Positions 1 through 64,000 of a stretch of 64,000 bases of DNA are shown in pieces. The stretch covers positions 782,205-846,204 of the forward strand of contig NZ_LMDK01000012.1 of the NCBI RefSeq assembly GCF_001425055.1, read 5' to 3'. The notes under the pieces are model-generated. The model had not been told where the DNA came from. It did not search any database and worked only from the letters and a program-made list of their open reading frames with translations. Origin of the DNA: Pelomonas sp. Root1237. GTDB lineage: Bacteria; Pseudomonadota; Gammaproteobacteria; Burkholderiales; Burkholderiaceae_C. The position numbers were made by a program, and so were the translations under genes. The stretch's first letter is position 1; each line of letters starts with the position of its first letter.

Positions 1-3000
1 GTTGCGCAAGGGCGCCCGTGGTCAGCGACTTGACGTCCGCGGTCTCAATCGCGGCCAGTTGCGCGGTAGACAGGCTGCCTGCCTGCGTGGAGTTCAGCGC
101 CGCGACCTGGCCCGAGGTCAGGGCGACCATGTCACCCGTGGTCAGGCCCTTGATCTGGGCGGTGCCCAGCGAGGCGACTTGCGCCGTGGTCAACGAGCCG
201 ACGGCATCGCTGGCCAGGGAGCCGACCTGGTCGGAAGACAGGCCATTGAGGGCTGCCGTCGTGACGGCGCGCAGGTCGGCCGTTTCCAGCTTGCCCAGCT
301 GGCCGGTGGTCAGTGCACCGAACTGGCTGGAGTTCAGCGCCGCGAACTGGGCGGTGCCCAGCGCGTTGAGGTTGTCGGTCGCGAGATTGGCGAGCTGGGT
401 GTTGGTCAGTGCCTGGACTTGGGCCGAGGACAGGTTGGCGAACTGGCCACTGGTGAGGCTGTTCAGGTCGGCCGTGCCCAGGGTGTTGATCTGGCTCGTG
501 GTCAGCGAGTTGATCTGGCCGCTGCTGAGTGCACGCAACTGGTCGCTGGTGAAAGCGTCGAGCTGGTCGGACGACAGGTTGCGCAGGGCACCCGTCGTCA
601 GCGACTTGACGTCGGCGGTCTCGATCGCAGCGATTTGCGCGGTGGACAGGCTGCCCGCCTGCGTGGAGTTCAGCGCCGCGACCTGACCCGAGGTCAGGGC
701 GACCATGTCACCCGTGGTCAGGCCCTTGATCTGGGCGGTGCCCAGCGAGGCCACTTGTGCCGTGGTCAGCGAGCCGACGGCGTCGCTGGCCAGGGCACCG
801 ACCTGGTCGGAAGACAGGTTGTTGAGTGCAGCGGTGGTGACGGCGCGCAGGTCGGCCGTTTCGAGCTTGCCAAGTTGGCCGGTGGTCAGTGCACCGAACT
901 GGCTGGAGCTCATCGCCGCGAACTGGGCGGTGCCCAGCGCGTTGAGGTTGTCGGTCGCGAGATTGGCGAGCTGGGTGTTGGTCAGTGCCTGGACTTGGGC
1001 CGAGGACAGATTGGCGAACTGGCCACTGGTGAGGCTGTTCAGGTCGGCCGTGCCCAGGGTGTTGACTTGGGCAGTCGTCAGCGAGTTGATCTGGCCGCTG
1101 CTGAGCGCGCGCAGTTGGTCGCTGGTGAAGGCGTCGAGCTGGTCGGCCGGTGCCCAGGGTGTTGACTTGGGCAGTCGTCAGCGAGTTGATCTGGCCGCTG
1201 CTGAGCGCGCGCAGTTGGTCGCTGGTGAAGGCGTCGAGCTGGTCGGACGACAGGTTGCGCAGGGCGCCGGTGGTCAGCGACTTGATGTCGCCAGTCTCGA
1301 TAGCCGCGAGCTGGGCGGTGGACAGCGTGCCGGCCTGGGCCGAATTGATGGCAGCGACCTGAGCCGAAGTCAGGGCGACCATGTCACCCGTGGTCAGGCC
1401 TTTGATCTGGGCGGTGCCGAGCGAAGCAACTTGGGCCGTGCTCAGCGAGCCGACGGCGTCGCTGGCCAGGGCACCGACCTGGTCGGAAGACAGGCCGTTG
1501 AGGGCCGCGGTGGTGACGGCGCGCAGATCGGCCGTCTCGAGCTTGCCCAACTGGCCGGTGGTCAGCGCACCGAACTGGCTGGACGACAGGGCCGCGAATT
1601 GGGCGGTGCCCAACGCGTTCAAGTTGTCGGTGGCGAGGTTGCCGAGCTGGGTGTTGGTCAGCGCCTGGGCTTGGGCCGTGGACAGGTTGGCGAACTGGCC
1701 GCTGGTCAGGCTGTTCAGGTCAGCCGTGCCCAGGGTATTGATCTGGCTGGTTGTCAGCGAGTTGATCTGGCCGCTGCTCAGCGAACGCAATTGGTCGCTG
1801 GTGAAGGCGTCGAGCTGGTCAGACGACAGATTGCGCAGGGCGCCGGTCGTCAGCGACTTGATGTCAGCCGTCTCGATGGCGGCAATCTGGGCCGTGGAAA
1901 GGCTGCCGGCCTGGGTCGAGGTCAGCGAGGCGACCTGGGCCGAGGTCAGGGCGACCATGTCGCCCGTGGTCAGGCCCTTGATCTGGGCGGTGCCTCGATC
2001 TGGCCCGGCGTCGCGTCAGCGGCAATCTGGGCCGTGGAAAGGCTGCCGGCCTGGGTCGAGGTCAGCGAGGCGACCTGGGCCGAGGTCAGGGCGACCATGT
2101 CGCCCGTGGTCAGGCCCTTGATCTGGGCGGTGCCCAGCGAGGCGACTTGTGCCGTGGTCATCGAGCCGACGGCGTCGCTGGCGAGGGCGCCGACCTGGTC
2201 GGAGGACAGACCATTGAGGGCTGCCGTCGTGACGGCGCGCAGGTCAGCGGTTTCGAGCTTGCCGAGCTGGCCGGTGGTCAGCGCACCGAACTGGCTGGAC
2301 GACAGGGCCGCGAATTGGGCGGTGCCCAGGGCGTTGAGGTTGTCCGTCGCCAGATTGGCAAGCTGGGTGTTGGTCAGCGCCTGGACCTGGCCCGAGGACA
2401 GATTGGAGAACTGGCTGCTGGTCAGGCTGTTCAGGTCGGCCGTGCCCAGGGTGTTGATCTGGCCGGTTGTCAGCGAATTGACCTGACCGCTGCTCAGCGC
2501 GCGCAGCTGATCGCTGGTGAAGGCATCGAGCTGGTCGGAGGACAGATTGCGCAGGGCGCCGGTCGTCAGCGACTTGATGTCAGCCGTCTCGATGGCGGCA
2601 ATCTGGGCCGTGGAAAGGCTGCCGGCCTGGGTCGAGGTCAGCGAGGCGACCTGGGCCGAGGTCAGGGCGACCATGTCGCCCGTGGTCAGGCCCTTGATCT
2701 GGGCGGTACCCAGCGAGCCGACCTGTGCGGTGGTCAGCGAGCCCACGGCGTCGCTGGCCAGCGCACCGACCTGGTCGGAGGACAGGCCGTTGAGCGCAGC
2801 CGTCGTGACGGCGCGCAGGTCGGCCGTTTCCAGCTTGCTCAGCTGACCGGTCGTCAGCCCGCCGAACTGGGTCGACGACAGCACGGCGAAATGGCCCGTG
2901 CCCAGCGCGTTCAGGTTGTCGGTGGCCAGGTTGCCGAGCTGGGTGGCGGTCAGGGCCTGGGCCTGGGCTGTGGAGAGGTTGGCGAACTGGCTGCTGCTCA

Positions 3001-3598
3001 GGCTGTTCAGGTCAGCCGTACCGAGCGTATTGACCTGACTCGTCGTCAATGAATTGACCTGGCCACTGGAAAGGGCGCGGAGCTGGTCGCTGGTGAAGGC
3101 GTCCAGCTGGGTGGACGACAGGTTGCGCAGCGCAGCGGTGGTGATCGACTTGATGTCGACCGTCTCGATGGCGGCGATCTGGGCCGTGGAGAGGTTGCCC
3201 AGCTGGGCGGACGTCAACGCGCCGATCTGCCCGGAGGTCAGCGCCACCATGTCGGCGCTGCTCAGGCCCTGGATCTGGGCCGTCGACAGGACGGCGATCT
3301 GCGAGGTGCTCAGGGCCTGGACCTGGTCGGTCTTGAGGGCCTGGATCTGGTCAGAGCTGAAGCCGGCCAGGGCGCTGGTCGCGATGGCCCGCAGGTCTTC
3401 GGTCTGGAAGGCCCGGATCTGGTCGCTCTTCAGGACCGCCAGGCTGCTGGAAAGGATGACCGAGGCCTGCGCGGTGGTGAACGCGATCAGCTGGTCGGTG
3501 CTGAGGGCGGCGTAGTCTTCCGTCGTCCAATTGCGGATCGTCGTCGTGCTGAGGTTCGGGATGACAGATGGCGAAATGCCGGGGATGACGGTTGACAT
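1..3598 (-). CDS. Giant octapeptide-repeat protein A (3' end outside window; frame broken)
   Basis: The protein starts at the ATG complementary to 3596-3598, preceded by a good Shine-Dalgarno (AGGTGAG about 6 nt upstream). After a short N-terminus (MSTVIPGISPSVIPNLST) the whole visible sequence consists of 8-residue units such as TAQIQALS, TSDQLRAL and TADLRAVT. The pattern is Ser/Thr first, Gln/Asp third, an aliphatic residue fourth and Leu/Ile/Phe seventh. Twenty-four octads make a 192-residue super-repeat. No transmembrane segment, cysteine or catalytic motif is visible. The frame is interrupted near 1147-1150 and 1995-2018, and a single extra A near position 9 compared with the copy at about 595 breaks it again, so the intact product cannot be read. 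It lies 343 bp downstream of paralogue B on the same strand. I do not recognise the family. The regular, polar, Ser/Thr/Gln-rich design suggests an elongated surface or secreted solenoid, which is inference. Confidence 0.72.
1050..1246. repeat. 97-bp exact direct duplication with frame break in gene A
   Basis: Bases 1050-1146 are repeated exactly at 1150-1246, a 100-bp shift that is a multiple of neither 3 nor 24. Both the reading frame and the octad phase are lost at the join. Before it the minus-strand protein reads in octads, and after it the same frame becomes an arginine/proline-rich nonsense sequence. Natural unit gain or loss should add multiples of 24 bp, so an assembly join is the simpler explanation. 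Confidence 0.85.
1879..2134. repeat. 116-bp exact direct duplication flanking a 24-bp foreign-looking segment in gene A
   Basis: Bases 1879-1994 are repeated exactly at 2019-2134. Between them lies a 24-bp stretch (1995-2018) that does not follow the octad pattern. The 140-bp shift disrupts the frame, so the N-terminal 530 or so residues of protein A cannot be joined directly to the rest. It resembles the other broken joins in this locus. Confidence 0.85.
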
Positions 3599-3941
3599 GT
3601 TTTCTCACCTGTACTGATGGCCGCCTTGCCTTGCGGCGTGGCGGCGTTGGACCATCGCTGGCCCACCCCCGAAACTGGAGGCGTTGTTCTGAGCGGAGCC
3701 TGTGCCCCGGCGCGTCGAGCAGCCAAGACGTGCCAGAGATACAAAAAAATTGAAACCCGAACCCAACCCAATGCGGCCGCAGGCGGGATGCGATCCCGCC
3801 TGGAGCGCCGCGATGAGGTGGGCTCGTGTTGTCATGCTAGGGACGAGTCCTCGGAACCAATCGGCAAAAAGACCGGGTTTCTCGACCCAAGGTCGACCGT
3901 TCGGCAGCTGCGCCGAATGGGCTTGAACGAATTCACGGACT
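3599..3941 (-). promoter_or_regulatory. Intergenic leader of gene A with perfect hairpin
   Basis: These 343 bp separate the stop of gene B from the start of gene A. They hold a perfect 9-bp inverted repeat with a 3-nt loop at 3781-3801 (arms AGGCGGGAT and ATCCCGCCT). There is no following T-run on either strand, so it is not a canonical terminator. At 3829-3844 lies a segment (minus strand GTCCCTAGCATGACAA) shared with the leader of gene B at almost the same distance from the start codon. TAGCAT within it could be a -10 element, which would give a 5' UTR of about 220 nt. That promoter reading is inference. Confidence 0.45.
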
Positions 3942-6900
3942 TCACACCCAGTTGCCGCCGTTGTTGCGCCGGTGCTCGTCGTCCTCGGCCAGCTTGCGGT
4001 CGATGGCCGCAAGGTGGGCGTCGGCCGACGGGTGCGGCACGGCCGCCTTGGCCAGGTCGACGTGCTCGGCACCGAGCAGCGGGGCGGTCGGCGGTGCCAG
4101 AACGTCGTGCAGGCTGACCGTCGCGTCCTTGCCGTCATCGGCCTTCTGCGGCTGCACGTCCTTGGCGAACCAGACGTCGGCCACGTCGTGCTTGCTGCCG
4201 TCGGTCGTCGTGTAGCTGGACACCAGGCCGATGAGGTTGCCGCTGTCTGACCCGGAGCCCTTGGTGGCGTTCAGGTCGAGCGAGGTGATGCCCAGCTGGT
4301 CCAGCGTCTTCAGCTCGCCGGCGTCGGTCTTGCCGTCGTGGTTAGCGTCGACCCAGACCTGCAGCTGCTTCCAGTTGGCGTCGTGGCTGTCGAGCTTGCC
4401 GTCATGGTTGCTGTCCTGTTCGGCCATGGCGGCGTAGCCATCCTTGGCATGCTTGCCGTTGGCCAGCACGGTGCCCATGCCGAAGAGTTCACCGCCGCTG
4501 TTGATGAGGCCGTCATGGTTGCGGTCCATCACCAGCAGGCCATCGCCGCCAGCCACCCAGCCCACCTTGTTGGCCTGGCCGGTGCCAAGCAGGTCGAAGT
4601 TGACGCCCTGGGCGGCGGCCAGCGTGTTGACGCCGTGGCCATCCAGGTCGAGCACGATGGGCGTGACGTTGAAGTAGGCGTTCATCTGCGCCGCGCTCAT
4701 TTCGCCGAAGGTCGTGCCTTGCAGCGCGTCGAGCTGAGCCATGCTCATGGCGGTGATGTCGCGGGTTTCCAGGCCGCTGATCTGATCGGTCGTGAGGCTG
4801 TGGATCTGATCCGTGGTCAAGGCCGCTGCCTGCGCCGTGGTCAGCGCCGTGATCTGCGTCGCCTTCAGCGTGCTGAACTGGTCGCTGGTGATGGCCTGGA
4901 TTTGCGCATTGCTCATCGCGGCGACGTGGGCCGTGGTCAGTGCGCGCAGGTCGTCGGTTTCCAGCGCCGCGATCTGCGAGTTCGTGAAGGCCTTGACCTG
5001 GGTGGAGGTCAAGGACGCGAACTGCGCCGTCGTGAAGGTGTTCAGGTCGTCGGTGGCCAGGTTGTTGATCTGGCTGGTCGTCAGCACCGACACGCGGGTG
5101 CCCAGGCCGGTCAGCTGATCGGTGGTCAGCGCACCCAGCTGGGTGTTGGTGATGGCCTGCAGCGATGCCGAAGTCAGCTTGGCCAGGTCATCGGAGTCGA
5201 TGGCCACGATCTGGTCGGTGGACAGCGAGTTCACCTGGGCCGTGGTCAGCACCGAGATCTGCGCCGAGCCCATGGCCGTCAGGTCGGCTGCGGCCAGGCC
5301 CTGGATCTGTGCGGTGGACAGCGACAACACCTGGGCCGTGCTGAGCGCGGCGATGTGCTCGGTCTGCAGCGAGGCGATCTGATCCGAGTTCAGGCTCGAC
5401 AGCGCCGCCGTCGTCACCGCGCGCAGGTCGGCCGTCTGCAGATTCGGCAGCTGGTCGGTTGTCAGCGAACCGAACTGGGTCGCGTTCATCACCGCGTAGT
5501 GCTGTGTTCCCAGGGCCGTCAGATCGTCCGTCGTCAGGTGCGACAGCTGGCCGGCCGTCAACGCCTGGACCTGGCCCGTGCTCATGCGAGCGAACTGGTC
5601 GGTCGTGAACGCGTTCAGGTCGTCGCTATTCATCGTCGACAGCTGGGCCGTCGTCAGCGAGTTCACCTGCGCCGAGGTCAGCGATTGCAGCTGGTCGCTG
5701 GTCAGGCCATCCAGCTGGGTGCTGGTCAGGGCGCGCAGCGCGGTCGTGGTCAGGAAGCGGATGTCGCCGGTCTCGATGGCGGACAGCTGATCGGTGCTCA
5801 GCGCAAACGCCTGGGCGGAGTTCAGCACGGCCACCTGGGCGGTGCCCAGGGCCGTCATGTCGGCGGCCGTCAGGCCCTGGACCTGGGACGTCGTGAGCGA
5901 GCCGATCTGGGCGGTGCTGAGGCTGGAGACCTCGTCGGAGCTCAGTGTCAGGATCTGATCCGAAGACAGGCCACGCAGCGCTGCCGTGGTGACGGCGCGC
6001 AGGTCGGCCGTCTCCAGCTTGGGCAACTGGTCGGAGGTCAGCGAACCGAACTGACTGGAGTTCAGCGTCGCGAACTGGGCCGTCCCCATGGCGTTGAGGT
6101 TGTCGCTGGCCAAGCTGCTCAGCTGGGCCGTCGTCAGTACGGCGACCTGGGCGGTGGAGAGCTTGTTGAACTGGTCGGACGTGAGGCTGTTGAGGTCGTC
6201 CGTGTTCAACGTGCGGACCTGGTCGGTCGTCAGCGAGTTGATCTGAGCACTTGTCAGGGCGCGCAGTTGGTCGCTGGTCAGGCCGTCCAGCTGTGCGCTG
6301 CCGAGGGCCCGAAGGGCCGCCGTCGTCAGCGACTTCATGTCAGCCGCATCGATGGCCGAGAGTTGGTCGGTCGACAGGTTCTGGGCCTGCGCCGAGCTCA
6401 GCGCCGCGACCTGAGCGGTGGACAGGGCGGTCATATCGGCCGCGGTGAGGCCCTTGACCTGGGCGGTCGTGAAGGCCGCCACCTGGCCCGTGGACAGGCT
6501 GGACACCTCGTCGGAGGTCAGCGACTGGACCTGGTCGGAACTCAGGCCTTGACCTGGGCGGTCGTGAAGGCCGCCACCTGGCCCGTGGACAGGCTGGACA
6601 CCTCGTCGGAGGTCAGCGACTGGACCTGGTCGGAACTCAGGCCGCGCAGCGCATTGGTCGTGACGGCACGCAGGTCGGCCGTTTCCAGCTTGGACAGCTG
6701 GTCGGTCGTCAGCGAGCCGAACTGGCTGGACGACAGCGTCGCGAACTGGGCCGAGCCCATCGCGTTGAGGCTGTCGGTGACCAGGTTGCTCAGCTGCGAG
6801 GTCGTCAGCGCCTGGATCTGCGAGGTCGACAGGCGGGCGATCTGGTCCGTCGTCAGCACGTTCAGGTCATCGGTGTTGAGGCCGATGATCTGCGGGTTGG

Positions 6901-9900
6901 TGGTCAGCGCATTGAGCTGTGTGCTGCTGAGGCCGCGCAGCTGATCGCTGGTCAAGCCATCGATCTGGGTGCTGGACAGGGCTCGCAACGCGGCCGTCGT
7001 CAACGACTTCATGTCGGACGCGTCGATGGCTGCCAGCTGGTCGGTGGACAGCGACTGGACCTGGGCCGAGCTCAGCACAGCAACCTGGGCCGTGGACAGG
7101 GCCGTCATGTCGGCGGCCGTCAATCCCTGGACCTGCGACGTCGTCAGCGAGCCGATCTGGGCGGTGCTGAGGCTGGAGACTTCATCGGAACTCAGCGTCA
7201 GGATCTGGTCCGAACTCAGGCCGCGCAGCGCGGCGGTCGTGACCGCACGCAGGTCGGCTGTCTCGAGCTTGGGCAACTGGTCGGAGGTCAGCGAACCGAA
7301 CTGGGTGGATGACAGCGAGGCGAACTGGGCCGAACCCATCGCATTCAGGTTGTCTGTCGTCAGGTTGCTGAGCTGCGTGGTGGTCAGCACCTGGACCTGG
7401 GCGGTGGAGAGCTTGTTGAACTGGTCGGACGACAGGCTGTTGAGGTCGTCCGTGTTCAGCGTGCGGACCTGGTCGGTGGTCAGGGCATTGATCTGGCTGG
7501 AAGACAGGGCCCGCAACTGATCCGAGGTCAGGCCGTCGAGTTGGGTGCTGCTGAGGGCGCGCAGGGCGGCCGTTGTCAGCGACTTCATGTCAGCCGCGTC
7601 GATGGCGGACAGTTGATCCGTGTTCAGTGCGGCCGCCTGGGCCGAGCTCAGCACGGCCACCTGGGCGGTGCCCAGGGCCGTCATGTCAGCGGCCGTCAGG
7701 CCCTGGACCTGGGACGTCGTGAGCGAACCGATCTGGGCGGTGCTCAGGCTGGAGACCTCATCGGAGCTCAGCGTCAGGATCTGGTCCGAGCTCAGGCCGC
7801 GCAGTGCGGCGGTCGTGACGGCGCGCAGGTCGGCCGTCTCCAGCTTGGGCAGCTGGTCGGACGTCAGCGAACCGAACTGGGTGGACGACAGCGTGGCGAA
7901 CTGGGCCGAGCCCATTGCATTGAGGTTGTCCGTCGTCAGGTTGCTCAGCTGAGCGGTCGTCAGCACTTGCACCTGGGCGGTGGAGAGCTTGTTGAACTGG
8001 TCGGACGTGAGGCTGTTGAGGTCGTCCGTGTTCAGCGTGCGGACCTGGTCGGTGGTCAGCGAGTTGATCTGGCTGGAGCTCAGCGCGCGCAGCTGGTCCG
8101 AGGTCAGGCCGTCGAGCTGGGTGCTGGACAGCGAGCGCAGAGCCGCCGTCGTCAGCGACTTCATGTCGGCGGCTTCGATGGCGGACAGCTGGTCGGTCGA
8201 CAGGTTCTGGGCCTGGGCCGAGCTCAGCGCGGCCACCTGGGCGGTACCGAGCGCCGTCATGTCGCCGGCCGTCAGGCCCTTGACCTGGGCCGTCGTCAAC
8301 GTGGCGATCTGGGCCGTCGTCATCGAACCGACTTCGTCGGACGTCAGCGACTGGACCTGATCGGAGCTCAGGCCGCGCAGCGCATTGGTCGTGACCGCGC
8401 GCAGATCGGCCGTCTCCATCTTGGAGAGCTGATCGGTGCCCAGGGCGCCGAACTGGTTGGAAGACAGCGTGGCGAACTGGGCCGAGCCCATCGCGTTGAG
8501 GCTGTCGGTGACCAGGTTGCTCAGCTGGGTCGTCGTCAGCGCCTGGATCTGCGAGGTCGACAGGCGGGCGATCTGATCCGTCGTCAGCACGTTGAGGTCA
8601 TCCGTGCTGAGGCTGATGATCTGCGGACTGGTGGTCAGCGCGTTGAGCTGGGCACTTGTCAGCGCCCGCAGCTGATCGCTGGTCAGGCCATCGATCTGGG
8701 CGCTGGACAGCGCACGCAGGGAGGCCGTCGTCAGTGACTTCATGTCGGCCGCATCGATGGCCGAGAGCTGGTCCGTGTTCAGCGCAGCGGCCTGGGCCGA
8801 GTTCAGCGCCGCGACCTGGGCGGTGCCGAGCGCCGTCATGTCGGCGGCGGTGAGACCCTTGACCTGGGCGGTCGTGAAGGCCGCCACCTGAACTCAGGCC
8901 GCGCAGCGCATTGGTCGTGACGGCACGCAGGTCGGCCGTTTCCAGCTTGGACAGCTGGTCGGTCGTCAGCGAGCCGAACTGGCTGGAGGACAGTGTCGCG
9001 AACTGGGCCGAGCCCATCGCGTTGAGGCTGTCCGTGGCCAGGTTGGACAGCTGCGTCGTCGTCAGCGCCTGGATCTGCGAGGTCGACAGGCGGGAGATCT
9101 GATCCGTCGTCAGGACGTTGAGGTCGTCAGTGTTGAGGCTGACGATCTGCGGGCTGGTCGTCAGCGCGTTGAGCTGGGTGCTGGTCAGGCCACGCAGCTG
9201 GTCGCTGGTCAGGCCGTCGAGCTGGGTGCTGCTCAGGGCGCGCAGGGCGGCCGTCGTCAACGACTTCATGTCGGCCGCGTCGATGGCCGACAGCTGGTCG
9301 GTGGACAGCGACTGCGCCTGGGCCGAACTCAGCACGGCCACCTGGGCGGTGCCCAGGGCCGTCATGTCGGCAGCCGTCAGGCCTTGGATCTGGCTGGTGG
9401 TCAGCGAGCCGATCTGGGCGGTCGTGAGGCTGGACACCTCATCGGAGCTCAGCGTCAGCACCTGATCCGAGGACGCAGGTCGGCGGTTTCCAGCTTGGGC
9501 AACTGGTCAGACGTCAGTGAACCGAATTGCGTGGAATTCAGCGATGCGAACTGGGCCGTGCCCAGGGCGTTGAGGTTGTCCGTCGTCAGGTTGCTGAGCT
9601 GAGTGGTCGTCAGCACCTGGATCTGGGCAGTGGAAAGCTTGTTGAACTGGTCGGACGACAGGCTGTTGAGATCGTCCGTGTTCAGCGTGCGGACCTGGTC
9701 GGTGGTCAGCGAGTTGATCTGGCTGGAGCTCAGCGCGCGCAACTGGTCCGAGGTCAGGCCGTCCAACTGGGTGCTGGACAGGGCGCGCAGGGCGGCCGTC
9801 GTCAGCGACTTCATGTCGGCCGCCTCGATGGCTGACAGCTGATCCGTGCTCAATGCGGCCGCTTGGCTAGAGCTCAGCACGCCAACTTGGGCCGTGGACA

Positions 9901-12900
9901 GGGCCGTCATGTCACCGGCCGTCAGGCCCTTGACTTGCGTGGCGGACAGCGAAGCAATCTGTCCCGTGGACAGGCCCGCCACCTCGTCGGAGGTCAACGT
10001 CAGGATCTGGTCGGAGCTCAGGCCCGCCAGTGCCGCAGTCGTGACGGCGCGCAGATCGGCCGTCTCCATCTTGGGCAACTGGTCCGACGTCAGCGAACCC
10101 AGTTGCGACGAATTCAGCGTGGCGAACTGGGCCGAGCCCATCGCATTGAGGTTGTCCGTCGTCAGGTTGCTCAGCTGAGCGGTCGTCAGCACTTGCACCT
10201 GGGCGGTGGAGAGCTTGTTGAACTGGTCGGACGTGAGGCTGTTGAGGTCGTCCGTGTTCAGCGTGCGGACCTGGTCGGTGGTCAGCGAGTTGATCTGGCT
10301 GGAGCTCAGCGCGCGCAGTTGATCCGAGGTCAGGCCGTCGAGCTGGGTGCTGGACAGGGCACGCAGGGCGGCCGTCGTCAGCGACTTCATGTCGGCGGCT
10401 TCGATGGCGGAGAGCTGATCGGTCGACAGGTTCTGGGCCTGGGCCGAACTCAGTGCGGCCACCTGGGCGGTGCCGAGCGCCGTCATGTCGCCGGCGGTCA
10501 GGCCCTTGACCTGGGCCGTCGTCAGTGCGGCCACCTGGGCAGTGGTCAACGAACTCACTTCGTCCGAGCTCAGCGACTGGACCTGATCGGAACTCAGGCC
10601 GCGCAGTGCAGCGGTCGTGACCGCGCGCAGGTCGGCCGTCTCCATCTTGGAGAGCTGGTCGGTCGTCAGCGAGCCGAACTGGTTGGAAGACAGCGTGGCG
10701 AACTGGGCCGAGCCCATCGCATTCAGGCTGTCGGTGACCAGGTTGCTCAGCTGCGTGGTCGTCAGCGCCTGGATCTGCGCGGTCGACAGTCGGGCAATTT
10801 GGTCCGTCGTCAGGACATTGAGGTCATCGGTATTGAGGCCGACGATCTGCGGGCTGGTGGTCAGCGCGTTGAGCTGGGCGCTGGTGAGGGCGCGCAACTG
10901 GTCGCTGGTCAGGCCATCGATCTGGGTGCTCGACAGGGCGCGCAGGGCGGCCGTCGTCATCGACTTCATGTCGGCCGCATCGATGGCGGACAGTTGGTCG
11001 GTATTCAGCGCGGCGGCTTGAACCGAACTCAGGGCGGCCACCTGGGCGCTGCTCAGCGCCGTCATGTCGCCGGCCGTCAGGCCCTTGACCTGGCTGGCCG
11101 ACAGCGAGGCGATCTGGCCGGTCGACAGGCCGGCCACCTCGTCGGAGGTCAGCGTCAGGATCTGGTCGGAGGTCAGGCCGGCCAGGGCCGCGGTCGTGAC
11201 GGCGCGCAGGTCGGCCGTCTCCAGCTTGGGCAACTGGTCGCTGGTCAGCGAACCGAACTGGGCCGAGCTCAGCGTCGCGAACTGCGATGAGCCCATCGCA
11301 TTGAGGCTGTCGGTGGCCAGATGGCTGAGCTGGGTGGTCGTCAGCGACTGGACCTGGGCGGTGGACAGCTTGTTGAACTGGTCGGACGTGAAGCTGTTCA
11401 GGTCGTCGGTGTTCAACGTGCTGACCTGGGCAGTGGTCAGCGAGTTGATCTGGCTGGAGGAGAGGGCGCGCAGTTGGTCGGAGGTGAGGCCATCCAGCTG
11501 TGTGCTGGTCAGGGCGCGCAGGGCGGCCGTGGACAGGAAGCGGACGTCGCCGGTCTCGATGGCGGCCAACTGGTCGGTGTTCAGCGCCTGGGCCTGGGTC
11601 GAGCTCAGCACGCCGATCTGGGCGGTGCCCAGGGCGGTCATGTCGCCGGCCGTCAGGCCCTGCACTTGAGAGGTGCTGAGTGAGCCGATCTGGGCGGTCG
11701 TGAGGCTGGACACCTCGTCGGAGCTCAGCGTCAGGATCTGGTCGGAAGAGAGGCCGCGCAACGCGGCGGTCGTGACCGAGCGCAGGTCGGCCGTCTCCAT
11801 CTTGGGCAACTGGTCCGACGTCAGCGAACCGAACTGGCTGGAGTTCAGCGTCGCGAACTGGGCCGAACCCATCGCGTTGAGGTTGTCGGTGGCCAGGCTG
11901 CTCAGCTGAGCCGTCGTCAGCACGGCGACCTGGGCGGTGGAAAGCTTGTTGAACTGGTCGGACGTGAGGCTGTTGAGGTCGTCCGTATTCAGCGTGCGGA
12001 CCTGGTCGGTGGTCAGCGCGTTGATCTGGCTGGAGGTCAGGGCACGCAGCTGGTCGCTGGTGAGGCCGTCCAGCTGGGTGCTGGTCAGGCCACGCAGGGC
12101 GGCCGTGCTCAGCGATTTCATGTCAGCCGCCTCGATGGCGGACAACTGGTCAGTGTTCAGGGCCGACACCTGGGCCGAGCCCAGGGCGGCGATCTGGGCG
12201 GTGCCCAGGGCCGTCATGTCGCCGGCCGTCAGGCCTTGCACTTGGGCCGTGGTCAGCGCAGCGATCTGGCCCGTGGTCAGGACGCCCACCTCGTCGGAGG
12301 TCAGCGTCTGGATCTGGTCGGAGGAGAGGCCGCGCAGTGCCGCGGTCGTGACGGCGCGCAGGTCGGCCGTCTCCATCGTCGGCAGCTGGTCAGAGGTCAG
12401 CGAGCCGAACTGCGTGGAGTTCAGCGTCGCGAACTGGGCCGAGCCCATGGCGTTGAGGCTGTCCGTCGTCAGGTGGCTCAGCTGCGCCGTCGTCAGCGCG
12501 GCGACCTGGGCGGTGGAGAGCTTGTTGAACTGGTCGGACGCCAGGCTGTTGAGGTCGTCCGTGTTCAGCGTGCGGATCTGGTCGGTCGTCAGCGCGTTGA
12601 TCTGGCCAGAGGTCAGGGCACGCAGTTGATCGCTGGTCAGGCCATCCAGCTGGGTGCTGGTCAGGCCACGCAAGGCGGCCGTGCTCAGCGACTTCATGTC
12701 GGCGGCCTCGATGGCCGACAGCTGGTCGGTGTTCAGGGCCGACACCTGGGCCGAGCCCAGGGCGGCGATCTGGGCGGTGCCCAGGGCCGTCATGTCGCCG
12801 GCCGTCAGGCCCTTGACCTGGGCCGTCGTCAACGTGGCGATCTGGGCCGTCGTCAGGGCGCCCACCTCGTCGGAGGTCAGGGTCTGGATCTGGTCGGAGG

Positions 12901-14293
12901 AGAGGCCGCGCAGCGCGGCGGTGGTGACGGCGCGCAGGTCGGCCGTCTCCATCGTCGGCAGCTGGTCGGACGTCAGCGCGCTGAACTGGGCCGAGTTCAG
13001 AGCGGCGAACTGGGTCGAGCCCATCGCGTTGAGGCTGTCCGTCGTCAGGTGGCTCAACTGGGCCGTCGTCAGCACGGCGACCTGGGCGGTGGAGAGCTTG
13101 TTGAACTGGTCGGACGACAAGCTGTTCAGGTCGTCCGTGTTCAGCGTGCGGACCTGGTCGGTGGTCAGGGCATTGATCTGGCCCGAGCTCAGGGCACGCA
13201 ACTGGTCGCTGGTCAGGCCGTCCAGCTGGGTGCTGGTGAGCGCCCGCAGGGCGACCGTCGTCAGTGACTTCATGTCGGCCGCATCGATGGCGGACAACTG
13301 ATCAGTGTTCAGCTGGGCGACCTGGGCCGAGCTCAGCACGGCCACCTGGGCAGTGTCCAGGGCCGTCATGTCACCAGCCGTCAGGCCTCGCACCTGGGCC
13401 GTGGTCAGCGCGGCGATCTGGCCGGTCGTCAAAGCGCCCACCTCGTCGGAGGTGAGGGTCTGGATCTGATCGGAACTCAGGCCGCGCAGCGCCACCGTCG
13501 TGATGGCGCGCAGATCGGCGCTCTCCATCTTGGGCAGTTGGTCGGAGGTCAGCGAACCGACCTGCAGGGAGGACAGAGCGGCGAACTGGGCCGAGCCCAT
13601 CGCGTTCAGGCCATCCGTCGTCAGGTGGCTGAGCTGGCTGGTCGTCAGCGACTGCACCTGGGCCGTGCTGAACTTGTTGAACTGGTCCGACGTCAGGGTG
13701 TTGAGGTCGTCGGTGTTCAAGGTGCTGACCTGGGCGGTGGTCAGCGCGAGGATCTGGCTGGAAGACAGGGCGCGCAGCTGGTCGCTGGTGAGACCGTCCA
13801 GCTGGGTGCTGGTCAGGGCGCGCAGCGCGGCCGTGGACAGGAACTTGATGTCCGTCGCTTCCAGGGCCGACAGCTGGTCCGTGGAGAAACCCTTGGCCTG
13901 CGTCGAAGTCAGGGCGCCGACCTGGGCGGTGGTCAGCGCCACCATGTCGGCGGCATTGAAGCCCTGCAACTGCGCGGTGCTCAGCTGCAGGATCTGGCCG
14001 GTGCTCAGGGCCTGCAGCTGGTCGGTCGTCAGGACGCCGATCTGGTCGGAATTGAAGCCGCCGATGGAGGCGGTCGAAATGGCGCGCAGGTCCTCGGTCT
14101 GGAAAGCGCGCAGTTGGTCGCTGCTCAAGACAGAAAGGCCGCTGGAGGTGATCACAGCGGCCTGTACGGTGGTCAGCGCAATCAGCTGGTCGGTGCTGAA
14201 GGCGGCCCAGTCTTCGGTCGTGAAATCCCGGATCGACGTGGTCGTGAGGCCAGGGATCTTGGAGACCGGAATGAAGGGGACGATGCTTGCCAT
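3942..14293 (-). CDS. Giant octapeptide-repeat protein B with C-terminal calcium-binding domain (frame broken)
   Basis: The likely start is the ATG at 14293 (MASIVPFIPVSKIPGLTTTS), with an AGG-containing site about 7 nt upstream. An in-frame GTG lies 27 nt further upstream. The product would be near 3,450 residues. The N-terminus is paralogous to protein A: both have a Thr-rich start, then IRxxTTEDxAAxSTDQL. About 16 super-repeats of 24 octads follow. From about 4680 to 3942 a distinct C-terminal domain begins with VLDLDGHGV and carries EF-hand/dockerin-like loops DRNHDGLINSGGE, DSNHDGKLDSHD and DANHDGKTDAGE. This domain type is known at the ends of large secreted calcium-dependent proteins. 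There is no N-terminal signal peptide, so type I secretion is plausible but unproven, and no secretion genes are visible nearby. Frame breaks occur at 6547, 8890 and about 9475, and all look like repeat joins rather than stops. Confidence 0.75.
6452..6643. repeat. 97-bp exact tandem duplication with frame break in gene B
   Basis: Bases 6452-6548 recur exactly at 6547-6643, a shift of 95 bp that breaks both reading frame and octad phase. The identical length is 97 bp, the same as at 1050-1246. Equal-length overlaps at unrelated places are expected from fixed k-mer overlaps at contig ends, not from replication slippage. Confidence 0.85.
8881..8900. other. Frame-breaking deletion junction in gene B (about 53 bp missing)
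   Basis: After ccgccacctg (8881-8890) the sequence jumps to aactcaggcc. In the homologous copy the same two strings lie at 6571-6580 and from 6634, with 53 bp between them. The loss is not a multiple of 3, so the minus-strand frame changes here. Type II super-repeats flank the junction closely on both sides (8620 and 9143), which suggests that repeat copies were collapsed here. Confidence 0.75.
9466..9485. other. Frame-breaking deletion junction in gene B (about 31 bp missing)
   Basis: The string ccgaggac at 9468-9475 is followed directly by gcaggtcgg. In parallel copies (for example near 5960-6005) about 31 bp separate the equivalent strings. The loss shifts the frame between the upstream 1,600-residue open stretch and the rest of gene B. 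Confidence 0.7.
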
Positions 14294-14611
14294 GGTTGTA
14301 CCTGCTGTGCTGACGGCCACGCCCTCATGGAGGTGGCGGCTTGCAACCCGGGGCAGCCGGCCAATGCCGTGGCACGGCCGTATCCCTAGATTTCAAGTGC
14401 TTCGATCGGTTATCGGGCCGGCCCCGCTTGACTTGAGGAACAAAGTCTCAAATCGGCCGGAATCAACCCGAACCGAGGCCGCCGCCCACGGCCCGAACAC
14501 CCGGACCGGGGGTGGTTTTCCCAGTAATTGCCATGCTAGTAAGGACTTAGCGAAGCCACACGCCGATAAGCGCGGGCTTTCGGTGGCAGTTCACGCACCG
14601 CCCGTCTGCCT
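14294..14611 (-). promoter_or_regulatory. Leader region of gene B
   Basis: These 318 bp between gene B and the GntR-type gene contain no convincing gene. On the minus strand GTCCTTACTAGCATGGCAA (14528-14546) matches the leader of gene A (GTCCCTAGCATGACAA) at about 235 versus 231 nt from the start codon. A second shared string, GGTTCGGGTT, lies nearer the gene. The last 50 nt before the start also align with those of gene A (GCCGCCAC, then TCAG-ACAG just before the ribosome site). The leader therefore appears to have been duplicated with the gene. Confidence 0.4.
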
Positions 14612-15298
14612 TCACAAAGCTGTCTGGGTGGCGCTCAGTCCGTTACAAAAATGGGCCGTGACAAGCTGCCTGCAGGCTTGCGCATCGCGCGCAAGCAGCG
14701 CTTGGACGATGGCGCGGTGTTCCTCCAGCGACTCCGCCAGCCGTCCCTCCCGGAACAGCGAATGGTGGCGATTGAGCTTCATCAGCCGCCGCAAGTCACC
14801 GACGATCTGCAGCCGCCAGCGGTTGCCGTCGATCTCCAGCACACGCAGGTGGAAGCGTTCGTTGGCGGCGAAGAAGGCATCCCGGTCGGGCAACGCCTCC
14901 TCCAGCGCGCGATGCAGTTCGCCGAGTTCGTTCAACTCGGCATCCGTCGCCCGGACACAGATTTCGGCGGCGGCGTCACTTTCTAGAAGGGAGAGCAGTT
15001 GGTAGGCTTCCCTGACGTCCCGCTCGCTCATCTCCGTCACATAGGCGCCGCGCCGAAGCTTCATCGTCACCAGGCCCTCGGAGGCCAGCACCTTCAGCGC
15101 CTCGCGCATGGGCGTGCGGCTGATACCCAGCTCGGCGCAGAGCTTGAGCTCGTCGATCCACGACCCCGGCTCCAGCTCCCGCGCCAGGATCTGCTGGCGA
15201 AGGCGGTCGGCCACCTGCTCATACAGAGCCGAGGCGGCGAGGGGGGCGTGGTCGAGGTAACCGGGCATGGCGGCCGAGTGTAGCGATTCTGAATTCAT
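14612..15298 (-). CDS. GntR-family (FadR/FCD-type) transcriptional regulator
   Basis: This is a 228-residue regulator with an N-terminal winged helix-turn-helix (about residues 20-85, including LYEQVADRLRQQILARELEP and ISRTPMREALKVLASEGLV). A helical FCD effector domain follows (about 90-215, with EANERFH-like FFAANERFHLRVLEIDGN and an HHSLF segment). FCD regulators bind small carboxylates through a metal and usually control a neighbouring catabolic operon. It is transcribed away from the propionyl/methylmalonyl-CoA cluster starting at 15352, so it probably controls that cluster; the effector cannot be read. The first ATG (15298) lies inside a palindrome with no Shine-Dalgarno. A second ATG at 15268 (MPGYLDHAP) is possible. 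Confidence 0.85.
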   Translation of the reverse strand: MNSESLHSAAMPGYLDHAPLAASALYEQVADRLRQQILARELEPGSWIDELKLCAELGISRTPMREALKVLASEGLVTMKLRRGAYVTEMSERDVREAYQLLSLLESDAAAEICVRATDAELNELGELHRALEEALPDRDAFFAANERFHLRVLEIDGNRWRLQIVGDLRRLMKLNRHHSLFREGRLAESLEEHRAIVQALLARDAQACRQLVTAHFCNGLSATQTAL

Positions 15299-15308
15299 AA
15301 TTATGAAT
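15293..15308. promoter_or_regulatory. Perfect 16-bp palindrome, candidate operator for the GntR regulator
   Basis: ATTCATAATTATGAAT reads identically on both strands. It sits in the short divergent region between the GntR-type gene and the methylmalonyl-CoA mutase gene, overlaps the first possible start codon of the regulator and is strikingly AT-rich for its surroundings. Position and symmetry fit a dimeric operator controlling both directions; binding is inferred. Confidence 0.6.
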
Positions 15309-15351
15309 AATCAGTCGGCTAAGATGCCGGCCCAGTTACAGGAGAGTTTCG

Positions 15352-17526
15352 ATGTCGGACGACAGCCGCGCCGGGGACGCCCCGGAGTTCAAGACTGCCA
15401 CGCTGGAGCAATGGACCAAGGCCGCCGCCAAGTCCGCCCCGGGCGGTGACGTGGCGGCACTGACCTGGGTGACGCCCGAGGGGTTGACGGTCAAGCCGCT
15501 CTACACCGCGGCCGATGTGGCCGACCTGCCGCACGCTGACACGCTGCCCGGCTTCGAGCCCTTCCTGCGCGGCCCGCAGGCGACGATGTACGCCGCCCGG
15601 CCCTGGACGATCCGCCAGTACGCTGGCTTCTCCACCGCCGAGGAGAGCAATGCCTTTTATAGAAAGGCACTCGCCGCCGGCGGCCAGGGCGTGTCGGTGG
15701 CCTTTGACCTGGCGACCCACCGCGGCTACGACAGCGACCATCCCAGAGTGACCGGCGACGTTGGCAAGGCCGGCGTGGCCATCGACTCGGTGGAGGACAT
15801 GAAGATCCTGTTCGACGGCATCCCGCTGGACAAGGTGTCGGTCTCGATGACCATGAATGGGGCCGTGCTGCCGGTGCTGGCCGGCTATGTGGTGGCGGCG
15901 GAAGAGCAGGGCGTGTCGCAGGACAAGCTGGCCGGGACCATCCAGAACGACATCCTCAAGGAGTTCATGGTCCGCAACACCTATATCTACCCGCCGGAGC
16001 CGTCGATGCGAATCGTCGGCGACATCATTGAGTACACGGCGCGGGAGATGCCCAAGTTCAACTCCATCTCCATCTCGGGCTATCACATGCAGGAGGCGGG
16101 CGCCAACCAGGCGCTGGAGCTGGCCTTCACGCTGGCCGACGGCCAGGAGTATGTGAAGACGGCCATGGCCAAGGGCCTGAGCGTCGACGACTTCGCGCCG
16201 CGCCTGAGCTTCTTCTGGGCCATCGGGATGAACTTCTATCTCGAGATCGCCAAGATGCGTGCGGCGCGGCTGCTGTGGACGCGCATCATGAAGAGCTTCG
16301 GCGCGACCGCGCCTAAGAGCCTGATGCTGCGCACCCACTGCCAGACCTCGGGATGGAGCCTGACCGCCCAGGACCCGTACAACAACGTGGTGCGCACCAC
16401 CATCGAAGCCATGGCTGCCGTGTTCGGCGGCACGCAGAGCCTGCACACCAACTCGCTGGACGAGGCCATTGCCCTGCCCACCGAGTTCAGCAGCCGCATC
16501 GCGCGCAACACCCAGCTCATCATCCAGGAAGAGACCCACATCACCAGCGTCGTCGACCCCTGGGCCGGCAGCTACATGATGGAAAAGCTCACCCAGGACA
16601 TGGCCGACAAGGCCTGGGAGATCATCGAGGAGGTCAATGCCCAGGGCGGCATGATCAAGTCGGTGGACTCAGGCTGGGCCAAGCTGAAGATCGAGGCGAG
16701 TGCAGCCGAGAAGCAGGCGCGCATCGACTCCGGCCAGGACGTCATCGTCGGCGTCAACAAGTACAAGCTGGCCAAGGAAGACCCCATCGACATCCTGGAC
16801 GTGGACAACGTCAAGGTGCGCGACGGCCAGATAGAGCGCCTGAACCGCATCAAGGCGACGCGCGACACGGCCGCCGTGCAGGCCGCGCTGGCCGCGCTGA
16901 CGCAGGCCGCGGAAACGGGCGAAGGCAACCTGCTGGACCTGTCCATCAAGGCCGTGCGCCTTCGCGCGACGGTGGGCGAGGTGTCCGACGCGCTGGAGGC
17001 CGTATTCGGCCGCCACCGTGCCGACACGCACAAGGTCAGCGGTGTCTACGCGGCCGCCTACGACTCGGCAGAGGGCTGGGCCAAGCTGCAGGAGGAGATC
17101 GCGGCCTTTGGTGACGAGCAAGGCCGCCGCCCGCGCGTGATGATCGCCAAGCTCGGCCAGGACGGCCACGACCGTGGCGCCAAGGTCGTGGCCACCGCCT
17201 TTGCCGACCTGGGCTTTGACGTCGACATCGGCCCGCTGTTCCAGACGCCCGAGGAATGCGCCCGCCAGGCCATAGAGAACGACGTGCACGCGGTGGGCAT
17301 CTCGACGCTGGCGGCCGGGCACAAGACGCTGGTGCCGGCCATCATTGCCGAGCTGAAGAAGCAGGGCGCGGACGACATCATCGTGTTCGTGGGCGGCGTC
17401 ATTCCGGCCCAGGACTACGACATGCTGTACGCGGCGGGCGTGAAGGGCATCTACGGCCCCGGCACGCCCATCCCGGCGAGTGCCAAGGACGTGCTGGAGC
17501 AGATCCGCGCACAGGTGGCCGCCTGA
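15352..17526 (+). CDS. scpA: Methylmalonyl-CoA mutase, single-chain B12-dependent
   Basis: This enzyme interconverts (R)-methylmalonyl-CoA and succinyl-CoA with adenosylcobalamin. The 724 residues match the usual length of the catalytic chain. The N-terminal two thirds form the TIM-barrel substrate domain ([20 protein letters not shown] near residue 85, [10 protein letters not shown] near 245). The C-terminal cobalamin domain carries DxHxxG as D604-G-H606-D-R-G609, where the histidine is the lower cobalt ligand. The start has a clear ribosome site (AGGAGA) and lies 44 bp after the palindrome at 15293. It is the first gene of a chain of eleven overlapping or near-touching genes and shares its operon with its chaperone MeaB. 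The gene symbol follows E. coli usage; mutB or mcm would be equivalent. Confidence 0.96.
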
Positions 17527-17951
17527 TGACGCCCACGCTGGCGCCCGTCGCCGACGCGGATTTCGAGGCGATGCTGGCCCTGCGCATCGAGGCGCTGCGC
17601 GACAGCCTGGAGCGGCTCGGCCGCTTCAACCCCGATGTCGCGCGGGCACGGCTGCAGAGCCAGTTCCGGCCCGCGTGGATGCAGCACCTCGTCGTGGACG
17701 GCGAGCGCGTCGGCTACTTCACCGTGGAGCCGCGCGAGGGCGAACTGCGCCTGCATCACCTCTACCTGCGGCCAGCAGCCCAAGGGCAGGGCGTGGGCGC
17801 GTGGGTGCTTGACCAGATCAAGTCGCAAGGCCTGCCCATCACGCTGGCCGCGCTGCGCGAGAGCCGCGCGAACGACTTCTATCGCCGCCACGGCTTCCGC
17901 GTCGTTGAAGAACAGGAGTTCGACACCGAATACCGCTGGGAGGCCGAGTGA
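17526..17951 (+). CDS. GNAT-family N-acetyltransferase
   Basis: This 141-residue protein has the GNAT fold. Motif A is [20 protein letters not shown] (acetyl-CoA pyrophosphate loop Q-x-x-G-x-G), and the C-terminal NDFYRRHGF segment is typical of motif B. Such enzymes transfer an acetyl group to an amine, here of unknown identity. The start overlaps the stop of the mutase by one base (TGATG), so translation is probably coupled. A role in acylation control of the CoA-ester enzymes is conceivable, but nothing in the sequence shows it. Confidence 0.85.
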
Positions 17952-18910
17952 GCCTTGCGGCACCCTTGCAAGCCGGCGACCGCCGTGCGCTGGCCAAGGC
18001 CATCACGCTGATCGAGTCCACCCGGGCCGATCACCGCGAACAGGCCGACGCGCTGCTGACGGCGCTGATGCCCGCCACCGGCGGCGCGCTGCGCCTGGGC
18101 ATCTCCGGCGTTCCGGGCGTGGGCAAGAGCACCTTCATCGAAGCCTTCGGCATGTTCCTGCTGGAACGTGGCCACCGCGTGGCGGTGCTGACGGTGGACC
18201 CGTCGAGCACGCTGTCCGGCGGTGCCATCCTGGGCGACAAGACGCGCATGGAAAGGCTTTCCATGGACCAGCGCGCCTTCATCCGCCCCAGTCCCAGCAG
18301 TGGCACGCTGGGCGGCGTGGCCGAGAAGACGCGCGAGGCCATGCTGCTGTGCGAGGCGGCGGGCTATGACGTCGTCATCGTCGAGACGGTCGGCGTCGGC
18401 CAGAGCGAGACGGCCGTGGCCGGCATGACCGACCTATACCTGCTGCTGCAACTGCCCAACGCGGGCGACGATTTGCAGGCCATCAAGAAGGGCGTCATGG
18501 AACTGGCCGACTTGGTCGTCATCAACAAGGCCGACCTGGACGACGTGGCCGCCACGCGTGCCCAGGCCCAGATCACGTCGGCGCTGCGCCTGCTGCCCAC
18601 CCATGCGCACGCCACGCAGCGCGTCATGAAGATCAGCGCGCTGAAGGCCGATGGCATAGCGCCCGTGTGGGACGCGCTGACTGCACTGCGCACAGCGAGT
18701 GAAGGCAGCGGCGGCTGGGCGGCCAAGCGCCGCGAGCAGTCGCTGGCGTGGATGTGGGCGCGCATCCAGTCGGGGTTGAAGCTGGCCTTCGTCACGCATC
18801 CCGGCGTACAAGCTCAACTCGACGCCGCCACCGCGGCCGTGCGCGAAGGCCGCACGCCGGCATCCACCGCGGCACGCCAGTTGCTGGCGACCTTCAGGAG
18901 CAACCCATGA
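17948..18910 (+). CDS. meaB: MeaB/ArgK-type GTPase, methylmalonyl-CoA mutase chaperone
   Basis: This 320-residue G3E-family P-loop GTPase has Walker [10 protein letters not shown] at residues 54-62, the metal/switch segment [14 protein letters not shown] after strand 3 and the NKAD guanine-specificity motif. MeaB proteins gate delivery of adenosylcobalamin to the mutase and protect it from inactivation, which fits its position two genes after scpA. It begins with GTG at 17948, overlapping the acetyltransferase stop by 4 nt (GTGA). Confidence 0.94.
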
Positions 18911-19302
18911 TCACCGGCCTGCATCACATCAATCTGCGCGCACCCGCCGAGCTGCTCGCAGTGCTGCGCGATTTCTACCGCGACGTGCTCGGCCTCGAGC
19001 AAGGGCCGCGGCCGGACTTCGACAGCCCAGGCTACTGGCTCTATGCCAGCGGCCACCCGGTCGTCCACCTGTCCACGCAGCGGGCCAATGAAGCGGTGCG
19101 CGGCCCGGTGAACCCCGCCGCCCCGACGACCTACGACCACACGGCCTTCTTCGGCACTGACCCGGTGGGCACCGCGGCGCATCTGCGCGCGCTGGGCGTG
19201 AGCTTCCACGAGTCCCGCTCGCCCGTCACCGGCCAGCACCAGTTCTTCTTCCAAGACCCCGCCGGTAATGGCGTGGAGATCAATTTCCCGTTCGAGGGTT
19301 GA
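18907..19302 (+). CDS. VOC-superfamily (glyoxalase/dioxygenase fold) protein
   Basis: This 131-residue protein starts at the ATG overlapping the meaB stop (ATGA). It has two beta-alpha-beta-beta-beta modules. Likely metal ligands are His in LHHINLRA, His in VVHLST, His in YDHTAFF and Glu in [12 protein letters not shown] proteins include glyoxalase I, extradiol dioxygenases and methylmalonyl-CoA epimerase. This one lacks the HPK and GVLxEL signatures of the epimerase, which appear instead in the protein at 26639. Function is unknown; the operon suggests a CoA-ester or aldehyde substrate. Confidence 0.8.
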
Positions 19303-19308
19303 ACCCAT

Positions 19309-20841
19309 ATGCAAGACATCCTGCAAGCACTCGAAGCCAAGCGCGCCCGTGCGCGGCTCGGCGGTGGCGAGAAGCGCATTGCCGCCCAGCACGCCAAGGG
19401 CAAGTTGACGGCGCGCGAACGGCTGGAGCTGCTGTTCGACGAAGGCAGCTTCGAGGAATGGGACATGTTCGTCGAGCACCGCTGCGTGGACTTCGGCATG
19501 CAGGACAACAAGATCCCCGGCGACGGCGTCGTGACCGGCTACGGCATGATCAACGGGCGCCTGGCCTTCGCCTTCAGCCAGGACTTCACGGTCTTCGGCG
19601 GCGCGCTCTCCGAAGCCCATGCCGAGAAGATCTGCAAGGTGATGGACCAGGCCATGAAGGTCGGTGCCCCGGTCATCGGCCTGAACGATTCGGGCGGCGC
19701 GCGCATCCAGGAAGGTGTCGCGTCCCTGGGCGGTTATGCCGACGTGTTCCAGCGCAATGTGATGGCCTCCGGCGTCGTGCCGCAGATCAGCATGATCATG
19801 GGCCCCTGCGCCGGCGGCGCGGTCTACTCGCCGGCGATGACCGACTTCATCTTCATGGTGCGGGACAGCAGCTACATGTTCGTCACCGGCCCCGAGGTCG
19901 TGAAGACCGTGACGCACGAGGAAGTGACCGCCGAGGAACTGGGCGGCGCCACCACGCACAACAGCCGCAGCGGCGTGGCTGATCTGTCGTTCGAGAACGA
20001 TGTCGAGGCGCTGTTGATGCTGCGCCGCTTCTTCAACTACCTGCCGCTGTCCAACCGCGAGAAGGCGCCATGCCGCCCGAGCGGCGACCCGGCCAATCGG
20101 CTGGACATGTCGCTGGACACGCTGGTGCCCGAGAACCCGAACAAGCCCTACGACATCAAGGAACTGATCCTCAAGGTCGTCGACGACGGTGACTTCTTCG
20201 AGCTGCAGCCCGACTACGCGAAGAACATCGTCACCGGCTTTGCGCGCATGGAAGGCCAGACGGTGGGCATCGTCGCCAACCAGCCGCTGGTGCTGGCCGG
20301 CTGCCTGGACATCAAGAGCAGCATCAAGGCCGCGCGCTTCGTGCGCTTCTGCGACGCGTTCAACATCCCGGTCGTCACTTTCGTCGACGTGCCCGGCTTC
20401 ATGCCTGGCACCTCACAGGAGTACGGCGGCATCATCAAGCATGGTGCCAAGCTGCTGTATGCGTACGCCGAGTGCACGGTGCCCAAGATCACCGTCATCA
20501 CCCGCAAGGCCTACGGCGGCGCCTACGACGTGATGGCCTCCAAGCACCTGCGCGGCGACGTCAACTTCGCCTGGCCCAACGCCGAGATCGCCGTGATGGG
20601 CGCCAAGGGCGCGGTGGAGATCATCTTCCGCGAGGACAAGGGCGACCCTGCCAAGCTGGCGGCCCGCGAGGCCGAATACAAGGCCCGCTTCGCCAACCCC
20701 TTCATCGCCGGCAGCCGCGGCTTCATCGACGACGTCATCCAGCCGCACGAGACGCGCAAACGCATCTGCCGCAGCCTGTCGATGCTGAAGGACAAGAAGC
20801 TGGAGAACCCGTGGCGCAAGCACGGGAACATTCCGCTGTGA
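19309..20841 (+). CDS. pccB: Propionyl-CoA carboxylase, beta (carboxyltransferase) subunit
   Basis: This 510-residue carboxyltransferase moves the carboxyl group from carboxybiotin to propionyl-CoA to give (S)-methylmalonyl-CoA. The N-terminal half has [12 protein letters not shown] and [12 protein letters not shown] (oxyanion glycines). The C-terminal half has [19 protein letters not shown] and [12 protein letters not shown]. The sequence is closer to PccB than to acetyl-CoA carboxylase AccD, which is separate at 41746. It begins 6 bp after the VOC gene, and its biotinylated partner PccA follows two genes later. Confidence 0.93.
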
Positions 20842-21983
20842 AGCACGCTTGGTTCTTGGCGTTGGGGCTGGGTCTGCTGGCCTCCCATGCGCAGGCTGCG
20901 CAGCACAAGGACGCGGCCAGCGGCTGCGTGGTGTCCGCGCCGGCCTATCTGGCCAGCAACGACTATGCGTTCAGCTACCAGGGCGCCTGCCGCGACGGCC
21001 TCGCCGAAGGCCAGGGCAAGGCCATCTGGACACTGCGCAATTCGCCCCAGCACCGCGAGGAATGGGCAGGGCGTTTCAGCGCCGGCGTCTACCTGCCCGA
21101 GCCGTCGCAAGGCCTCAAGGCGCGCGCGCTGCGGGGCGACAACGTGCTGTTCGATCTCGGCCCCCTGCCCAAGCTGGAGGGCATGAGCCCGCGCCTGGCG
21201 GTGGAGGCCACCAGCGAGCTGACCAAGTATCCCGACCCCTGCAAGCCCGACACGCTCTTCGTGCTGCAGGCCGACGGCCCGGCGCTGGTGTCTGACGACG
21301 TGGCCAAGCAGATGCTGCGCTCGGCGCTGGACAAGCTCAAGCTCCGCTGTGGCGATGACCGCCTGCGCGAGCGCGGCCGACCAGGTGGTGAGCGCACCCA
21401 TATCCGTATCCGGATGGCGCCGCAGCCCGATCTGGAGGTGGATCAATACGGCAATCCCAAGGGCATCGTTGTCGAGGCGTCGCTGCCGCTGGACCCGGGC
21501 AAGGACTTCACCCAGTACAGCAACAGCGTGGCCAGCCAGCAGCGCCAACGCCAGGCGCGTGAAGAGCGCGACGCACAGAAGCAAGCCAATGCGCAGCGCC
21601 TGCAGACTTTTGCCAAGCCATTGGGTGCCGGCATCTGGGTCGGCCTGAATGCACTGGCGCAGAACCCCTTCCGCTACCAGGACCAGGTCGTGCTGACGGC
21701 CGTGAAGCTCAACGATGTGGTCGCGCCGACGCGTGCCCGCGTCATGGCTGTTGGCGGCGGCTACCAGAGCAGCTTTGCCTTGATCGAAGGCGAAGGGCTT
21801 GCCAAGTGGGAACCCGGTGCGCGCGTCCTCGCCGTCAAGGTGCTGGGGCGCTTGCCCAACACCGATGCCGATCTTCCCGCCGGCTTGCATCTGCAACTGG
21901 TGGGCCAGTTGCCCTGCGCGCAGGGAGATTGCGGTGATCGCCTGTCCCTGCCCAACCCGCTGCGTGATGGCGAGGCACCCTGA
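20838..21983 (+). CDS. Exported protein of unknown function with MORN-like segment
   Basis: This 381-residue protein starts at a GTG overlapping the pccB stop by 4 nt (GTGA). An N-terminal signal peptide is evident ([19 protein letters not shown], cleavage after AQA). Just after it, [18 protein letters not shown] resembles a MORN repeat (YxGxxxxGxxxGxG). The middle contains a charged segment rich in Gln/Arg (about residues 235-255, [18 protein letters not shown]), and the C-terminal third looks like a compact beta domain. There is no known catalytic motif. Its location between pccB and pccA is odd for an exported protein. Confidence 0.8.
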
Positions 21984-22273
21984 TGGCCAAGGCACGTTGC
22001 GCCGCCGAGGCGCTCAAGCTCACCGACATCCCCAACATCGGCAAGGCCGTGGCCGCCGATCTCGTCCAACTGGGCCTGCCCACGCCTGCGCACGTGAAGG
22101 CCATGGACCCCTTCAAGACCTACGACCGCCTGCGCGACCCGATGGGCCAGCGCCATGACCCCTGCGTGCTCGACACCTTCATGGCCGCCCACGATTTCAT
22201 GAACGGCGGGCCTGCCCAGCCGTGGTGGCACTTCACCGAGCAGCGCAAGAAGCTGCTCGCGAAAACGAAATAA
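21983..22273 (+). CDS. Small helix-hairpin-helix protein (Cdd1-like)
   Basis: This 96-residue protein has a helix-hairpin-helix core, LTDIPNIGKAVAADLVQLGL, followed by a conserved-looking segment DRLRDPMGQRHDPCVLDTFM and a Trp-rich end. It resembles the short proteins grouped as pathogenicity locus Cdd1. Helix-hairpin-helix motifs usually bind DNA non-specifically, but no enzymatic role is known. Its ATG overlaps the preceding stop by one base, and pccA follows after 11 bp. Confidence 0.78.
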   Translation: MAKARCAAEALKLTDIPNIGKAVAADLVQLGLPTPAHVKAMDPFKTYDRLRDPMGQRHDPCVLDTFMAAHDFMNGGPAQPWWHFTEQRKKLLAKTK

Positions 22274-22284
22274 CGAGGCACCTC

Positions 22285-24330
22285 ATGTTTACCAAGATCC
22301 TGATTGCCAACCGGGGTGAGATCGCCTGCCGGGTCATCGCCACGGCAAGGAAGATGGGCATCGCTACTGTCGCCGTCTATTCCGAAGCCGACAAGGACGC
22401 CCGCCACGTCGAGCTGGCCGATGAAGCCGTGCTGCTTGGCCCGGCGCCGTCGCGCGAGAGCTATCTCGTCGCCGACAAGATCATTGCCGCTGCCAAGCAG
22501 ACCGGTGCCCAGGCCATCCACCCCGGCTATGGCTTCCTCAGCGAGAACGAGGCGTTCGCGCGTCGCGTCGAGGAAGAGGGCCTGGTCTTCATCGGCCCCA
22601 AGCACGGCTCCATCGCCGCAATGGGCGACAAGATCGCGTCCAAGAAACTGGCGACCGCGGCCGGTGTCAACACCATCCCCGGCCACAACGAGCCCATCCT
22701 GTCGGCCGAGGAGGCCGTCGGCATTGCGGCCAGGATTGGCTATCCCGTCATGATCAAGGCCAGCGCCGGCGGCGGTGGCAAGGGCCTGCGCGTAGCCTTC
22801 AACGACAAGGAAGCCTTCGAGGGCTTCACGTCCTGCCGCAACGAGGCGCGCAACAGCTTTGGCGACGACCGCGTCTTCATCGAGAAGTTCGTCGAGGAAC
22901 CGCGCCACATCGAGATCCAGGTGCTGGGCGATTCACAGGGCAGCGTCGTCTACCTGTGGGAGCGCGAATGCTCCATCCAGCGCCGCCACCAGAAGGTCAT
23001 CGAGGAGGCGCCGTCGCCCTTTATCAGCGAGGCCACGCGCCGCGCGATGGGAGAGCAGGCGGTGCAACTGGCAAAGGCGGTGAACTACCAGAGCGCCGGC
23101 ACGGTGGAGTTCGTCGTCGGCAAGGACCAGGGCTTCTACTTCCTGGAGATGAACACGCGGCTGCAGGTGGAGCACCCGGTCACCGAGTGCATCACCGGGC
23201 TGGACCTTGTCGAGCAGATGATTCGCGTCGCCGCCGGCGAACCGCTGTCATTCACGCAGGAGCAGATCAAGCGCGAAGGTTGGGCCATCGAATGCCGCAT
23301 CAATGCGGAAGACCCCTTCCGCAACTTCTTGCCCAGCACCGGCCGCCTGGTGCGCTACCAGCCGCCCGAGACGACGATGAAGCAGGCCGAGCCGCAGCGC
23401 TTTGGCGTGCGCGTGGACACCGGCGTCTACGAGGGCGGCGAGATCCCGATGTTCTACGACTCGATGATCGCCAAGCTCATCGTGCATGGCCGCGACCGGG
23501 CCGAAGCCATCGCCAAGATGCGCGAGGCGCTGAACGGCTTCGTCATCCGCGGCGTGTCCAGCAACATCCCCTTCCAGGCGGCGCTGCTGGCCCACCCGGA
23601 CTTTGCGAGCGGCGACTTCAACACCGGCTTCATCGCCCAGCACTACGCCGGCGGCTTCAAGGCCGAGGATGTGCCGCATGACGACCCGCTCTTCCTTGTC
23701 GCGCTGGCCGGCTTCATCCGCCGCAAGGCACGTGAGCGCGAGGCAGGCATCAGCGGCCAGTTGCGCGGCCACGAGGTGCAGATCGAGCACGACTACGTTG
23801 CCGTCGTCAATCTCGGCGCTGGCCACAGCGAGCGCCATGCGCTGCACATCAGCGAATACGCGGGCGCGCTGGGCGAGGCACGCGTGCAGGTGGGCGGCAA
23901 GGACTACCGCATCGTTTCCAGCTCCCGCCTGAACGACGTGCGCATCACCGGCACCGTCAATGGCCTGGCCTTTACCGCCCAGGCTGAGCGCGGCACGGCG
24001 AAGAACCCGCTGGCCTATCGCATCCACCATGGCGGCCTGTTGATCGAGCTGACCGTGCTGAGCCCGCGTGCGGCCGAATTGCAGACGTTGATGCCCTACA
24101 AGGCACCGCCGGACACCTCCAAACTGCTGCTGTCGCCCATGCCCGGGCTGCTCGTGCACCTGGCTGCGCAGGTCGGCCAGACGGTTCAGGCCGGTGAGCG
24201 GCTGGCGGTCATCGAGGCGATGAAGATGGAGAACATCCTGACCGCCGCGCAGGACGTGACCGTCGCCGAGGTGTTGGCCAAGCCGGGCGAGAGCCTGTCG
24301 GTAGACCAGCCCATCCTGCGCTTTGCCTGA
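22285..24330 (+). CDS. pccA: Propionyl-CoA carboxylase, alpha subunit (biotin carboxylase plus biotin carrier)
   Basis: This 681-residue protein carboxylates its own biotin with ATP and bicarbonate and passes the group to PccB. The biotin carboxylase part spans residues 1-450 (KILIANRGEIACR, ATP-grasp glycine loop KASAGGGGKGLR, EMNTRLQVEHPVTE). A linker/BT domain follows, then a biotinyl domain with EAMKMEN, where K647 is the biotin attachment site. The start is ATG at 22285 with AACGAGG upstream. The domain order and length fit acyl-CoA carboxylase alpha subunits, not the shorter AccC. Confidence 0.94.
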   Translation: MFTKILIANRGEIACRVIATARKMGIATVAVYSEADKDARHVELADEAVLLGPAPSRESYLVADKIIAAAKQTGAQAIHPGYGFLSENEAFARRVEEEGLVFIGPKHGSIAAMGDKIASKKLATAAGVNTIPGHNEPILSAEEAVGIAARIGYPVMIKASAGGGGKGLRVAFNDKEAFEGFTSCRNEARNSFGDDRVFIEKFVEEPRHIEIQVLGDSQGSVVYLWERECSIQRRHQKVIEEAPSPFISEATRRAMGEQAVQLAKAVNYQSAGTVEFVVGKDQGFYFLEMNTRLQVEHPVTECITGLDLVEQMIRVAAGEPLSFTQEQIKREGWAIECRINAEDPFRNFLPSTGRLVRYQPPETTMKQAEPQRFGVRVDTGVYEGGEIPMFYDSMIAKLIVHGRDRAEAIAKMREALNGFVIRGVSSNIPFQAALLAHPDFASGDFNTGFIAQHYAGGFKAEDVPHDDPLFLVALAGFIRRKAREREAGISGQLRGHEVQIEHDYVAVVNLGAGHSERHALHISEYAGALGEARVQVGGKDYRIVSSSRLNDVRITGTVNGLAFTAQAERGTAKNPLAYRIHHGGLLIELTVLSPRAAELQTLMPYKAPPDTSKLLLSPMPGLLVHLAAQVGQTVQAGERLAVIEAMKMENILTAAQDVTVAEVLAKPGESLSVDQPILRFA

Positions 24331-25528
24331 ATCCGTCGCCATCGTCGGCGCCGGTGTCGCCGGCGCGGCCGCAGCGATTCGTCTGGCCGAGCGCGGCGTC
24401 GCTGTTGATCTGTACGAGGCCGTGCCCGAGCCCAAACCCATCGGTGCGGGCCTGCTGCTTCAGCCCACCGGCCAGCGCGTGCTCACGGCCATGGGGCTGC
24501 TGGACGAGGCGCTGGCGCTGGGTACGCGGGTAGACCGCTTGTTCGGCGACACGCCCTCGGGCCGCGCGGTGCTGGACATGAGCTACCGGCGCTTCCATCC
24601 TGAGGCCTATGGCCTGGGCATCCAGCGCGGCGCGTTGATGGGCATGCTGTGGAAGCGCGTGCGCGAGCTCGGCGTCCGCTGGCATTGCGGCGCGCTGGTT
24701 GAAGGCTTCGAGCAGGACGAGGCCGGCGTCACCTTGCGTTTGTCCGGCGGAGCCAAGGCTCGCCATGCCGCGCTGATCCTCGCCAACGGCAGCTTCTCCA
24801 GGCTGCGCGAAGGCATGAAGGTCAGCCAGCATGCGCGCGCCTTCCCCTGGGGCGCCGTCTGGACCGTGCTGCCGGCGCCGCCTGGTTTCCCTCAGATCGA
24901 GCTGCGCCAGCGCTTCCGGTCGGCGTCGCAGATGATCGGCCTGATGCCGGTCGGCAGGGCCGATCACGCCGATGGCGCACGAGGCATCAACCTGTTCTGG
25001 AGTCTGCCCGTCGCCGAACTTGAAGGTTGGCGCGAGCGCGTTGGGCTAGATCGCATCAAGCAGCAGATGGCCGAGCTCTTTCCCGACGTCTTGCCGCTGC
25101 TGGCCGGCCTGCGCGATGCCGGGCAGTTGCGTGAAGCCCGCTACGCCGATGTCCACATGGCGCGCTGGCATGACGGCCGCGTGCTGGCCATTGGTGACTG
25201 CGCCCATGGCATGAGCCCGCAGCTAGGGCAGGGCGCCAACATGGCGCTGATCGATGCGCACGAGCTGGCGAGCGAGGTCGGTGGCGACTGGCCCGGCGTG
25301 TTCGAGCGCTACGGCCGCCGCCGCCGCGCCCACCTGCGCTTCTACGGTCAGGCCAGCAAGGGCCTGACGCCGATGTTCCAGTCCCACGCCGTTGTCGCGC
25401 CCTGGTTGCGCGACCGCTTCTTCGGTTGGGGCGGGCGACTGCCCTATGTCCACCAGCAGTCCATCGCGGTGCTGGCCGGCTACAAGACCGGCTGGCTCTG
25501 GGGGCGGCTCAAGCTGGCCGGCTGCTGA
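24323..25528 (+). CDS. FAD-dependent monooxygenase, UbiH/PHBH-like
   Basis: This 401-residue group A flavoprotein has an N-terminal dinucleotide motif VAIVGAGVAGAAAA immediately after the start and a second FAD motif near residue 290 (VLAIGDCAHGMSPQLGQGAN). It probably uses NAD(P)H and oxygen to hydroxylate or epoxidise an organic substrate; the substrate is not evident. The only start that keeps the FAD motif is TTG at 24323, overlapping pccA by 8 nt. The C-terminus ends in a Trp/Gly-rich tail (TGWLWGRLKLAGC). Its presence in a propionyl-CoA operon is unusual. Confidence 0.85.
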   Translation: MPESVAIVGAGVAGAAAAIRLAERGVAVDLYEAVPEPKPIGAGLLLQPTGQRVLTAMGLLDEALALGTRVDRLFGDTPSGRAVLDMSYRRFHPEAYGLGIQRGALMGMLWKRVRELGVRWHCGALVEGFEQDEAGVTLRLSGGAKARHAALILANGSFSRLREGMKVSQHARAFPWGAVWTVLPAPPGFPQIELRQRFRSASQMIGLMPVGRADHADGARGINLFWSLPVAELEGWRERVGLDRIKQQMAELFPDVLPLLAGLRDAGQLREARYADVHMARWHDGRVLAIGDCAHGMSPQLGQGANMALIDAHELASEVGGDWPGVFERYGRRRRAHLRFYGQASKGLTPMFQSHAVVAPWLRDRFFGWGGRLPYVHQQSIAVLAGYKTGWLWGRLKLAGC

Positions 25529-26625
25529 TGCGCTTCGGCCTGTTCGCCCATCTGCGTGTGCTGCGGGCCGCGCTGGCGCCGCTGCGCCAGCGCGGCTTCG
25601 GCAAGGCCCAGGCGCTGCTGTGGCAGTTGCCGGCGGCCGTGCTGCTGCGCGCCTGGCGCGCACTTGCCCAGCCCTGCAATGCGGCGCTGCTGAGCGGCAC
25701 TGCCGGCGCGCGGCGCTGCGCCGAGTTCCAGCAGCGGCTGCCGCAAGACGGCCGGCCGCGGCTTTACGTCATCGTGATGCCGCAGACGCTGCATTTCCTG
25801 CAGCCCTGCCTGAGCCTGCTCGTGGACAGCGCACAGCTGGTGCTGCTGGCGAACGGCGCCCGGCGCTGGGAACGGCAATGGCTGGCGCGGCGCTTCCCGA
25901 CGCTGCCCCTGCATGTGCTGCCGACGCTGCCGGCGTCCAGCGCACCGCATGGCGCGGTCGTCAGCCTGCTGCTGCGCACCGAGGGCGCCAGCTTTGGCAT
26001 CCTCGACCATGACGCCTACGTCTTTGACGGCGGCCTGCTGCCGCGCTTGCTGCCCACGGGGCGGGACAGCATGGTCAGCTGCTTCGAGGCCCGCAGCGAG
26101 GAGACCGGCCTGGCCTATCCGCTGACGCATCTGCTCTTCCTCAACGCCCCGGTGCTGCGCGAGCTGATGGAGCGCTGGCAGGTCGACGCGCGCTTGTACC
26201 GTCGCGCACCGGCCTCGGTGGCCGAGCCTTTTGCACAACTGCATCTCGGGCCGCGCAGCTACCTGAAGCCCTACCAGGGCTTCTTCGACACCCTGCACGT
26301 GCTGCTGATCGTGGCCCAGGCAGAGGGCTGGACGCCGCGCTTCGTGCCCATGGCCAGCGAGGCGCCGGTCTGGCATGTCGGTGGCACCAGCATCGGCAGC
26401 CACCACACCAAACCGCTGTTCGCCCTCTACCTGCACCTGCGCTTCCTGGAACTGGTGGGCGACGAGACGCTGAGCCGCCGCTACGCTTTCATGGCGGCAC
26501 CGCTGACCCACTCCGATGAGGCGCTGCAGCGCTGTATGCCCGGCGATGCCGGCTGGCAAGGATTGCCCATCGCCTTGGCCCTTCTGGACAGGCTGCAGCA
26601 GCGCCTCCAGCCCCCCACAACCTGA
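25528..26625 (+). CDS. Glycosyltransferase-like protein of unknown function
   Basis: This 365-residue protein starts at an ATG overlapping the monooxygenase stop by one base (TGATG). A GT-A-like acidic motif [11 protein letters not shown] occurs near residue 157, and [15 protein letters not shown] and [13 protein letters not shown] precede it. A conserved-looking [20 protein letters not shown] lies near residue 290. There is no signal peptide or clear membrane span. The acidic motif suggests a nucleotide-sugar-dependent transferase, but the assignment rests on that motif and general layout alone. Confidence 0.6.
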
Positions 26626-26638
26626 CGCGAGTCACGCC

Positions 26639-27112
26639 ATGACCCAAGCCACGCCCCGTCCCTTCCAAGTCCTCGGCCTGCAGCAGATCGCCATCGGCGG
26701 CCTGGACAAGGACAAGCTGCGCCGCCTGTGGGTGGACCTGCTGGGCGTGCCGGTGACCGGCAATTTCAAGAGCGAGCGCGAGAACGTCGATGAGGACATC
26801 TGCACGCTGGGGCAGGGCGTGCATGCCGTCGAGGTGGACCTGATGCAGCCGCTGGACCCGGAGAAGAAACCGGCCGTGCATGCCACGCCGTTGAACCACA
26901 TCGGCCTGTGGGTGGACGACCTGCCAGCGGCCGTGGCTGCCATGACGGCGCAGGGCGTTCGCTTTGCGCCCGGCGGCATCCGCAAGGGCGCGGCCGGTTA
27001 CGACATCTGCTTCATCCACCCGAAGAGCAACGATGAGTTCCCCATCGGCGGAGAGGGCGTGCTGATCGAGCTGGTGCAAGCACCGCCCGAGGTGATTGCA
27101 GCACTGGGTTGA
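26639..27112 (+). CDS. Methylmalonyl-CoA epimerase-like VOC protein
   Basis: This 157-residue VOC protein has strong resemblance to methylmalonyl-CoA epimerase in the second module: [15 protein letters not shown], then [16 protein letters not shown] and GVLIELVQ. These match the family pattern (HxxxxVDxx, Gly-Ala-x-Gly, HPK, GVLxEL). VMQP-like LMQPLDP supplies the expected Gln/His ligand position. The first ligand position reads LQQIAI, so the usual His is Gln. It lies 13 bp after the preceding gene, at the end of the cluster with mutase and propionyl-CoA carboxylase. That is exactly where the epimerase step is needed to turn the (S)- into the (R)-isomer. Confidence 0.68.
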
Positions 27113-27125
27113 AAGGCGGCTGCGC

Positions 27126-28358
27126 TCAGCCGGGCTGGCGCGCTGTGGTGGCGAGCTTGTTGAGGTCGACGCCGCTGATGACGCCGCGCAGCTGGTCGAT
27201 GCCGACCTGCTCGCCCTTGGCCTCGACGATGACGCCGTTGGGCAGCAGCACCGACATCTCGGCGTGCGAGCCATCCTTGCGATAGTCCTCGCGCACCGTG
27301 CGGTCGCCCTGCTTGAACACGCGCTCGATGCGGCCATCGGCCTCCTTGTCGAGCGTCATGTTGGCCCAGCCGGCGAGGTTGGCCATGCCGGCGAGGCTGC
27401 CCATGTCGGTGATGTCCAGGCTGATGGACTTGTCGCCATTGCCATAGCGGGCCCGGGCGGATGACGAGTTGATGCCGATCGCACCGCCGCTCTGGGCCTC
27501 GACACTGGTGCGCTTGAAGTCGCCGAGAGTCTCAGGCAGCAGCGCCTTGAGGTCCGCGGCCGGCATCGGCTTGGCCCCCCCGGTCGCACCCGTCACAGCG
27601 CCCATCATCTCGCTCAGCGCCTTGCCCGCTGCAGCGCTGTCTCCCTTGGCCTGAGCCTCCTCCATGCGTTTGCCCAGCGCCTCCATGCGCTTGGCGGCCG
27701 CGTCCATCTTGCTGGTGTCGAGGGTGACGTCGCCGCCCGGGCCCTTGAGCGTCACCGAGCCGCTACCCTGATGCCCGCCGCCCCAGCTGCCCATGCCGAG
27801 TACTGCGCTGCTCACCGCGCCCACCACCAACCCGGCCACGATGCCCGCCACCACGACCACGGCGGTGTAGCCGGCGGACTTCTCCGGCGGGTTGCGCATC
27901 AGCACTGGCAGCCCGAGGTAGATGAGGTAGATCGAATAGAGCCCGCACAGCAGGCCCAGCACGCTCAGCGAGGGCAGGAGCTGGAACACCCCGCCCACGA
28001 AGCCAGCCGTGCAGCCATACGCCACCAGCTTGAGCGCGGCCAGGGGGTCGGGCGTGCCGCCGAAGGTGGGCGCCAGCGCGTTCACCAGCAGCGAAAGCAG
28101 GTAGACCATGCCCAGCGACAGCACATAGCCCACCACCATATGCACCAGGCCGCTCACGAAAGGCACGCGGAAGCTGATGCCGAAGCCACCCATTCCGATC
28201 ACCGACATGCCGATGAAGCCCGCCACCGCCGGTATCGCCGCCAGGATGAGCAGCCATTCCTTGTACAGGGACTGCACCGTGGCGGTCTCCTGGGCGATCT
28301 GCGGCCAGGTGTCCTTGGGCTTGAGCAGGATGTCTTGGATGCGCTGAACCAGAATCAT
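27126..28358 (-). CDS. Yip1-domain membrane protein
   Basis: The start is the ATG at 28358 (MILVQRIQDILLKPKDTWPQ), giving 410 residues. Residues 1-30 carry the typical amphipathic opening of bacterial Yip1 proteins (LKPKDTWPQIAQE). About five transmembrane segments follow up to residue 205 (for example LLILAAIPAVAGFIGMSVIG, MVVGYVLSLGMVYLLSLLV and VVVVAGIVAGLVVGAVSSAV). The last 200 residues are a soluble, Gly/Ala-rich region with short coiled-coil character (AAKRMEALGKRMEEAQAKGD) and a beta-rich C-terminus. It converges on the propionate cluster. Function is unknown. Confidence 0.82.
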   Translation of the reverse strand: MILVQRIQDILLKPKDTWPQIAQETATVQSLYKEWLLILAAIPAVAGFIGMSVIGMGGFGISFRVPFVSGLVHMVVGYVLSLGMVYLLSLLVNALAPTFGGTPDPLAALKLVAYGCTAGFVGGVFQLLPSLSVLGLLCGLYSIYLIYLGLPVLMRNPPEKSAGYTAVVVVAGIVAGLVVGAVSSAVLGMGSWGGGHQGSGSVTLKGPGGDVTLDTSKMDAAAKRMEALGKRMEEAQAKGDSAAAGKALSEMMGAVTGATGGAKPMPAADLKALLPETLGDFKRTSVEAQSGGAIGINSSSARARYGNGDKSISLDITDMGSLAGMANLAGWANMTLDKEADGRIERVFKQGDRTVREDYRKDGSHAEMSVLLPNGVIVEAKGEQVGIDQLRGVISGVDLNKLATTARQPG

Positions 28359-28647
28359 GGCGATCTCCGCAGGGGTGCCGCATCGTAGAAGCCGGCACCT
28401 GCGTGGCACATGGGGCTTTCATGAAGCCGCTCGCGGCGCTGACGTCTTTGGCGTTGGCGAAGCCGTGCTTCCCGAATCGCCGCTTCTGCGAAACCGTACC
28501 CGCCCGTAATCTGCAAGCAGCAAAACTTGCGCGTGCCGCGCTGGGCTCACCGGCCCGTGGCACACCGGAAGGCGAGGGGGCCACAAGCCGTTTCGCGAGT
28601 TCGGTCGCAAGGCTTTGCTCAGCACGGGCCAGAATGCGCGGCTTCTC

Positions 28648-30000
28648 ATGCCGCTGCCGCCGATGCGCCCCCTCCACGTCCTGTTCGCCCTGCTGTTGCC
28701 GACCCTCGCGCAGGCCTGGGGCAACCACACCCCCATGTGCTACCGCGCCTTCGAGCGCATGCCCGAGGTTGCGAACGTTGCGGTCGTGAAGGCCGAACCT
28801 CTCGTCGACTTCCTTCGCGACCAGGAAGTGGCCATCGCCGCTCGGCTCGACGCTCAGGAGGCTTTGCTGCGCGAGCGCCTGAAGGGGCATGCCCCCCGGC
28901 CCGACGCGTTGCGCTTTGTGGCCGATGCCAAACGCAGCGACGCCGAGCGACGCGCCGCCTTCCTGCGCGCGCTGCGCCTGTCGCCCCAGGCCAGGCTGGC
29001 CCTCTATCTGCAGATCGACCCGCGCAACCCCGACGCCAGCCGCCCTGCACTGGATGTCGGCGTGGTCAGTGCCGCCACCCCGGGCAAGGGCGCGACCCAG
29101 CGCTTCGTCACACTGCAGCCCGGCGAGACCGTCGCGCCGCTGGCCGTGCTGGCCTCGGCCTGCGACGAGCCCGACTACGGCCACGACCTCAATCTCTTTG
29201 ACGACAACCCGGGCAGCCCGGCCGACCCGGCTTACGGTTTCGGCAAGCAGCCTTTCGGGAACGCGGCCGTTGCCATCGGCTCGCAGGCTCCTTTTCACAT
29301 GGGCTTCTTCCACCAGGGCGCCGTCTTCAACACGCTGGCGCCCAGCTTTGCGCGCACCTTCACCGAGTTGCGCGTGCAGCAGTACAGCGCATTGGCCGCG
29401 TTGGCCTGGCAGAGCGGCCATGCCTATTGGGGTTGGCGCTTTGCGGGCATGGCCCTGCACCATGTCGAGGACCTGACGCAGCCTTATCACTCCAGCGCAG
29501 CGCCGGGCGCGACGCTGGGCCACATGATGTGGGTCAACCTCAAGGCCCAGCTGGGCGCGCCAGCGGATCGCCAGGGATTGGTCGTGCTGCAGAGCAACCG
29601 TCATTTCGTGCTGGAGCAGTTCCAGACGCGCTGGATCATCGACAACGCGCAGCAGCGTCGCGATGGCCCGCTGGAGCTCGCGCTGCGCGACGCCACCCGC
29701 GACGGCCGCTATCCGGCCTGGGGTTTCGACTATGTACGCGACGTCGTCGCGGCCGAGGCGTTCAAGGCCGGGCCGGCGACGGATGCAGCCGTCGTGGTCG
29801 GCGCGCCGGCGAAATTCGTCACTGACCCCAATTTGGACTTTGCTGCCAACGAAGCCCGGTTCGGCCCCGAGCTGGCGCGCGACCTGCAGGGTCAACGCGA
29901 TGCCTTGCACCGGGCCATCGCTGAGCTGCTGGGCCATTTCGGTGCGCACAGCCGCAACGCGCTGCGTGGGATGTTGAAGCAGGCCAGCGCGCCGCATTGA
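28648..30000 (+). CDS. Exported zinc phospholipase C / S1-P1 nuclease-like protein
   Basis: This 450-residue protein has a signal peptide ending AQA before WGNH. Mature enzymes of this superfamily begin with a Trp whose amino group binds zinc, so cleavage there fits precisely. The segment MALHHVEDLTQPYHS has the family spacing His-x3-Asp-x5-His, and another zinc-type His occurs in APFHMGFFHQGA. The family hydrolyses phosphodiester bonds in phospholipids or nucleic acids; which is not decidable here. In-frame starts at 28615, 28648 and 28663 are possible without a clear ribosome site. The 289 bp upstream, divergent from the Yip1 gene, show no other gene. Confidence 0.78.
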   Translation: MPLPPMRPLHVLFALLLPTLAQAWGNHTPMCYRAFERMPEVANVAVVKAEPLVDFLRDQEVAIAARLDAQEALLRERLKGHAPRPDALRFVADAKRSDAERRAAFLRALRLSPQARLALYLQIDPRNPDASRPALDVGVVSAATPGKGATQRFVTLQPGETVAPLAVLASACDEPDYGHDLNLFDDNPGSPADPAYGFGKQPFGNAAVAIGSQAPFHMGFFHQGAVFNTLAPSFARTFTELRVQQYSALAALAWQSGHAYWGWRFAGMALHHVEDLTQPYHSSAAPGATLGHMMWVNLKAQLGAPADRQGLVVLQSNRHFVLEQFQTRWIIDNAQQRRDGPLELALRDATRDGRYPAWGFDYVRDVVAAEAFKAGPATDAAVVVGAPAKFVTDPNLDFAANEARFGPELARDLQGQRDALHRAIAELLGHFGAHSRNALRGMLKQASAPH

Positions 30001-30084
30001 TCTTCGCAAACCACGAAACGCCAGTCGTTTTCTGGCGCAGAATCTCTATCTTCACGAAGGCTATGCTGGAGTTGGACGATCAAC

Positions 30085-30978
30085 ATGCGCCACGACCTCA
30101 CCACTCTCAATCTCGTGCTCGCCATCGAGCAGACCCGCTCGATCACGCGCGGCGCCGCCCAGGAACACCTGGCGCTGGCAGCCGCCAGCAAGCGCCTGTC
30201 TGACCTGGAAAGCCGCCTTGGCGTGCAGCTCTTTGAGCGGCGCGCGAGGGGGGTCGAACCTACCGAGGCCGGCCGCGCCTTGGTGCGCCATATCCGTTCG
30301 CTGCACGCGTCGCTCTACGCCCTCGAGACCGAGGTCATGGAGTTCTCGCGGGGCATCAAGGGCCATCTGCGCATCGCCGCCAACAGCAGTGCCATCACCG
30401 AGGCGCTGCCGCCGCATCTGGTGGGTTTCTCGCAGGCGCACAGCCAGATCCGCATCAGCCTGGAAGACCTGACCAGCGCCGAGGCCCAGGCCGCGGTGGC
30501 GGAAGGGCGTGCCGACATCGGTGTGTTCTCGCCGCCTCTGCTGGACAACCGGCTGCAGACGTGGACGTTTGCGCATGGTCGCCTCGCGGCGCTCGTGCCC
30601 TTGAAGCACCCGCTGGCCCAGCGCGAGGAAGTCACCTTCGACGACCTGCTGGCTTATGACCTCATCGGCCTGCATGCCGGTGCCAGCGCCCAGGAGTTGA
30701 TGCGTGAACAGGCTGCCGCGCGTGGCAAGACGCTGAACGCGCGCTGGCAGGTGCGTGGCTTTGATGCCATCGCCCAGCTCGTCGAGGCTGGCCTGGGCGT
30801 GGCCGTGCTGCCCGAGCAACCGGCCGAGCGCTTCACGCGCGTCTTCGGCGTGCGCTGCCTGCGGCTTGAAGAGCCGTGGGCCGAGCGCGAATATGTATTG
30901 GGTGTGCTGCGCCAGCAGCGTCTGCCCACCGTGGTGCAACGCTTCGTGGACACCCTGATTCCTCGAGAGAAGCAATGA
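30085..30978 (+). CDS. LysR-family transcriptional regulator
   Basis: This 297-residue regulator has a winged helix-turn-helix at residues 1-62 ([20 protein letters not shown], then [19 protein letters not shown]) and a type-2 periplasmic-binding-like effector domain (about 90-295). It overlaps leuC by 4 nt (ATGA) on the same strand, which is unusual because LysR genes are commonly divergent from their targets. Cotranscription with leuCDB is therefore likely. Its effector and targets are not evident. Confidence 0.9.
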
Positions 30979-32387
30979 CTTCAAGAACCCTCTACGACAA
31001 GCTCTGGGATGAGCATGTCGTGCACTCCGAGCCGGATGGCACGGCACTGCTCTACATCGACCGCCACCTCGTCCATGAGGTGACCAGCCCGCAGGCCTTC
31101 GAAGGCCTGGACCTGGCCGGCCGCAAGGTCTGGCGTCTGAGCGCGAACCTCGCTGTCAGCGACCACAACGTGCCGACGACAGACCGCAGCCAGGGCATCG
31201 CGGACCCGATCTCGCGACTGCAGGTCGACACGCTGGACGCCAACTGCGACCGCGTCGGCATCACGCAGTTCAAGATGAACGACAAGCGCCAGGGCATCGT
31301 GCACGTCATCGGCCCCGAGCAGGGCGCGACGCTGCCGGGCATGACCGTCGTCTGCGGCGACAGCCACACCTCCACGCACGGCGCCTTCGGCGCGCTGGCG
31401 CATGGCATCGGCACCAGCGAGGTCGAGCATGTGCTGGCCACGCAGACGCTGTCGGCCAAGAAGGCCAAGAACCTGCTCGTCAAGGTCGAAGGCCAATGCC
31501 CCAAGGGCGTCGGCGCGAAGGACATCGTGCTGGCCATCATCGGCAGGATCGGCACGGCTGGCGGCAATGGCTACACCATCGAGTTTGCGGGCGCGGCTAT
31601 CCGCTTACTCTCGATGGAAGGTCGCATGACCGTCTGCAACATGGCCATCGAGGCCGGTGCGCGCGCCGGGCTCATCGGCGTGGACGAAACGACCATTGCC
31701 TACGTGAAAGGCCGCCCCTTCTCCCCGCAGGGCGTGGAGTGGGACCAGGCCGTCGCCTACTGGCGCACGCTGCATTCGGATCCCGGCGCCCATTTCGACA
31801 AGGTCGTCGAGCTCGACGCCGCGCAGATCCGCCCGCAAGTCAGCTGGGGCACCTCGCCCGAGATGGTGCTGGCCATCGACGACCGCGTGCCCGACCCCGA
31901 CAAGGAAAAGGACGCCGTCAAGCGCGGCGCCATCGAGCGCGCGCTGACCTACATGGCGCTGGAACCCAACAAGGCCATCAGCGACATCCATGTCGACAAG
32001 GTCTTCATCGGCTCCTGCACCAACAGCCGCATCGAGGACATGCGCGAGGCCGCCGCCGTGGTGCGCCGCGTGGGTGGGCGCCTCGCCAAGAACATCAAGC
32101 TGGCCCTGGTCGTGCCGGGCTCCGGCCTCGTCAAGGCGCAAGCCGAAGCCGAAGGCCTGGACCAGGTCTTCAAGGCCGCCGGCTTTGAATGGCGCGAGCC
32201 GGGTTGTTCGATGTGCCTGGCGATGAACGCCGACCGGTTGGAGCCGGGTGAGCGCTGCGCGTCCACGAGCAATCGCAACTTCGAAGGCCGCCAGGGTGCC
32301 GGTGGCCGTACCCACCTCGTCAGCCCTGCCATGGCTGCTGCGGCCGCGATGACCGGCCATTTCGTTGACGTCCGCACGCTGAGCTGA
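30975..32387 (+). CDS. leuC: 3-Isopropylmalate dehydratase large subunit
   Basis: LeuC with LeuD isomerises 2-isopropylmalate to 3-isopropylmalate in leucine synthesis. The 470 residues contain the aconitase-type 4Fe-4S ligands Cys348 (GSCTNSR), Cys411 and Cys414 (CSMC), and the active-site region [22 protein letters not shown]. The start is the ATG overlapping the LysR stop. leuD follows after 2 bp. No entericidin-like gene lies between leuC and leuD. Confidence 0.97.
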
Positions 32388-32389
32388 CT

Positions 32390-33037
32390 ATGGACAAGTT
32401 CACCATCCACAAGGGCCTCGTCGCGCCCATGGACCGCGACAACGTCGACACCGACGCCATCATCCCCAAGCAGTTCCTGAAGTCGATCAAGCGCAGCGGC
32501 TTCGGCCCCAACCTGTTCGACGAGTGGCGCTACCTGGATCACGGCGAGCCCGGGCAAGACCCAGCCAGCCGCAAGCCCAACCCCGACTTCGTGCTGAACC
32601 AGCCGCGCTACCAGGGCGCCAGCGTGCTGATCGCGCGCAGCAATTTCGGCTGTGGTTCCAGCCGCGAGCACGCGCCCTGGGCGTTGCAGCAGTACGGCTT
32701 CCGCGCCATCCTGGCGCCGAGCTTTGCGGACATCTTCTTCAACAACTGCTTCAAGAATGGCCTGCTGCCCATCGTCCTGCCGGAAAGCGCCATTGCGCGC
32801 CTGTTCGACGAGGTCTATGCCTTTCCCGGCTACCAGTTGGTCGTCGACCTGCCGCGCCAAGTGGTGGTGAAGCCCGACGGCGCCGAGCTGCCCTTCGACA
32901 TCGAGCCCTTCCGCAAGGAGTGCCTGATCGGCGGCCTGGATGAGATCGGCCTGACGCTGCAGCACACCGACAAGATCCGTGCGTTTGAATCCGCCCGCAT
33001 CGCCAGCAAGCCCTGGCTGAACAACCGAGTGATTTGA
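32390..33037 (+). CDS. leuD: 3-Isopropylmalate dehydratase small subunit
   Basis: This 215-residue swivel subunit completes the dehydratase active site. Characteristic segments are [11 protein letters not shown] near the N-terminus and [15 protein letters not shown] in the middle. Length is normal for the family. It lies between leuC (2 bp) and leuB (1 bp) in an evident operon. Confidence 0.97.
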
Positions 33038-33038
33038 G

Positions 33039-34133
33039 ATGAAGAAGATTGCAGTACTGCCGGGCGACGGTATCGGCCCAGAAATCATGGCCGAGGCCGT
33101 CAAGGTGCTGAAGGCGCTGGACCTGCCTTTGCAGCTCGACTGGGCCGACGTTGGCGGCAAGGCCTATGAGACCAGCGGCCATCCGCTGCCCCCGGCCACG
33201 CTGAAGCTGGCCCAGGAAGCCGACGCCGTACTGTTCGGCGCCGTGGGCGACTGGAAATACGACAAGCTGGAGCGCTCGCTGCGCCCCGAGCAGGCCATCC
33301 TCGGCCTGCGCAAGGCTCTCGGCCTGTTTGCAAACTTTCGACCGGCCATCTGCTACGAGCAGCTCACGCACGCCTCGTCGCTGAAGCCTGAGCTGGTGGC
33401 GGGCCTCGACATCCTGCTGATTCGCGAACTGACCGGCGACATCTACTTCGGCCAGCCGCGCGGCCGCCGCACGGCCGTGGACGGCCACTTCCCCGGCGCC
33501 GACGAAGCCTTCGACACGATGCGCTATTCGCGCCCCGAGATCGAGCGCATCGCCCACGTTGCCTTCCAGGCCGCCCGCAAGCGCGGCAAGCGCCTGACCA
33601 GCGTCGACAAGGCCAATGTGCTGGAGACCTCGCAGTTCTGGAAGGACATCGTCATCGAAGTCCACGCCCAGTACCCCGACGTCGAGCTGGACCATATGTA
33701 CGTGGACAACGCAGCCATGCAGCTCGTCAAGGCGCCGAAGAAGTTCGACGTCGTCGTGACCGGCAACATGTTCGGCGACATCCTGTCCGATGAAGCCGCG
33801 ATGCTGACCGGGTCCATCGGCATGCTGCCGTCGGCCTCGTTGGACGCCAACAACAAGGGCCTCTACGAACCCAGCCACGGCAGCGCGCCGGACATCGCAG
33901 GCAAGGGCATCGCCAATCCTCTGGCTACAATCCTGTCCGCTGCCATGATGCTCAAGTTCTCCCTCAACCAAGCCGACGCTGCCGCTCGTATCGAGCAGGC
34001 CGTGCAATCGGTGCTGGCCCAGGGCTTGCGCACTGCCGACATCTGGTCCGAAGGCACCTCGAAGGTCACGACCATCGAGATGGGCGACGCAGTCGTCAAA
34101 GCCATTACGACCACGAAAACCATCAAGAGCTAA
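33039..34133 (+). CDS. leuB: 3-Isopropylmalate dehydrogenase
   Basis: LeuB oxidatively decarboxylates 3-isopropylmalate with NAD, the last pathway-specific step before transamination to leucine. The 364 residues show the nucleotide loop [10 protein letters not shown] at the N-terminus, the substrate/metal segment [20 protein letters not shown] and the adenine-binding [18 protein letters not shown]. Length and motifs are standard. The gap of about 80 bp to asd holds a weak GC hairpin but no strong terminator, so readthrough is possible. Confidence 0.97.
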
Positions 34134-34218
34134 AGCTCCGTCTCGTCTCGCCCCACCAAACCCGGCGAACGAGCCGGGGCCCAAAGTGGATGGGGTTTGG
34201 TGAAGCAAAGGAATGATG

Positions 34219-35331
34219 ATGACGACCTTGGTAGGCCTCGTAGGCTGGCGCGGCATGGTGGGCTCGGTGCTCATGGAGCGCATGACCACTGAACGCGATT
34301 TCGACCTGATCGAGCCGCTGTTCTTCTCGACGTCCAACGCCGGCGGCGCTGCCCCGGCCCAGGCCAAGAACGAGAAGTCGCTGCAGAACGCCTTCGACAT
34401 CGAACAGCTCAAGCGCTGCGACATCATCATCACCGCCCAGGGCGGCGACTACACGACCGAGGTCTACCCCAAGCTGCGTGCCGCAGGTTGGGCCGGCCAC
34501 TGGATCGACGCCGCCTCGACCCTGCGCATGGCCGATGACGCCGTCATCATCCTGGACCCCGTCAACCGCCCGGTCATCGACCAGGCGCTGAGCAACGGCG
34601 GCAAGAACTGGATCGGCGGCAACTGCACCGTCAGCTGCATGCTGATGGGCGTGGGCGCGCTGTACAAGGCTGGCCTCGTTGAGTGGATGTCCACCCAGAC
34701 CTACCAGGCCGCTTCCGGCGGCGGTGCCCAGCACATGCGCGAACTGCTGACCCAGTACGGCACGCTGAACGCTTCGGTCAAGCCGCTGCTGGACGACCCC
34801 AAGAGCGCCATCCTCGACATCGACCGCCTACTGGCCGAGAAGCAGCGCACGCTGTCGCCCGACGAGGTGGCCAACTTTGGCGTGCCGCTGGGCGGCTCCT
34901 TGATCCCCTGGATCGACAAGGACCTCGGCAACGGCATGTCCAAGGAAGAGTGGAAGGGCATGGCCGAGACCAACAAGATCCTCGGCTCGGGCGCCATTCC
35001 CGTCGACGGCTTCTGCGTCCGCGTCGGCGCAATGCGCTGCCACAGCCAGGCCCTGACCTTCAAGCTGAAGAAGGACGTGCCCCTGGCCGACATCGAGGCC
35101 ATGATCGCCGCCGATAACGCCTGGGTGAAGGTCGTGCCGAACACGCGCGAAGCCACCATCCGCGACCTGACGCCCGTGGCCGTCACTGGCACGATGACCA
35201 TCCCCGTCGGCCGCCTGCGCAAGCTGGCCATGGGCCCCGAGTACCTGGGTGCCTTCACCATCGGTGACCAGCTGCTGTGGGGCGCCGCCGAGCCGCTGCG
35301 CCGCATGCTGCGCATCCTGCTCGAGCGTTGA
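34219..35331 (+). CDS. asd: Aspartate-semialdehyde dehydrogenase
   Basis: Asd reduces aspartyl phosphate with NADPH to aspartate semialdehyde, feeding lysine, threonine, methionine and cell-wall synthesis. NADP loop [13 protein letters not shown] is at the N-terminus. The catalytic cysteine lies in GGNCTVSCM (about residue 135), and the active-site His lies in [13 protein letters not shown]. Three consecutive in-frame ATGs occur at 34213, 34216 and 34219. The third is favoured because AAAGGA is then about 7 nt upstream. The length of about 370 residues fits the gammaproteobacterial-type enzyme. Confidence 0.96.
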
Positions 35332-35340
35332 TAGACCGAA

Positions 35341-35372
35341 CATGCCTTGCGCCCCGCGTGGCGCAAGGCATG
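35341..35372 (+). terminator. Perfect 13-bp hairpin after asd
   Basis: Arms CATGCCTTGCGCC and GGCGCAAGGCATG pair perfectly around a 6-nt loop, starting 9 bp after the asd stop. The following sequence is only moderately T-rich (ATTTGCTT), so termination may be partial. Confidence 0.65.
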
Positions 35373-35521
35373 ATTTGCTTACGGTCTTTTACGGTTTGAC
35401 CTAGGGTTCACCCGGGCGTCGATATTGGAACGAAGCGACACATCAGGTACCCCTTGAGCATTTCAGCGTATATGCTTGATGCCGTTGTGTTTTTTATTCC
35501 AGACTCGACACAGGCTATAAC

Positions 35522-35557
35522 GTGCAGCCCAGCGTGCAAACCAGCGTGCAGACCAGG
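35522..35557. repeat. Three 12-bp degenerate tandem repeats upstream of fimV
   Basis: gtgcagcccagc, gtgcaaaccagc and gtgcagaccagg follow one another without spacing in the asd-fimV intergenic region. The rest of that 340-bp region holds the hairpins at 35341 and 35586 and no gene. Confidence 0.7.
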
Positions 35558-35585
35558 CTCGTGCCGCGCGTTCTGAAGATCGAGA

Positions 35586-35608
35586 CAGGCGGGGCTTTGT
35601 GCCCCGCC
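35586..35608 (+). terminator. Terminator-like hairpin in the fimV leader
   Basis: Arms AGGCGGGGC and GCCCCGCCT form a 9-bp stem with loop TTTGT, followed by TGTTGCTTT. It lies 63 bp before the fimV start and well after the asd terminator. It could be an attenuator in the fimV leader or the 3' end of a short RNA that includes the 12-bp repeats. Confidence 0.5.
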
Positions 35609-35670
35609 TTGTTGCTTTGGGGAATGCCTTGAAAGATTACATCCGCGACGCATTCGAGGGAGTTCGACCC

Positions 35671-38187
35671 ATGGGATTTGCTCGCCATCATCTGGCGCTT
35701 GCTGCTGCGCTGCTCGTAGCCGGCGGTGGTGCGCAAGCGCTTGGCCTGGGCAAGCTGAATGTGCAGTCGGCCCTGGGCGAGACCATGCGCGCCGAGATCG
35801 ACGTCACCAGCCTGACACCCGAGGAGGCGTCGACGCTGAAGGTGCGCGTCGCGCCCCCCGAGTCCTACCGCGCCACTGGCGTGGAATACAACCCGGTGCT
35901 GACGTCGACCCAGGTTCAGATCGTGCGCAGCAACGGCCGCACCCTGCTGCGCGTCAGCAGTGATCGCTCGGTCCAGGAGCCGTTTGTCGACGTCATCCTC
36001 GAATTGAGCTGGTCCAGTGGCCGCCTGGTGCGCGAATACACGCTGCTGTTCGACCCGCCAAGCCTGCCCAAGCCCGCGCCGATCATTACGGCACCGCCGG
36101 CCGTGGCCGCCGCGCCTGCGCCGGCCACCGCTGCGTCGAGCGAGGCTGTTCCCGCACCGGCGCCGGCTGTGACTTCAGCCTTGCCGCGCAACGGTTCCGC
36201 ATCGGCGCCAGCGCCGGTGGCCGCGGCCCGCCCGCCTGCTGCCGCACCCGCTCCCGTTCGACCACCGGCCACGGCGGCCTCCGAGTACGCCGTGCGCCCT
36301 GGCGACTCGCTGTCCAAGATTGCCACGCGCACCCAGGTCAGCGGCATCTCGCTGGACCAGATGCTGGTCGGCCTGTTCCGAAACAATCCCGACGCCTTCA
36401 TCGACGGCAACATGAACCTGCTGAAGTCGGGTGCCGTGTTGCAGGTCCCGTCCAGCGACTCGCTGGCCGCGGTGCCGGCGCCCGAAGCGCGTCGTGTCAT
36501 CCTGGCCCAGAGCGCCGATTTCTCGGCCTACCGCCAGCGCCTGGCCTCCGCCGCGCCGACGCTGCAAAACAGCGGGAGCGAGCGCCAGTCCAAAGGACAG
36601 GTGCAGGCCGCCGTCGAGGACCGCAAGCCCGCCGCTGCGCCGACGCCCGACAAGCTCACCCTCAGCAAGGCTGGCAGCACCGCCGCCAGCGCCGCCGAGG
36701 CCAAGCTGTCCAAGGACACCGAGAAGAAGGACGCCGCCGCCCGCGTGGCCGAGCTGACCCGCAATGTCGAGGAGCTGAAGAAGCTCTCCAGTGCGGCCAA
36801 GCCAGCGGCGCCGGCGCCCACCACAGCGTCTGCGCCCGCGCCCGCAACGCCGGTGCTGCCCGCGCCGATCGTGGCGACTGCCGAGCCCGCATCCGCTGCT
36901 GCGTCGGCACCGGTTGCGGCTGCGGCAAGTGCGGCCGCGTCCCGTCCTGCGCCGCGCGCCAGTGCACCGCTGGCACCGCCGCCCGCTGCCGAGCCACCGG
37001 GCTTCATCGAGCAATTGCTCGACAGCCCCATCGTGCTGCCCCTGGCCGGTGTCCTCGTCGCCGTGCTGGGCGGCCTGGGCCTGTACCGCCTGCGCTCGCG
37101 CCGCCCGGCCCATGCAGCCGAGACCGGCTTCCACGAAAGCCGCCTGCAGCCCGATTCCTTCTTCGGCGGCACCGGTGGCCAGCGCGTCGACACGCGCGAC
37201 GCGCAGAACAGCGGCCAGTCGTCGATGAGCTATTCGCTCAGCCAGCTCGACGCGATTGGTGACGTCGATCCGGTCGCGGAAGCCGACGTCTACCTGGCCT
37301 ATGGCCGCGACCTGCAGGCCGAGGAAATCCTCAAGGAAGCGCTGCGCGCCAACCCCACGCGCCTGGCCATCCGCCTGAAGCTGCTGGAGGTCTACGCCAA
37401 GCGCCGTGACACCAAGGGCTTCGAGCAACTGGCCGTGCAGCTTTACGCCGAGACCAAGGGTTCGGGCGAGGACTGGGGCAAGGCCCAGGAGCTGGGGCGC
37501 GGCATCGACCCGGACAACCCGCTCTATCAGCCTGGCGGCGCGCCCGCTCATGTCGAGGATGGCCCCGAGCTGCGCCCCGAGCCGATGAATGCCAGCACGC
37601 TGCCCCAGACTGCGTTGCCGAGCGGCGCGTCGGCCGCTGCTGCGGCGGCTGCGGCTCATATGGCGACCGATGCGATGCGCGGCGGTCCCGACACCGGGCC
37701 GGTCAGCGGCTTCGACCTGGCGCTTGATCTGGATCTGGATGCGCCCGAGCCGGTTTCGCCGAATGCGATGGCGGCCACCCAGGCCATGCCCGCGTCGATT
37801 GAGCAGGTGCCGATGACGATGGACTTCGACATCTCCAGTCGCGGCACCCGCACGGCACCCCCCGCGCCGGACCTGAACTTCGATCTCAGCAGCATGGGTG
37901 GGCTGCCGCCGTCGCCTGCGGTCCCTGCATCGGCGTCCACCGACCTGGATTTCGACTTCGGCGAGCCCACGCTGCCTGGCGAGACGAATCCCGAGGTGCT
38001 GGGGGCGGCTCTCGAAGGGCTGGGTGATGACGAAGGCGACCCGCTGCTGCGTCAGCTCGAGCTGGCCGACGAATTCCGTCAGATCGGTGACACCGAAGGC
38101 GCCCGCGAAGTGCTCCAGGAGCTGATCCAGCGTGCCAGCGGCCCGTTGCGTGACAAGGCGCAGGCCATGCTGAACGAGCTGCGCTAA
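35671..38187 (+). CDS. fimV: FimV-like polar/peptidoglycan-binding protein
   Basis: FimV proteins organise the cell pole and support type IV pili and twitching. The 838-residue form starts at ATG 35671 with GAGGGAG upstream. A GTG 72 nt earlier would put extra residues before the signal peptide. The order is: signal peptide (ALAAALLVAGGGAQA), conserved FimV N-domain (LGLGKLNVQSALGETMRAEI), a LysM domain near residues 204-255 (YAVRPGDSLSKIA), Ala/Pro-rich linkers, one transmembrane helix near 450-472, then an acidic cytoplasmic part. The C-terminal FimV domain is at about 789-838 (GDPLLRQLELADEFRQIGD). The position before truA is conserved in betaproteobacteria. Confidence 0.93.
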   Translation: MGFARHHLALAAALLVAGGGAQALGLGKLNVQSALGETMRAEIDVTSLTPEEASTLKVRVAPPESYRATGVEYNPVLTSTQVQIVRSNGRTLLRVSSDRSVQEPFVDVILELSWSSGRLVREYTLLFDPPSLPKPAPIITAPPAVAAAPAPATAASSEAVPAPAPAVTSALPRNGSASAPAPVAAARPPAAAPAPVRPPATAASEYAVRPGDSLSKIATRTQVSGISLDQMLVGLFRNNPDAFIDGNMNLLKSGAVLQVPSSDSLAAVPAPEARRVILAQSADFSAYRQRLASAAPTLQNSGSERQSKGQVQAAVEDRKPAAAPTPDKLTLSKAGSTAASAAEAKLSKDTEKKDAAARVAELTRNVEELKKLSSAAKPAAPAPTTASAPAPATPVLPAPIVATAEPASAAASAPVAAAASAAASRPAPRASAPLAPPPAAEPPGFIEQLLDSPIVLPLAGVLVAVLGGLGLYRLRSRRPAHAAETGFHESRLQPDSFFGGTGGQRVDTRDAQNSGQSSMSYSLSQLDAIGDVDPVAEADVYLAYGRDLQAEEILKEALRANPTRLAIRLKLLEVYAKRRDTKGFEQLAVQLYAETKGSGEDWGKAQELGRGIDPDNPLYQPGGAPAHVEDGPELRPEPMNASTLPQTALPSGASAAAAAAAAHMATDAMRGGPDTGPVSGFDLALDLDLDAPEPVSPNAMAATQAMPASIEQVPMTMDFDISSRGTRTAPPAPDLNFDLSSMGGLPPSPAVPASASTDLDFDFGEPTLPGETNPEVLGAALEGLGDDEGDPLLRQLELADEFRQIGDTEGAREVLQELIQRASGPLRDKAQAMLNELR

Positions 38188-38206
38188 GGCTCAGCCGCGA
38201 TACTTC

Positions 38207-38231
38207 AACGCCCGGCTTGCCGGGCGTTTTT
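38207..38231 (+). terminator. Rho-independent terminator after fimV
   Basis: The stem CGCCCGG/CCGGGCG with loop CTTG, extended by A-T pairs, is followed by TTTTT 20 bp after the fimV stop. It separates fimV from truA and the trp genes. Confidence 0.85.
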
Positions 38232-38242
38232 ACTTGGAGCCC

Positions 38243-39025
38243 ATGAGAGTCGCACTAGGAGTCAGCTACCGCGGTGGCGGCTACAACGGCTGGCAGAGCC
38301 AGCCGGACGGCCGCACCGTGCAGGATGCGCTTGAAAAAGGCCTGTCCGCGTTCGCTGCACAGCCCATCCGTACGGTCTGCGCCGGCCGCACCGATGCGGG
38401 CGTGCATGGCATAAACCAGGTCATCCATTTCGACACCGAGGTCGAGCGCGAGCTGTTTTCCTGGGTGCGCGGCAGCAACCGCTACTTGCCGCCCGACATC
38501 GCCATCCAGTGGTGCCGCTTTCCGGGCGACACCTTTCATGCCCGCAATTCCGCGCGTGGCAGGCGGTACGCCTATCTGCTGCTGGAATCGGCCGTGCGGC
38601 CGGCCATCGAATCCGGGCAGTGTGGCTGGGTGTTCCGCCCGCTCGACCAAGCTGCCCTCGAAGCCGCCGCGGAACGGCTGATCGGCGAGCATGACTTCTC
38701 GTCCTTTCGCTCCTCGGAATGCCAGGCCGCTTCGCCGGTGAAGACGCTGCGCGAGATCCGCGTGCAACGGCGCGGCGCCTACTGGCGCTTCGAATTCGAG
38801 GCCAGTGCCTTCCTGCATCACATGGTGCGCAACCTGATGGGCTGCATCCTCGCCGTCGGCAGCGGTACGCGCTCGGCGGATTGGGTGTCGGACGTGCTCG
38901 CCGCGCGGGACCGCAAAGTGGCGGCTCCGACCTTTGCCCCTGATGGGCTCTACTTTCTCGGCCCGACCTACGATGTCGAACTCGACATCCCGCGCGAGGT
39001 CGCGGCTCTGAATTGGCTTCCATGA
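38243..39025 (+). CDS. truA: tRNA pseudouridine(38-40) synthase
   Basis: TruA converts uridines 38-40 of the tRNA anticodon arm to pseudouridine. The 260-residue protein has the catalytic aspartate in CAGRTDAGVHG (about residue 53) and conserved RGRRYAYLLL and HHMVRNLMG segments. The ATG at 38243 follows TTGGAG. An in-frame TTG 9 nt upstream is less likely. Its stop overlaps trpF by 4 nt. Confidence 0.96.
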   Translation: MRVALGVSYRGGGYNGWQSQPDGRTVQDALEKGLSAFAAQPIRTVCAGRTDAGVHGINQVIHFDTEVERELFSWVRGSNRYLPPDIAIQWCRFPGDTFHARNSARGRRYAYLLLESAVRPAIESGQCGWVFRPLDQAALEAAAERLIGEHDFSSFRSSECQAASPVKTLREIRVQRRGAYWRFEFEASAFLHHMVRNLMGCILAVGSGTRSADWVSDVLAARDRKVAAPTFAPDGLYFLGPTYDVELDIPREVAALNWLP

Positions 39026-39672
39026 CTCGAATCAAGATCTGTGGCCTGACTCGTGAAGCCGACGTGGAGGCGGCCGTCGAAGCCGGCGCCGACGCTATCG
39101 GCTTCGTCTTCTACGCCAAGAGCCCGCGCGCCGTGACGCCCGAGCGGGCTAGGGCGCTGGCCAAGCTGTTACCGCCCTTCGTCACGCCGGTCGGCCTGTT
39201 CGTCAACGCGACGGGCGCCGAGTTGCAGGCCGGGCTGGACGCGCTGCCCAATATGCTCGTCCAGTTCCATGGCGACGAGACCCCCGCCGACTGCGACCGG
39301 ATCAAACGGCCCTACCTGCGCGCTGCCCGCATGGCGCCCGGGGTCGATTTGCTAAACTTCGCCACTCAATTTCCCAACGCCCAGGCCCTGCTGCTCGACG
39401 CCCACGTCGACGGTTATGGCGGTGGCGGCAAGGTCTTCGATTGGTCACTCATTCCTCCAAGCGTCAGCTCTCGCCTCGTTTTGTCTGGTGGGTTGAATGC
39501 AGCAAACGTCGCCGATGGCATCGCGACGGTACGGCCCTGGGCCGTTGATGTGAGTTCCGGCGTCGAGCCCGCGGGGTTTCCCAAGGGCATCAAGAGCGCC
39601 GACCTGATCCATGAGTTCTGTCGCGCTGTTCGTCTCGCTGACAGCCGCGCCGACGCAGAACTGACCCGATAG
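39022..39672 (+). CDS. trpF: Phosphoribosylanthranilate isomerase
   Basis: TrpF performs the Amadori rearrangement of phosphoribosylanthranilate in tryptophan synthesis. The 216-residue TIM barrel has catalytic Cys in KICGLT near the N-terminus and catalytic Asp in LLLDAHVDGYGGGGKVFDW. The phosphate-binding loops LSGGLNAANV and DVSSGVE follow. The ATG overlaps the truA stop (ATGA), and trpB follows after 9 bp. Confidence 0.96.
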   Translation: MTRIKICGLTREADVEAAVEAGADAIGFVFYAKSPRAVTPERARALAKLLPPFVTPVGLFVNATGAELQAGLDALPNMLVQFHGDETPADCDRIKRPYLRAARMAPGVDLLNFATQFPNAQALLLDAHVDGYGGGGKVFDWSLIPPSVSSRLVLSGGLNAANVADGIATVRPWAVDVSSGVEPAGFPKGIKSADLIHEFCRAVRLADSRADAELTR

Positions 39673-39681
39673 AGGAAGACC

Positions 39682-40940
<1,259 letters not shown>

Positions 40941-40944
<4 letters not shown>

Positions 40945-41744
40945 GCCGCATCGCCACCACTTTCGACCAGCTCAAGGCCGCCGGCCGCAAGGCGCTGATC
41001 CCCTTCGTCACCGCGGGTGATCCGTACCCGAGTGCAACAGTCGATCTGCTGCTGGCCATGGCCGAGGCCGGCGCCGACGTCATCGAGCTGGGCGTGCCGT
41101 TTTCCGACCCGATGGCCGATGGCCCCGTCATCCAGCGCGCCGGTGAACGCGCCTTGAAGAACGGTATCGGCCTGCGCAAGGTGCTTGGCTTCGTGCGCGA
41201 GTTTCGTGCTCGTAACAACAAGACACCGCTGGTGCTGATGGGCTATGCCAACCCAGTCGAACGCTACGGCCTGGACGCCTTCGTGGCCGACGCCAAGGAC
41301 GCCGGCGTGGACGGCGTGCTGATCGTCGACTACCCGCCCGAGGAATGCGAGGAGTTCGCTGCCAAGCTGCGCGCTGCCGACATGGATGCGATCTTCCTGC
41401 TCGCCCCAACGTCCACCGAGGCGCGCATGGCCCAGGTCGGCAAGCTGGCCAGCGGCTACGTGTATTACGTGTCGCTCAAGGGTGTGACCGGCGCCGGCCA
41501 CCTGAACACAGCGGCCGTGGCCGAGGCTGTGCCGCGCATCCGCCAGCACGTCAGCGTGCCGGTGGGCGTTGGTTTTGGCATCCGCGACGGCGCGACGGCA
41601 CGGGCCGTTGCCGACGTTTCCGACGCGGTCGTCATCGGCTCCAAGCTGGTCGAGCTGCTGGAGCGCCAGCCAGCCGATAATGTCGCCCTGACCGGCGCGG
41701 CGTTCATCCAAGACATCCGTGCCGCACTCGACAAGAGGAACTGA
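40941..41744 (+). CDS. trpA: Tryptophan synthase alpha chain
   Basis: TrpA cleaves indole-3-glycerol phosphate and channels indole to TrpB. The 267-residue TIM barrel has the catalytic Glu and Asp in [15 protein letters not shown] and the phosphate-binding end in [10 protein letters not shown]. It overlaps trpB by 4 nt. accD begins 1 bp after its stop, so accD is probably cotranscribed with the trp genes. Confidence 0.97.
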
Positions 41745-41745
41745 C

Positions 41746-42618
41746 ATGAGTTGGATCGACAAACTGCTCCCGCCCAAGATCCAGCAGGGCGACCTCGCCG
41801 ACCGGCGCACGGTGCCTGAGGGCCTGTGGATCAAGTGCCCGAGCTGCGAGACGGTGCTCTACAAGACCGACCTCGAGCAGAACATCAACGTCTGCCCCAA
41901 GTGCTCGCACCACCATCGCATCGGCGCCCGTGCGCGCCTGGACGCCTTCCTCGACGGTGAAGGCCGCTACGAGATCGGCCAGGAAGTGCTGCCGGTCGAC
42001 GCGCTGAAGTTCAAGGACAGCAAGAAGTACCCCGACCGCCTGAAGGAAGCGCTGGAGAACACCGGCGAGACTGACGCGCTGATCGTCATGGGCGGCGCCA
42101 TCATGAGCGTGCCGGTCGTGACCGCCTGCTTCGAGTTCGACTTCATGGGCGGCTCCATGGGCTCGGTGGTCGGCGAGCGCTTCGTGCGTGGCGTCGAGAC
42201 CGCCATCGAGCAGAAGACGCCCTTCATCTGCTTCACCGCCACCGGCGGCGCACGCATGCAGGAGGGTCTGCTGAGCCTGATGCAGATGGCCAAGACCAAC
42301 GCCTCGCTGACGCGACTGGCCAAGGCCAAGTTGCCCTATATCAGCGTGCTGACCGACCCGACCATGGGCGGCGTGTCGGCCAGCTTCGCCTTCGTCGGCG
42401 ACATCGTGCTGGCCGAGCCCAAGGCGCTGATCGGCTTTGCCGGCCCGCGCGTCATCGAGAACACCGTGCGTGAGAAGCTGCCTGCCGGCTTCCAGCGCGC
42501 CGAGTTCCTGATGGAGAAGGGTGCCATCGACATGATCGTGGACCGCCGCCAGCTGCGCGAGACGATTGCGCGCCAACTGGCCATGCTGCAACGCCAGAGC
42601 GCGGACGCCGTCGCCTGA
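41746..42618 (+). CDS. accD: Acetyl-CoA carboxylase carboxyltransferase beta subunit
   Basis: AccD with AccA transfers carboxyl from biotin to acetyl-CoA, making malonyl-CoA for fatty acid synthesis. The 290-residue protein has the N-terminal zinc ribbon CPSC...CPKC (about residues 28-50) and the crotonase-like core [12 protein letters not shown] and [14 protein letters not shown]. The start ATG is 1 bp after trpA. The trpA-accD-folC order is a common proteobacterial linkage. Confidence 0.97.
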
Positions 42619-42637
42619 ACGCCGCCCGCAGGGTCCC

Positions 42638-42668
42638 AAGCCAGGCCCCGTGCCTGGCTTTTGTTTTT
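42638..42668 (+). terminator. Rho-independent terminator after accD
   Basis: Arms AAGCCAGGC and GCCTGGCTT with loop CCCGT are followed by TTGTTTTTTG, starting 20 bp after the accD stop and ending 20 bp before folC. It should reduce transcription from the trp genes into folC. Confidence 0.85.
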
Positions 42669-42690
42669 TGTTTCGCCATGACGCTTGACC

Positions 42691-44001
42691 ATGACGCTCG
42701 ATGAATGGCTCGCTCACTGCGAGCGCCTGCACCCCAAGTCCATCGACATGACGCTGGACCGCGTCGCGACCGTGCGCGAGCGGCTGGGCATTGCCTTCGA
42801 CTGCCCGACCATCGTCGTGGCCGGCACCAACGGCAAGGGCTCGACCTGCGCGATGCTGGAGTCCATCGCGCTGCACGCCGGCTACCGCGTCGGCCTCTAC
42901 ATCAAGCCCCATCTCGTGCACTTCCAGGAGCGCTGCCGTGTGGGTGGCGCACCGGTGGCGGCCGAGTCGCTGGAGCCGCACTTCGAGGCCGTCGAGGCCG
43001 CCCGAGGCAACATCACGCTGACCTATTTTGAGTTCACGACGCTGGCCATCATGCGGCGTCTGCAGCATGAGCCGCTGGACCTGGTACTCCTCGAAGTCGG
43101 CCTGGGCGGGCGGCTGGATGCGGTCAACGTCATCGACGCCGACTGCGCCGTCATCACGAGCATCGACCTGGACCACACCGAATTCCTCGGCAACGACCGT
43201 GACAGCGTGGGCCGCGAGAAGGCCGGCATCATGCGCACAGGCCGCCCCGTCGTCGTCAGTGATCCGGTGCCGCCGGCCTCGCTGGCGGAGCGGGCCCTGG
43301 AGATCGGCGCGGATCTGCGTCAGCTGGGCCGCGACTTCACCTTCAACGGTGACCGCACGCAATGGCAATGGGCCGGGCGCAACAAGCGTTTCTCGGGTAT
43401 GGCCTACCCGGCGCTGCGCGGCGTCAACCAGCTGCTGAACGCTTCCGGCGTGCTGGCCGCCTTCGAGGCGCTGGCCGACCGGCTGCCCGTCAGCGCCCAA
43501 GCTGTGCGCACCGGCTTGGCCTTGGTCGAGCTGCCCGGTCGCTTCCAGGTGTTGGCCGGCCAGCCGGCCGTCGTGCTCGACGTCGCCCACAATCCGCACG
43601 CCGTCGCGGCGCTGGCCCAGAACCTCGACCAGATGGGCTTTTTCCCGCGCACCCATGCCGTTTTTGGGGCGATGGCGGACAAGGACCTGGCGGGCATCCT
43701 GGCCAGGATCGCGCCGCTGGTGGACGTCTGGCATTTCACCGACCTGGCCATTCCCCGCGCCGCCAAGGCCGAGCAGCTCGAAGCGGCCTTTCTCGCTGCC
43801 GGGCTGAAGACGCCGCCCGATGTCGCGACGCACACCCATGCCAACCCGCTGGACGCCCTGCATGCAGCGGCGGCCGGGGCGACCACGGCCGATAGAATCC
43901 TCGTCTTCGGTTCCTTCTACACCGTGGGCGGGGTGCTTCAACAGGGCCTGCCGCGCGTGACGGCTGGTGCTACCGCACCCCAGCCCCCCACCTTCCACTG
44001 A
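42691..44001 (+). CDS. folC: Dihydrofolate synthase / folylpolyglutamate synthase
   Basis: FolC adds glutamate to dihydropteroate and extends folate polyglutamate tails, using ATP. The 436-residue Mur-ligase-type protein has the P-loop VVAGTNGKGSTCAML at about residue 45 and GLGGRLDAVNVID and SIDLDHTEFLG in the ATPase domain. The C-terminal domain contains VLDVAHNPHAVAAL. ATG 42691 is chosen; in-frame TTG at 42685 is an alternative. The sequence atgacgcttgacc/atgacgctcgatg around the start is a small local duplication. Confidence 0.95.
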   Translation: MTLDEWLAHCERLHPKSIDMTLDRVATVRERLGIAFDCPTIVVAGTNGKGSTCAMLESIALHAGYRVGLYIKPHLVHFQERCRVGGAPVAAESLEPHFEAVEAARGNITLTYFEFTTLAIMRRLQHEPLDLVLLEVGLGGRLDAVNVIDADCAVITSIDLDHTEFLGNDRDSVGREKAGIMRTGRPVVVSDPVPPASLAERALEIGADLRQLGRDFTFNGDRTQWQWAGRNKRFSGMAYPALRGVNQLLNASGVLAAFEALADRLPVSAQAVRTGLALVELPGRFQVLAGQPAVVLDVAHNPHAVAALAQNLDQMGFFPRTHAVFGAMADKDLAGILARIAPLVDVWHFTDLAIPRAAKAEQLEAAFLAAGLKTPPDVATHTHANPLDALHAAAAGATTADRILVFGSFYTVGGVLQQGLPRVTAGATAPQPPTFH

Positions 44002-44016
44002 CGCCAGACGCTGCCG

Positions 44017-44787
44017 ATGGGCCTGTTTTCCTTTCTCAAGCGCGATGACACCGCCGCCGCGGTGCCGCCCAAAAAGTCGGCCAAGTCCGGCGCCAAGGCG
44101 GCCGACGACGTGCAGCAGCTGCGCTTGCGCGCCCGCCGCCGCCTTATCGGCGCGGCCGTGCTGGTGGCGGCCGGTGTGGTCGGCTTCCCTCTGATCTTCG
44201 AAACCCAGCCGCGGCCGATTCCCGTCGACTTGCCTATCGACATCCCCCGCAAGGACACCGCGCCGCCGCTGGCCGTGCCGACTCGCGAGCCGCTGACCCA
44301 GGCCGATACGGCTGCCGCGCCCGAAATCACGCCCCCGCCCGCCGTGGCCCCTGCTGTCGTGCCTACGGAAGCCAAGCCGGCCGAAAAGCCCGCTGAGAAG
44401 CCGCCGGTCAGACTTGCCGAAAAGCCTGCTGAAAAACCGGCCGAGAAGCCCGCAGATAAGCCGGCCGACAAGCCCAAGGCCCATGGCGGCGACGGTGCGC
44501 GTGCCCAGGCCTTGCTGGAAGGCAAGGAGGCCTCGGCCAGCATGCCAACTGCGTCTGCCGCGCGCTTCATCGTGCAGGTAGGTGCCTACGGTGAGAACAA
44601 GACCGCGCAGGACGTACGCAGCAAGGTCGAGAAGCTCGGCCTCAAGACCTATGCCCAGGCCGTGGACACGGCCGATGGTCGCCGCGTGCGCGTGCGCCTG
44701 GGGCCGTTTGCCAGCCGCGACGAGGCCGAGCGCGCCGCGTCCAAGCTCAAGGGCGCGGGCCTGCCCGGCGCCATCCTGACGCTGTAG
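44017..44787 (+). CDS. SPOR-domain inner membrane protein (DedD/FtsN-like)
   Basis: This 256-residue protein has a short cytoplasmic tail and one transmembrane helix near 42-62 (LIGAAVLVAAGVVGFPLIF). A long Pro/Lys/Ala-rich linker with repeated EKPAEKPA-type units follows. The SPOR domain is at about 180-256 (FIVQVGAYGENKTAQDVRSK, then VRVRLGPFASRDEAE). SPOR domains bind denuded septal peptidoglycan. Its place between folC and cvpA is that of dedD. Confidence 0.9.
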   Translation: MGLFSFLKRDDTAAAVPPKKSAKSGAKAADDVQQLRLRARRRLIGAAVLVAAGVVGFPLIFETQPRPIPVDLPIDIPRKDTAPPLAVPTREPLTQADTAAAPEITPPPAVAPAVVPTEAKPAEKPAEKPPVRLAEKPAEKPAEKPADKPADKPKAHGGDGARAQALLEGKEASASMPTASAARFIVQVGAYGENKTAQDVRSKVEKLGLKTYAQAVDTADGRRVRVRLGPFASRDEAERAASKLKGAGLPGAILTL

Positions 44788-44793
44788 CCCGCC

Positions 44794-45336
44794 ATGGACG
44801 TCGCGCTCAGCTGGGTCGACCTCGCGTTCGCGGCAGTGCTGCTGATCTCGATCGGCATCGGCCTGTGGCGCGGCCTGATCTTCGAGGTCATGTCACTCGC
44901 CGGCTGGGTGGTTGCCTATTTCGCCGCGTCGCCGCTGGCGCCTGTCGTCGAGGACCTGCTGCCTGCCTCCATGACCAGCAAGTTCGGCCCTGCCGCCCTG
45001 CATGTTGTCGCGCTGGCGATCGCCTTCTTTTTCGTGCTGATCGTCTGGAGCCTGGCCTCGCGCCTGGTCAAGACGCTGATTCACGCCACGCCGCTGTCCA
45101 TCGTGGACCGCCTGGGTGGCGCCGGTTTTGGTGCGCTGCGTGGTGTCTTCATCGCACTGTTGCTTGTGCTCGTCATTGGCGCTTCGCCCCTGGCGGAGTC
45201 AAGCACCTGGCGGGCCTCGCGTGCCGCACCCGTGCTCAGTGATGTACTGCTCGACGTGGCGCCCTTGCTGCCCGAACCACTTGCCCGATTTGTTTCCCGC
45301 TCGATGACCCCATCTGAAGCGGAATCGACTGACTAA
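44794..45336 (+). CDS. cvpA: CvpA family membrane protein
   Basis: This 180-residue protein has four predicted membrane helices (for example [37 protein letters not shown] and [20 protein letters not shown]) and the family segment [19 protein letters not shown]. CvpA is required for colicin V export in E. coli and linked to envelope homeostasis. It is located directly before purF (11 bp), as in many proteobacteria. Confidence 0.93.
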
Positions 45337-45347
45337 GGATCTCCGCC

Positions 45348-46859
45348 ATGTGTGGCATCGTCGGCGCTCTTGCTGCCTCCCCCGTCAACCAGCTCCTGTA
45401 TGACGCGCTGCTGCTGCTGCAGCACCGCGGCCAGGACGCCGCCGGCATCGTCACCATGCAGGGCAACAAGTGCTTCATGCACAAGGCGCGCGGCATGGTG
45501 CGTGATGTCTTCCGCACCCGCAACATGCGCGCGCTGCCGGGCAGCATCGGCCTGGGCCAGGTGCGCTACCCGACAGCCGGCAATGCCTACAGCGAGGAAG
45601 AGGCGCAGCCCTTCTACGTGAACGCGCCTTTCGGCATCGTGCTGGTGCACAACGGCAACCTGACCAATGCGCATGCGCTGAAAGACGAGCTCTTCGACAT
45701 CGACCGTCGCCACATCAACACCGAGAGCGACACCGAGGTGCTGATCAACGTGCTGGCACACGAGCTGGAGCTGGCCGCGCGCGACCTGCCACTGACGCCC
45801 AAGGAGATCTTCTCCGCCGTGCGTGCGGTGCAGAAGCGCATCAAGGGCAGTTATGCCGTCATCGCACTGATCGCGGGCCAGGGCCTGCTGGCTTTCCGCG
45901 ACCCCTTCGGCATCCGCCCGCTGTGCTTCGGCCGCTCGGCCAACGGCGAGGTCATGGTGGCCAGCGAAAGCGTCGCGCTGGAAGGCACCGGCCACCAGTT
46001 GGAGCGCGACGTGGCGCCCGGCGAGGCCCTCTTCATCGACATGACCGGCAAGCTGCACACCGAGCAGTGCAATGACAACCCGACGCTGAACCCCTGCATG
46101 TTCGAGTTCGTCTACCTGGCCCGCCCGGACTCAGTGATGGACGGCATCTCGGTCTACCAGGCGCGGCTGAACATGGGCGAGACGCTGGCCCAGCGGGTCA
46201 TTTCCACCATGCCGCCCAACGAGATCGACGTCGTCATCCCGATTCCGGAAAGCAGCCGCCCGTCGGCCATGCAGTTGGCTCACCGCATCGGTAAGCCCTA
46301 TCGCGAAGGCTTCGTGAAGAACCGCTACGTCGGCCGCACCTTCATCATGCCGGGGCAGGGCGCGCGCAAGAAGTCGGTGCGCCAGAAGCTCAATGCCATC
46401 GGCGTCGAGTTCAAGGACCGCAATGTGCTGCTGGTGGATGACTCCATCGTGCGCGGCACCACGTCCAAGGAGATCGTGCAGATGGCCCGCGAGGCCGGTG
46501 CGCGCAAGGTCTACCTGGCCTCCGCCGCGCCGCCGGTGCGCTATCCCAACGTCTACGGCATCGACATGCCGACGACCGAGGAACTGATCGCACACAACCG
46601 CTCCGTCGAGGAGATCCGCCAATACATCGGCGCCGATGCGCTGATCTACCAGGACGTGGATGCTATGAAGCGCGTCGTCGCCGCGCTGCGCCCGGGCCTC
46701 GCCGGCTTCGAGGCAAGCTGCTTCGACGGCCACTACGTGACCGGTGACGTGAGTCTCGAAGACTTCGCCACGCTGCGCGCGCAACGCACCAGCCAGCCCA
46801 GCGAGGAAGACGCCGACGCACGTGGCCGCCTGGCGCTGCAAAGCGACAGTGAGCAATAG
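45348..46859 (+). CDS. purF: Amidophosphoribosyltransferase
   Basis: PurF makes phosphoribosylamine from PRPP and glutamine, the first committed purine step. MCGIVGAL at the N-terminus gives the catalytic Cys after Met removal. The glutaminase residues continue through [17 protein letters not shown]. The PRPP-binding loop is [19 protein letters not shown] near residue 365. At 503 residues it is of normal length. The start follows GGATCTCC 11 bp after cvpA. Confidence 0.97.
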
Positions 46860-46870
46860 GGGCTGAACGC

Positions 46871-48097
46871 ATGAGCGACCCCGCTCGCCGCACCTTGCCC
46901 GAGGGCCTGCGCCCGGAGACGCTGGCCGTGCGCACGGCGCTGGCGCCTAGCCAGCATGGCGAGAACTCCGAAGCGCTGTTCCTGACCACGGCCTACGTCC
47001 AGCCCGACGCGGAAACCTCGGCGCGCAAGTTCTCCAACTCCGAGGACTTCACCTACTCGCGCACCAGCAACCCGACCGTGCGCAGCCTGGAGGCGCGCCT
47101 GGCTGCGCTGGAGGGTACCGAGGCGGCGATCGCTACGTCCACTGGCATGAGCGCCATCCTGCTGCTCGGCATGGGCGTGTTGAAGGCCGGCGATCACGTC
47201 GTCTGCTCGCGCTCCGTGTTCGGCTCGACCATCAACCTGTTCGCCAAGGAATTCGCGAAGTTCGGTGTCGAGACCAGCTTTGTCTCGCAGACTGACCTCG
47301 CCGAATGGCGTGCAGCCGTCAAGGCGGCAACGAAACTGCTCTTCGCCGAGACGCCGACCAACCCGCTGACCGAGGTCTGCGACATCCGCGCCTTGGCGGA
47401 CATTGCCCACGGAGCCGGCGCCATCCTGGCGGTCGACAACACCTACTCGACGCCAGCGCTGCAGCGCCCCACCGAGATGGGTGCCGACATCGTCATGCAT
47501 TCGGCCACCAAGTACATGGATGGCCAGGGTCGCGTGATGGCCGGCGCGCTGTGTGGCTCCAGCAAGTTGATCCGCGATGTCTTCGGCCCGGTGCTGCGTA
47601 CCGTCGGCATGACGCTGGCGCCTTTCAACGCCTGGGTCGTGCTCAAGGGCTTGGAGACGCTGTCGCTGCGCATGAAGGCCCAGAGCGAGCAGGCCCTGGC
47701 CGTTGCGCGCTGGCTGGAGGCGCAGCCGGAGGTGGACCATGTCTACTACCCATCGCTCGCATCCCATCCTCAGCATGACCTGGCCATGCGCCAGCAAAGC
47801 GGGCAGGGCGGGGCGGTGCTGTCCTTCGACCTGCGCGCCGATACCTCTGAAGCTGCACGTGCAGCAGCTTTCCACGTCATTGACAGCACGCGCGTGCTGT
47901 CCATCGCCACCAATCTCGGCGATACGAAATCCATCATCACTCACCCCGCGACGACCTCGCACGGCCGCCTGACCGAGGACCAGCGTCAAGCCGCCGGCAT
48001 CGGGCAGGGGCTGATCCGCCTGGCCGTTGGCCTCGAGCATGTAGACGACATCACTGACGATCTGCTGCGTGGCCTTTCCACTTTGAAAATCCGATGA
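46871..48097 (+). CDS. metZ: O-succinylhomoserine sulfhydrylase
   Basis: This 408-residue Cys/Met-metabolism PLP enzyme has the PLP lysine in SATKYMDGQGRVMAG (about residue 214), DNTYSTPALQRP before it, and YSRTSNPTVRSLE near the N-terminus. MetZ-type enzymes make homocysteine directly from O-succinylhomoserine and sulfide. The purF-metZ linkage supports this over cystathionine gamma-synthase. The stop overlaps gltX by 4 nt. Confidence 0.93.
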   Translation: MSDPARRTLPEGLRPETLAVRTALAPSQHGENSEALFLTTAYVQPDAETSARKFSNSEDFTYSRTSNPTVRSLEARLAALEGTEAAIATSTGMSAILLLGMGVLKAGDHVVCSRSVFGSTINLFAKEFAKFGVETSFVSQTDLAEWRAAVKAATKLLFAETPTNPLTEVCDIRALADIAHGAGAILAVDNTYSTPALQRPTEMGADIVMHSATKYMDGQGRVMAGALCGSSKLIRDVFGPVLRTVGMTLAPFNAWVVLKGLETLSLRMKAQSEQALAVARWLEAQPEVDHVYYPSLASHPQHDLAMRQQSGQGGAVLSFDLRADTSEAARAAAFHVIDSTRVLSIATNLGDTKSIITHPATTSHGRLTEDQRQAAGIGQGLIRLAVGLEHVDDITDDLLRGLSTLKIR

Positions 48098-49497
48098 GCT
48101 CCACTTTCGACAAGGTCCGCACGCGCATCGCACCGTCGCCGACCGGCTTTCTGCACCTGGGCACGGCCCGCACCGCCCTTTTTTCCTGGGCCTATGCCCG
48201 GCACCACGGCGGCGAGTTCGTGCTGCGCATCGAGGACACGGATGTGGCCCGCTCCACGCAGGACTCGGTCGACCAGATCATTGCGGCGATGAACTGGCTC
48301 GGCCTGAACTACGACGAGGGTCCGATCTACCAGATGCAGCGCCTGGACCGCTATCAGGCCGTCGTCGAACAGTTGATCAGCGAGGGCAAGGCCTACCGCT
48401 GCTATGCGACGCCCGAGGAACTGGACGCGATGAAGGAGGCTCAGCAGGCCCGCGGCGAGAAGAAGCTCTACGACCGCCGCTGGCGCCCCGAGCCGGGCAA
48501 GGTGCTGCCCGCCCCGCCGGAGGGTGTGAAGCCCGTCATCCGCTTCGCCAACCCCGTCGACGGCGACGTGACCTGGGACGACCTGGTCAAGGGCACGATC
48601 ACGATCAACAACCGCGAGATCGACGACCTCATCATCGTGCGCACCGACGGTGTGCCGACCTACAACTTCGCCGTCGTTGTCGATGACTGGGACATGCGCA
48701 TCAGCCACGTCTTTCGCGGCGACGAGCACATCAACAACACGCCCTGGCAAATCAACATCTTCAATGCGCTGGGCGCACCGCTGCCGCAGTTTGGACACCT
48801 GCCCATCATCCTGGGTGACGATGGCCAGAAGTTGTCCAAGCGCCGCGGCGCTGTAAGCGTGACGGCCTATGCCGACGGTGGCTATCTGCCCGAGGCCATG
48901 CTGAATTACCTGGCCCGCCTGGGCTGGAGCCATGGCGACGATGAGTTGTTCACGGCCGAGCAGATGGTGGCGTGGTTCGATGGCTCGCATCTGTCCAAGA
49001 GCCCCGCGCAGTGGGACCCGGCCAAGCTGGACTGGGTCAACGGCCATTACCTGAAGCAGATCGATGAGGGCCGGCTGGCTGATCTTGTCGTCACGCAACT
49101 CAAGGCCAAGGGTATTCAAGCCACGGCAGAGCAGGTCCAGCCCAAGGTCGGTCTGTTCAAGGATCGCTGCGCGACGGCCGCCGCACTGGCCGATTGGCTC
49201 GCGATGTATTTCGCGCCCGTCATGCCATCGGTCGAGGATCTTGCGGCTTACATCACCGATGCCGTGCGCCCGGCACTGGCTGTGCTGGCAGAACGACTGT
49301 CGGCCATGACCGACTGGAACAAGGCCGGCATCCAGCAGGCCTTGAAGGAAACCCTTGCGGCCACCGGACTGAAGATGCCGCAGTTGGCGGTACCGGTGCG
49401 CGTGCTGGTGTGCGGGCGTTCTCAGACCCCGAGTGTGGATGCCGTGCTGGAGCACTTCGACAAGAAAAAAGTCCTCGAACGCTTGCATTCCATTTGA
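48094..49497 (+). CDS. gltX: Glutamyl-tRNA synthetase
   Basis: This 467-residue class I aminoacyl-tRNA synthetase charges tRNA-Glu. The HIGH-type signature reads FLHLGTAR near residue 20, and the KMSKS-type loop reads KLSKRRG near residue 247. The C-terminal anticodon-binding helical domains follow. The ATG overlaps the metZ stop. Two tRNA-Glu genes lie within 700 bp downstream, and their promoter probably starts inside the end of this gene. Confidence 0.97.
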   Translation: MSSTFDKVRTRIAPSPTGFLHLGTARTALFSWAYARHHGGEFVLRIEDTDVARSTQDSVDQIIAAMNWLGLNYDEGPIYQMQRLDRYQAVVEQLISEGKAYRCYATPEELDAMKEAQQARGEKKLYDRRWRPEPGKVLPAPPEGVKPVIRFANPVDGDVTWDDLVKGTITINNREIDDLIIVRTDGVPTYNFAVVVDDWDMRISHVFRGDEHINNTPWQINIFNALGAPLPQFGHLPIILGDDGQKLSKRRGAVSVTAYADGGYLPEAMLNYLARLGWSHGDDELFTAEQMVAWFDGSHLSKSPAQWDPAKLDWVNGHYLKQIDEGRLADLVVTQLKAKGIQATAEQVQPKVGLFKDRCATAAALADWLAMYFAPVMPSVEDLAAYITDAVRPALAVLAERLSAMTDWNKAGIQQALKETLAATGLKMPQLAVPVRVLVCGRSQTPSVDAVLEHFDKKKVLERLHSI

Positions 49498-49512
49498 ATT
49501 TCGTCATATACT
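49483..49512 (+). promoter_or_regulatory. Candidate sigma-70 promoter for the tRNA cassette
   Basis: TTGCAT (49483-49488) and TATACT (49507-49512) are separated by 18 bp. The -35 lies inside the last codons of gltX. Transcription would start about 55 nt before the first tRNA-Ala. Confidence 0.6.
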
Positions 49513-49573
49513 CTTGGTCTCGCTTGAACAGCGCTGTTAACGAAGAGACTGACAACAGTCAACTCGAAAACAC

Positions 49574-49649
<76 letters not shown>

Positions 49650-49699
49650 AAAAGGCCTTGGCTTATTGGATGGCGCGCGGTTCAAGTTGCGAAGGTTTC

Positions 49700-49775
49700 G
49701 TCCCCTTCGTCTAGAGGCCTAGGACACCACCCTTTCACGGTGATTACAGGGGTTCGAATCCCCTAGGGGACGCCA
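49700..49775 (+). tRNA. tRNA-Glu (TTC), copy 1
   Basis: This 76-nt cloverleaf has acceptor GTCCCCT/AGGGGAC, anticodon TTC in loop CTTTCAC, T-loop TTCGAAT and encoded CCA. It is identical to the copy at 50110 and lies about 200 bp downstream of gltX, which charges it. Confidence 0.98.
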
Positions 49776-49833
49776 AGTTTGATGAGCTTGGATATTGTCG
49801 AAGGACGGTATCGGTATCGAATTCATCCCACGC

Positions 49834-49910
49834 GGAGTGGTAGTTCAGTTGGTTAGAATACCGGCCTGTCACGCCGGGGGTCGCGGGTTCGAGCCCCGTC
49901 CACTCCGCCA
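49834..49910 (+). tRNA. tRNA-Asp (GTC), copy 1
   Basis: This 77-nt cloverleaf has acceptor GGAGTGG/CCACTCC, anticodon GTC in loop CTGTCAC, T-loop TTCGAGC and encoded CCA. It is identical to the copy at 50288, and the 27 bp upstream are also conserved between copies. Confidence 0.98.
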
Positions 49911-49939
49911 AGGATTCCATCGGGTCCACCCGATAAAAG

Positions 49940-49970
49940 AACGGCCAATTTATTGGCCGTTTGCTTTTTG
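49940..49970 (+). terminator. Terminator after first tRNA triplet
   Basis: A 9-bp stem AACGGCCAA/TTGGCCGTT with loop TTTA is followed by TGCTTTTT. It lies between the two tRNA triplets, so the second may need its own promoter or readthrough. Confidence 0.8.
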
Positions 49971-49985
49971 CGACCGGTTTATACC

Positions 49986-50061
<76 letters not shown>

Positions 50062-50109
50062 AATACTCTTGTGGTTTTTGTGTGGCACGCAGTTTGTTTA
50101 AAAAGTTCT

Positions 50110-50185
50110 GTCCCCTTCGTCTAGAGGCCTAGGACACCACCCTTTCACGGTGATTACAGGGGTTCGAATCCCCTAGGGGACGCCA
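50110..50185 (+). tRNA. tRNA-Glu (TTC), copy 2
   Basis: This is an identical copy of the tRNA-Glu at 49700. The spacer to tRNA-Ala (48 nt) differs in sequence from that of copy 1 (50 nt). Confidence 0.98.
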
Positions 50186-50188
50186 ATA

Positions 50189-50250
50189 TTGGCAATCTCG
50201 TCGTATGATGGGAATGCGATTGGCAATCCCGTCGCAAGACGGGCAAGTTT
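50189..50250. repeat. 31-bp degenerate tandem repeat in the second Glu-Asp spacer
   Basis: Two units beginning ttggcaatctcgtcg (50189) and ttggcaatcccgtcg (50220) follow each other. They account for most of the extra length of this spacer (102 nt) compared with the first Glu-Asp spacer (58 nt). Confidence 0.65.
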
Positions 50251-50287
50251 GATGAGCTTGGATATTGGTATCGAATTCATCCCACGC

Positions 50288-50364
50288 GGAGTGGTAGTTC
50301 AGTTGGTTAGAATACCGGCCTGTCACGCCGGGGGTCGCGGGTTCGAGCCCCGTCCACTCCGCCA
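50288..50364 (+). tRNA. tRNA-Asp (GTC), copy 2
   Basis: This is an identical copy of the tRNA-Asp at 49834. A strong terminator follows 9 bp after its end. Confidence 0.98.
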
Positions 50365-50372
50365 AAAACAGC

Positions 50373-50407
50373 AATGCCCCGAAACCATAGGTTTCGGGGC
50401 ATTTTTA
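50373..50407. terminator. Bidirectional terminator between the tRNA cassette and a minus-strand gene
   Basis: A 14-bp stem AATGCCCCGAAACC/GGTTTCGGGGCATT with loop ATA has TTTT on the plus side. On the minus side it is followed by GCTGTTTTT. It can end transcription of the tRNAs and of the small gene at 50417. Confidence 0.88.
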
Positions 50408-50416
50408 CTTGGCTGC

Positions 50417-50674
50417 TTAGGAGACGAGGCCGCGGGCCGGGGCGGGCGCTGTGCCAGCGTCGTCATTCCCGCCGGTGCCATGAATCTGTGGGCTGGCTGG
50501 GCCGGCAGGGCGCTGTTCAGCCGGCGCGGCCCGTGGGGCTTCGGCGGGACCGCGCTTGCCACTGACAACGAGGCGAGCGAGCTTGACAACCTCACTGGCT
50601 TTTGCCGGCATGCCGCCGATCAGCAATCCGAGCGTCAAGCTCAAGCACCACCATCCCTGTTTCACTCTTGGCAT
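50417..50674 (-). CDS. Small putative exported protein
   Basis: This 85-residue protein has a convincing signal peptide (KQGWWCLSLTLGLLIGG, cleavage after AKA) and a mature part rich in Ala, Pro and Gly. TGGAG lies about 9 nt before the ATG at 50674, and a bidirectional terminator follows the stop closely. No family is recognised. The signal peptide and flanking signals support a real gene, but composition alone could produce such a frame. Confidence 0.5.
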   Translation of the reverse strand: MPRVKQGWWCLSLTLGLLIGGMPAKASEVVKLARLVVSGKRGPAEAPRAAPAEQRPAGPASPQIHGTGGNDDAGTAPAPARGLVS

Positions 50675-50810
50675 CTCCGGCTCCAGCCTTGCTCATCGGC
50701 AGGGCGCAGACTGAAGTGTTGAGCAAGGTCGGACAGCGGGCCACCTTGACGCGACGAACTGCGCTTTCTGTGGGCTGAACTGCGACTGAATGTCGATCAG
50801 TCATGAGCCA

Positions 50811-50840
50811 GAAAAGCAAAACGGGCCCAGTGGGCCCGTT
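50811..50840 (-). terminator. Terminator of tRNA-Ser
   Basis: On the minus strand the 9-bp stem AACGGGCCC/GGGCCCGTT (loop ACT) is followed by TTGCTTTTC, 8 nt after the tRNA 3' end. Confidence 0.82.
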
Positions 50841-50846
50841 CATACT

Positions 50847-50937
<91 letters not shown>

Positions 50938-50987
50938 TGCAAGCCAACAATCATAACCTATTGCGTGCTCACGAAGGCGACATTCCG

Positions 50988-51362
50988 TCAGTTGCTGCTG
51001 CGCCAGTCCAGGGCGCCGCGCCAGTCGAGCTGGTGCACGACATTGTTGAGGTGCAGCATGCGCCGCGAACGCGCCAGCTCATGCCCGTGGCCGTCAATCA
51101 GCGCGACGTTGCACAAGATGTTCATCGGGTCGAACAGCGCCACGACGTCAGGCTGGATCTCCGTCCATTCCCATGCAATCTGGATGGCTTCGCCATCGGC
51201 CAGTGCAGCCCACACTTCCTGGCCACATCGCAGCCCGGAACGTGCATCGTGCACTCTGACACTGCTTCCGATTTGACGCAGGTCGTCTGTCACTTTTTCA
51301 AACTCGTTTACAGTCTTGACGACCGTCTCGCAGGCCATCAGTTGCCAGGCTGCCATCTGCAT
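50988..51362 (-). CDS. Small protein of unknown function, divergent from LuxR-type regulator
   Basis: This 124-residue acidic protein starts at ATG 51362 with GGGAG 6 nt upstream. It has no signal peptide, membrane span or known motif. A short helical opening (MAAWQLMACETVVKTVNEFE) is followed by an alternating beta-like region (ALADGEAIQIAWEWTEIQPD). It is transcribed away from the LuxR-type gene, with 77 bp between starts, so both may share regulation. I do not recognise it. Confidence 0.6.
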   Translation of the reverse strand: MQMAAWQLMACETVVKTVNEFEKVTDDLRQIGSSVRVHDARSGLRCGQEVWAALADGEAIQIAWEWTEIQPDVVALFDPMNILCNVALIDGHGHELARSRRMLHLNNVVHQLDWRGALDWRSSN

Positions 51363-51439
51363 TCGGATCTCCCGTCATTTGGATGGTTTGCAGTTTGCGT
51401 TCGTCGAGGCCGCACTGCGCCTACCAACCCTAGTAGCGC

Positions 51440-52156
51440 ATGAACCTCCAGCGGTACGAACAAGTCAGTCAAGCAGCAGATCTCACGTCTTTTCGACAGG
51501 GGCTGATCGCCTTCGCGAATGACCTAGATTTCGGTCTGGTCGTTGGCGTGCTGGCCATCGAGCACCGTGGGCCGGGTGCGAAGACTGAGTACGTCGCCGT
51601 AGGCAACACGCCTGAGGCTTTCTTGGAGATTTCCAGGGACAACAGCTACGCGCAACGCGACCCCGTGCATCAACGTTTGGCGAGCCTGACCAAACCGCTG
51701 ATTTACGACCAGGCTTTCTACGTGGACGCCGGTGCAGGCGAGTTGTGGGAGATGTATGCACCGTTCGGCTACCGGACCGGTGTTGCCGTAGGTGTCCAAA
51801 TGCCTGGCTACCGCCGGTTGCTTCTCGGGCTCGATCGGGACGCACCCTTGCCCAAAGATCCGATCAAGCTGAATCGGATGATCGCGGACTTGCAATTGCT
51901 CGCCGTTCATGCACAGGACGCTGCAGGGCGGCTGCTTGTGTCCAAGAGATCGGCACAACCTGCGGTGCAGCTTCCGTCACGACAGCTTGAGATCCTGAAG
52001 CTGACGATGGAGGGCAAGAGCGCCTGGGTTGTCGGGAGCCTGCTAGGCATCAGCGAGAACACGGTGAACTACCACATGAAGCAACTGTTCAAGCTGCTCG
52101 ACGTGTCCACCAAGCACCAAGCCGTGCTGAAGGCGATGGAGCTGGGGCTGCTCTGA
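51440..52156 (+). CDS. LuxR-family regulator with autoinducer-binding domain
   Basis: This 238-residue protein has an N-terminal autoinducer-type domain that keeps Tyr, Asp and Pro in SYAQRDPVHQRL and the downstream Gly in YAPFGYRTGVAVGV. A C-terminal LuxR helix-turn-helix is at about 175-235 (PSRQLEILKLTMEGKSAWVV, then GISENTVNYHMKQLFKLLDV). No luxI-type synthase is in the window, so it may be a solo receptor. ctaccaaccctagtag just before the start has 4-bp inverted ends (CTAC/GTAG) and could be an autoregulatory site, which is weak evidence. Confidence 0.88.
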   Translation: MNLQRYEQVSQAADLTSFRQGLIAFANDLDFGLVVGVLAIEHRGPGAKTEYVAVGNTPEAFLEISRDNSYAQRDPVHQRLASLTKPLIYDQAFYVDAGAGELWEMYAPFGYRTGVAVGVQMPGYRRLLLGLDRDAPLPKDPIKLNRMIADLQLLAVHAQDAAGRLLVSKRSAQPAVQLPSRQLEILKLTMEGKSAWVVGSLLGISENTVNYHMKQLFKLLDVSTKHQAVLKAMELGLL

Positions 52157-52268
52157 CCGGCTACCGGCCCTACCAGGGTTTGTAGTTCTCTGTTGTCTGC
52201 CCGTCCTACACACTGCGCGCCATCTCAACGCTGCTAGCCGGACGGTGCAAATGGAAAAAGTTTCTTTC

Positions 52269-52300
52269 TGGGAAGTTCTCGCAGAACTGCTCGGCTTCCC
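52269..52300 (+). other. Nested hairpin in the luxR-qmcA intergenic region
   Basis: GGGAA (52270-52274) can pair with TTCCC (52296-52300), enclosing a perfect GTTCT-CGC-AGAAC hairpin. It lies in a 286-bp region without a gene, 90 bp before a strong plus-strand terminator. This could be the structured part of an untranslated tail or of a small RNA. Confidence 0.4.
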
Positions 52301-52391
52301 GATTACGGGTAATTGATCCCGATCCTCTGAGCAGATCTTAGGAAAAGCGACACCTCCATCGCTTTCGTTCGGCGCCCCCCGAACGTCTTGC

Positions 52392-52432
52392 GCCCGCGAC
52401 TGCCCTTGTTCAGGGCCCTCGCGGGCTTTTTT
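52392..52432 (+). terminator. Strong plus-strand terminator downstream of the LuxR-type gene
   Basis: Stem GCCCGCGA/TCGCGGGC encloses an inner CCCT/AGGG hairpin and is followed by TTTTTT. It lies 236 bp after the LuxR stop and 11 bp before the end of the convergent minus-strand SPFH gene, with a T-run only in the plus direction. Confidence 0.85.
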
Positions 52433-52442
52433 GTTCTGGGCC

Positions 52443-53360
52443 TCAGGCCTTTGCGCCGCCTTTGAACAACGCCATGGCGGTGCCGATCAAACCAGCGACT
52501 TCCGTCATATTGCCCGGCACGATCATCGTGTTGTTCTTCTGAGCGAGCTGGGCATAGGCGTCGACAGCCTTCTCGGCGACCTTCAGCTGCACAGCCTGAT
52601 CACCGCCCGGCTGCTGGATGGCCGCTGCGATCTTGCGGATGGCGTCCGAAGTCGCGTCCGCCACAGCGGTGATCGCTGCGGCCTGGCCCTGTGCCTGGTT
52701 GATCTCGGCCTGCTTCTCACCCTCCGAGCGTGCAATGGCCGCCTCACGTTCGCCGGTCGCGATATTGATCTGCTCCTGGCGCCGGCCTTCTGACGCCGCA
52801 ATCAGCGCGCGTTTCTCGCGCTCCGCCGTGATCTGAGCCTGCATGGAATGCAGGATGGCTGGCGGCGGCGTCAGGTCCTTGATCTCGTAGCGCAGCACTT
52901 TGACGCCCCAGTTCAAGGCCGCCTCGTCCAGGGCCTCGACGACGGACGTGTTGATGACGGCGCGCTCCTCGAAGGTGCGGTCCAGCTCCATGCGGCCGAT
53001 GACTGAGCGCAGCGTCGTTTGCGCCAATTGCGTGATGGCGACAACATAGTTGCTCGCGCCGTAGCTCGCCCGCATGGGGTCGGTGACCTGGAAGTAGAGG
53101 ATGCCGTCAACCGTCAACTGGGTGTTGTCCTTGGTGATGCAGACCTGGCTGGGCACATCGAGCGCGATCTCCTTCAGTGAGTGCTTGTAGGCCAGCCGGT
53201 CGACGAAGGGCACGAGGAAGTTGAGCCCCGGTGTGAGCGTCCCGTGGTATTTGCCCAGGCGCTCCACCACCCAGGCGTTCTGCTGCGGGACGACCTTGAT
53301 GGAGCGCGCCACGAAGATGGCCGCGATGACGAGGATGACGAGTGCGATTTGGAACCCCAT
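52443..53360 (-). CDS. SPFH/stomatin-like membrane protein (QmcA type)
   Basis: This 305-residue protein has an N-terminal membrane anchor (FQIALVILVIAAIFVARSI). The SPFH domain is at about 25-190 (VPQQNAWVVERLGKYHGTLT, then VPFVDRLAYKHSLKE). A long Ala/Glu/Gln coiled coil (TAEREKRALIAASEGRRQEQ) precedes a short conserved end. SPFH proteins form membrane cages around quality-control proteases. It is the second gene of a pair with the NfeD-like gene at 53391. Confidence 0.92.
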   Translation of the reverse strand: MGFQIALVILVIAAIFVARSIKVVPQQNAWVVERLGKYHGTLTPGLNFLVPFVDRLAYKHSLKEIALDVPSQVCITKDNTQLTVDGILYFQVTDPMRASYGASNYVVAITQLAQTTLRSVIGRMELDRTFEERAVINTSVVEALDEAALNWGVKVLRYEIKDLTPPPAILHSMQAQITAEREKRALIAASEGRRQEQINIATGEREAAIARSEGEKQAEINQAQGQAAAITAVADATSDAIRKIAAAIQQPGGDQAVQLKVAEKAVDAYAQLAQKNNTMIVPGNMTEVAGLIGTAMALFKGGAKA

Positions 53361-53390
53361 GAGGCCTCCCGGTGTTGTTGGTTTGCAGGC

Positions 53391-53819
53391 TCAGCGATCG
53401 AGGAGCAGACAACTGCCTTCGACCGCGCGAATCACATGCCGGCCACTTTGGGCCGGCGGACTGCCGATAAAGCGTGCCTGCCAGGCAGCGCCGCGGTATT
53501 GCACCTTGGCCCGGCCGTCGGTTGACCAGGTCTCGACCTGGACGGATTGACCGATGTCGAGGTTGACATCTGGGTTGCTTGCAGCGGGAGCGGCTGCGGG
53601 CATGCGGCTGCGCCGCAGGTGCCAGCCCACGACCGCTGCGCCGCCCGTGACGGCGGCGGTCAGCACTTGTGCGGTCAAGCTCGCGCCGAGATGAGCCGCC
53701 AGCGCACCGGCGATGGCGCCCACGGCCAGCATCAGCAGATAGAAGGTGCCGCTGGCCAATTCGGCCGCGACGAGCGCTCCTGCAGCGATCCACCAGACGG
53801 TGGCCCAGTTCCATTCCAT
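53391..53819 (-). CDS. NfeD-family membrane protein
   Basis: This 142-residue protein has two or three N-terminal membrane helices (VWWIAAGALVAAELASGTFY, LLMLAVGAIAGALAAHLG) and a C-terminal soluble OB-fold-like domain (VNLDIGQSVQVETW, KVQYRGAAWQAR). NfeD proteins partner with SPFH proteins, and this gene is 30 bp upstream of one. The start ATG at 53819 has GGAGACAAG upstream. Confidence 0.9.
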   Translation of the reverse strand: MEWNWATVWWIAAGALVAAELASGTFYLLMLAVGAIAGALAAHLGASLTAQVLTAAVTGGAAVVGWHLRRSRMPAAAPAASNPDVNLDIGQSVQVETWSTDGRAKVQYRGAAWQARFIGSPPAQSGRHVIRAVEGSCLLLDR

Positions 53820-53940
53820 CTTGTCTCCCCAGGTAAGTGTTGTCGGGTCAGTTTATAGACTGCGCTGACGCGAGTGGGACATGCTGCGGCCCTACACTTC
53901 GCCGCTTCGTTTTTTGATGCCCGCCCGCTGGAGGCCGCCG

Positions 53941-56214
53941 ATGATCCGTTTTCACTTTCCCATCGTCATCATCGATGAGGATTACCGCTCCGAGAACACC
54001 TCGGGCCTGGGCATCCGCGCGTTGGCCGAGGCCATCCAGAAGGAGGGCATGGAAGTCCTGGGCGTGACGAGCTACGGCGATCTGTCGCAGTTCGCCCAGC
54101 AGCAAAGCCGCGCCTCGGCATTCATCCTGTCCATTGACGACGAGGAATTCACCGCGGGGCCCGAGATGGACCCTGTCGTGCTGAATCTGCGCAAGTTCAT
54201 CCAGGAGATCCGCAACCGCAACCCGGACATCCCCATCTACGTCTATGGCGAGACGCGCACCAGCCAGCATCTGCCTAACGACGTGTTGCGCGAACTGCAT
54301 GGCTTCATCCACATGTTCGAGGACACGCCGGAGTTCGTAGCCCGCCACATCATCCGTGAGGCCAAGAGCTATCTCGATGGCCTGGCACCGCCGTTCTTCA
54401 AGGCGCTGATGGACTACGCCCAGGACGGCTCCTACTCCTGGCATTGCCCAGGCCACTCGGGCGGCGTCGCCTTCCTGAAGAGCCCGGTGGGGCAGATGTT
54501 TCACCAGTTCTTCGGCGAGAACATGCTGCGCGCTGACGTGTGCAACGCCGTTGAAGAGCTCGGCCAACTGCTGGATCACACCGGTCCGGTCGCGGCCAGC
54601 GAGAAGAACGCGGCGCGCATCTTCAACGCCGATCACTGCTTCTTCGTCACCAACGGTACGTCCACGTCCAACAAGATGGTCTGGCACCACACGGTGGCGC
54701 CCGGCGACGTCGTCGTCATCGACCGCAACTGCCACAAGAGCAATCTGCACGCCATCATCATGTGTGGCGCCATCCCCGTCTTCCTGACGCCGACGCGCAA
54801 CCACTACGGCATCATCGGGCCCATTCCCGAGAGCGAGTTCAGTCCGGAGACCATCCGCGCCAAGATCGCCGCCAACCCGCTGCTGGCGCACATCGACGCT
54901 GCCACGGTCAAGCCCTCCATCGTCACGCTGACGCAGAGCACCTATGACGGCGTGCTCTACAACACCGAAACCATCAAGAAGAAGCTCGACGGCTACATCC
55001 CGACGCTGCACTTCGATGAGGCCTGGCTGCCGCATGCGGCCTTTCACGATTTCTACGGGCAGTTCCACGCGATGGGCAAGAACCGTCCGCGCCCGAAGGA
55101 AGCCATGGTCTACGCGACGCAATCCACGCACAAGCTGCTGGCTGGCATCTCGCAGGCCTCGCAGGTGCTCGTGCAGGATTCGCAAAGCGTCAAGCTGGAC
55201 AAGCATCTCTTCAACGAGGCCTACCTGATGCATACGTCGACCTCGCCGCAATACTCGATCATCGCGAGCTGCGACGTGGCTGCGGCGATGATGGAGCCGC
55301 CCGGCGGTACGGCGCTCGTGGAGGAAAGCATCCGCGAGTCGCTGGACTTCCGCCGTGCCATGCGCAAGGTCGAGTCGGACTATGGCGACGACTGGTGGTT
55401 CAAGGTCTGGGGGCCGGACTTCCTGCGCGCGCAGGATGACCAGGGCAGCGAGCCCGTGTCGGCGGACTGGATGCTGCACGCCGACGAGGACTGGCATGGC
55501 TTCGGCGCGCTCGCCGAGGGCTTCAACATGCTGGACCCGATCAAGTCCACCATCATCACGCCCGGGCTGGACATGGAAGGGCGCTTTGCCACCACGGGCA
55601 TCCCGGCCTCGGTCGTCACCAAGTTCCTCGTCGAGCATGGTGTCGTCGTCGAGAAGACGGGGCTGTATTCCTTCTTCATCATGTTCACCATCGGCATCAC
55701 CAAGGGCCGCTGGAACACGCTGTTGACTGCGTTGCAGCAGTTCAAGGACGACTACGACAAGAACGCGCCGCTGTGGCGCATCCTGCCGGAGTTCTGCGCG
55801 AAGTTCCCGAAGTACGAGCGCATGGGCCTGCGCGACCTCTGCCAGTCCATTCACAGGGCCTATGCCGAAGGCGACATTGCACGCCTGACGACGGACATGT
55901 ATCTGTCCAATCTGCAGCCGCTGATGACGCCGACGGAAGCCTATGCCCATATCGCACAGCGCAAGACCGAACGCGTCGGCATCGACGACCTGGAGGGGCG
56001 CATCACGACCTCGCTGCTGACGCCCTATCCGCCCGGCATCCCGCTGCTGATTCCTGGCGAGGGCTTCAACAAGAAGATCGTCGATTACCTGAAGTTCACG
56101 CGCAGCTTCAATGCGAAGTTTCCGGGCTTCGCGACCGACGTCCACGGCCTTGTCCATGAAGTGGACGAAGAGACCGGTCGCGGCCGGTATTACGTGGACT
56201 GCGTGAAGGCCTGA
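53941..56214 (+). CDS. Inducible-type arginine/lysine/ornithine decarboxylase
   Basis: This 757-residue fold-type I PLP decarboxylase has an N-terminal wing/response-receiver-like domain (residues 1-130, FPIVIIDEDYRSENT). The PLP lysine is K398 in TQSTHKLLAG, with HFDEAWLPHAAFHDF before it. CPGHSGGVAF and NGTSTSNKM mark the core. Length is closest to degradative arginine decarboxylase (756 residues in E. coli), but lysine or ornithine cannot be excluded. The ATG at 53941 follows GGAGG; an ATG 60 nt earlier is in frame but lacks such a site. Likely roles are acid resistance or polyamine supply. Confidence 0.9.
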   Translation: MIRFHFPIVIIDEDYRSENTSGLGIRALAEAIQKEGMEVLGVTSYGDLSQFAQQQSRASAFILSIDDEEFTAGPEMDPVVLNLRKFIQEIRNRNPDIPIYVYGETRTSQHLPNDVLRELHGFIHMFEDTPEFVARHIIREAKSYLDGLAPPFFKALMDYAQDGSYSWHCPGHSGGVAFLKSPVGQMFHQFFGENMLRADVCNAVEELGQLLDHTGPVAASEKNAARIFNADHCFFVTNGTSTSNKMVWHHTVAPGDVVVIDRNCHKSNLHAIIMCGAIPVFLTPTRNHYGIIGPIPESEFSPETIRAKIAANPLLAHIDAATVKPSIVTLTQSTYDGVLYNTETIKKKLDGYIPTLHFDEAWLPHAAFHDFYGQFHAMGKNRPRPKEAMVYATQSTHKLLAGISQASQVLVQDSQSVKLDKHLFNEAYLMHTSTSPQYSIIASCDVAAAMMEPPGGTALVEESIRESLDFRRAMRKVESDYGDDWWFKVWGPDFLRAQDDQGSEPVSADWMLHADEDWHGFGALAEGFNMLDPIKSTIITPGLDMEGRFATTGIPASVVTKFLVEHGVVVEKTGLYSFFIMFTIGITKGRWNTLLTALQQFKDDYDKNAPLWRILPEFCAKFPKYERMGLRDLCQSIHRAYAEGDIARLTTDMYLSNLQPLMTPTEAYAHIAQRKTERVGIDDLEGRITTSLLTPYPPGIPLLIPGEGFNKKIVDYLKFTRSFNAKFPGFATDVHGLVHEVDEETGRGRYYVDCVKA

Positions 56215-56296
56215 TCAGGCCGCTGCGCCCATCCGCCGGCGCGGTTTCTCGTGGTACGCCAGGTCGCGACGCACGCCATGCCGCGACCTCACTTGA

Positions 56297-57079
56297 TCAC
56301 TCGCCGCCGGCGAGTGCGACATGGCTGAAGCCGCCATCGACATACATGATCTCGGCGCTGACGCCGGCGGCCAGGTCGGACAGCAGGAAGGCAGCGGCGT
56401 TGCCGACGTCCTCGATGGTCACGTTGCGCCGGATCGGCGCCGAGGCGGCGAACTGGCTCAGCAACTTGCCGAAGTCCTTGATGCCGGAGGCTGCCAGCGT
56501 CTTGATTGGGCCGGCAGAGATGCCGTTGACTCGCACGCCCTTGGCGCCGAGGTCGTGGGCCAGGTAGCGCACGCTGGCCTCCAGCGCCGCCTTGGCCATG
56601 CCCATGGTGTTGTAGTTGGGCACGTAGCGCTCGGCGCCCAGGTAGCTCAGTGTGAGCAGGGCGGCGCCGGGGCGCAGGCGCGGGGCGGCCAGCTTGGCCA
56701 TGGCGGGGAAGCTGTAGGCCGAAATGTCGTGGGCGATGCGGAAGTTCTCGCGCGTCATGCCGTCCAGGAAATTGCCGGCAATCGCCTCGCGAGGCGCAAA
56801 GCCGATGGAATGGACGAAACCGTCGAACTCCGGCCAGACCTCGCCGAGCTGGTTGAACAACGCCTCCATCTGCTCGTCGCTGGTCACGTCACAGTCGTAA
56901 ATGAGTTTGGAGCCGAATTCGGCAGCGAACTCGCTGATGCGGTCCTTGAAACGTTCGCCCTGATAGCTGAACGCCAACTCGGCACCTTCGCGGTGGCAGG
57001 CCCGGGCAATGCCGTAGGCGATGGAGCGGTTGGACAGCACGCCCGTGATCAGCAGCCGCTTGCCGGCGAGAAAGCCCAT
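56297..57079 (-). CDS. fabI: Enoyl-[acyl-carrier-protein] reductase (NADH)
   Basis: FabI performs the last reduction of each fatty acid elongation cycle. The 260-residue short-chain dehydrogenase-like enzyme has the divergent cofactor loop [15 protein letters not shown] and the catalytic pair Tyr156-x6-Lys163 (YNTMGMAK), with the same numbering as E. coli FabI. The substrate-loop region [14 protein letters not shown] is also typical. The start at 57079 has AGGAGAC upstream. It is divergent from the rimP promoter. Confidence 0.96.
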
Positions 57080-57139
57080 TCTTGTCTCCTGTGAGGTCTC
57101 AAACAGCCTCAGATTCTGGCACGCGCAGGGCGTAGCGGC

Positions 57140-57168
57140 TTGCCGGCATGGGACTTGCACAGTACAAT
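57140..57168 (+). promoter_or_regulatory. Sigma-70 promoter of the rimP-nusA-infB operon
   Basis: TTGCCG (57140-57145) and TACAAT (57163-57168) are separated by 17 bp, a near-consensus arrangement. Transcription would begin near 57175, giving a leader of about 155 nt before rimP. Confidence 0.7.
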
Positions 57169-57192
57169 CCGAGCTTCACCAGAAATGAGAGA

Positions 57193-57288
57193 ACTCTGCA
57201 AAGAGTCTTTCAACGAGCCCCGGACGACATCCCCCGGGGCGCGATATCAGGTGAACGAGTGGGCGGATTCATCCAGCCCATTTTTTTT
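57193..57288 (+). promoter_or_regulatory. Hairpin-rich leader of rimP-nusA with attenuator-like terminator
   Basis: Three stems follow the promoter: ACTCT-GCAA-AGAGT (57193-57206), GCCCCGG/CCGGGGC (57218-57240), and TGGGC-GGA-TTCA-TCC-A-GCCCA followed by eight T (57260-57288). The last is a textbook intrinsic terminator upstream of rimP. NusA affects termination and autoregulates its operon in E. coli, so attenuation here is plausible. Confidence 0.75.
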
Positions 57289-57329
57289 GCTTTTTCGATT
57301 TTCTTTCGACCGAAGACCGCACACCCCGA

Positions 57330-57956
57330 ATGAGTTGGCAAACCGCTGTGGAAACGACCGTGACCGGACTCGGTTACGAACTCGTGGACTGCGAACGCAG
57401 TGCCAGTGGTGGAACGCTGCGCGTGACGATTGACAGGCTGAACGCCGGGGCGGATGCCGGCGAGCTGATCGATGTGGATGACTGCGAAAAGGTCACCCGA
57501 CAGCTGCAGTATGTGCTCGAGGTCGAGGGTTTGGAATATTCCCGGCTCGAAGTGTCTTCACCGGGTCTGGATCGGCCGTTAAAAAAGGCCGCGCATTACG
57601 CGCGCTTTGCCGGCCAGGAAATCGATATCACGCTCAAAGCACCTTTCCAGGGCCGCAAGAAGTACCGCGGCGTGGTCAGCGCGCAGCCGGATGCGGCGGA
57701 TGACCAGGCCTGGCGCCTGGTGTTCGACGACGGCGAGGCCGATCAGGCGCTTGATTTCACGCTCGACGAGGTGCGCGAGGCACGCCTCGTGCCGTCGTTC
57801 AGCTTCAAGGGTCGTGGCGGCGAACCGGCGCCTGACCGCAAGCCCGGCCAGCGTGGTGTCATCAAGCCGAAAAAAGCAGCACTCAAGAAACAAGCGGGCG
57901 CGCCCAGTGATGCGGCGCCCGGCCAAGACAAGGTTGACGGAGGTCTCAAGCAATGA
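57330..57956 (+). CDS. rimP: Ribosome maturation factor RimP
   Basis: RimP assists 30S subunit assembly. The N-terminal domain ([20 protein letters not shown]) and [20 protein letters not shown] segment are typical. At 208 residues it is about 50 longer than usual. The extra part is a basic, disordered-looking C-terminal tail ([20 protein letters not shown]). The stop overlaps nusA by 4 nt. Confidence 0.94.
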
Positions 57957-59431
57957 ACCGCGAAATGTTGATGCTGGTGGACGCGATCTCGCGCGAGAAG
58001 AGCGTGGAGCGCGATGTCGTGTTCGGTGCGGTGGAAGCCGCGCTGGCCTCGGCCACCAAGAAGATTTACGGCGCTGAGGCCGACATCCGCGTCAGTGTGG
58101 ATCGCGAATCGGGTGAGTACGAGACCTTCCGCCGCTGGCATGTCGTGCCCAACGAGGCCGGTCTGCAGAACGCCGACGCCGAAATCCTGCTGTTTGAAGC
58201 CCAGGAACAGATCTCCGACATCGAGGTGGACGACCACATCGAAGAACCCGTCGAGTCCCTGCCCATCGGCCGCATCGGCGCACAGGCCGCCAAGCAGGTC
58301 ATCCTGCAGAAGATCCGTGACGCCGAGCGCGAGCAATTGCTCAACGACTTCATGTCGCGCGGCGAGAAGATCTTCGTCGGCACCGTCAAGCGCCTGGACA
58401 AGGGCGACATCATTGTCGAAAGCGGTCGCGTCGAAGGGCGCCTGAAGCGCAGCGAAATGATCTCGAAAGAGAACCTGCGCACCGGTGACCGCGTGCGCGC
58501 CGTCATCCTCGGTGTGGACCCGACCCAGCGCGGCCCGCAAATCATGCTTTCGCGCTCCAGCCCTGAGTTCATGAAGGAACTCTTCGCCCAGGAAGTGCCG
58601 GAAATCGAACAAGGCCTGCTGGAGATCAAGAGCTGCGCCCGCGACAGCGGTTCGCGCGCCAAGATCGCCGTTCTCAGCCATGACCGCCGTGTCGACCCCA
58701 TCGGCACCTGCGTCGGTGTGCGCGGTTCGCGCGTCAACGGCGTGACGACCGAACTTGCTGGCGAGCGCGTTGACATCGTGCTGTGGAGCGAAGACCCGGC
58801 CCAGTTCGTCATCGGCGCGCTGGCCCCGGCCAATGTGCAATCCATCGTCGTGGATGAAGAGCGCCACGCGATGGACGTCGTCGTTGACGAGGAAAACCTC
58901 GCCATCGCCATCGGCCGTGGCGGCCAGAACGTGCGCCTGGCGTCCGAGCTGACCGGCTGGCGCATCAACATCATGTCGGCTGAGGAATCTGCCGCCAAGC
59001 ATGAGGTCGAGGCTGAAAGCGTTCGCAAGCTCTTCGTCGAGAAGCTCGACGTCGACGCCGAAGTCGCCGACATCCTGATCGCCGAAGGCTTCACCAGCCT
59101 GGAAGAAGTCGCCTACGTGCCGATGCAGGAAATGCTGGAGATCGAGGCCTTCGACGAGGACACCGTCAACGAGCTGCGCACCCGTGCCAAGGATGCCCTG
59201 CTGACGATGGAAATCGCCCGCGAAGAGAAGGTCGAAGAGGTCTCGCAGGACTTGCGCGATCTCGAAGGCGTGACCCCTGAACTGTTGAGCAAGCTGGCCG
59301 AAGGCGGCATCAACACCCGTGACGATCTGGCCGACCTGGCTGTCGACGAACTGGTTGAGCTGACCAGCCAAGACGAGGCCGCTGCGCGCGCGCTGATCAT
59401 GAAGGCCCGCGAACACTGGTTCAACGCCTGA
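57953..59431 (+). CDS. nusA: Transcription termination/antitermination factor NusA
   Basis: The 492-residue NusA has an N-terminal RNA-polymerase-binding domain ([20 protein letters not shown]) and an S1 domain (about 135-200, [16 protein letters not shown]). Two KH domains follow ([40 protein letters not shown]), then two C-terminal acidic helix-hairpin-helix repeats (about 350-490), as in proteobacterial NusA. The ATG overlaps the rimP stop. Its product probably acts on the leader terminator of its own operon. Confidence 0.97.
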
Positions 59432-59477
59432 TCAACACACGCCGCGCCGCACCGAAAGTAATTTGAAGGATCCCCAC

Positions 59478-62400
59478 ATGGCCGTGACTACCGTCGCCCA
59501 ATTCGCCGCCGAGCTGAGCAAGCCGGCGGGCACGCTGCTGGAGCAGCTGCATGCCGCGGGCGTCAAGAAGTCTTCCGTCGACGACTCGCTGAGCGAGAAC
59601 GACAAGGAACGCCTGCTCGACCACCTGCGCTCTTCCCACGGCACTGCCGGTGCGGATCGCAAGAAGATCACGCTCGTCAAGAAGTCGACCACCGAGATCA
59701 AGCAAGCCGATGCCAGTGGCAAGGCCCGCACGATCCAGGTCCAGGTCAAGAAGACCCGCACCTTCGTCAAGCGTGACGATGAGGTCGCCGCTGGCCCTGA
59801 CGACGCCGAACTGGTGCGCCGCGAGGAAGAAGCCCAGGCCCAAGCCACCGCGCTGCGTGCCCAGGAAGAGGAACTCGCCGCCAAGGTGAAGGCTCGCGAG
59901 GACGCCGAGCGCGCCGCGCGTGAAGCTGCCGAGGCGCGCCGCGCCGAGGAGCAGGCTGCCGCCGAAGCCGCCGCCAAGGCCGCTGCCGAAGCTGCCGCTG
60001 CAGCTGCCGCCGCCAAGCCGGAGGTCACGCCCGTCGAGCAGGCCGAGGCCCGCCAGCGCAATGCCGCTGCTGCCGCCGCCGAAGCTGCCGCGATCAACAA
60101 GGCCGCCTCCAAGCGCGGTGCCAAGGCCGCCGCGCCTGCGCCCGAGCCTGAAGTCGTTGCGCCGCCGCCGCCCGCACCTGCGCCTGAAGTCGTCGCCCCG
60201 CCACCGCCCGCGCCCGAAGTGGCCAAGCCGGCGCTGCGCGTCGTCAAGGCCGTCGATGCCGCTGCCGAAGAGAAGCAGAAGCAGGACGACCTGGCCCGCC
60301 GCCGCAAGGCCGCCGAGGACGAGGCCGCCAAGATCCGCGCGATGATGAATGCACCCAAAAAGGTGCTGGTCGCGAAGAAGCCCGAAGAGCCCAAGCCGGC
60401 CGAAGCCGCCGCGGGCATCAAGGGCACCATCCACAAGAAGGCCGGCACGCCGGGCGCAGCACCTGCTGCAGCCGGCGCAGGCGCCGGCAAGCCGGGCGAC
60501 AAGAAGTCGGTCAAGTCCGAGAAGCTGTCATCCAGCTGGGCCGATGACGCCGCCAAGAAGCGTGGCCTCAAGACCATCGGCGCCGGCCCCGCCGGCGCGA
60601 ACCGCCCGGGTGGCGGCGGCAACTGGCGTGCTCCGGCGCGCGGTGGTGCCGGTGGCCGTCGTGGCGGCAATGACCGTGGTGGCAATGGCCAAGGCAACTT
60701 CCAGGCACCTGCAGAGATGCAGATCCAAGAGGTGCACGTCCCCGAGACGATCTCGGTGGCCGACCTCGCCCACAAGATGTCGGTCAAGGCCGCCGAGGTC
60801 ATCAAGCAATTGATGAAGCTGGGCCAGATGGTCACCATCAACCAGCAGCTGGACCAAGAGACGGCCATGATCCTGGTCGAGGAAATGGGTCACAAGGCCT
60901 TCCCCGCCAAGCTGGACGATCCGGACGCCTTCCTGGAAGAAGAGGGCACCGCCGAGCAGGAGCACGAGTCGCTGTCGCGCGCCCCGGTCGTCACCGTCAT
61001 GGGCCACGTCGACCACGGCAAGACCTCGCTGCTGGACTACATCCGCCGTGCCCGCGTCGCCGCAGGCGAGGCTGGTGGCATCACGCAGCACATCGGTGCT
61101 TATCACGTCGATACGCCGCGCGGCATGATCACCTTCCTGGACACCCCGGGTCACGCGGCCTTCACGGCGATGCGTGCCCGCGGTGCCAAGGCAACCGACA
61201 TCGTCATCCTCGTTTGCGCGGCCGACGACGGCGTCATGCCCCAGACCAAGGAAGCCATCCACCACGCGAAGGCGGCTGGCGTGCCGATCGTGGTCGCGAT
61301 GACCAAGATCGACAAGCCCGACGCCAACGTCGAGCGCGTGAAGAGCGAGCTCGTGGCCGAACAGGTCGTGCCGGAAGAATTCGGTGGCGAGTCGCCCTTC
61401 ATCGGCGTGTCGTCCAAGACCGGCCAGGGCATTGACGACCTGCTGGAGCAGGTGCTGCTGCAGGCCGAAGTGCTGGAACTGAAGGCGCCGGTGGCCTCGA
61501 TGGCCAAGGGCCTGGTCATCGAAGCCAAGCTGGACAAGGGCCGCGGCCCGGTTGCGACGGTGCTGGTGCAGAGCGGCACGCTCAAGCGCGGCGACGTCGT
61601 GCTGGCTGGCTCCACGTTCGGCCGCGTTCGCGCCATGCTGGACGAAGACGGCAAGGCCTGTACCGAGGCTGGCCCGTCCATCCCGGTCGAAATCCAGGGC
61701 CTGACCGAAGTGCCGCAAGCTGGCGATGAGTTCATGGTGCTGGGCGACGAACGCCGCGCCCGCGAGGTCGCGACCTTCCGTTCGGGCAAGTACCGCGACG
61801 TGAAACTGGCCAAGCAGCAGGCTGCCAAGCTGGAGAACATGTTCAGCGAGATGGGCGCCGGCGACGTGCAGACGCTGCCGCTGATCATCAAGAGCGACGT
61901 GCAGGGCTCGCAGGAAGCGCTGGCCGCTTCGCTGCTCAAGCTCAGCAACGCCGAGGTCAAGGTGCAGATCGTCCACGCGGCGGTCGGCGGCATCAGTGAG
62001 AGCGACATCAACCTCGCCATCGCCTCCAAGGCCGTCATCATCGGCTTCAACGTGCGGGCCGATGCCGGTGCGCGCAAGCTGGCCGAAGGCAACGCGGTCG
62101 ATCTGCGTTACTACAGCATCATTTACGACGCTGTGGATGACGTGACCAAGGCGATGTCCGGCATGCTGGCGCCCGAGCAGCGCGAAGAAGCGCTGGGTAC
62201 CGCCGAGATCCGCGTTGTGTTCGTCGCTTCCAAGATCGGCACGGTGGCCGGCTCCATGGTTACCAGCGGTTTGGTTCGCCGTGGCGCTCGCTTCCGACTG
62301 CTGCGCGAGAACACCGTCGTCTACACGGGCGAGGTGGACTCGGTGCGTCGCGAGAAGGACGACGTCCGCGAAGTCAAGGAAGGCTTCGAGTGCGGTATCA

Positions 62401-62480
62401 AGCTCAAGAACTACAGCGACATCAAGGAAGGTGATCAGCTCGAATTCTTCGAGATCAAGGAAGTGGCCCGCACGCTCTGA
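59478..62480 (+). CDS. infB: Translation initiation factor IF-2
   Basis: IF-2 positions initiator tRNA on the ribosome and hydrolyses GTP. This 1,000-residue form has IF2-N at the start ([20 protein letters not shown]) and a very long Ala/Pro/Lys/Glu-rich linker with Gly-rich patches (about 60-410). A second IF2-N lies near 430, and the G domain carries GHVDHGKTS at about residue 507, DTPGH and TKID. Domains II-IV follow. ATG 59478 follows GAAGGA. The length is at the long end for the family because of the linker. Confidence 0.97.
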
Positions 62481-62499
62481 CCTCCAATCCCGAGGGTTA

Positions 62500-62532
62500 A
62501 CCCCGCCCCTCGGGGCGGGGTTTGTTCTTTGT
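62500..62532 (+). terminator. Intrinsic terminator between infB and rbfA
   Basis: A 10-bp stem AACCCCGCCC/GGGCGGGGTT with loop CTCG is followed by TGTTCTTTG, 19 bp after the infB stop. It lies inside a gene set usually cotranscribed, so it probably lowers rbfA-truB expression relative to infB or is bypassed. Confidence 0.8.
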
Positions 62533-62581
62533 TGGCTGTCCGCGCGTGAACCGCGCAAACAGCCTGATCAGGAAACCTGCC

Positions 62582-62962
62582 ATGAGACACAAACGCGCCA
62601 TCCCCAACCGAGCTTTCCGAGTCGCCGACCAGATCCAGCGTGATCTGGCGGAGCTGATCCGCGAGCTCAAGGATCCGCGCATCGGCATGGCGACGATCAA
62701 TGCGATCGAGGTCACGCCCGACTACGCCCATGCCAAGGTGTTCTTCTCGGTACTGGTCGGTGACCCGAAGGAAACGCAGGAAGCGCTGAACGAGGCCGCG
62801 GGTTTCCTGCGCAACGGCCTGTTCAAGCGCCTGCAGATCCACACGGTGCCGACGCTGCACTTTCAGTTCGACCGCACCATCGAGCGTGCGGCCGAGATGA
62901 GTGCCCTGATCAACAAGGCCAATGCGACTCGCGCTTTGGAAGACGAGGAGCCGAATGACTGA
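62582..62962 (+). CDS. rbfA: Ribosome-binding factor A
   Basis: This 126-residue KH-like protein binds the 30S subunit during 16S maturation. Conserved segments include [18 protein letters not shown] near the start, [20 protein letters not shown], and [12 protein letters not shown] toward the end. ATG 62582 follows CAGGAAAC. It overlaps truB by 8 nt. Confidence 0.95.
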
Positions 62963-63911
62963 GGCTGTCGTCACTGCGAGGCCTGCTCGGGTACGCATCC
63001 AGCGTCGCCCGCTGCATGGCGTGTTGTTGCTCGACAAGCCGCTGGGCTTGTCGAGCAACGACGCGTTGCAGAAAGCCAAGTGGCTGCTGCGCGCCGAGAA
63101 GGCCGGCCACACCGGCACGCTGGACCCGCTGGCCACCGGCCTGCTGCCGCTGTGCTTTGGCGCCGCGACCAAGTTCAGCCAGGTCAGCCTCGACGCCGAC
63201 AAGCGCTATCTCGCAACCCTGGCGCTGGGCATCCGCACGACCACCGGCGACGCCGAAGGCGAGGTGCTGGAGCGCCGTGACGCCGACGGCATCACGCAAG
63301 CGCAGATCGCTGCCGCCTGCGCCGCCTTCACCGGCGAGATCGACCAGATGCCGCCGATGTACTCGGCGCTCAAGCACGAGGGCAAGGCGCTGTACGAATA
63401 CGCCCGCGCCGGCATCGAGATCGAGCGCAAGAGCCGTCGCGTGACGATTCATGCCATCGACATCGTCAGCGTGCAGGCTGGCACCGTGACCCTCGACGTC
63501 CGTTGCACCAAAGGCACCTACATCCGCACGCTGGCCGAAGACATTGGCACTGCACTCGGTTGTGGCGCTTCGCTGGCCGCACTGCGCCGCACCGGCTCCG
63601 GCAGCCTGACGCTGGACGGCAGCATCACGCTCAGCGGCCTGGAAGCCCTGCCCGAAGAACAACGCGCCGCGCTGCTGACCTCGCCCGACCGCCTGCTGGC
63701 CGAAGCCCCCGAGCTTCGTCTGCCTGCCGACGAGGCCGCACGCTTCCTGTCTGGGCTGCGCCGCCGCGTGACCGCAGCCGACGCCGAGCGCGTGCGTGTC
63801 TACGGCCCCGAACCCCGCGCCTTCCTCGGCAGCGCCCACATCTCCTCTGGCGAACTGATCGCCGACCGCCTGTTGACCCCGCCGGAGGTCCAGGCTCTGC
63901 TTTCCGCCTGA
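62955..63911 (+). CDS. truB: tRNA pseudouridine(55) synthase
   Basis: TruB makes pseudouridine 55 in the T-loop of tRNAs. The 318-residue protein has [19 protein letters not shown] and the catalytic Asp in [17 protein letters not shown], followed by [20 protein letters not shown] and [13 protein letters not shown]. The start at 62955 overlaps the rbfA end by 8 nt, suggesting translational coupling. Confidence 0.96.
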
Positions 63912-63935
63912 CCCGGTTTTCTTCCAAGCATCACC

Positions 63936-64000
63936 ATGACCACCCCGATCCGCAACATTGCCATCATTGCCCACGTCGACCACGGCAAAACCACCATGGT
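63936..64000 (+). CDS. typA: GTPase TypA/BipA, 5' end only
   Basis: Only the first 21 codons are in the window: TPIRNIAIIAHVDHGKTTMV. The G1 motif AHVDHGKTT so close to the N-terminus and the NIAIIAHVDHGKTT spacing match TypA/BipA, a ribosome-associated translational GTPase. LepA has a similar opening, so the identity is likely but rests on little sequence. Confidence 0.75.
   Translation, partial: MTTPIRNIAIIAHVDHGKTTM

Follow-up and report, generated by a model that had tools for sequence, protein, structure and literature searches.

LapA and SiiE, giant repetitive substrates served by an LssB-type ABC transporter, HlyD and an outer-membrane factor, are Ig-like or RTX beta-repeat chains. 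HMW1, as portrayed in PMC3012730 and PMC3983070, uses two-partner secretion and Asn sites. The locus described here lies in a window of 64,000 nucleotides from Pelomonas sp. Root1237. It resembles LapA and SiiE in combining giant repetitive candidate substrates with the same three types of transport component, but its ALTTAQ proteins are made of octads predicted to form short helices. It likewise resembles HMW1 and HMW1C in pairing a very large, putatively exported protein with a soluble GT41-type enzyme, but differs in having a type I secretion system (T1SS), Ser/Thr-rich octads and a TPR-GT41 that resembles the O-GlcNAc-transferase/SPINDLY type. On balance, the evidence leans modestly towards reading the two genes as encoding a superhelical surface fibre that is secreted by a type I system and glycosylated on Ser/Thr; its export, glycosylation and role we infer.

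By profile search, the two giant bacterial proteins consist almost wholly of 8-residue units of the ALTTAQ repeat already in Pfam (PF20080, ALTTAQ_rpt), so that the "unrecognised family" of the initial annotation gives way to a named one. Specifically, the octads of the longest open piece (1621 aa) match PF20080 with 1166 bits, E=0 and 58 stretches; three gene A pieces score 1165.7, 600.7 and 432.3 bits and gene B 1398 bits, against a curated cut-off of 26.4 bits. The Pfam model itself, with 38 residues, covers nearly five octads. A match to a described family of known structure and role had been named as the refuting outcome, and it arrived in part: the family is described, while the literature searched, on the repeat, on HeliScrew proteins and on GT41 paired with a T1SS, contained nothing on it, neither a role or natural structure nor an account of super-repeat quantisation, GT41/T1SS linkage or the fold. 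CAAP1, Phage_TAC_7, EF-hand_11, LRR_EndoS, HTH_25 and DUF6432 also pass Pfam cut-offs in the octads, with scores far under that of PF20080 and mostly without a single significant stretch, and appear to be repeat spill-over; LRR proteins among the PDB matches are repeat-composition matches. NCBIfam holds no model for the octads and gave only chance matches below threshold. No relatives were found by tblastn against phages, and no clear relative among viral models by Foldseek. Both array genes lie on the minus strand, arranged as follows.

3945..14293, minus strand: gene A, giant ALTTAQ-repeat protein of ~3450 aa, ATG at 14293 (PF20080 in the pieces searched, intact Root1217 frame)
10067..13525, minus strand: six consecutive 24-octad super-repeats of gene A (repeat alignment), with upper boundaries at 13525, 12949, 12373, 11797, 11221 and 10642, the fifth being 193 aa
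6686..8416, minus strand: three further gene A super-repeats (8416-7841, 7840-7265, 7264-6686; repeat alignment)
1..3598, minus strand: gene B, 5' part of a second ALTTAQ-repeat gene (frames, octad tracks; Root1217 counterpart in a 5176-aa open frame)
2255..2830, minus strand: gene B super-repeat (repeat alignment)
287..862, minus strand: gene B super-repeat (repeat alignment)

Gene B starts at 3598 and extends ~12.3 kb beyond the window start, to genome position C12:769870. The octad and super-repeat periodicity of this pair is real and far above chance. Residue identity in the 1621-aa piece reaches 0.31 at lag 8 and 0.68 at lag 192, against a maximum of 0.13 at these lags in 200 shuffles, and the DNA autocorrelation peaks at 576 bp (0.73). 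Individual super-repeats, 192 aa or in some cases 193 aa long, share 65-93% identity with the first copy. The earlier description of two adjacent giant genes with a 24-octad super-repeat is right; that length holds here and in some other lineages, but not family-wide, since others have 10, 17, 27, 34, 44 or 78 octads.

Export and modification of these chains are suggested by the gene neighbourhood. Root1237 has a single T1SS ABC gene that scores above the LssB cut-off. It is found 27 kb away from gene B, adjoined by HlyD (TIGR01843, above cut-off) and an outer-membrane factor, and a GT41 gene abuts it; in several relatives T1SS genes lie within about 10 kb of the array. GT41 occurs within 30 kb of the array on the same contig in 17 of 26 genomes, where about 1 would be expected (P about 3e-19, a value that treats genomes as independent though some share ancestry and rests on a tally by hand from match tables). 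In a later sample of 15 genomes, 7 have it at a distance of no more than about 15 kb, and 7 of 8 plasmids carry it within 15 kb. In nine first-set genomes and most of the remaining second-set genomes no single contig was found to hold both array and GT41, and these genomes count neither for nor against the linkage. Only this positional linkage is strong. GT41 is common in the order (107 of 200 genomes), and the presence test is weak (9/9 versus 98/191, Fisher P 0.004). GT41 and ALTTAQ genes sit side by side in Cereibacter, Rhodovastum, Rhizobium, Pseudomonas, Methylomonas, Magnetospirillum and the single-contig genome G914, in which a 5446-aa ALTTAQ frame is followed 78 bp on by GT41 and then by OMF-HlyD-ABC. 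Two cases run counter to the linkage: genome G752 has ALTTAQ but lacks GT41, and on a Shinella plasmid none lies within 15 kb of the array. The proximity of ALTTAQ genes to TPR-GT41 (O-GlcNAc-transferase-like) genes across Proteobacteria, often with a T1SS, appears undescribed.

Each octad carries about two Ser/Thr, and position 2 is Ser/Thr in 54-99% of octads across lineages. In Root1237 and other genomes, nucleotide-sugar genes, other glycosyltransferases or methyltransferases occur in the same stretches, a further point in favour of glycosylation. On this neighbourhood evidence, a TPR-GT41 glycosyltransferase dedicated to the octad chains would attach O-linked sugars to them in the cytoplasm. 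Alternatively, the ALTTAQ proteins could be unglycosylated type I-secreted adhesins that share a surface-polysaccharide island with GT41 and other glycosyltransferases serving capsule, LPS or flagellin, a reading that we consider rather unlikely. In its favour, the Root1237 cassette, 27-30 kb from the array, includes further glycosyltransferases besides nucleotide-sugar genes of the FdtA and DegT types, a dTDP-rhamnose gene set lies nearby on the Cereibacter plasmid, and in Root1237 and its relatives the GT41/T1SS cassette sits 12-30 kb from the array rather than adjacent to it. Against such an island stand the GT41 genes directly beside ALTTAQ genes in unrelated genera, some of these loci, as in R. 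daejeonense, showing no island in the annotated flank.

Once glycosylated, the octad chains would be exported by the LssB-type ABC, HlyD and outer-membrane factor and would form a long glycoprotein fibre or coat that either stays on the cell surface or is released from it, with a probable role in adhesion or biofilm. The final ~240 residues of gene A hold no octads and comprise two elements.

4160..4661, minus strand: FrpC self-processing-module-like domain of gene A, boundaries approximate (profile versus PDB 6sjw/6sjx; 13-sequence alignment)
3945..4159, minus strand: gene A C-terminal tail after the module, ending IDRKLAEDDEHRRNNGGNWV (translated frames)

The last residues of gene B equal those of gene A (IDRKLAEDDEHRRNNGGNWV) except for the final one. 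The module profile matches 6sjw with E 9.5e-48 and 6sjx with E 1.3e-46, with ~170 homologous residues. As in FrpC, EF-hand-like Ca motifs are present, and a pair of Trp residues, W76 and W144, is conserved and assumed to correspond to W451/W519 (PMC7078468). Unlike in FrpC, the scissile Asp is replaced by Thr, the Asp-Pro position being Thr-Pro in 13 of 13 aligned sequences, with STP in two Pseudomonas proteins; the clip-and-link reaction described for FrpC is therefore not expected. The module, which lacks the scissile Asp, caps the array in the Root1237 lineage, where it may serve folding or anchoring in a Ca-dependent way; its predicted model is too poor to use (pLDDT 49), and some relatives have no domain beyond the last octad. 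An ALTTAQ array ending in an FrpC-like calcium module with Thr-Pro appears undescribed.

Annotations on plasmid records, "ICE nucleation protein" and "heme utilization protein", would instead make the repeat an ice-binding or haem protein; a further alternative is a non-secreted intracellular scaffold. Ice-nucleation proteins are described as beta-solenoids, whereas the ALTTAQ fold is predicted to be all-helical; T1SS genes lie near the array in many lineages, and the Root1237 array ends in an FrpC-like module, a type found in type I-secreted proteins. These readings are very unlikely.

The reading frames of both genes are interrupted in the window at the following positions.

~9470, ~8900 and ~6545, minus strand: gene A frame breaks (array over 4 frames)
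~1990 and ~1150, minus strand: gene B frame breaks inside the window (array over 3 frames)
6452..6643, strand not applicable: exact 97-bp direct duplication, spacing 95, at the ~6545 break; likely assembly join
1879..2134, strand not applicable: exact 116-bp direct duplication, spacing 140, at the ~1990 break; likely assembly join
1042..1246, strand not applicable: exact ~100-bp direct duplication, spacing 100, at the ~1150 break; likely assembly join

Genuine breaks would make the genes decaying pseudogenes in the Root1237 strain, to which the breaks at ~9470 and ~8900, without an exact duplication of at least 60 bp, lend some weight. This is highly improbable: three of the five in-window breaks coincide with exact direct duplications of 97-116 bp, single Ns and more duplications of this kind mark other breaks beyond the window, and gene B has several exact duplications of 66-134 bp, and Ns, at its breaks. 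Moreover, in Pelomonas sp. Root1217 the same gene pair is intact, the two open frames spanning 3479 and 5176 residues, and its 3479-aa orthologue aligns gap-free with three gene A pieces (amino acid identity 0.88, 0.94 and 0.98; dN/dS 0.22, 0.12 and 0.06). With an intact pair in Root1217 and this gap-free alignment, assembly joins are the most likely source of the frame breaks; the copy number in the assembly is approximate.

Structurally, AlphaFold2 predicts 23 helices for the 192-aa unit (44 sequences), each 4-6 residues long and one to an octad, with pLDDT 94.4 and pTM 0.85, supporting the earlier proposal of very short N-capped helices with aliphatic residues facing a core. In this model each octad would form one short N-capped helix, with Ser/Thr at positions 1 and 2, Gln/Asp/Glu at position 4 and aliphatics at 5 and 8, and consecutive helices would coil up as one unbroken superhelix. 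Among PDB sequences the nearest is HeliScrew4 (9zem_A; octad similarity E 2.5e-26), which contains successive [ST]-P-[ED]-[QK]-[IV]-A-A-L octads in the register of the ALTTAQ arrays but differs in being 120 residues long and bearing a name that suggests a designed protein; its sequence and entry name suggest a fold shared with the ALTTAQ octads. Entry 9zem was absent among the listed structure-search matches (library up to 2026-04-08). The best structural matches of the octad model, mesothelin and armadillo-type superhelices (Foldseek E 9e-5, TM <=0.43; VIA-align Z 6.8), show a general resemblance only, with Z <8 and TM <0.5. A beta-solenoid with 8-residue rungs, the alternative held by the initial annotation, is extremely improbable: PMC11795689 reports that AlphaFold2 can yield confident yet unrealistic beta-solenoids for repeats, so its repeat models generally call for caution, but the prediction for the octads is helical and the sequence-related PDB entry bears the name HeliScrew4.

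The short-helix spiral is also probably reflected in the lengths of the longer repeats, which appear to preserve its whole turns. Across 18 sequences from about 17 lineages, the best repeat lags are 34, 17, 27, 44, 44, 24, 48, 17, 17, 24, 78, 17, 24, 24, 17, 24, 10 and 20 octads, and a period of 3.40 octads fits them with a coherence of 0.93, versus a null maximum of 0.64 in 300 draws (0.91 versus 0.80 for distinct lags only). Octad composition is itself periodic at 3.40 octads (~27 residues), and the strongest spectral line falls at 3.36-3.43 octads in 12 of the 18 sequences when period 2 and periods >12 are set aside; helix lengths in the AlphaFold2 DSSP string gave no clear 3.4 pattern by eye. 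The 3.40-octad period, read from composition, may correspond to one superhelical turn, and arrays may have grown by duplication of blocks that span nearly an integral number of turns (7 for 24 octads). Lengths of 10, 17, 24, 27, 34, 44 and 78 octads lie near whole multiples of 3.40, as would follow if duplications had to preserve the phase of the superhelix. Multi-length super-repeats near multiples of 3.40 octads appear undescribed so far. Extended to the family, the proposal that ALTTAQ proteins are widespread type I-secreted, GT41 O-glycosylated superhelical fibres with lengths quantised to whole 3.4-octad turns is a tentative one, with a little under even prospects.

If true, the glycosyltransferase would be a third T1SS partner, by analogy with HMW1C, and the regular Ser/Thr pairs along the helical screw would form a natural scaffold for dense glycan display. 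The 3.40-octad rule would account for super-repeats of 10, 17, 24, 27, 34 and 44 octads and, if true, would provide a clean case of superhelical geometry constraining repeat-protein growth. For a named family with no described role found, the gene linkage offers a concrete, testable function over several proteobacterial classes.

Two adjacent minus-strand genes built from eight-residue units (octads) occupy positions 1–14293 of the window, itself C12:782205-846204 (contig NZ_LMDK01000012.1) of a 6.43-Mb genome.

14293 (ATG) to 3945, minus strand: gene A, octad frames
3598 to beyond the window start, reaching C12:769870, minus strand: gene B, octad frames
~9470, ~8900, ~6545, ~1990 and ~1150: octad frame changes inside the window, genes A and B

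Residue identity in the longest open octad piece (9455-14320, 1621 aa) reaches 0.31 for lag 8 and 0.68 for lag 192, whereas shuffled versions never exceed 0.13, and the DNA autocorrelation of the octad region peaks at 576 bp, bearing out the octad units and 576-bp period proposed for both genes in the initial annotation. The same annotation regarded the family as unrecognised; the octad pieces searched match Pfam PF20080 (ALTTAQ_rpt), with E=0 for the longest, and the family is therefore a described one. The nearest named relatives of the window are Pelomonas and Roseateles, the super-repeat of Pelomonas sp. Root1217 being 87% identical to that of Root1237. Plasmid ALTTAQ proteins are annotated as 'ICE nucleation protein', 'heme utilization protein' or 'large exoprotein involved in heme utilization or adhesion'; the results obtained lend no support to the ice or haem labels.

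Several further octad frame changes lie in gene B outside the window. Exact direct duplications of 66-134 bp, with short spacings indivisible by 24, occur at three of the five breaks in the window and at most of those outside, with single Ns at some breaks. Both genes are open in Root1217 (frames of 3479 and 5176 residues), and three gene A pieces align gap-free with the 3479-aa frame at 88, 94 and 98% identity (dN/dS 0.22, 0.12 and 0.06, respectively). Because of these duplications, Ns and open, gap-free counterparts, the breaks are most likely assembly joins.

An AlphaFold2 model of one 192-residue super-repeat, computed with 44 homologous segments, reaches pLDDT 94.4 and pTM 0.85 and contains 23 helices, each 4-6 residues long, at one per octad. 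The prediction thus favors one short helix per octad, as in the capped helices first suggested, over the beta-solenoid offered as their alternative. HeliScrew4 (PDB chain 9zem), perhaps a designed protein to judge by its name alone, carries the same octad sequence in register. Mesothelin (Foldseek, TM <=0.43) and designed armadillo proteins (VIA-align, Z 6.8) show only general superhelical resemblance.

The 24-octad super-repeat holds for the Root1237 lineage and fails as a family-wide unit, since the best lags elsewhere are 10, 17, 27, 34, 44 and 78 octads. Together with 24, these lags approximate 3, 5, 8, 10, 13, 23 and 7 times 3.40 octads. Their coherence with this period is 0.93 over 18 sequences, against 0.64 for the null of 300 random lag sets (best over all periods), and 0.91 against 0.80 when each distinct lag is counted once. 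Besides the lags, and with period 2 and periods above 12 octads left aside, the strongest line of the octad-composition spectrum falls at 3.36-3.43 octads in 12 of the 18 sequences; in the others it is found at 2.43-2.45, close to where the second harmonic of the 3.40 line would alias, or elsewhere. Lag and spectral line are not fully independent evidence, because the lines of clean-super-repeat proteins are super-repeat harmonics. These periodicities suggest that 3.40 octads (27 residues) form one superhelical turn, and that array duplications would be tolerated when superhelical phase is kept. Separately, Magnetococcales (L070-L073) display a very strong octad alternation of period 2.0 (z 92-421), a 16-residue dyad, which is weaker in Cereibacter, Magnetospirillum and Niveispirillum.

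The gene A array closes with an octad of type M-S-x-x-Q-x-x-A-Y-F, followed by a ~170-residue module homologous to the FrpC self-processing module (6sjw, E 9.5e-48). FrpC itself undergoes cleavage between Asp414 and Pro415, after which the Asp is joined to Lys, with W451 and W519 packing (PMC7078468). The invariant W76 and W144 of the gene A module are taken as their counterparts, whereas all 13 aligned sequences carry Thr immediately before the Pro; because Thr replaces Asp there, clip-and-link chemistry should be absent. FrpC-like modules also follow the octads in Pseudomonas plasmid relatives (L049, L052), again with Thr before Pro (STPLVLDLNGDG), and in genome G914 (L092-L093). In Cereibacter, Niveispirillum, Pseudoroseomonas and Rhodobacter the protein ends two residues past the last octad; ends at most two residues past it are seen at loci L048, L069, L094 and L096 (MSSAQIAALFL, MTTAQIAALSM, MTSAQINALFM, MTASQVSALFL). 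The MSSAQIAALFL-type terminal octad, which also precedes the gene A module, could be a cap or an export signal.

Beyond gene B lie two giant ORFs, together spanning C12:756232-765564, and a cassette for GT41 (TPR-containing O-GlcNAc-transferase-like glycosyltransferase) and type I secretion (T1SS).

L012:14028-18893, minus strand: giant ORF of 1621 aa, on the stretch from gene B to the T1SS cassette
L012:18906-20000 plus L011:1-3360, minus strand: giant ORF of 1484 aa, adjoining the 1621-aa ORF
C12:738200-747567: GT41/T1SS cassette of Root1237

The cassette runs TPR-GT41 (PF13844, 253 bits), an abutting LssB-type T1SS ABC gene (767 bits, above cut-off), HlyD adaptor, outer-membrane factor, hexapeptide/FdtA protein and DegT aminotransferase. 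Other genes in the 27 kb between the ABC gene and the end of gene B include a GT2, a methyltransferase and one that weakly matches Gly_transf_sug; the 1621-aa ORF and most of the 1484-aa ORF have no match in Pfam, NCBIfam or PHROG. The GntR/FCD regulator (14612-15298, minus) and methylmalonyl-CoA mutase-type protein (15352-17526, plus) encoded upstream of gene A apparently belong to unrelated metabolism.

Array and cassette are 12-30 kb apart in Roseateles-group genomes having both on one contig, and GT41 directly adjoins the ALTTAQ gene in Cereibacter, P. asturiensis, Rhodovastum, R. daejeonense, Pseudomonas sp., Methylomonas, Magnetospirillum and Rhizobium rosettiformans. In the single-contig genome G914, a 5446-aa ALTTAQ frame is followed 78 bp on by GT41 and then by T1SS; T1SS ABC genes lie ~10 kb or less from the array in several relatives. 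By a hand tally from hit tables, GT41 lies within 30 kb of an array on the same contig in 17 of 26 genomes, against ~1.1 expected from GT41 counts (P ~3e-19 assuming independent genomes). Among 15 further ALTTAQ genomes, seven carry GT41 within ~15 kb (G914, G895, G614, G644, G611, G698, G668); in most others no single contig was seen to hold both array and GT41, and G752 carries ALTTAQ and lacks GT41. Seven of eight plasmid loci have GT41 within 15 kb, the Shinella plasmid having none in that range. The P value is weakened because related genomes are non-independent, some groups hold many GT41 copies and the GT41 base rate is high (107 of 200 genomes); recurrence of the linkage across unrelated genera is not weakened by kinship, copy number or base rate.

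The best reading of this linkage is that the GT41 enzyme would O-glycosylate octad Ser/Thr in the cytoplasm, and that the chain would then leave by type I export. HMW1C, a GT41-like enzyme that partners a secreted adhesin, would be comparable in mode of action rather than in membership. At the cell surface, the ALTTAQ chain would form a long glycoprotein superhelix, with a probable role in adhesion or as a coat.
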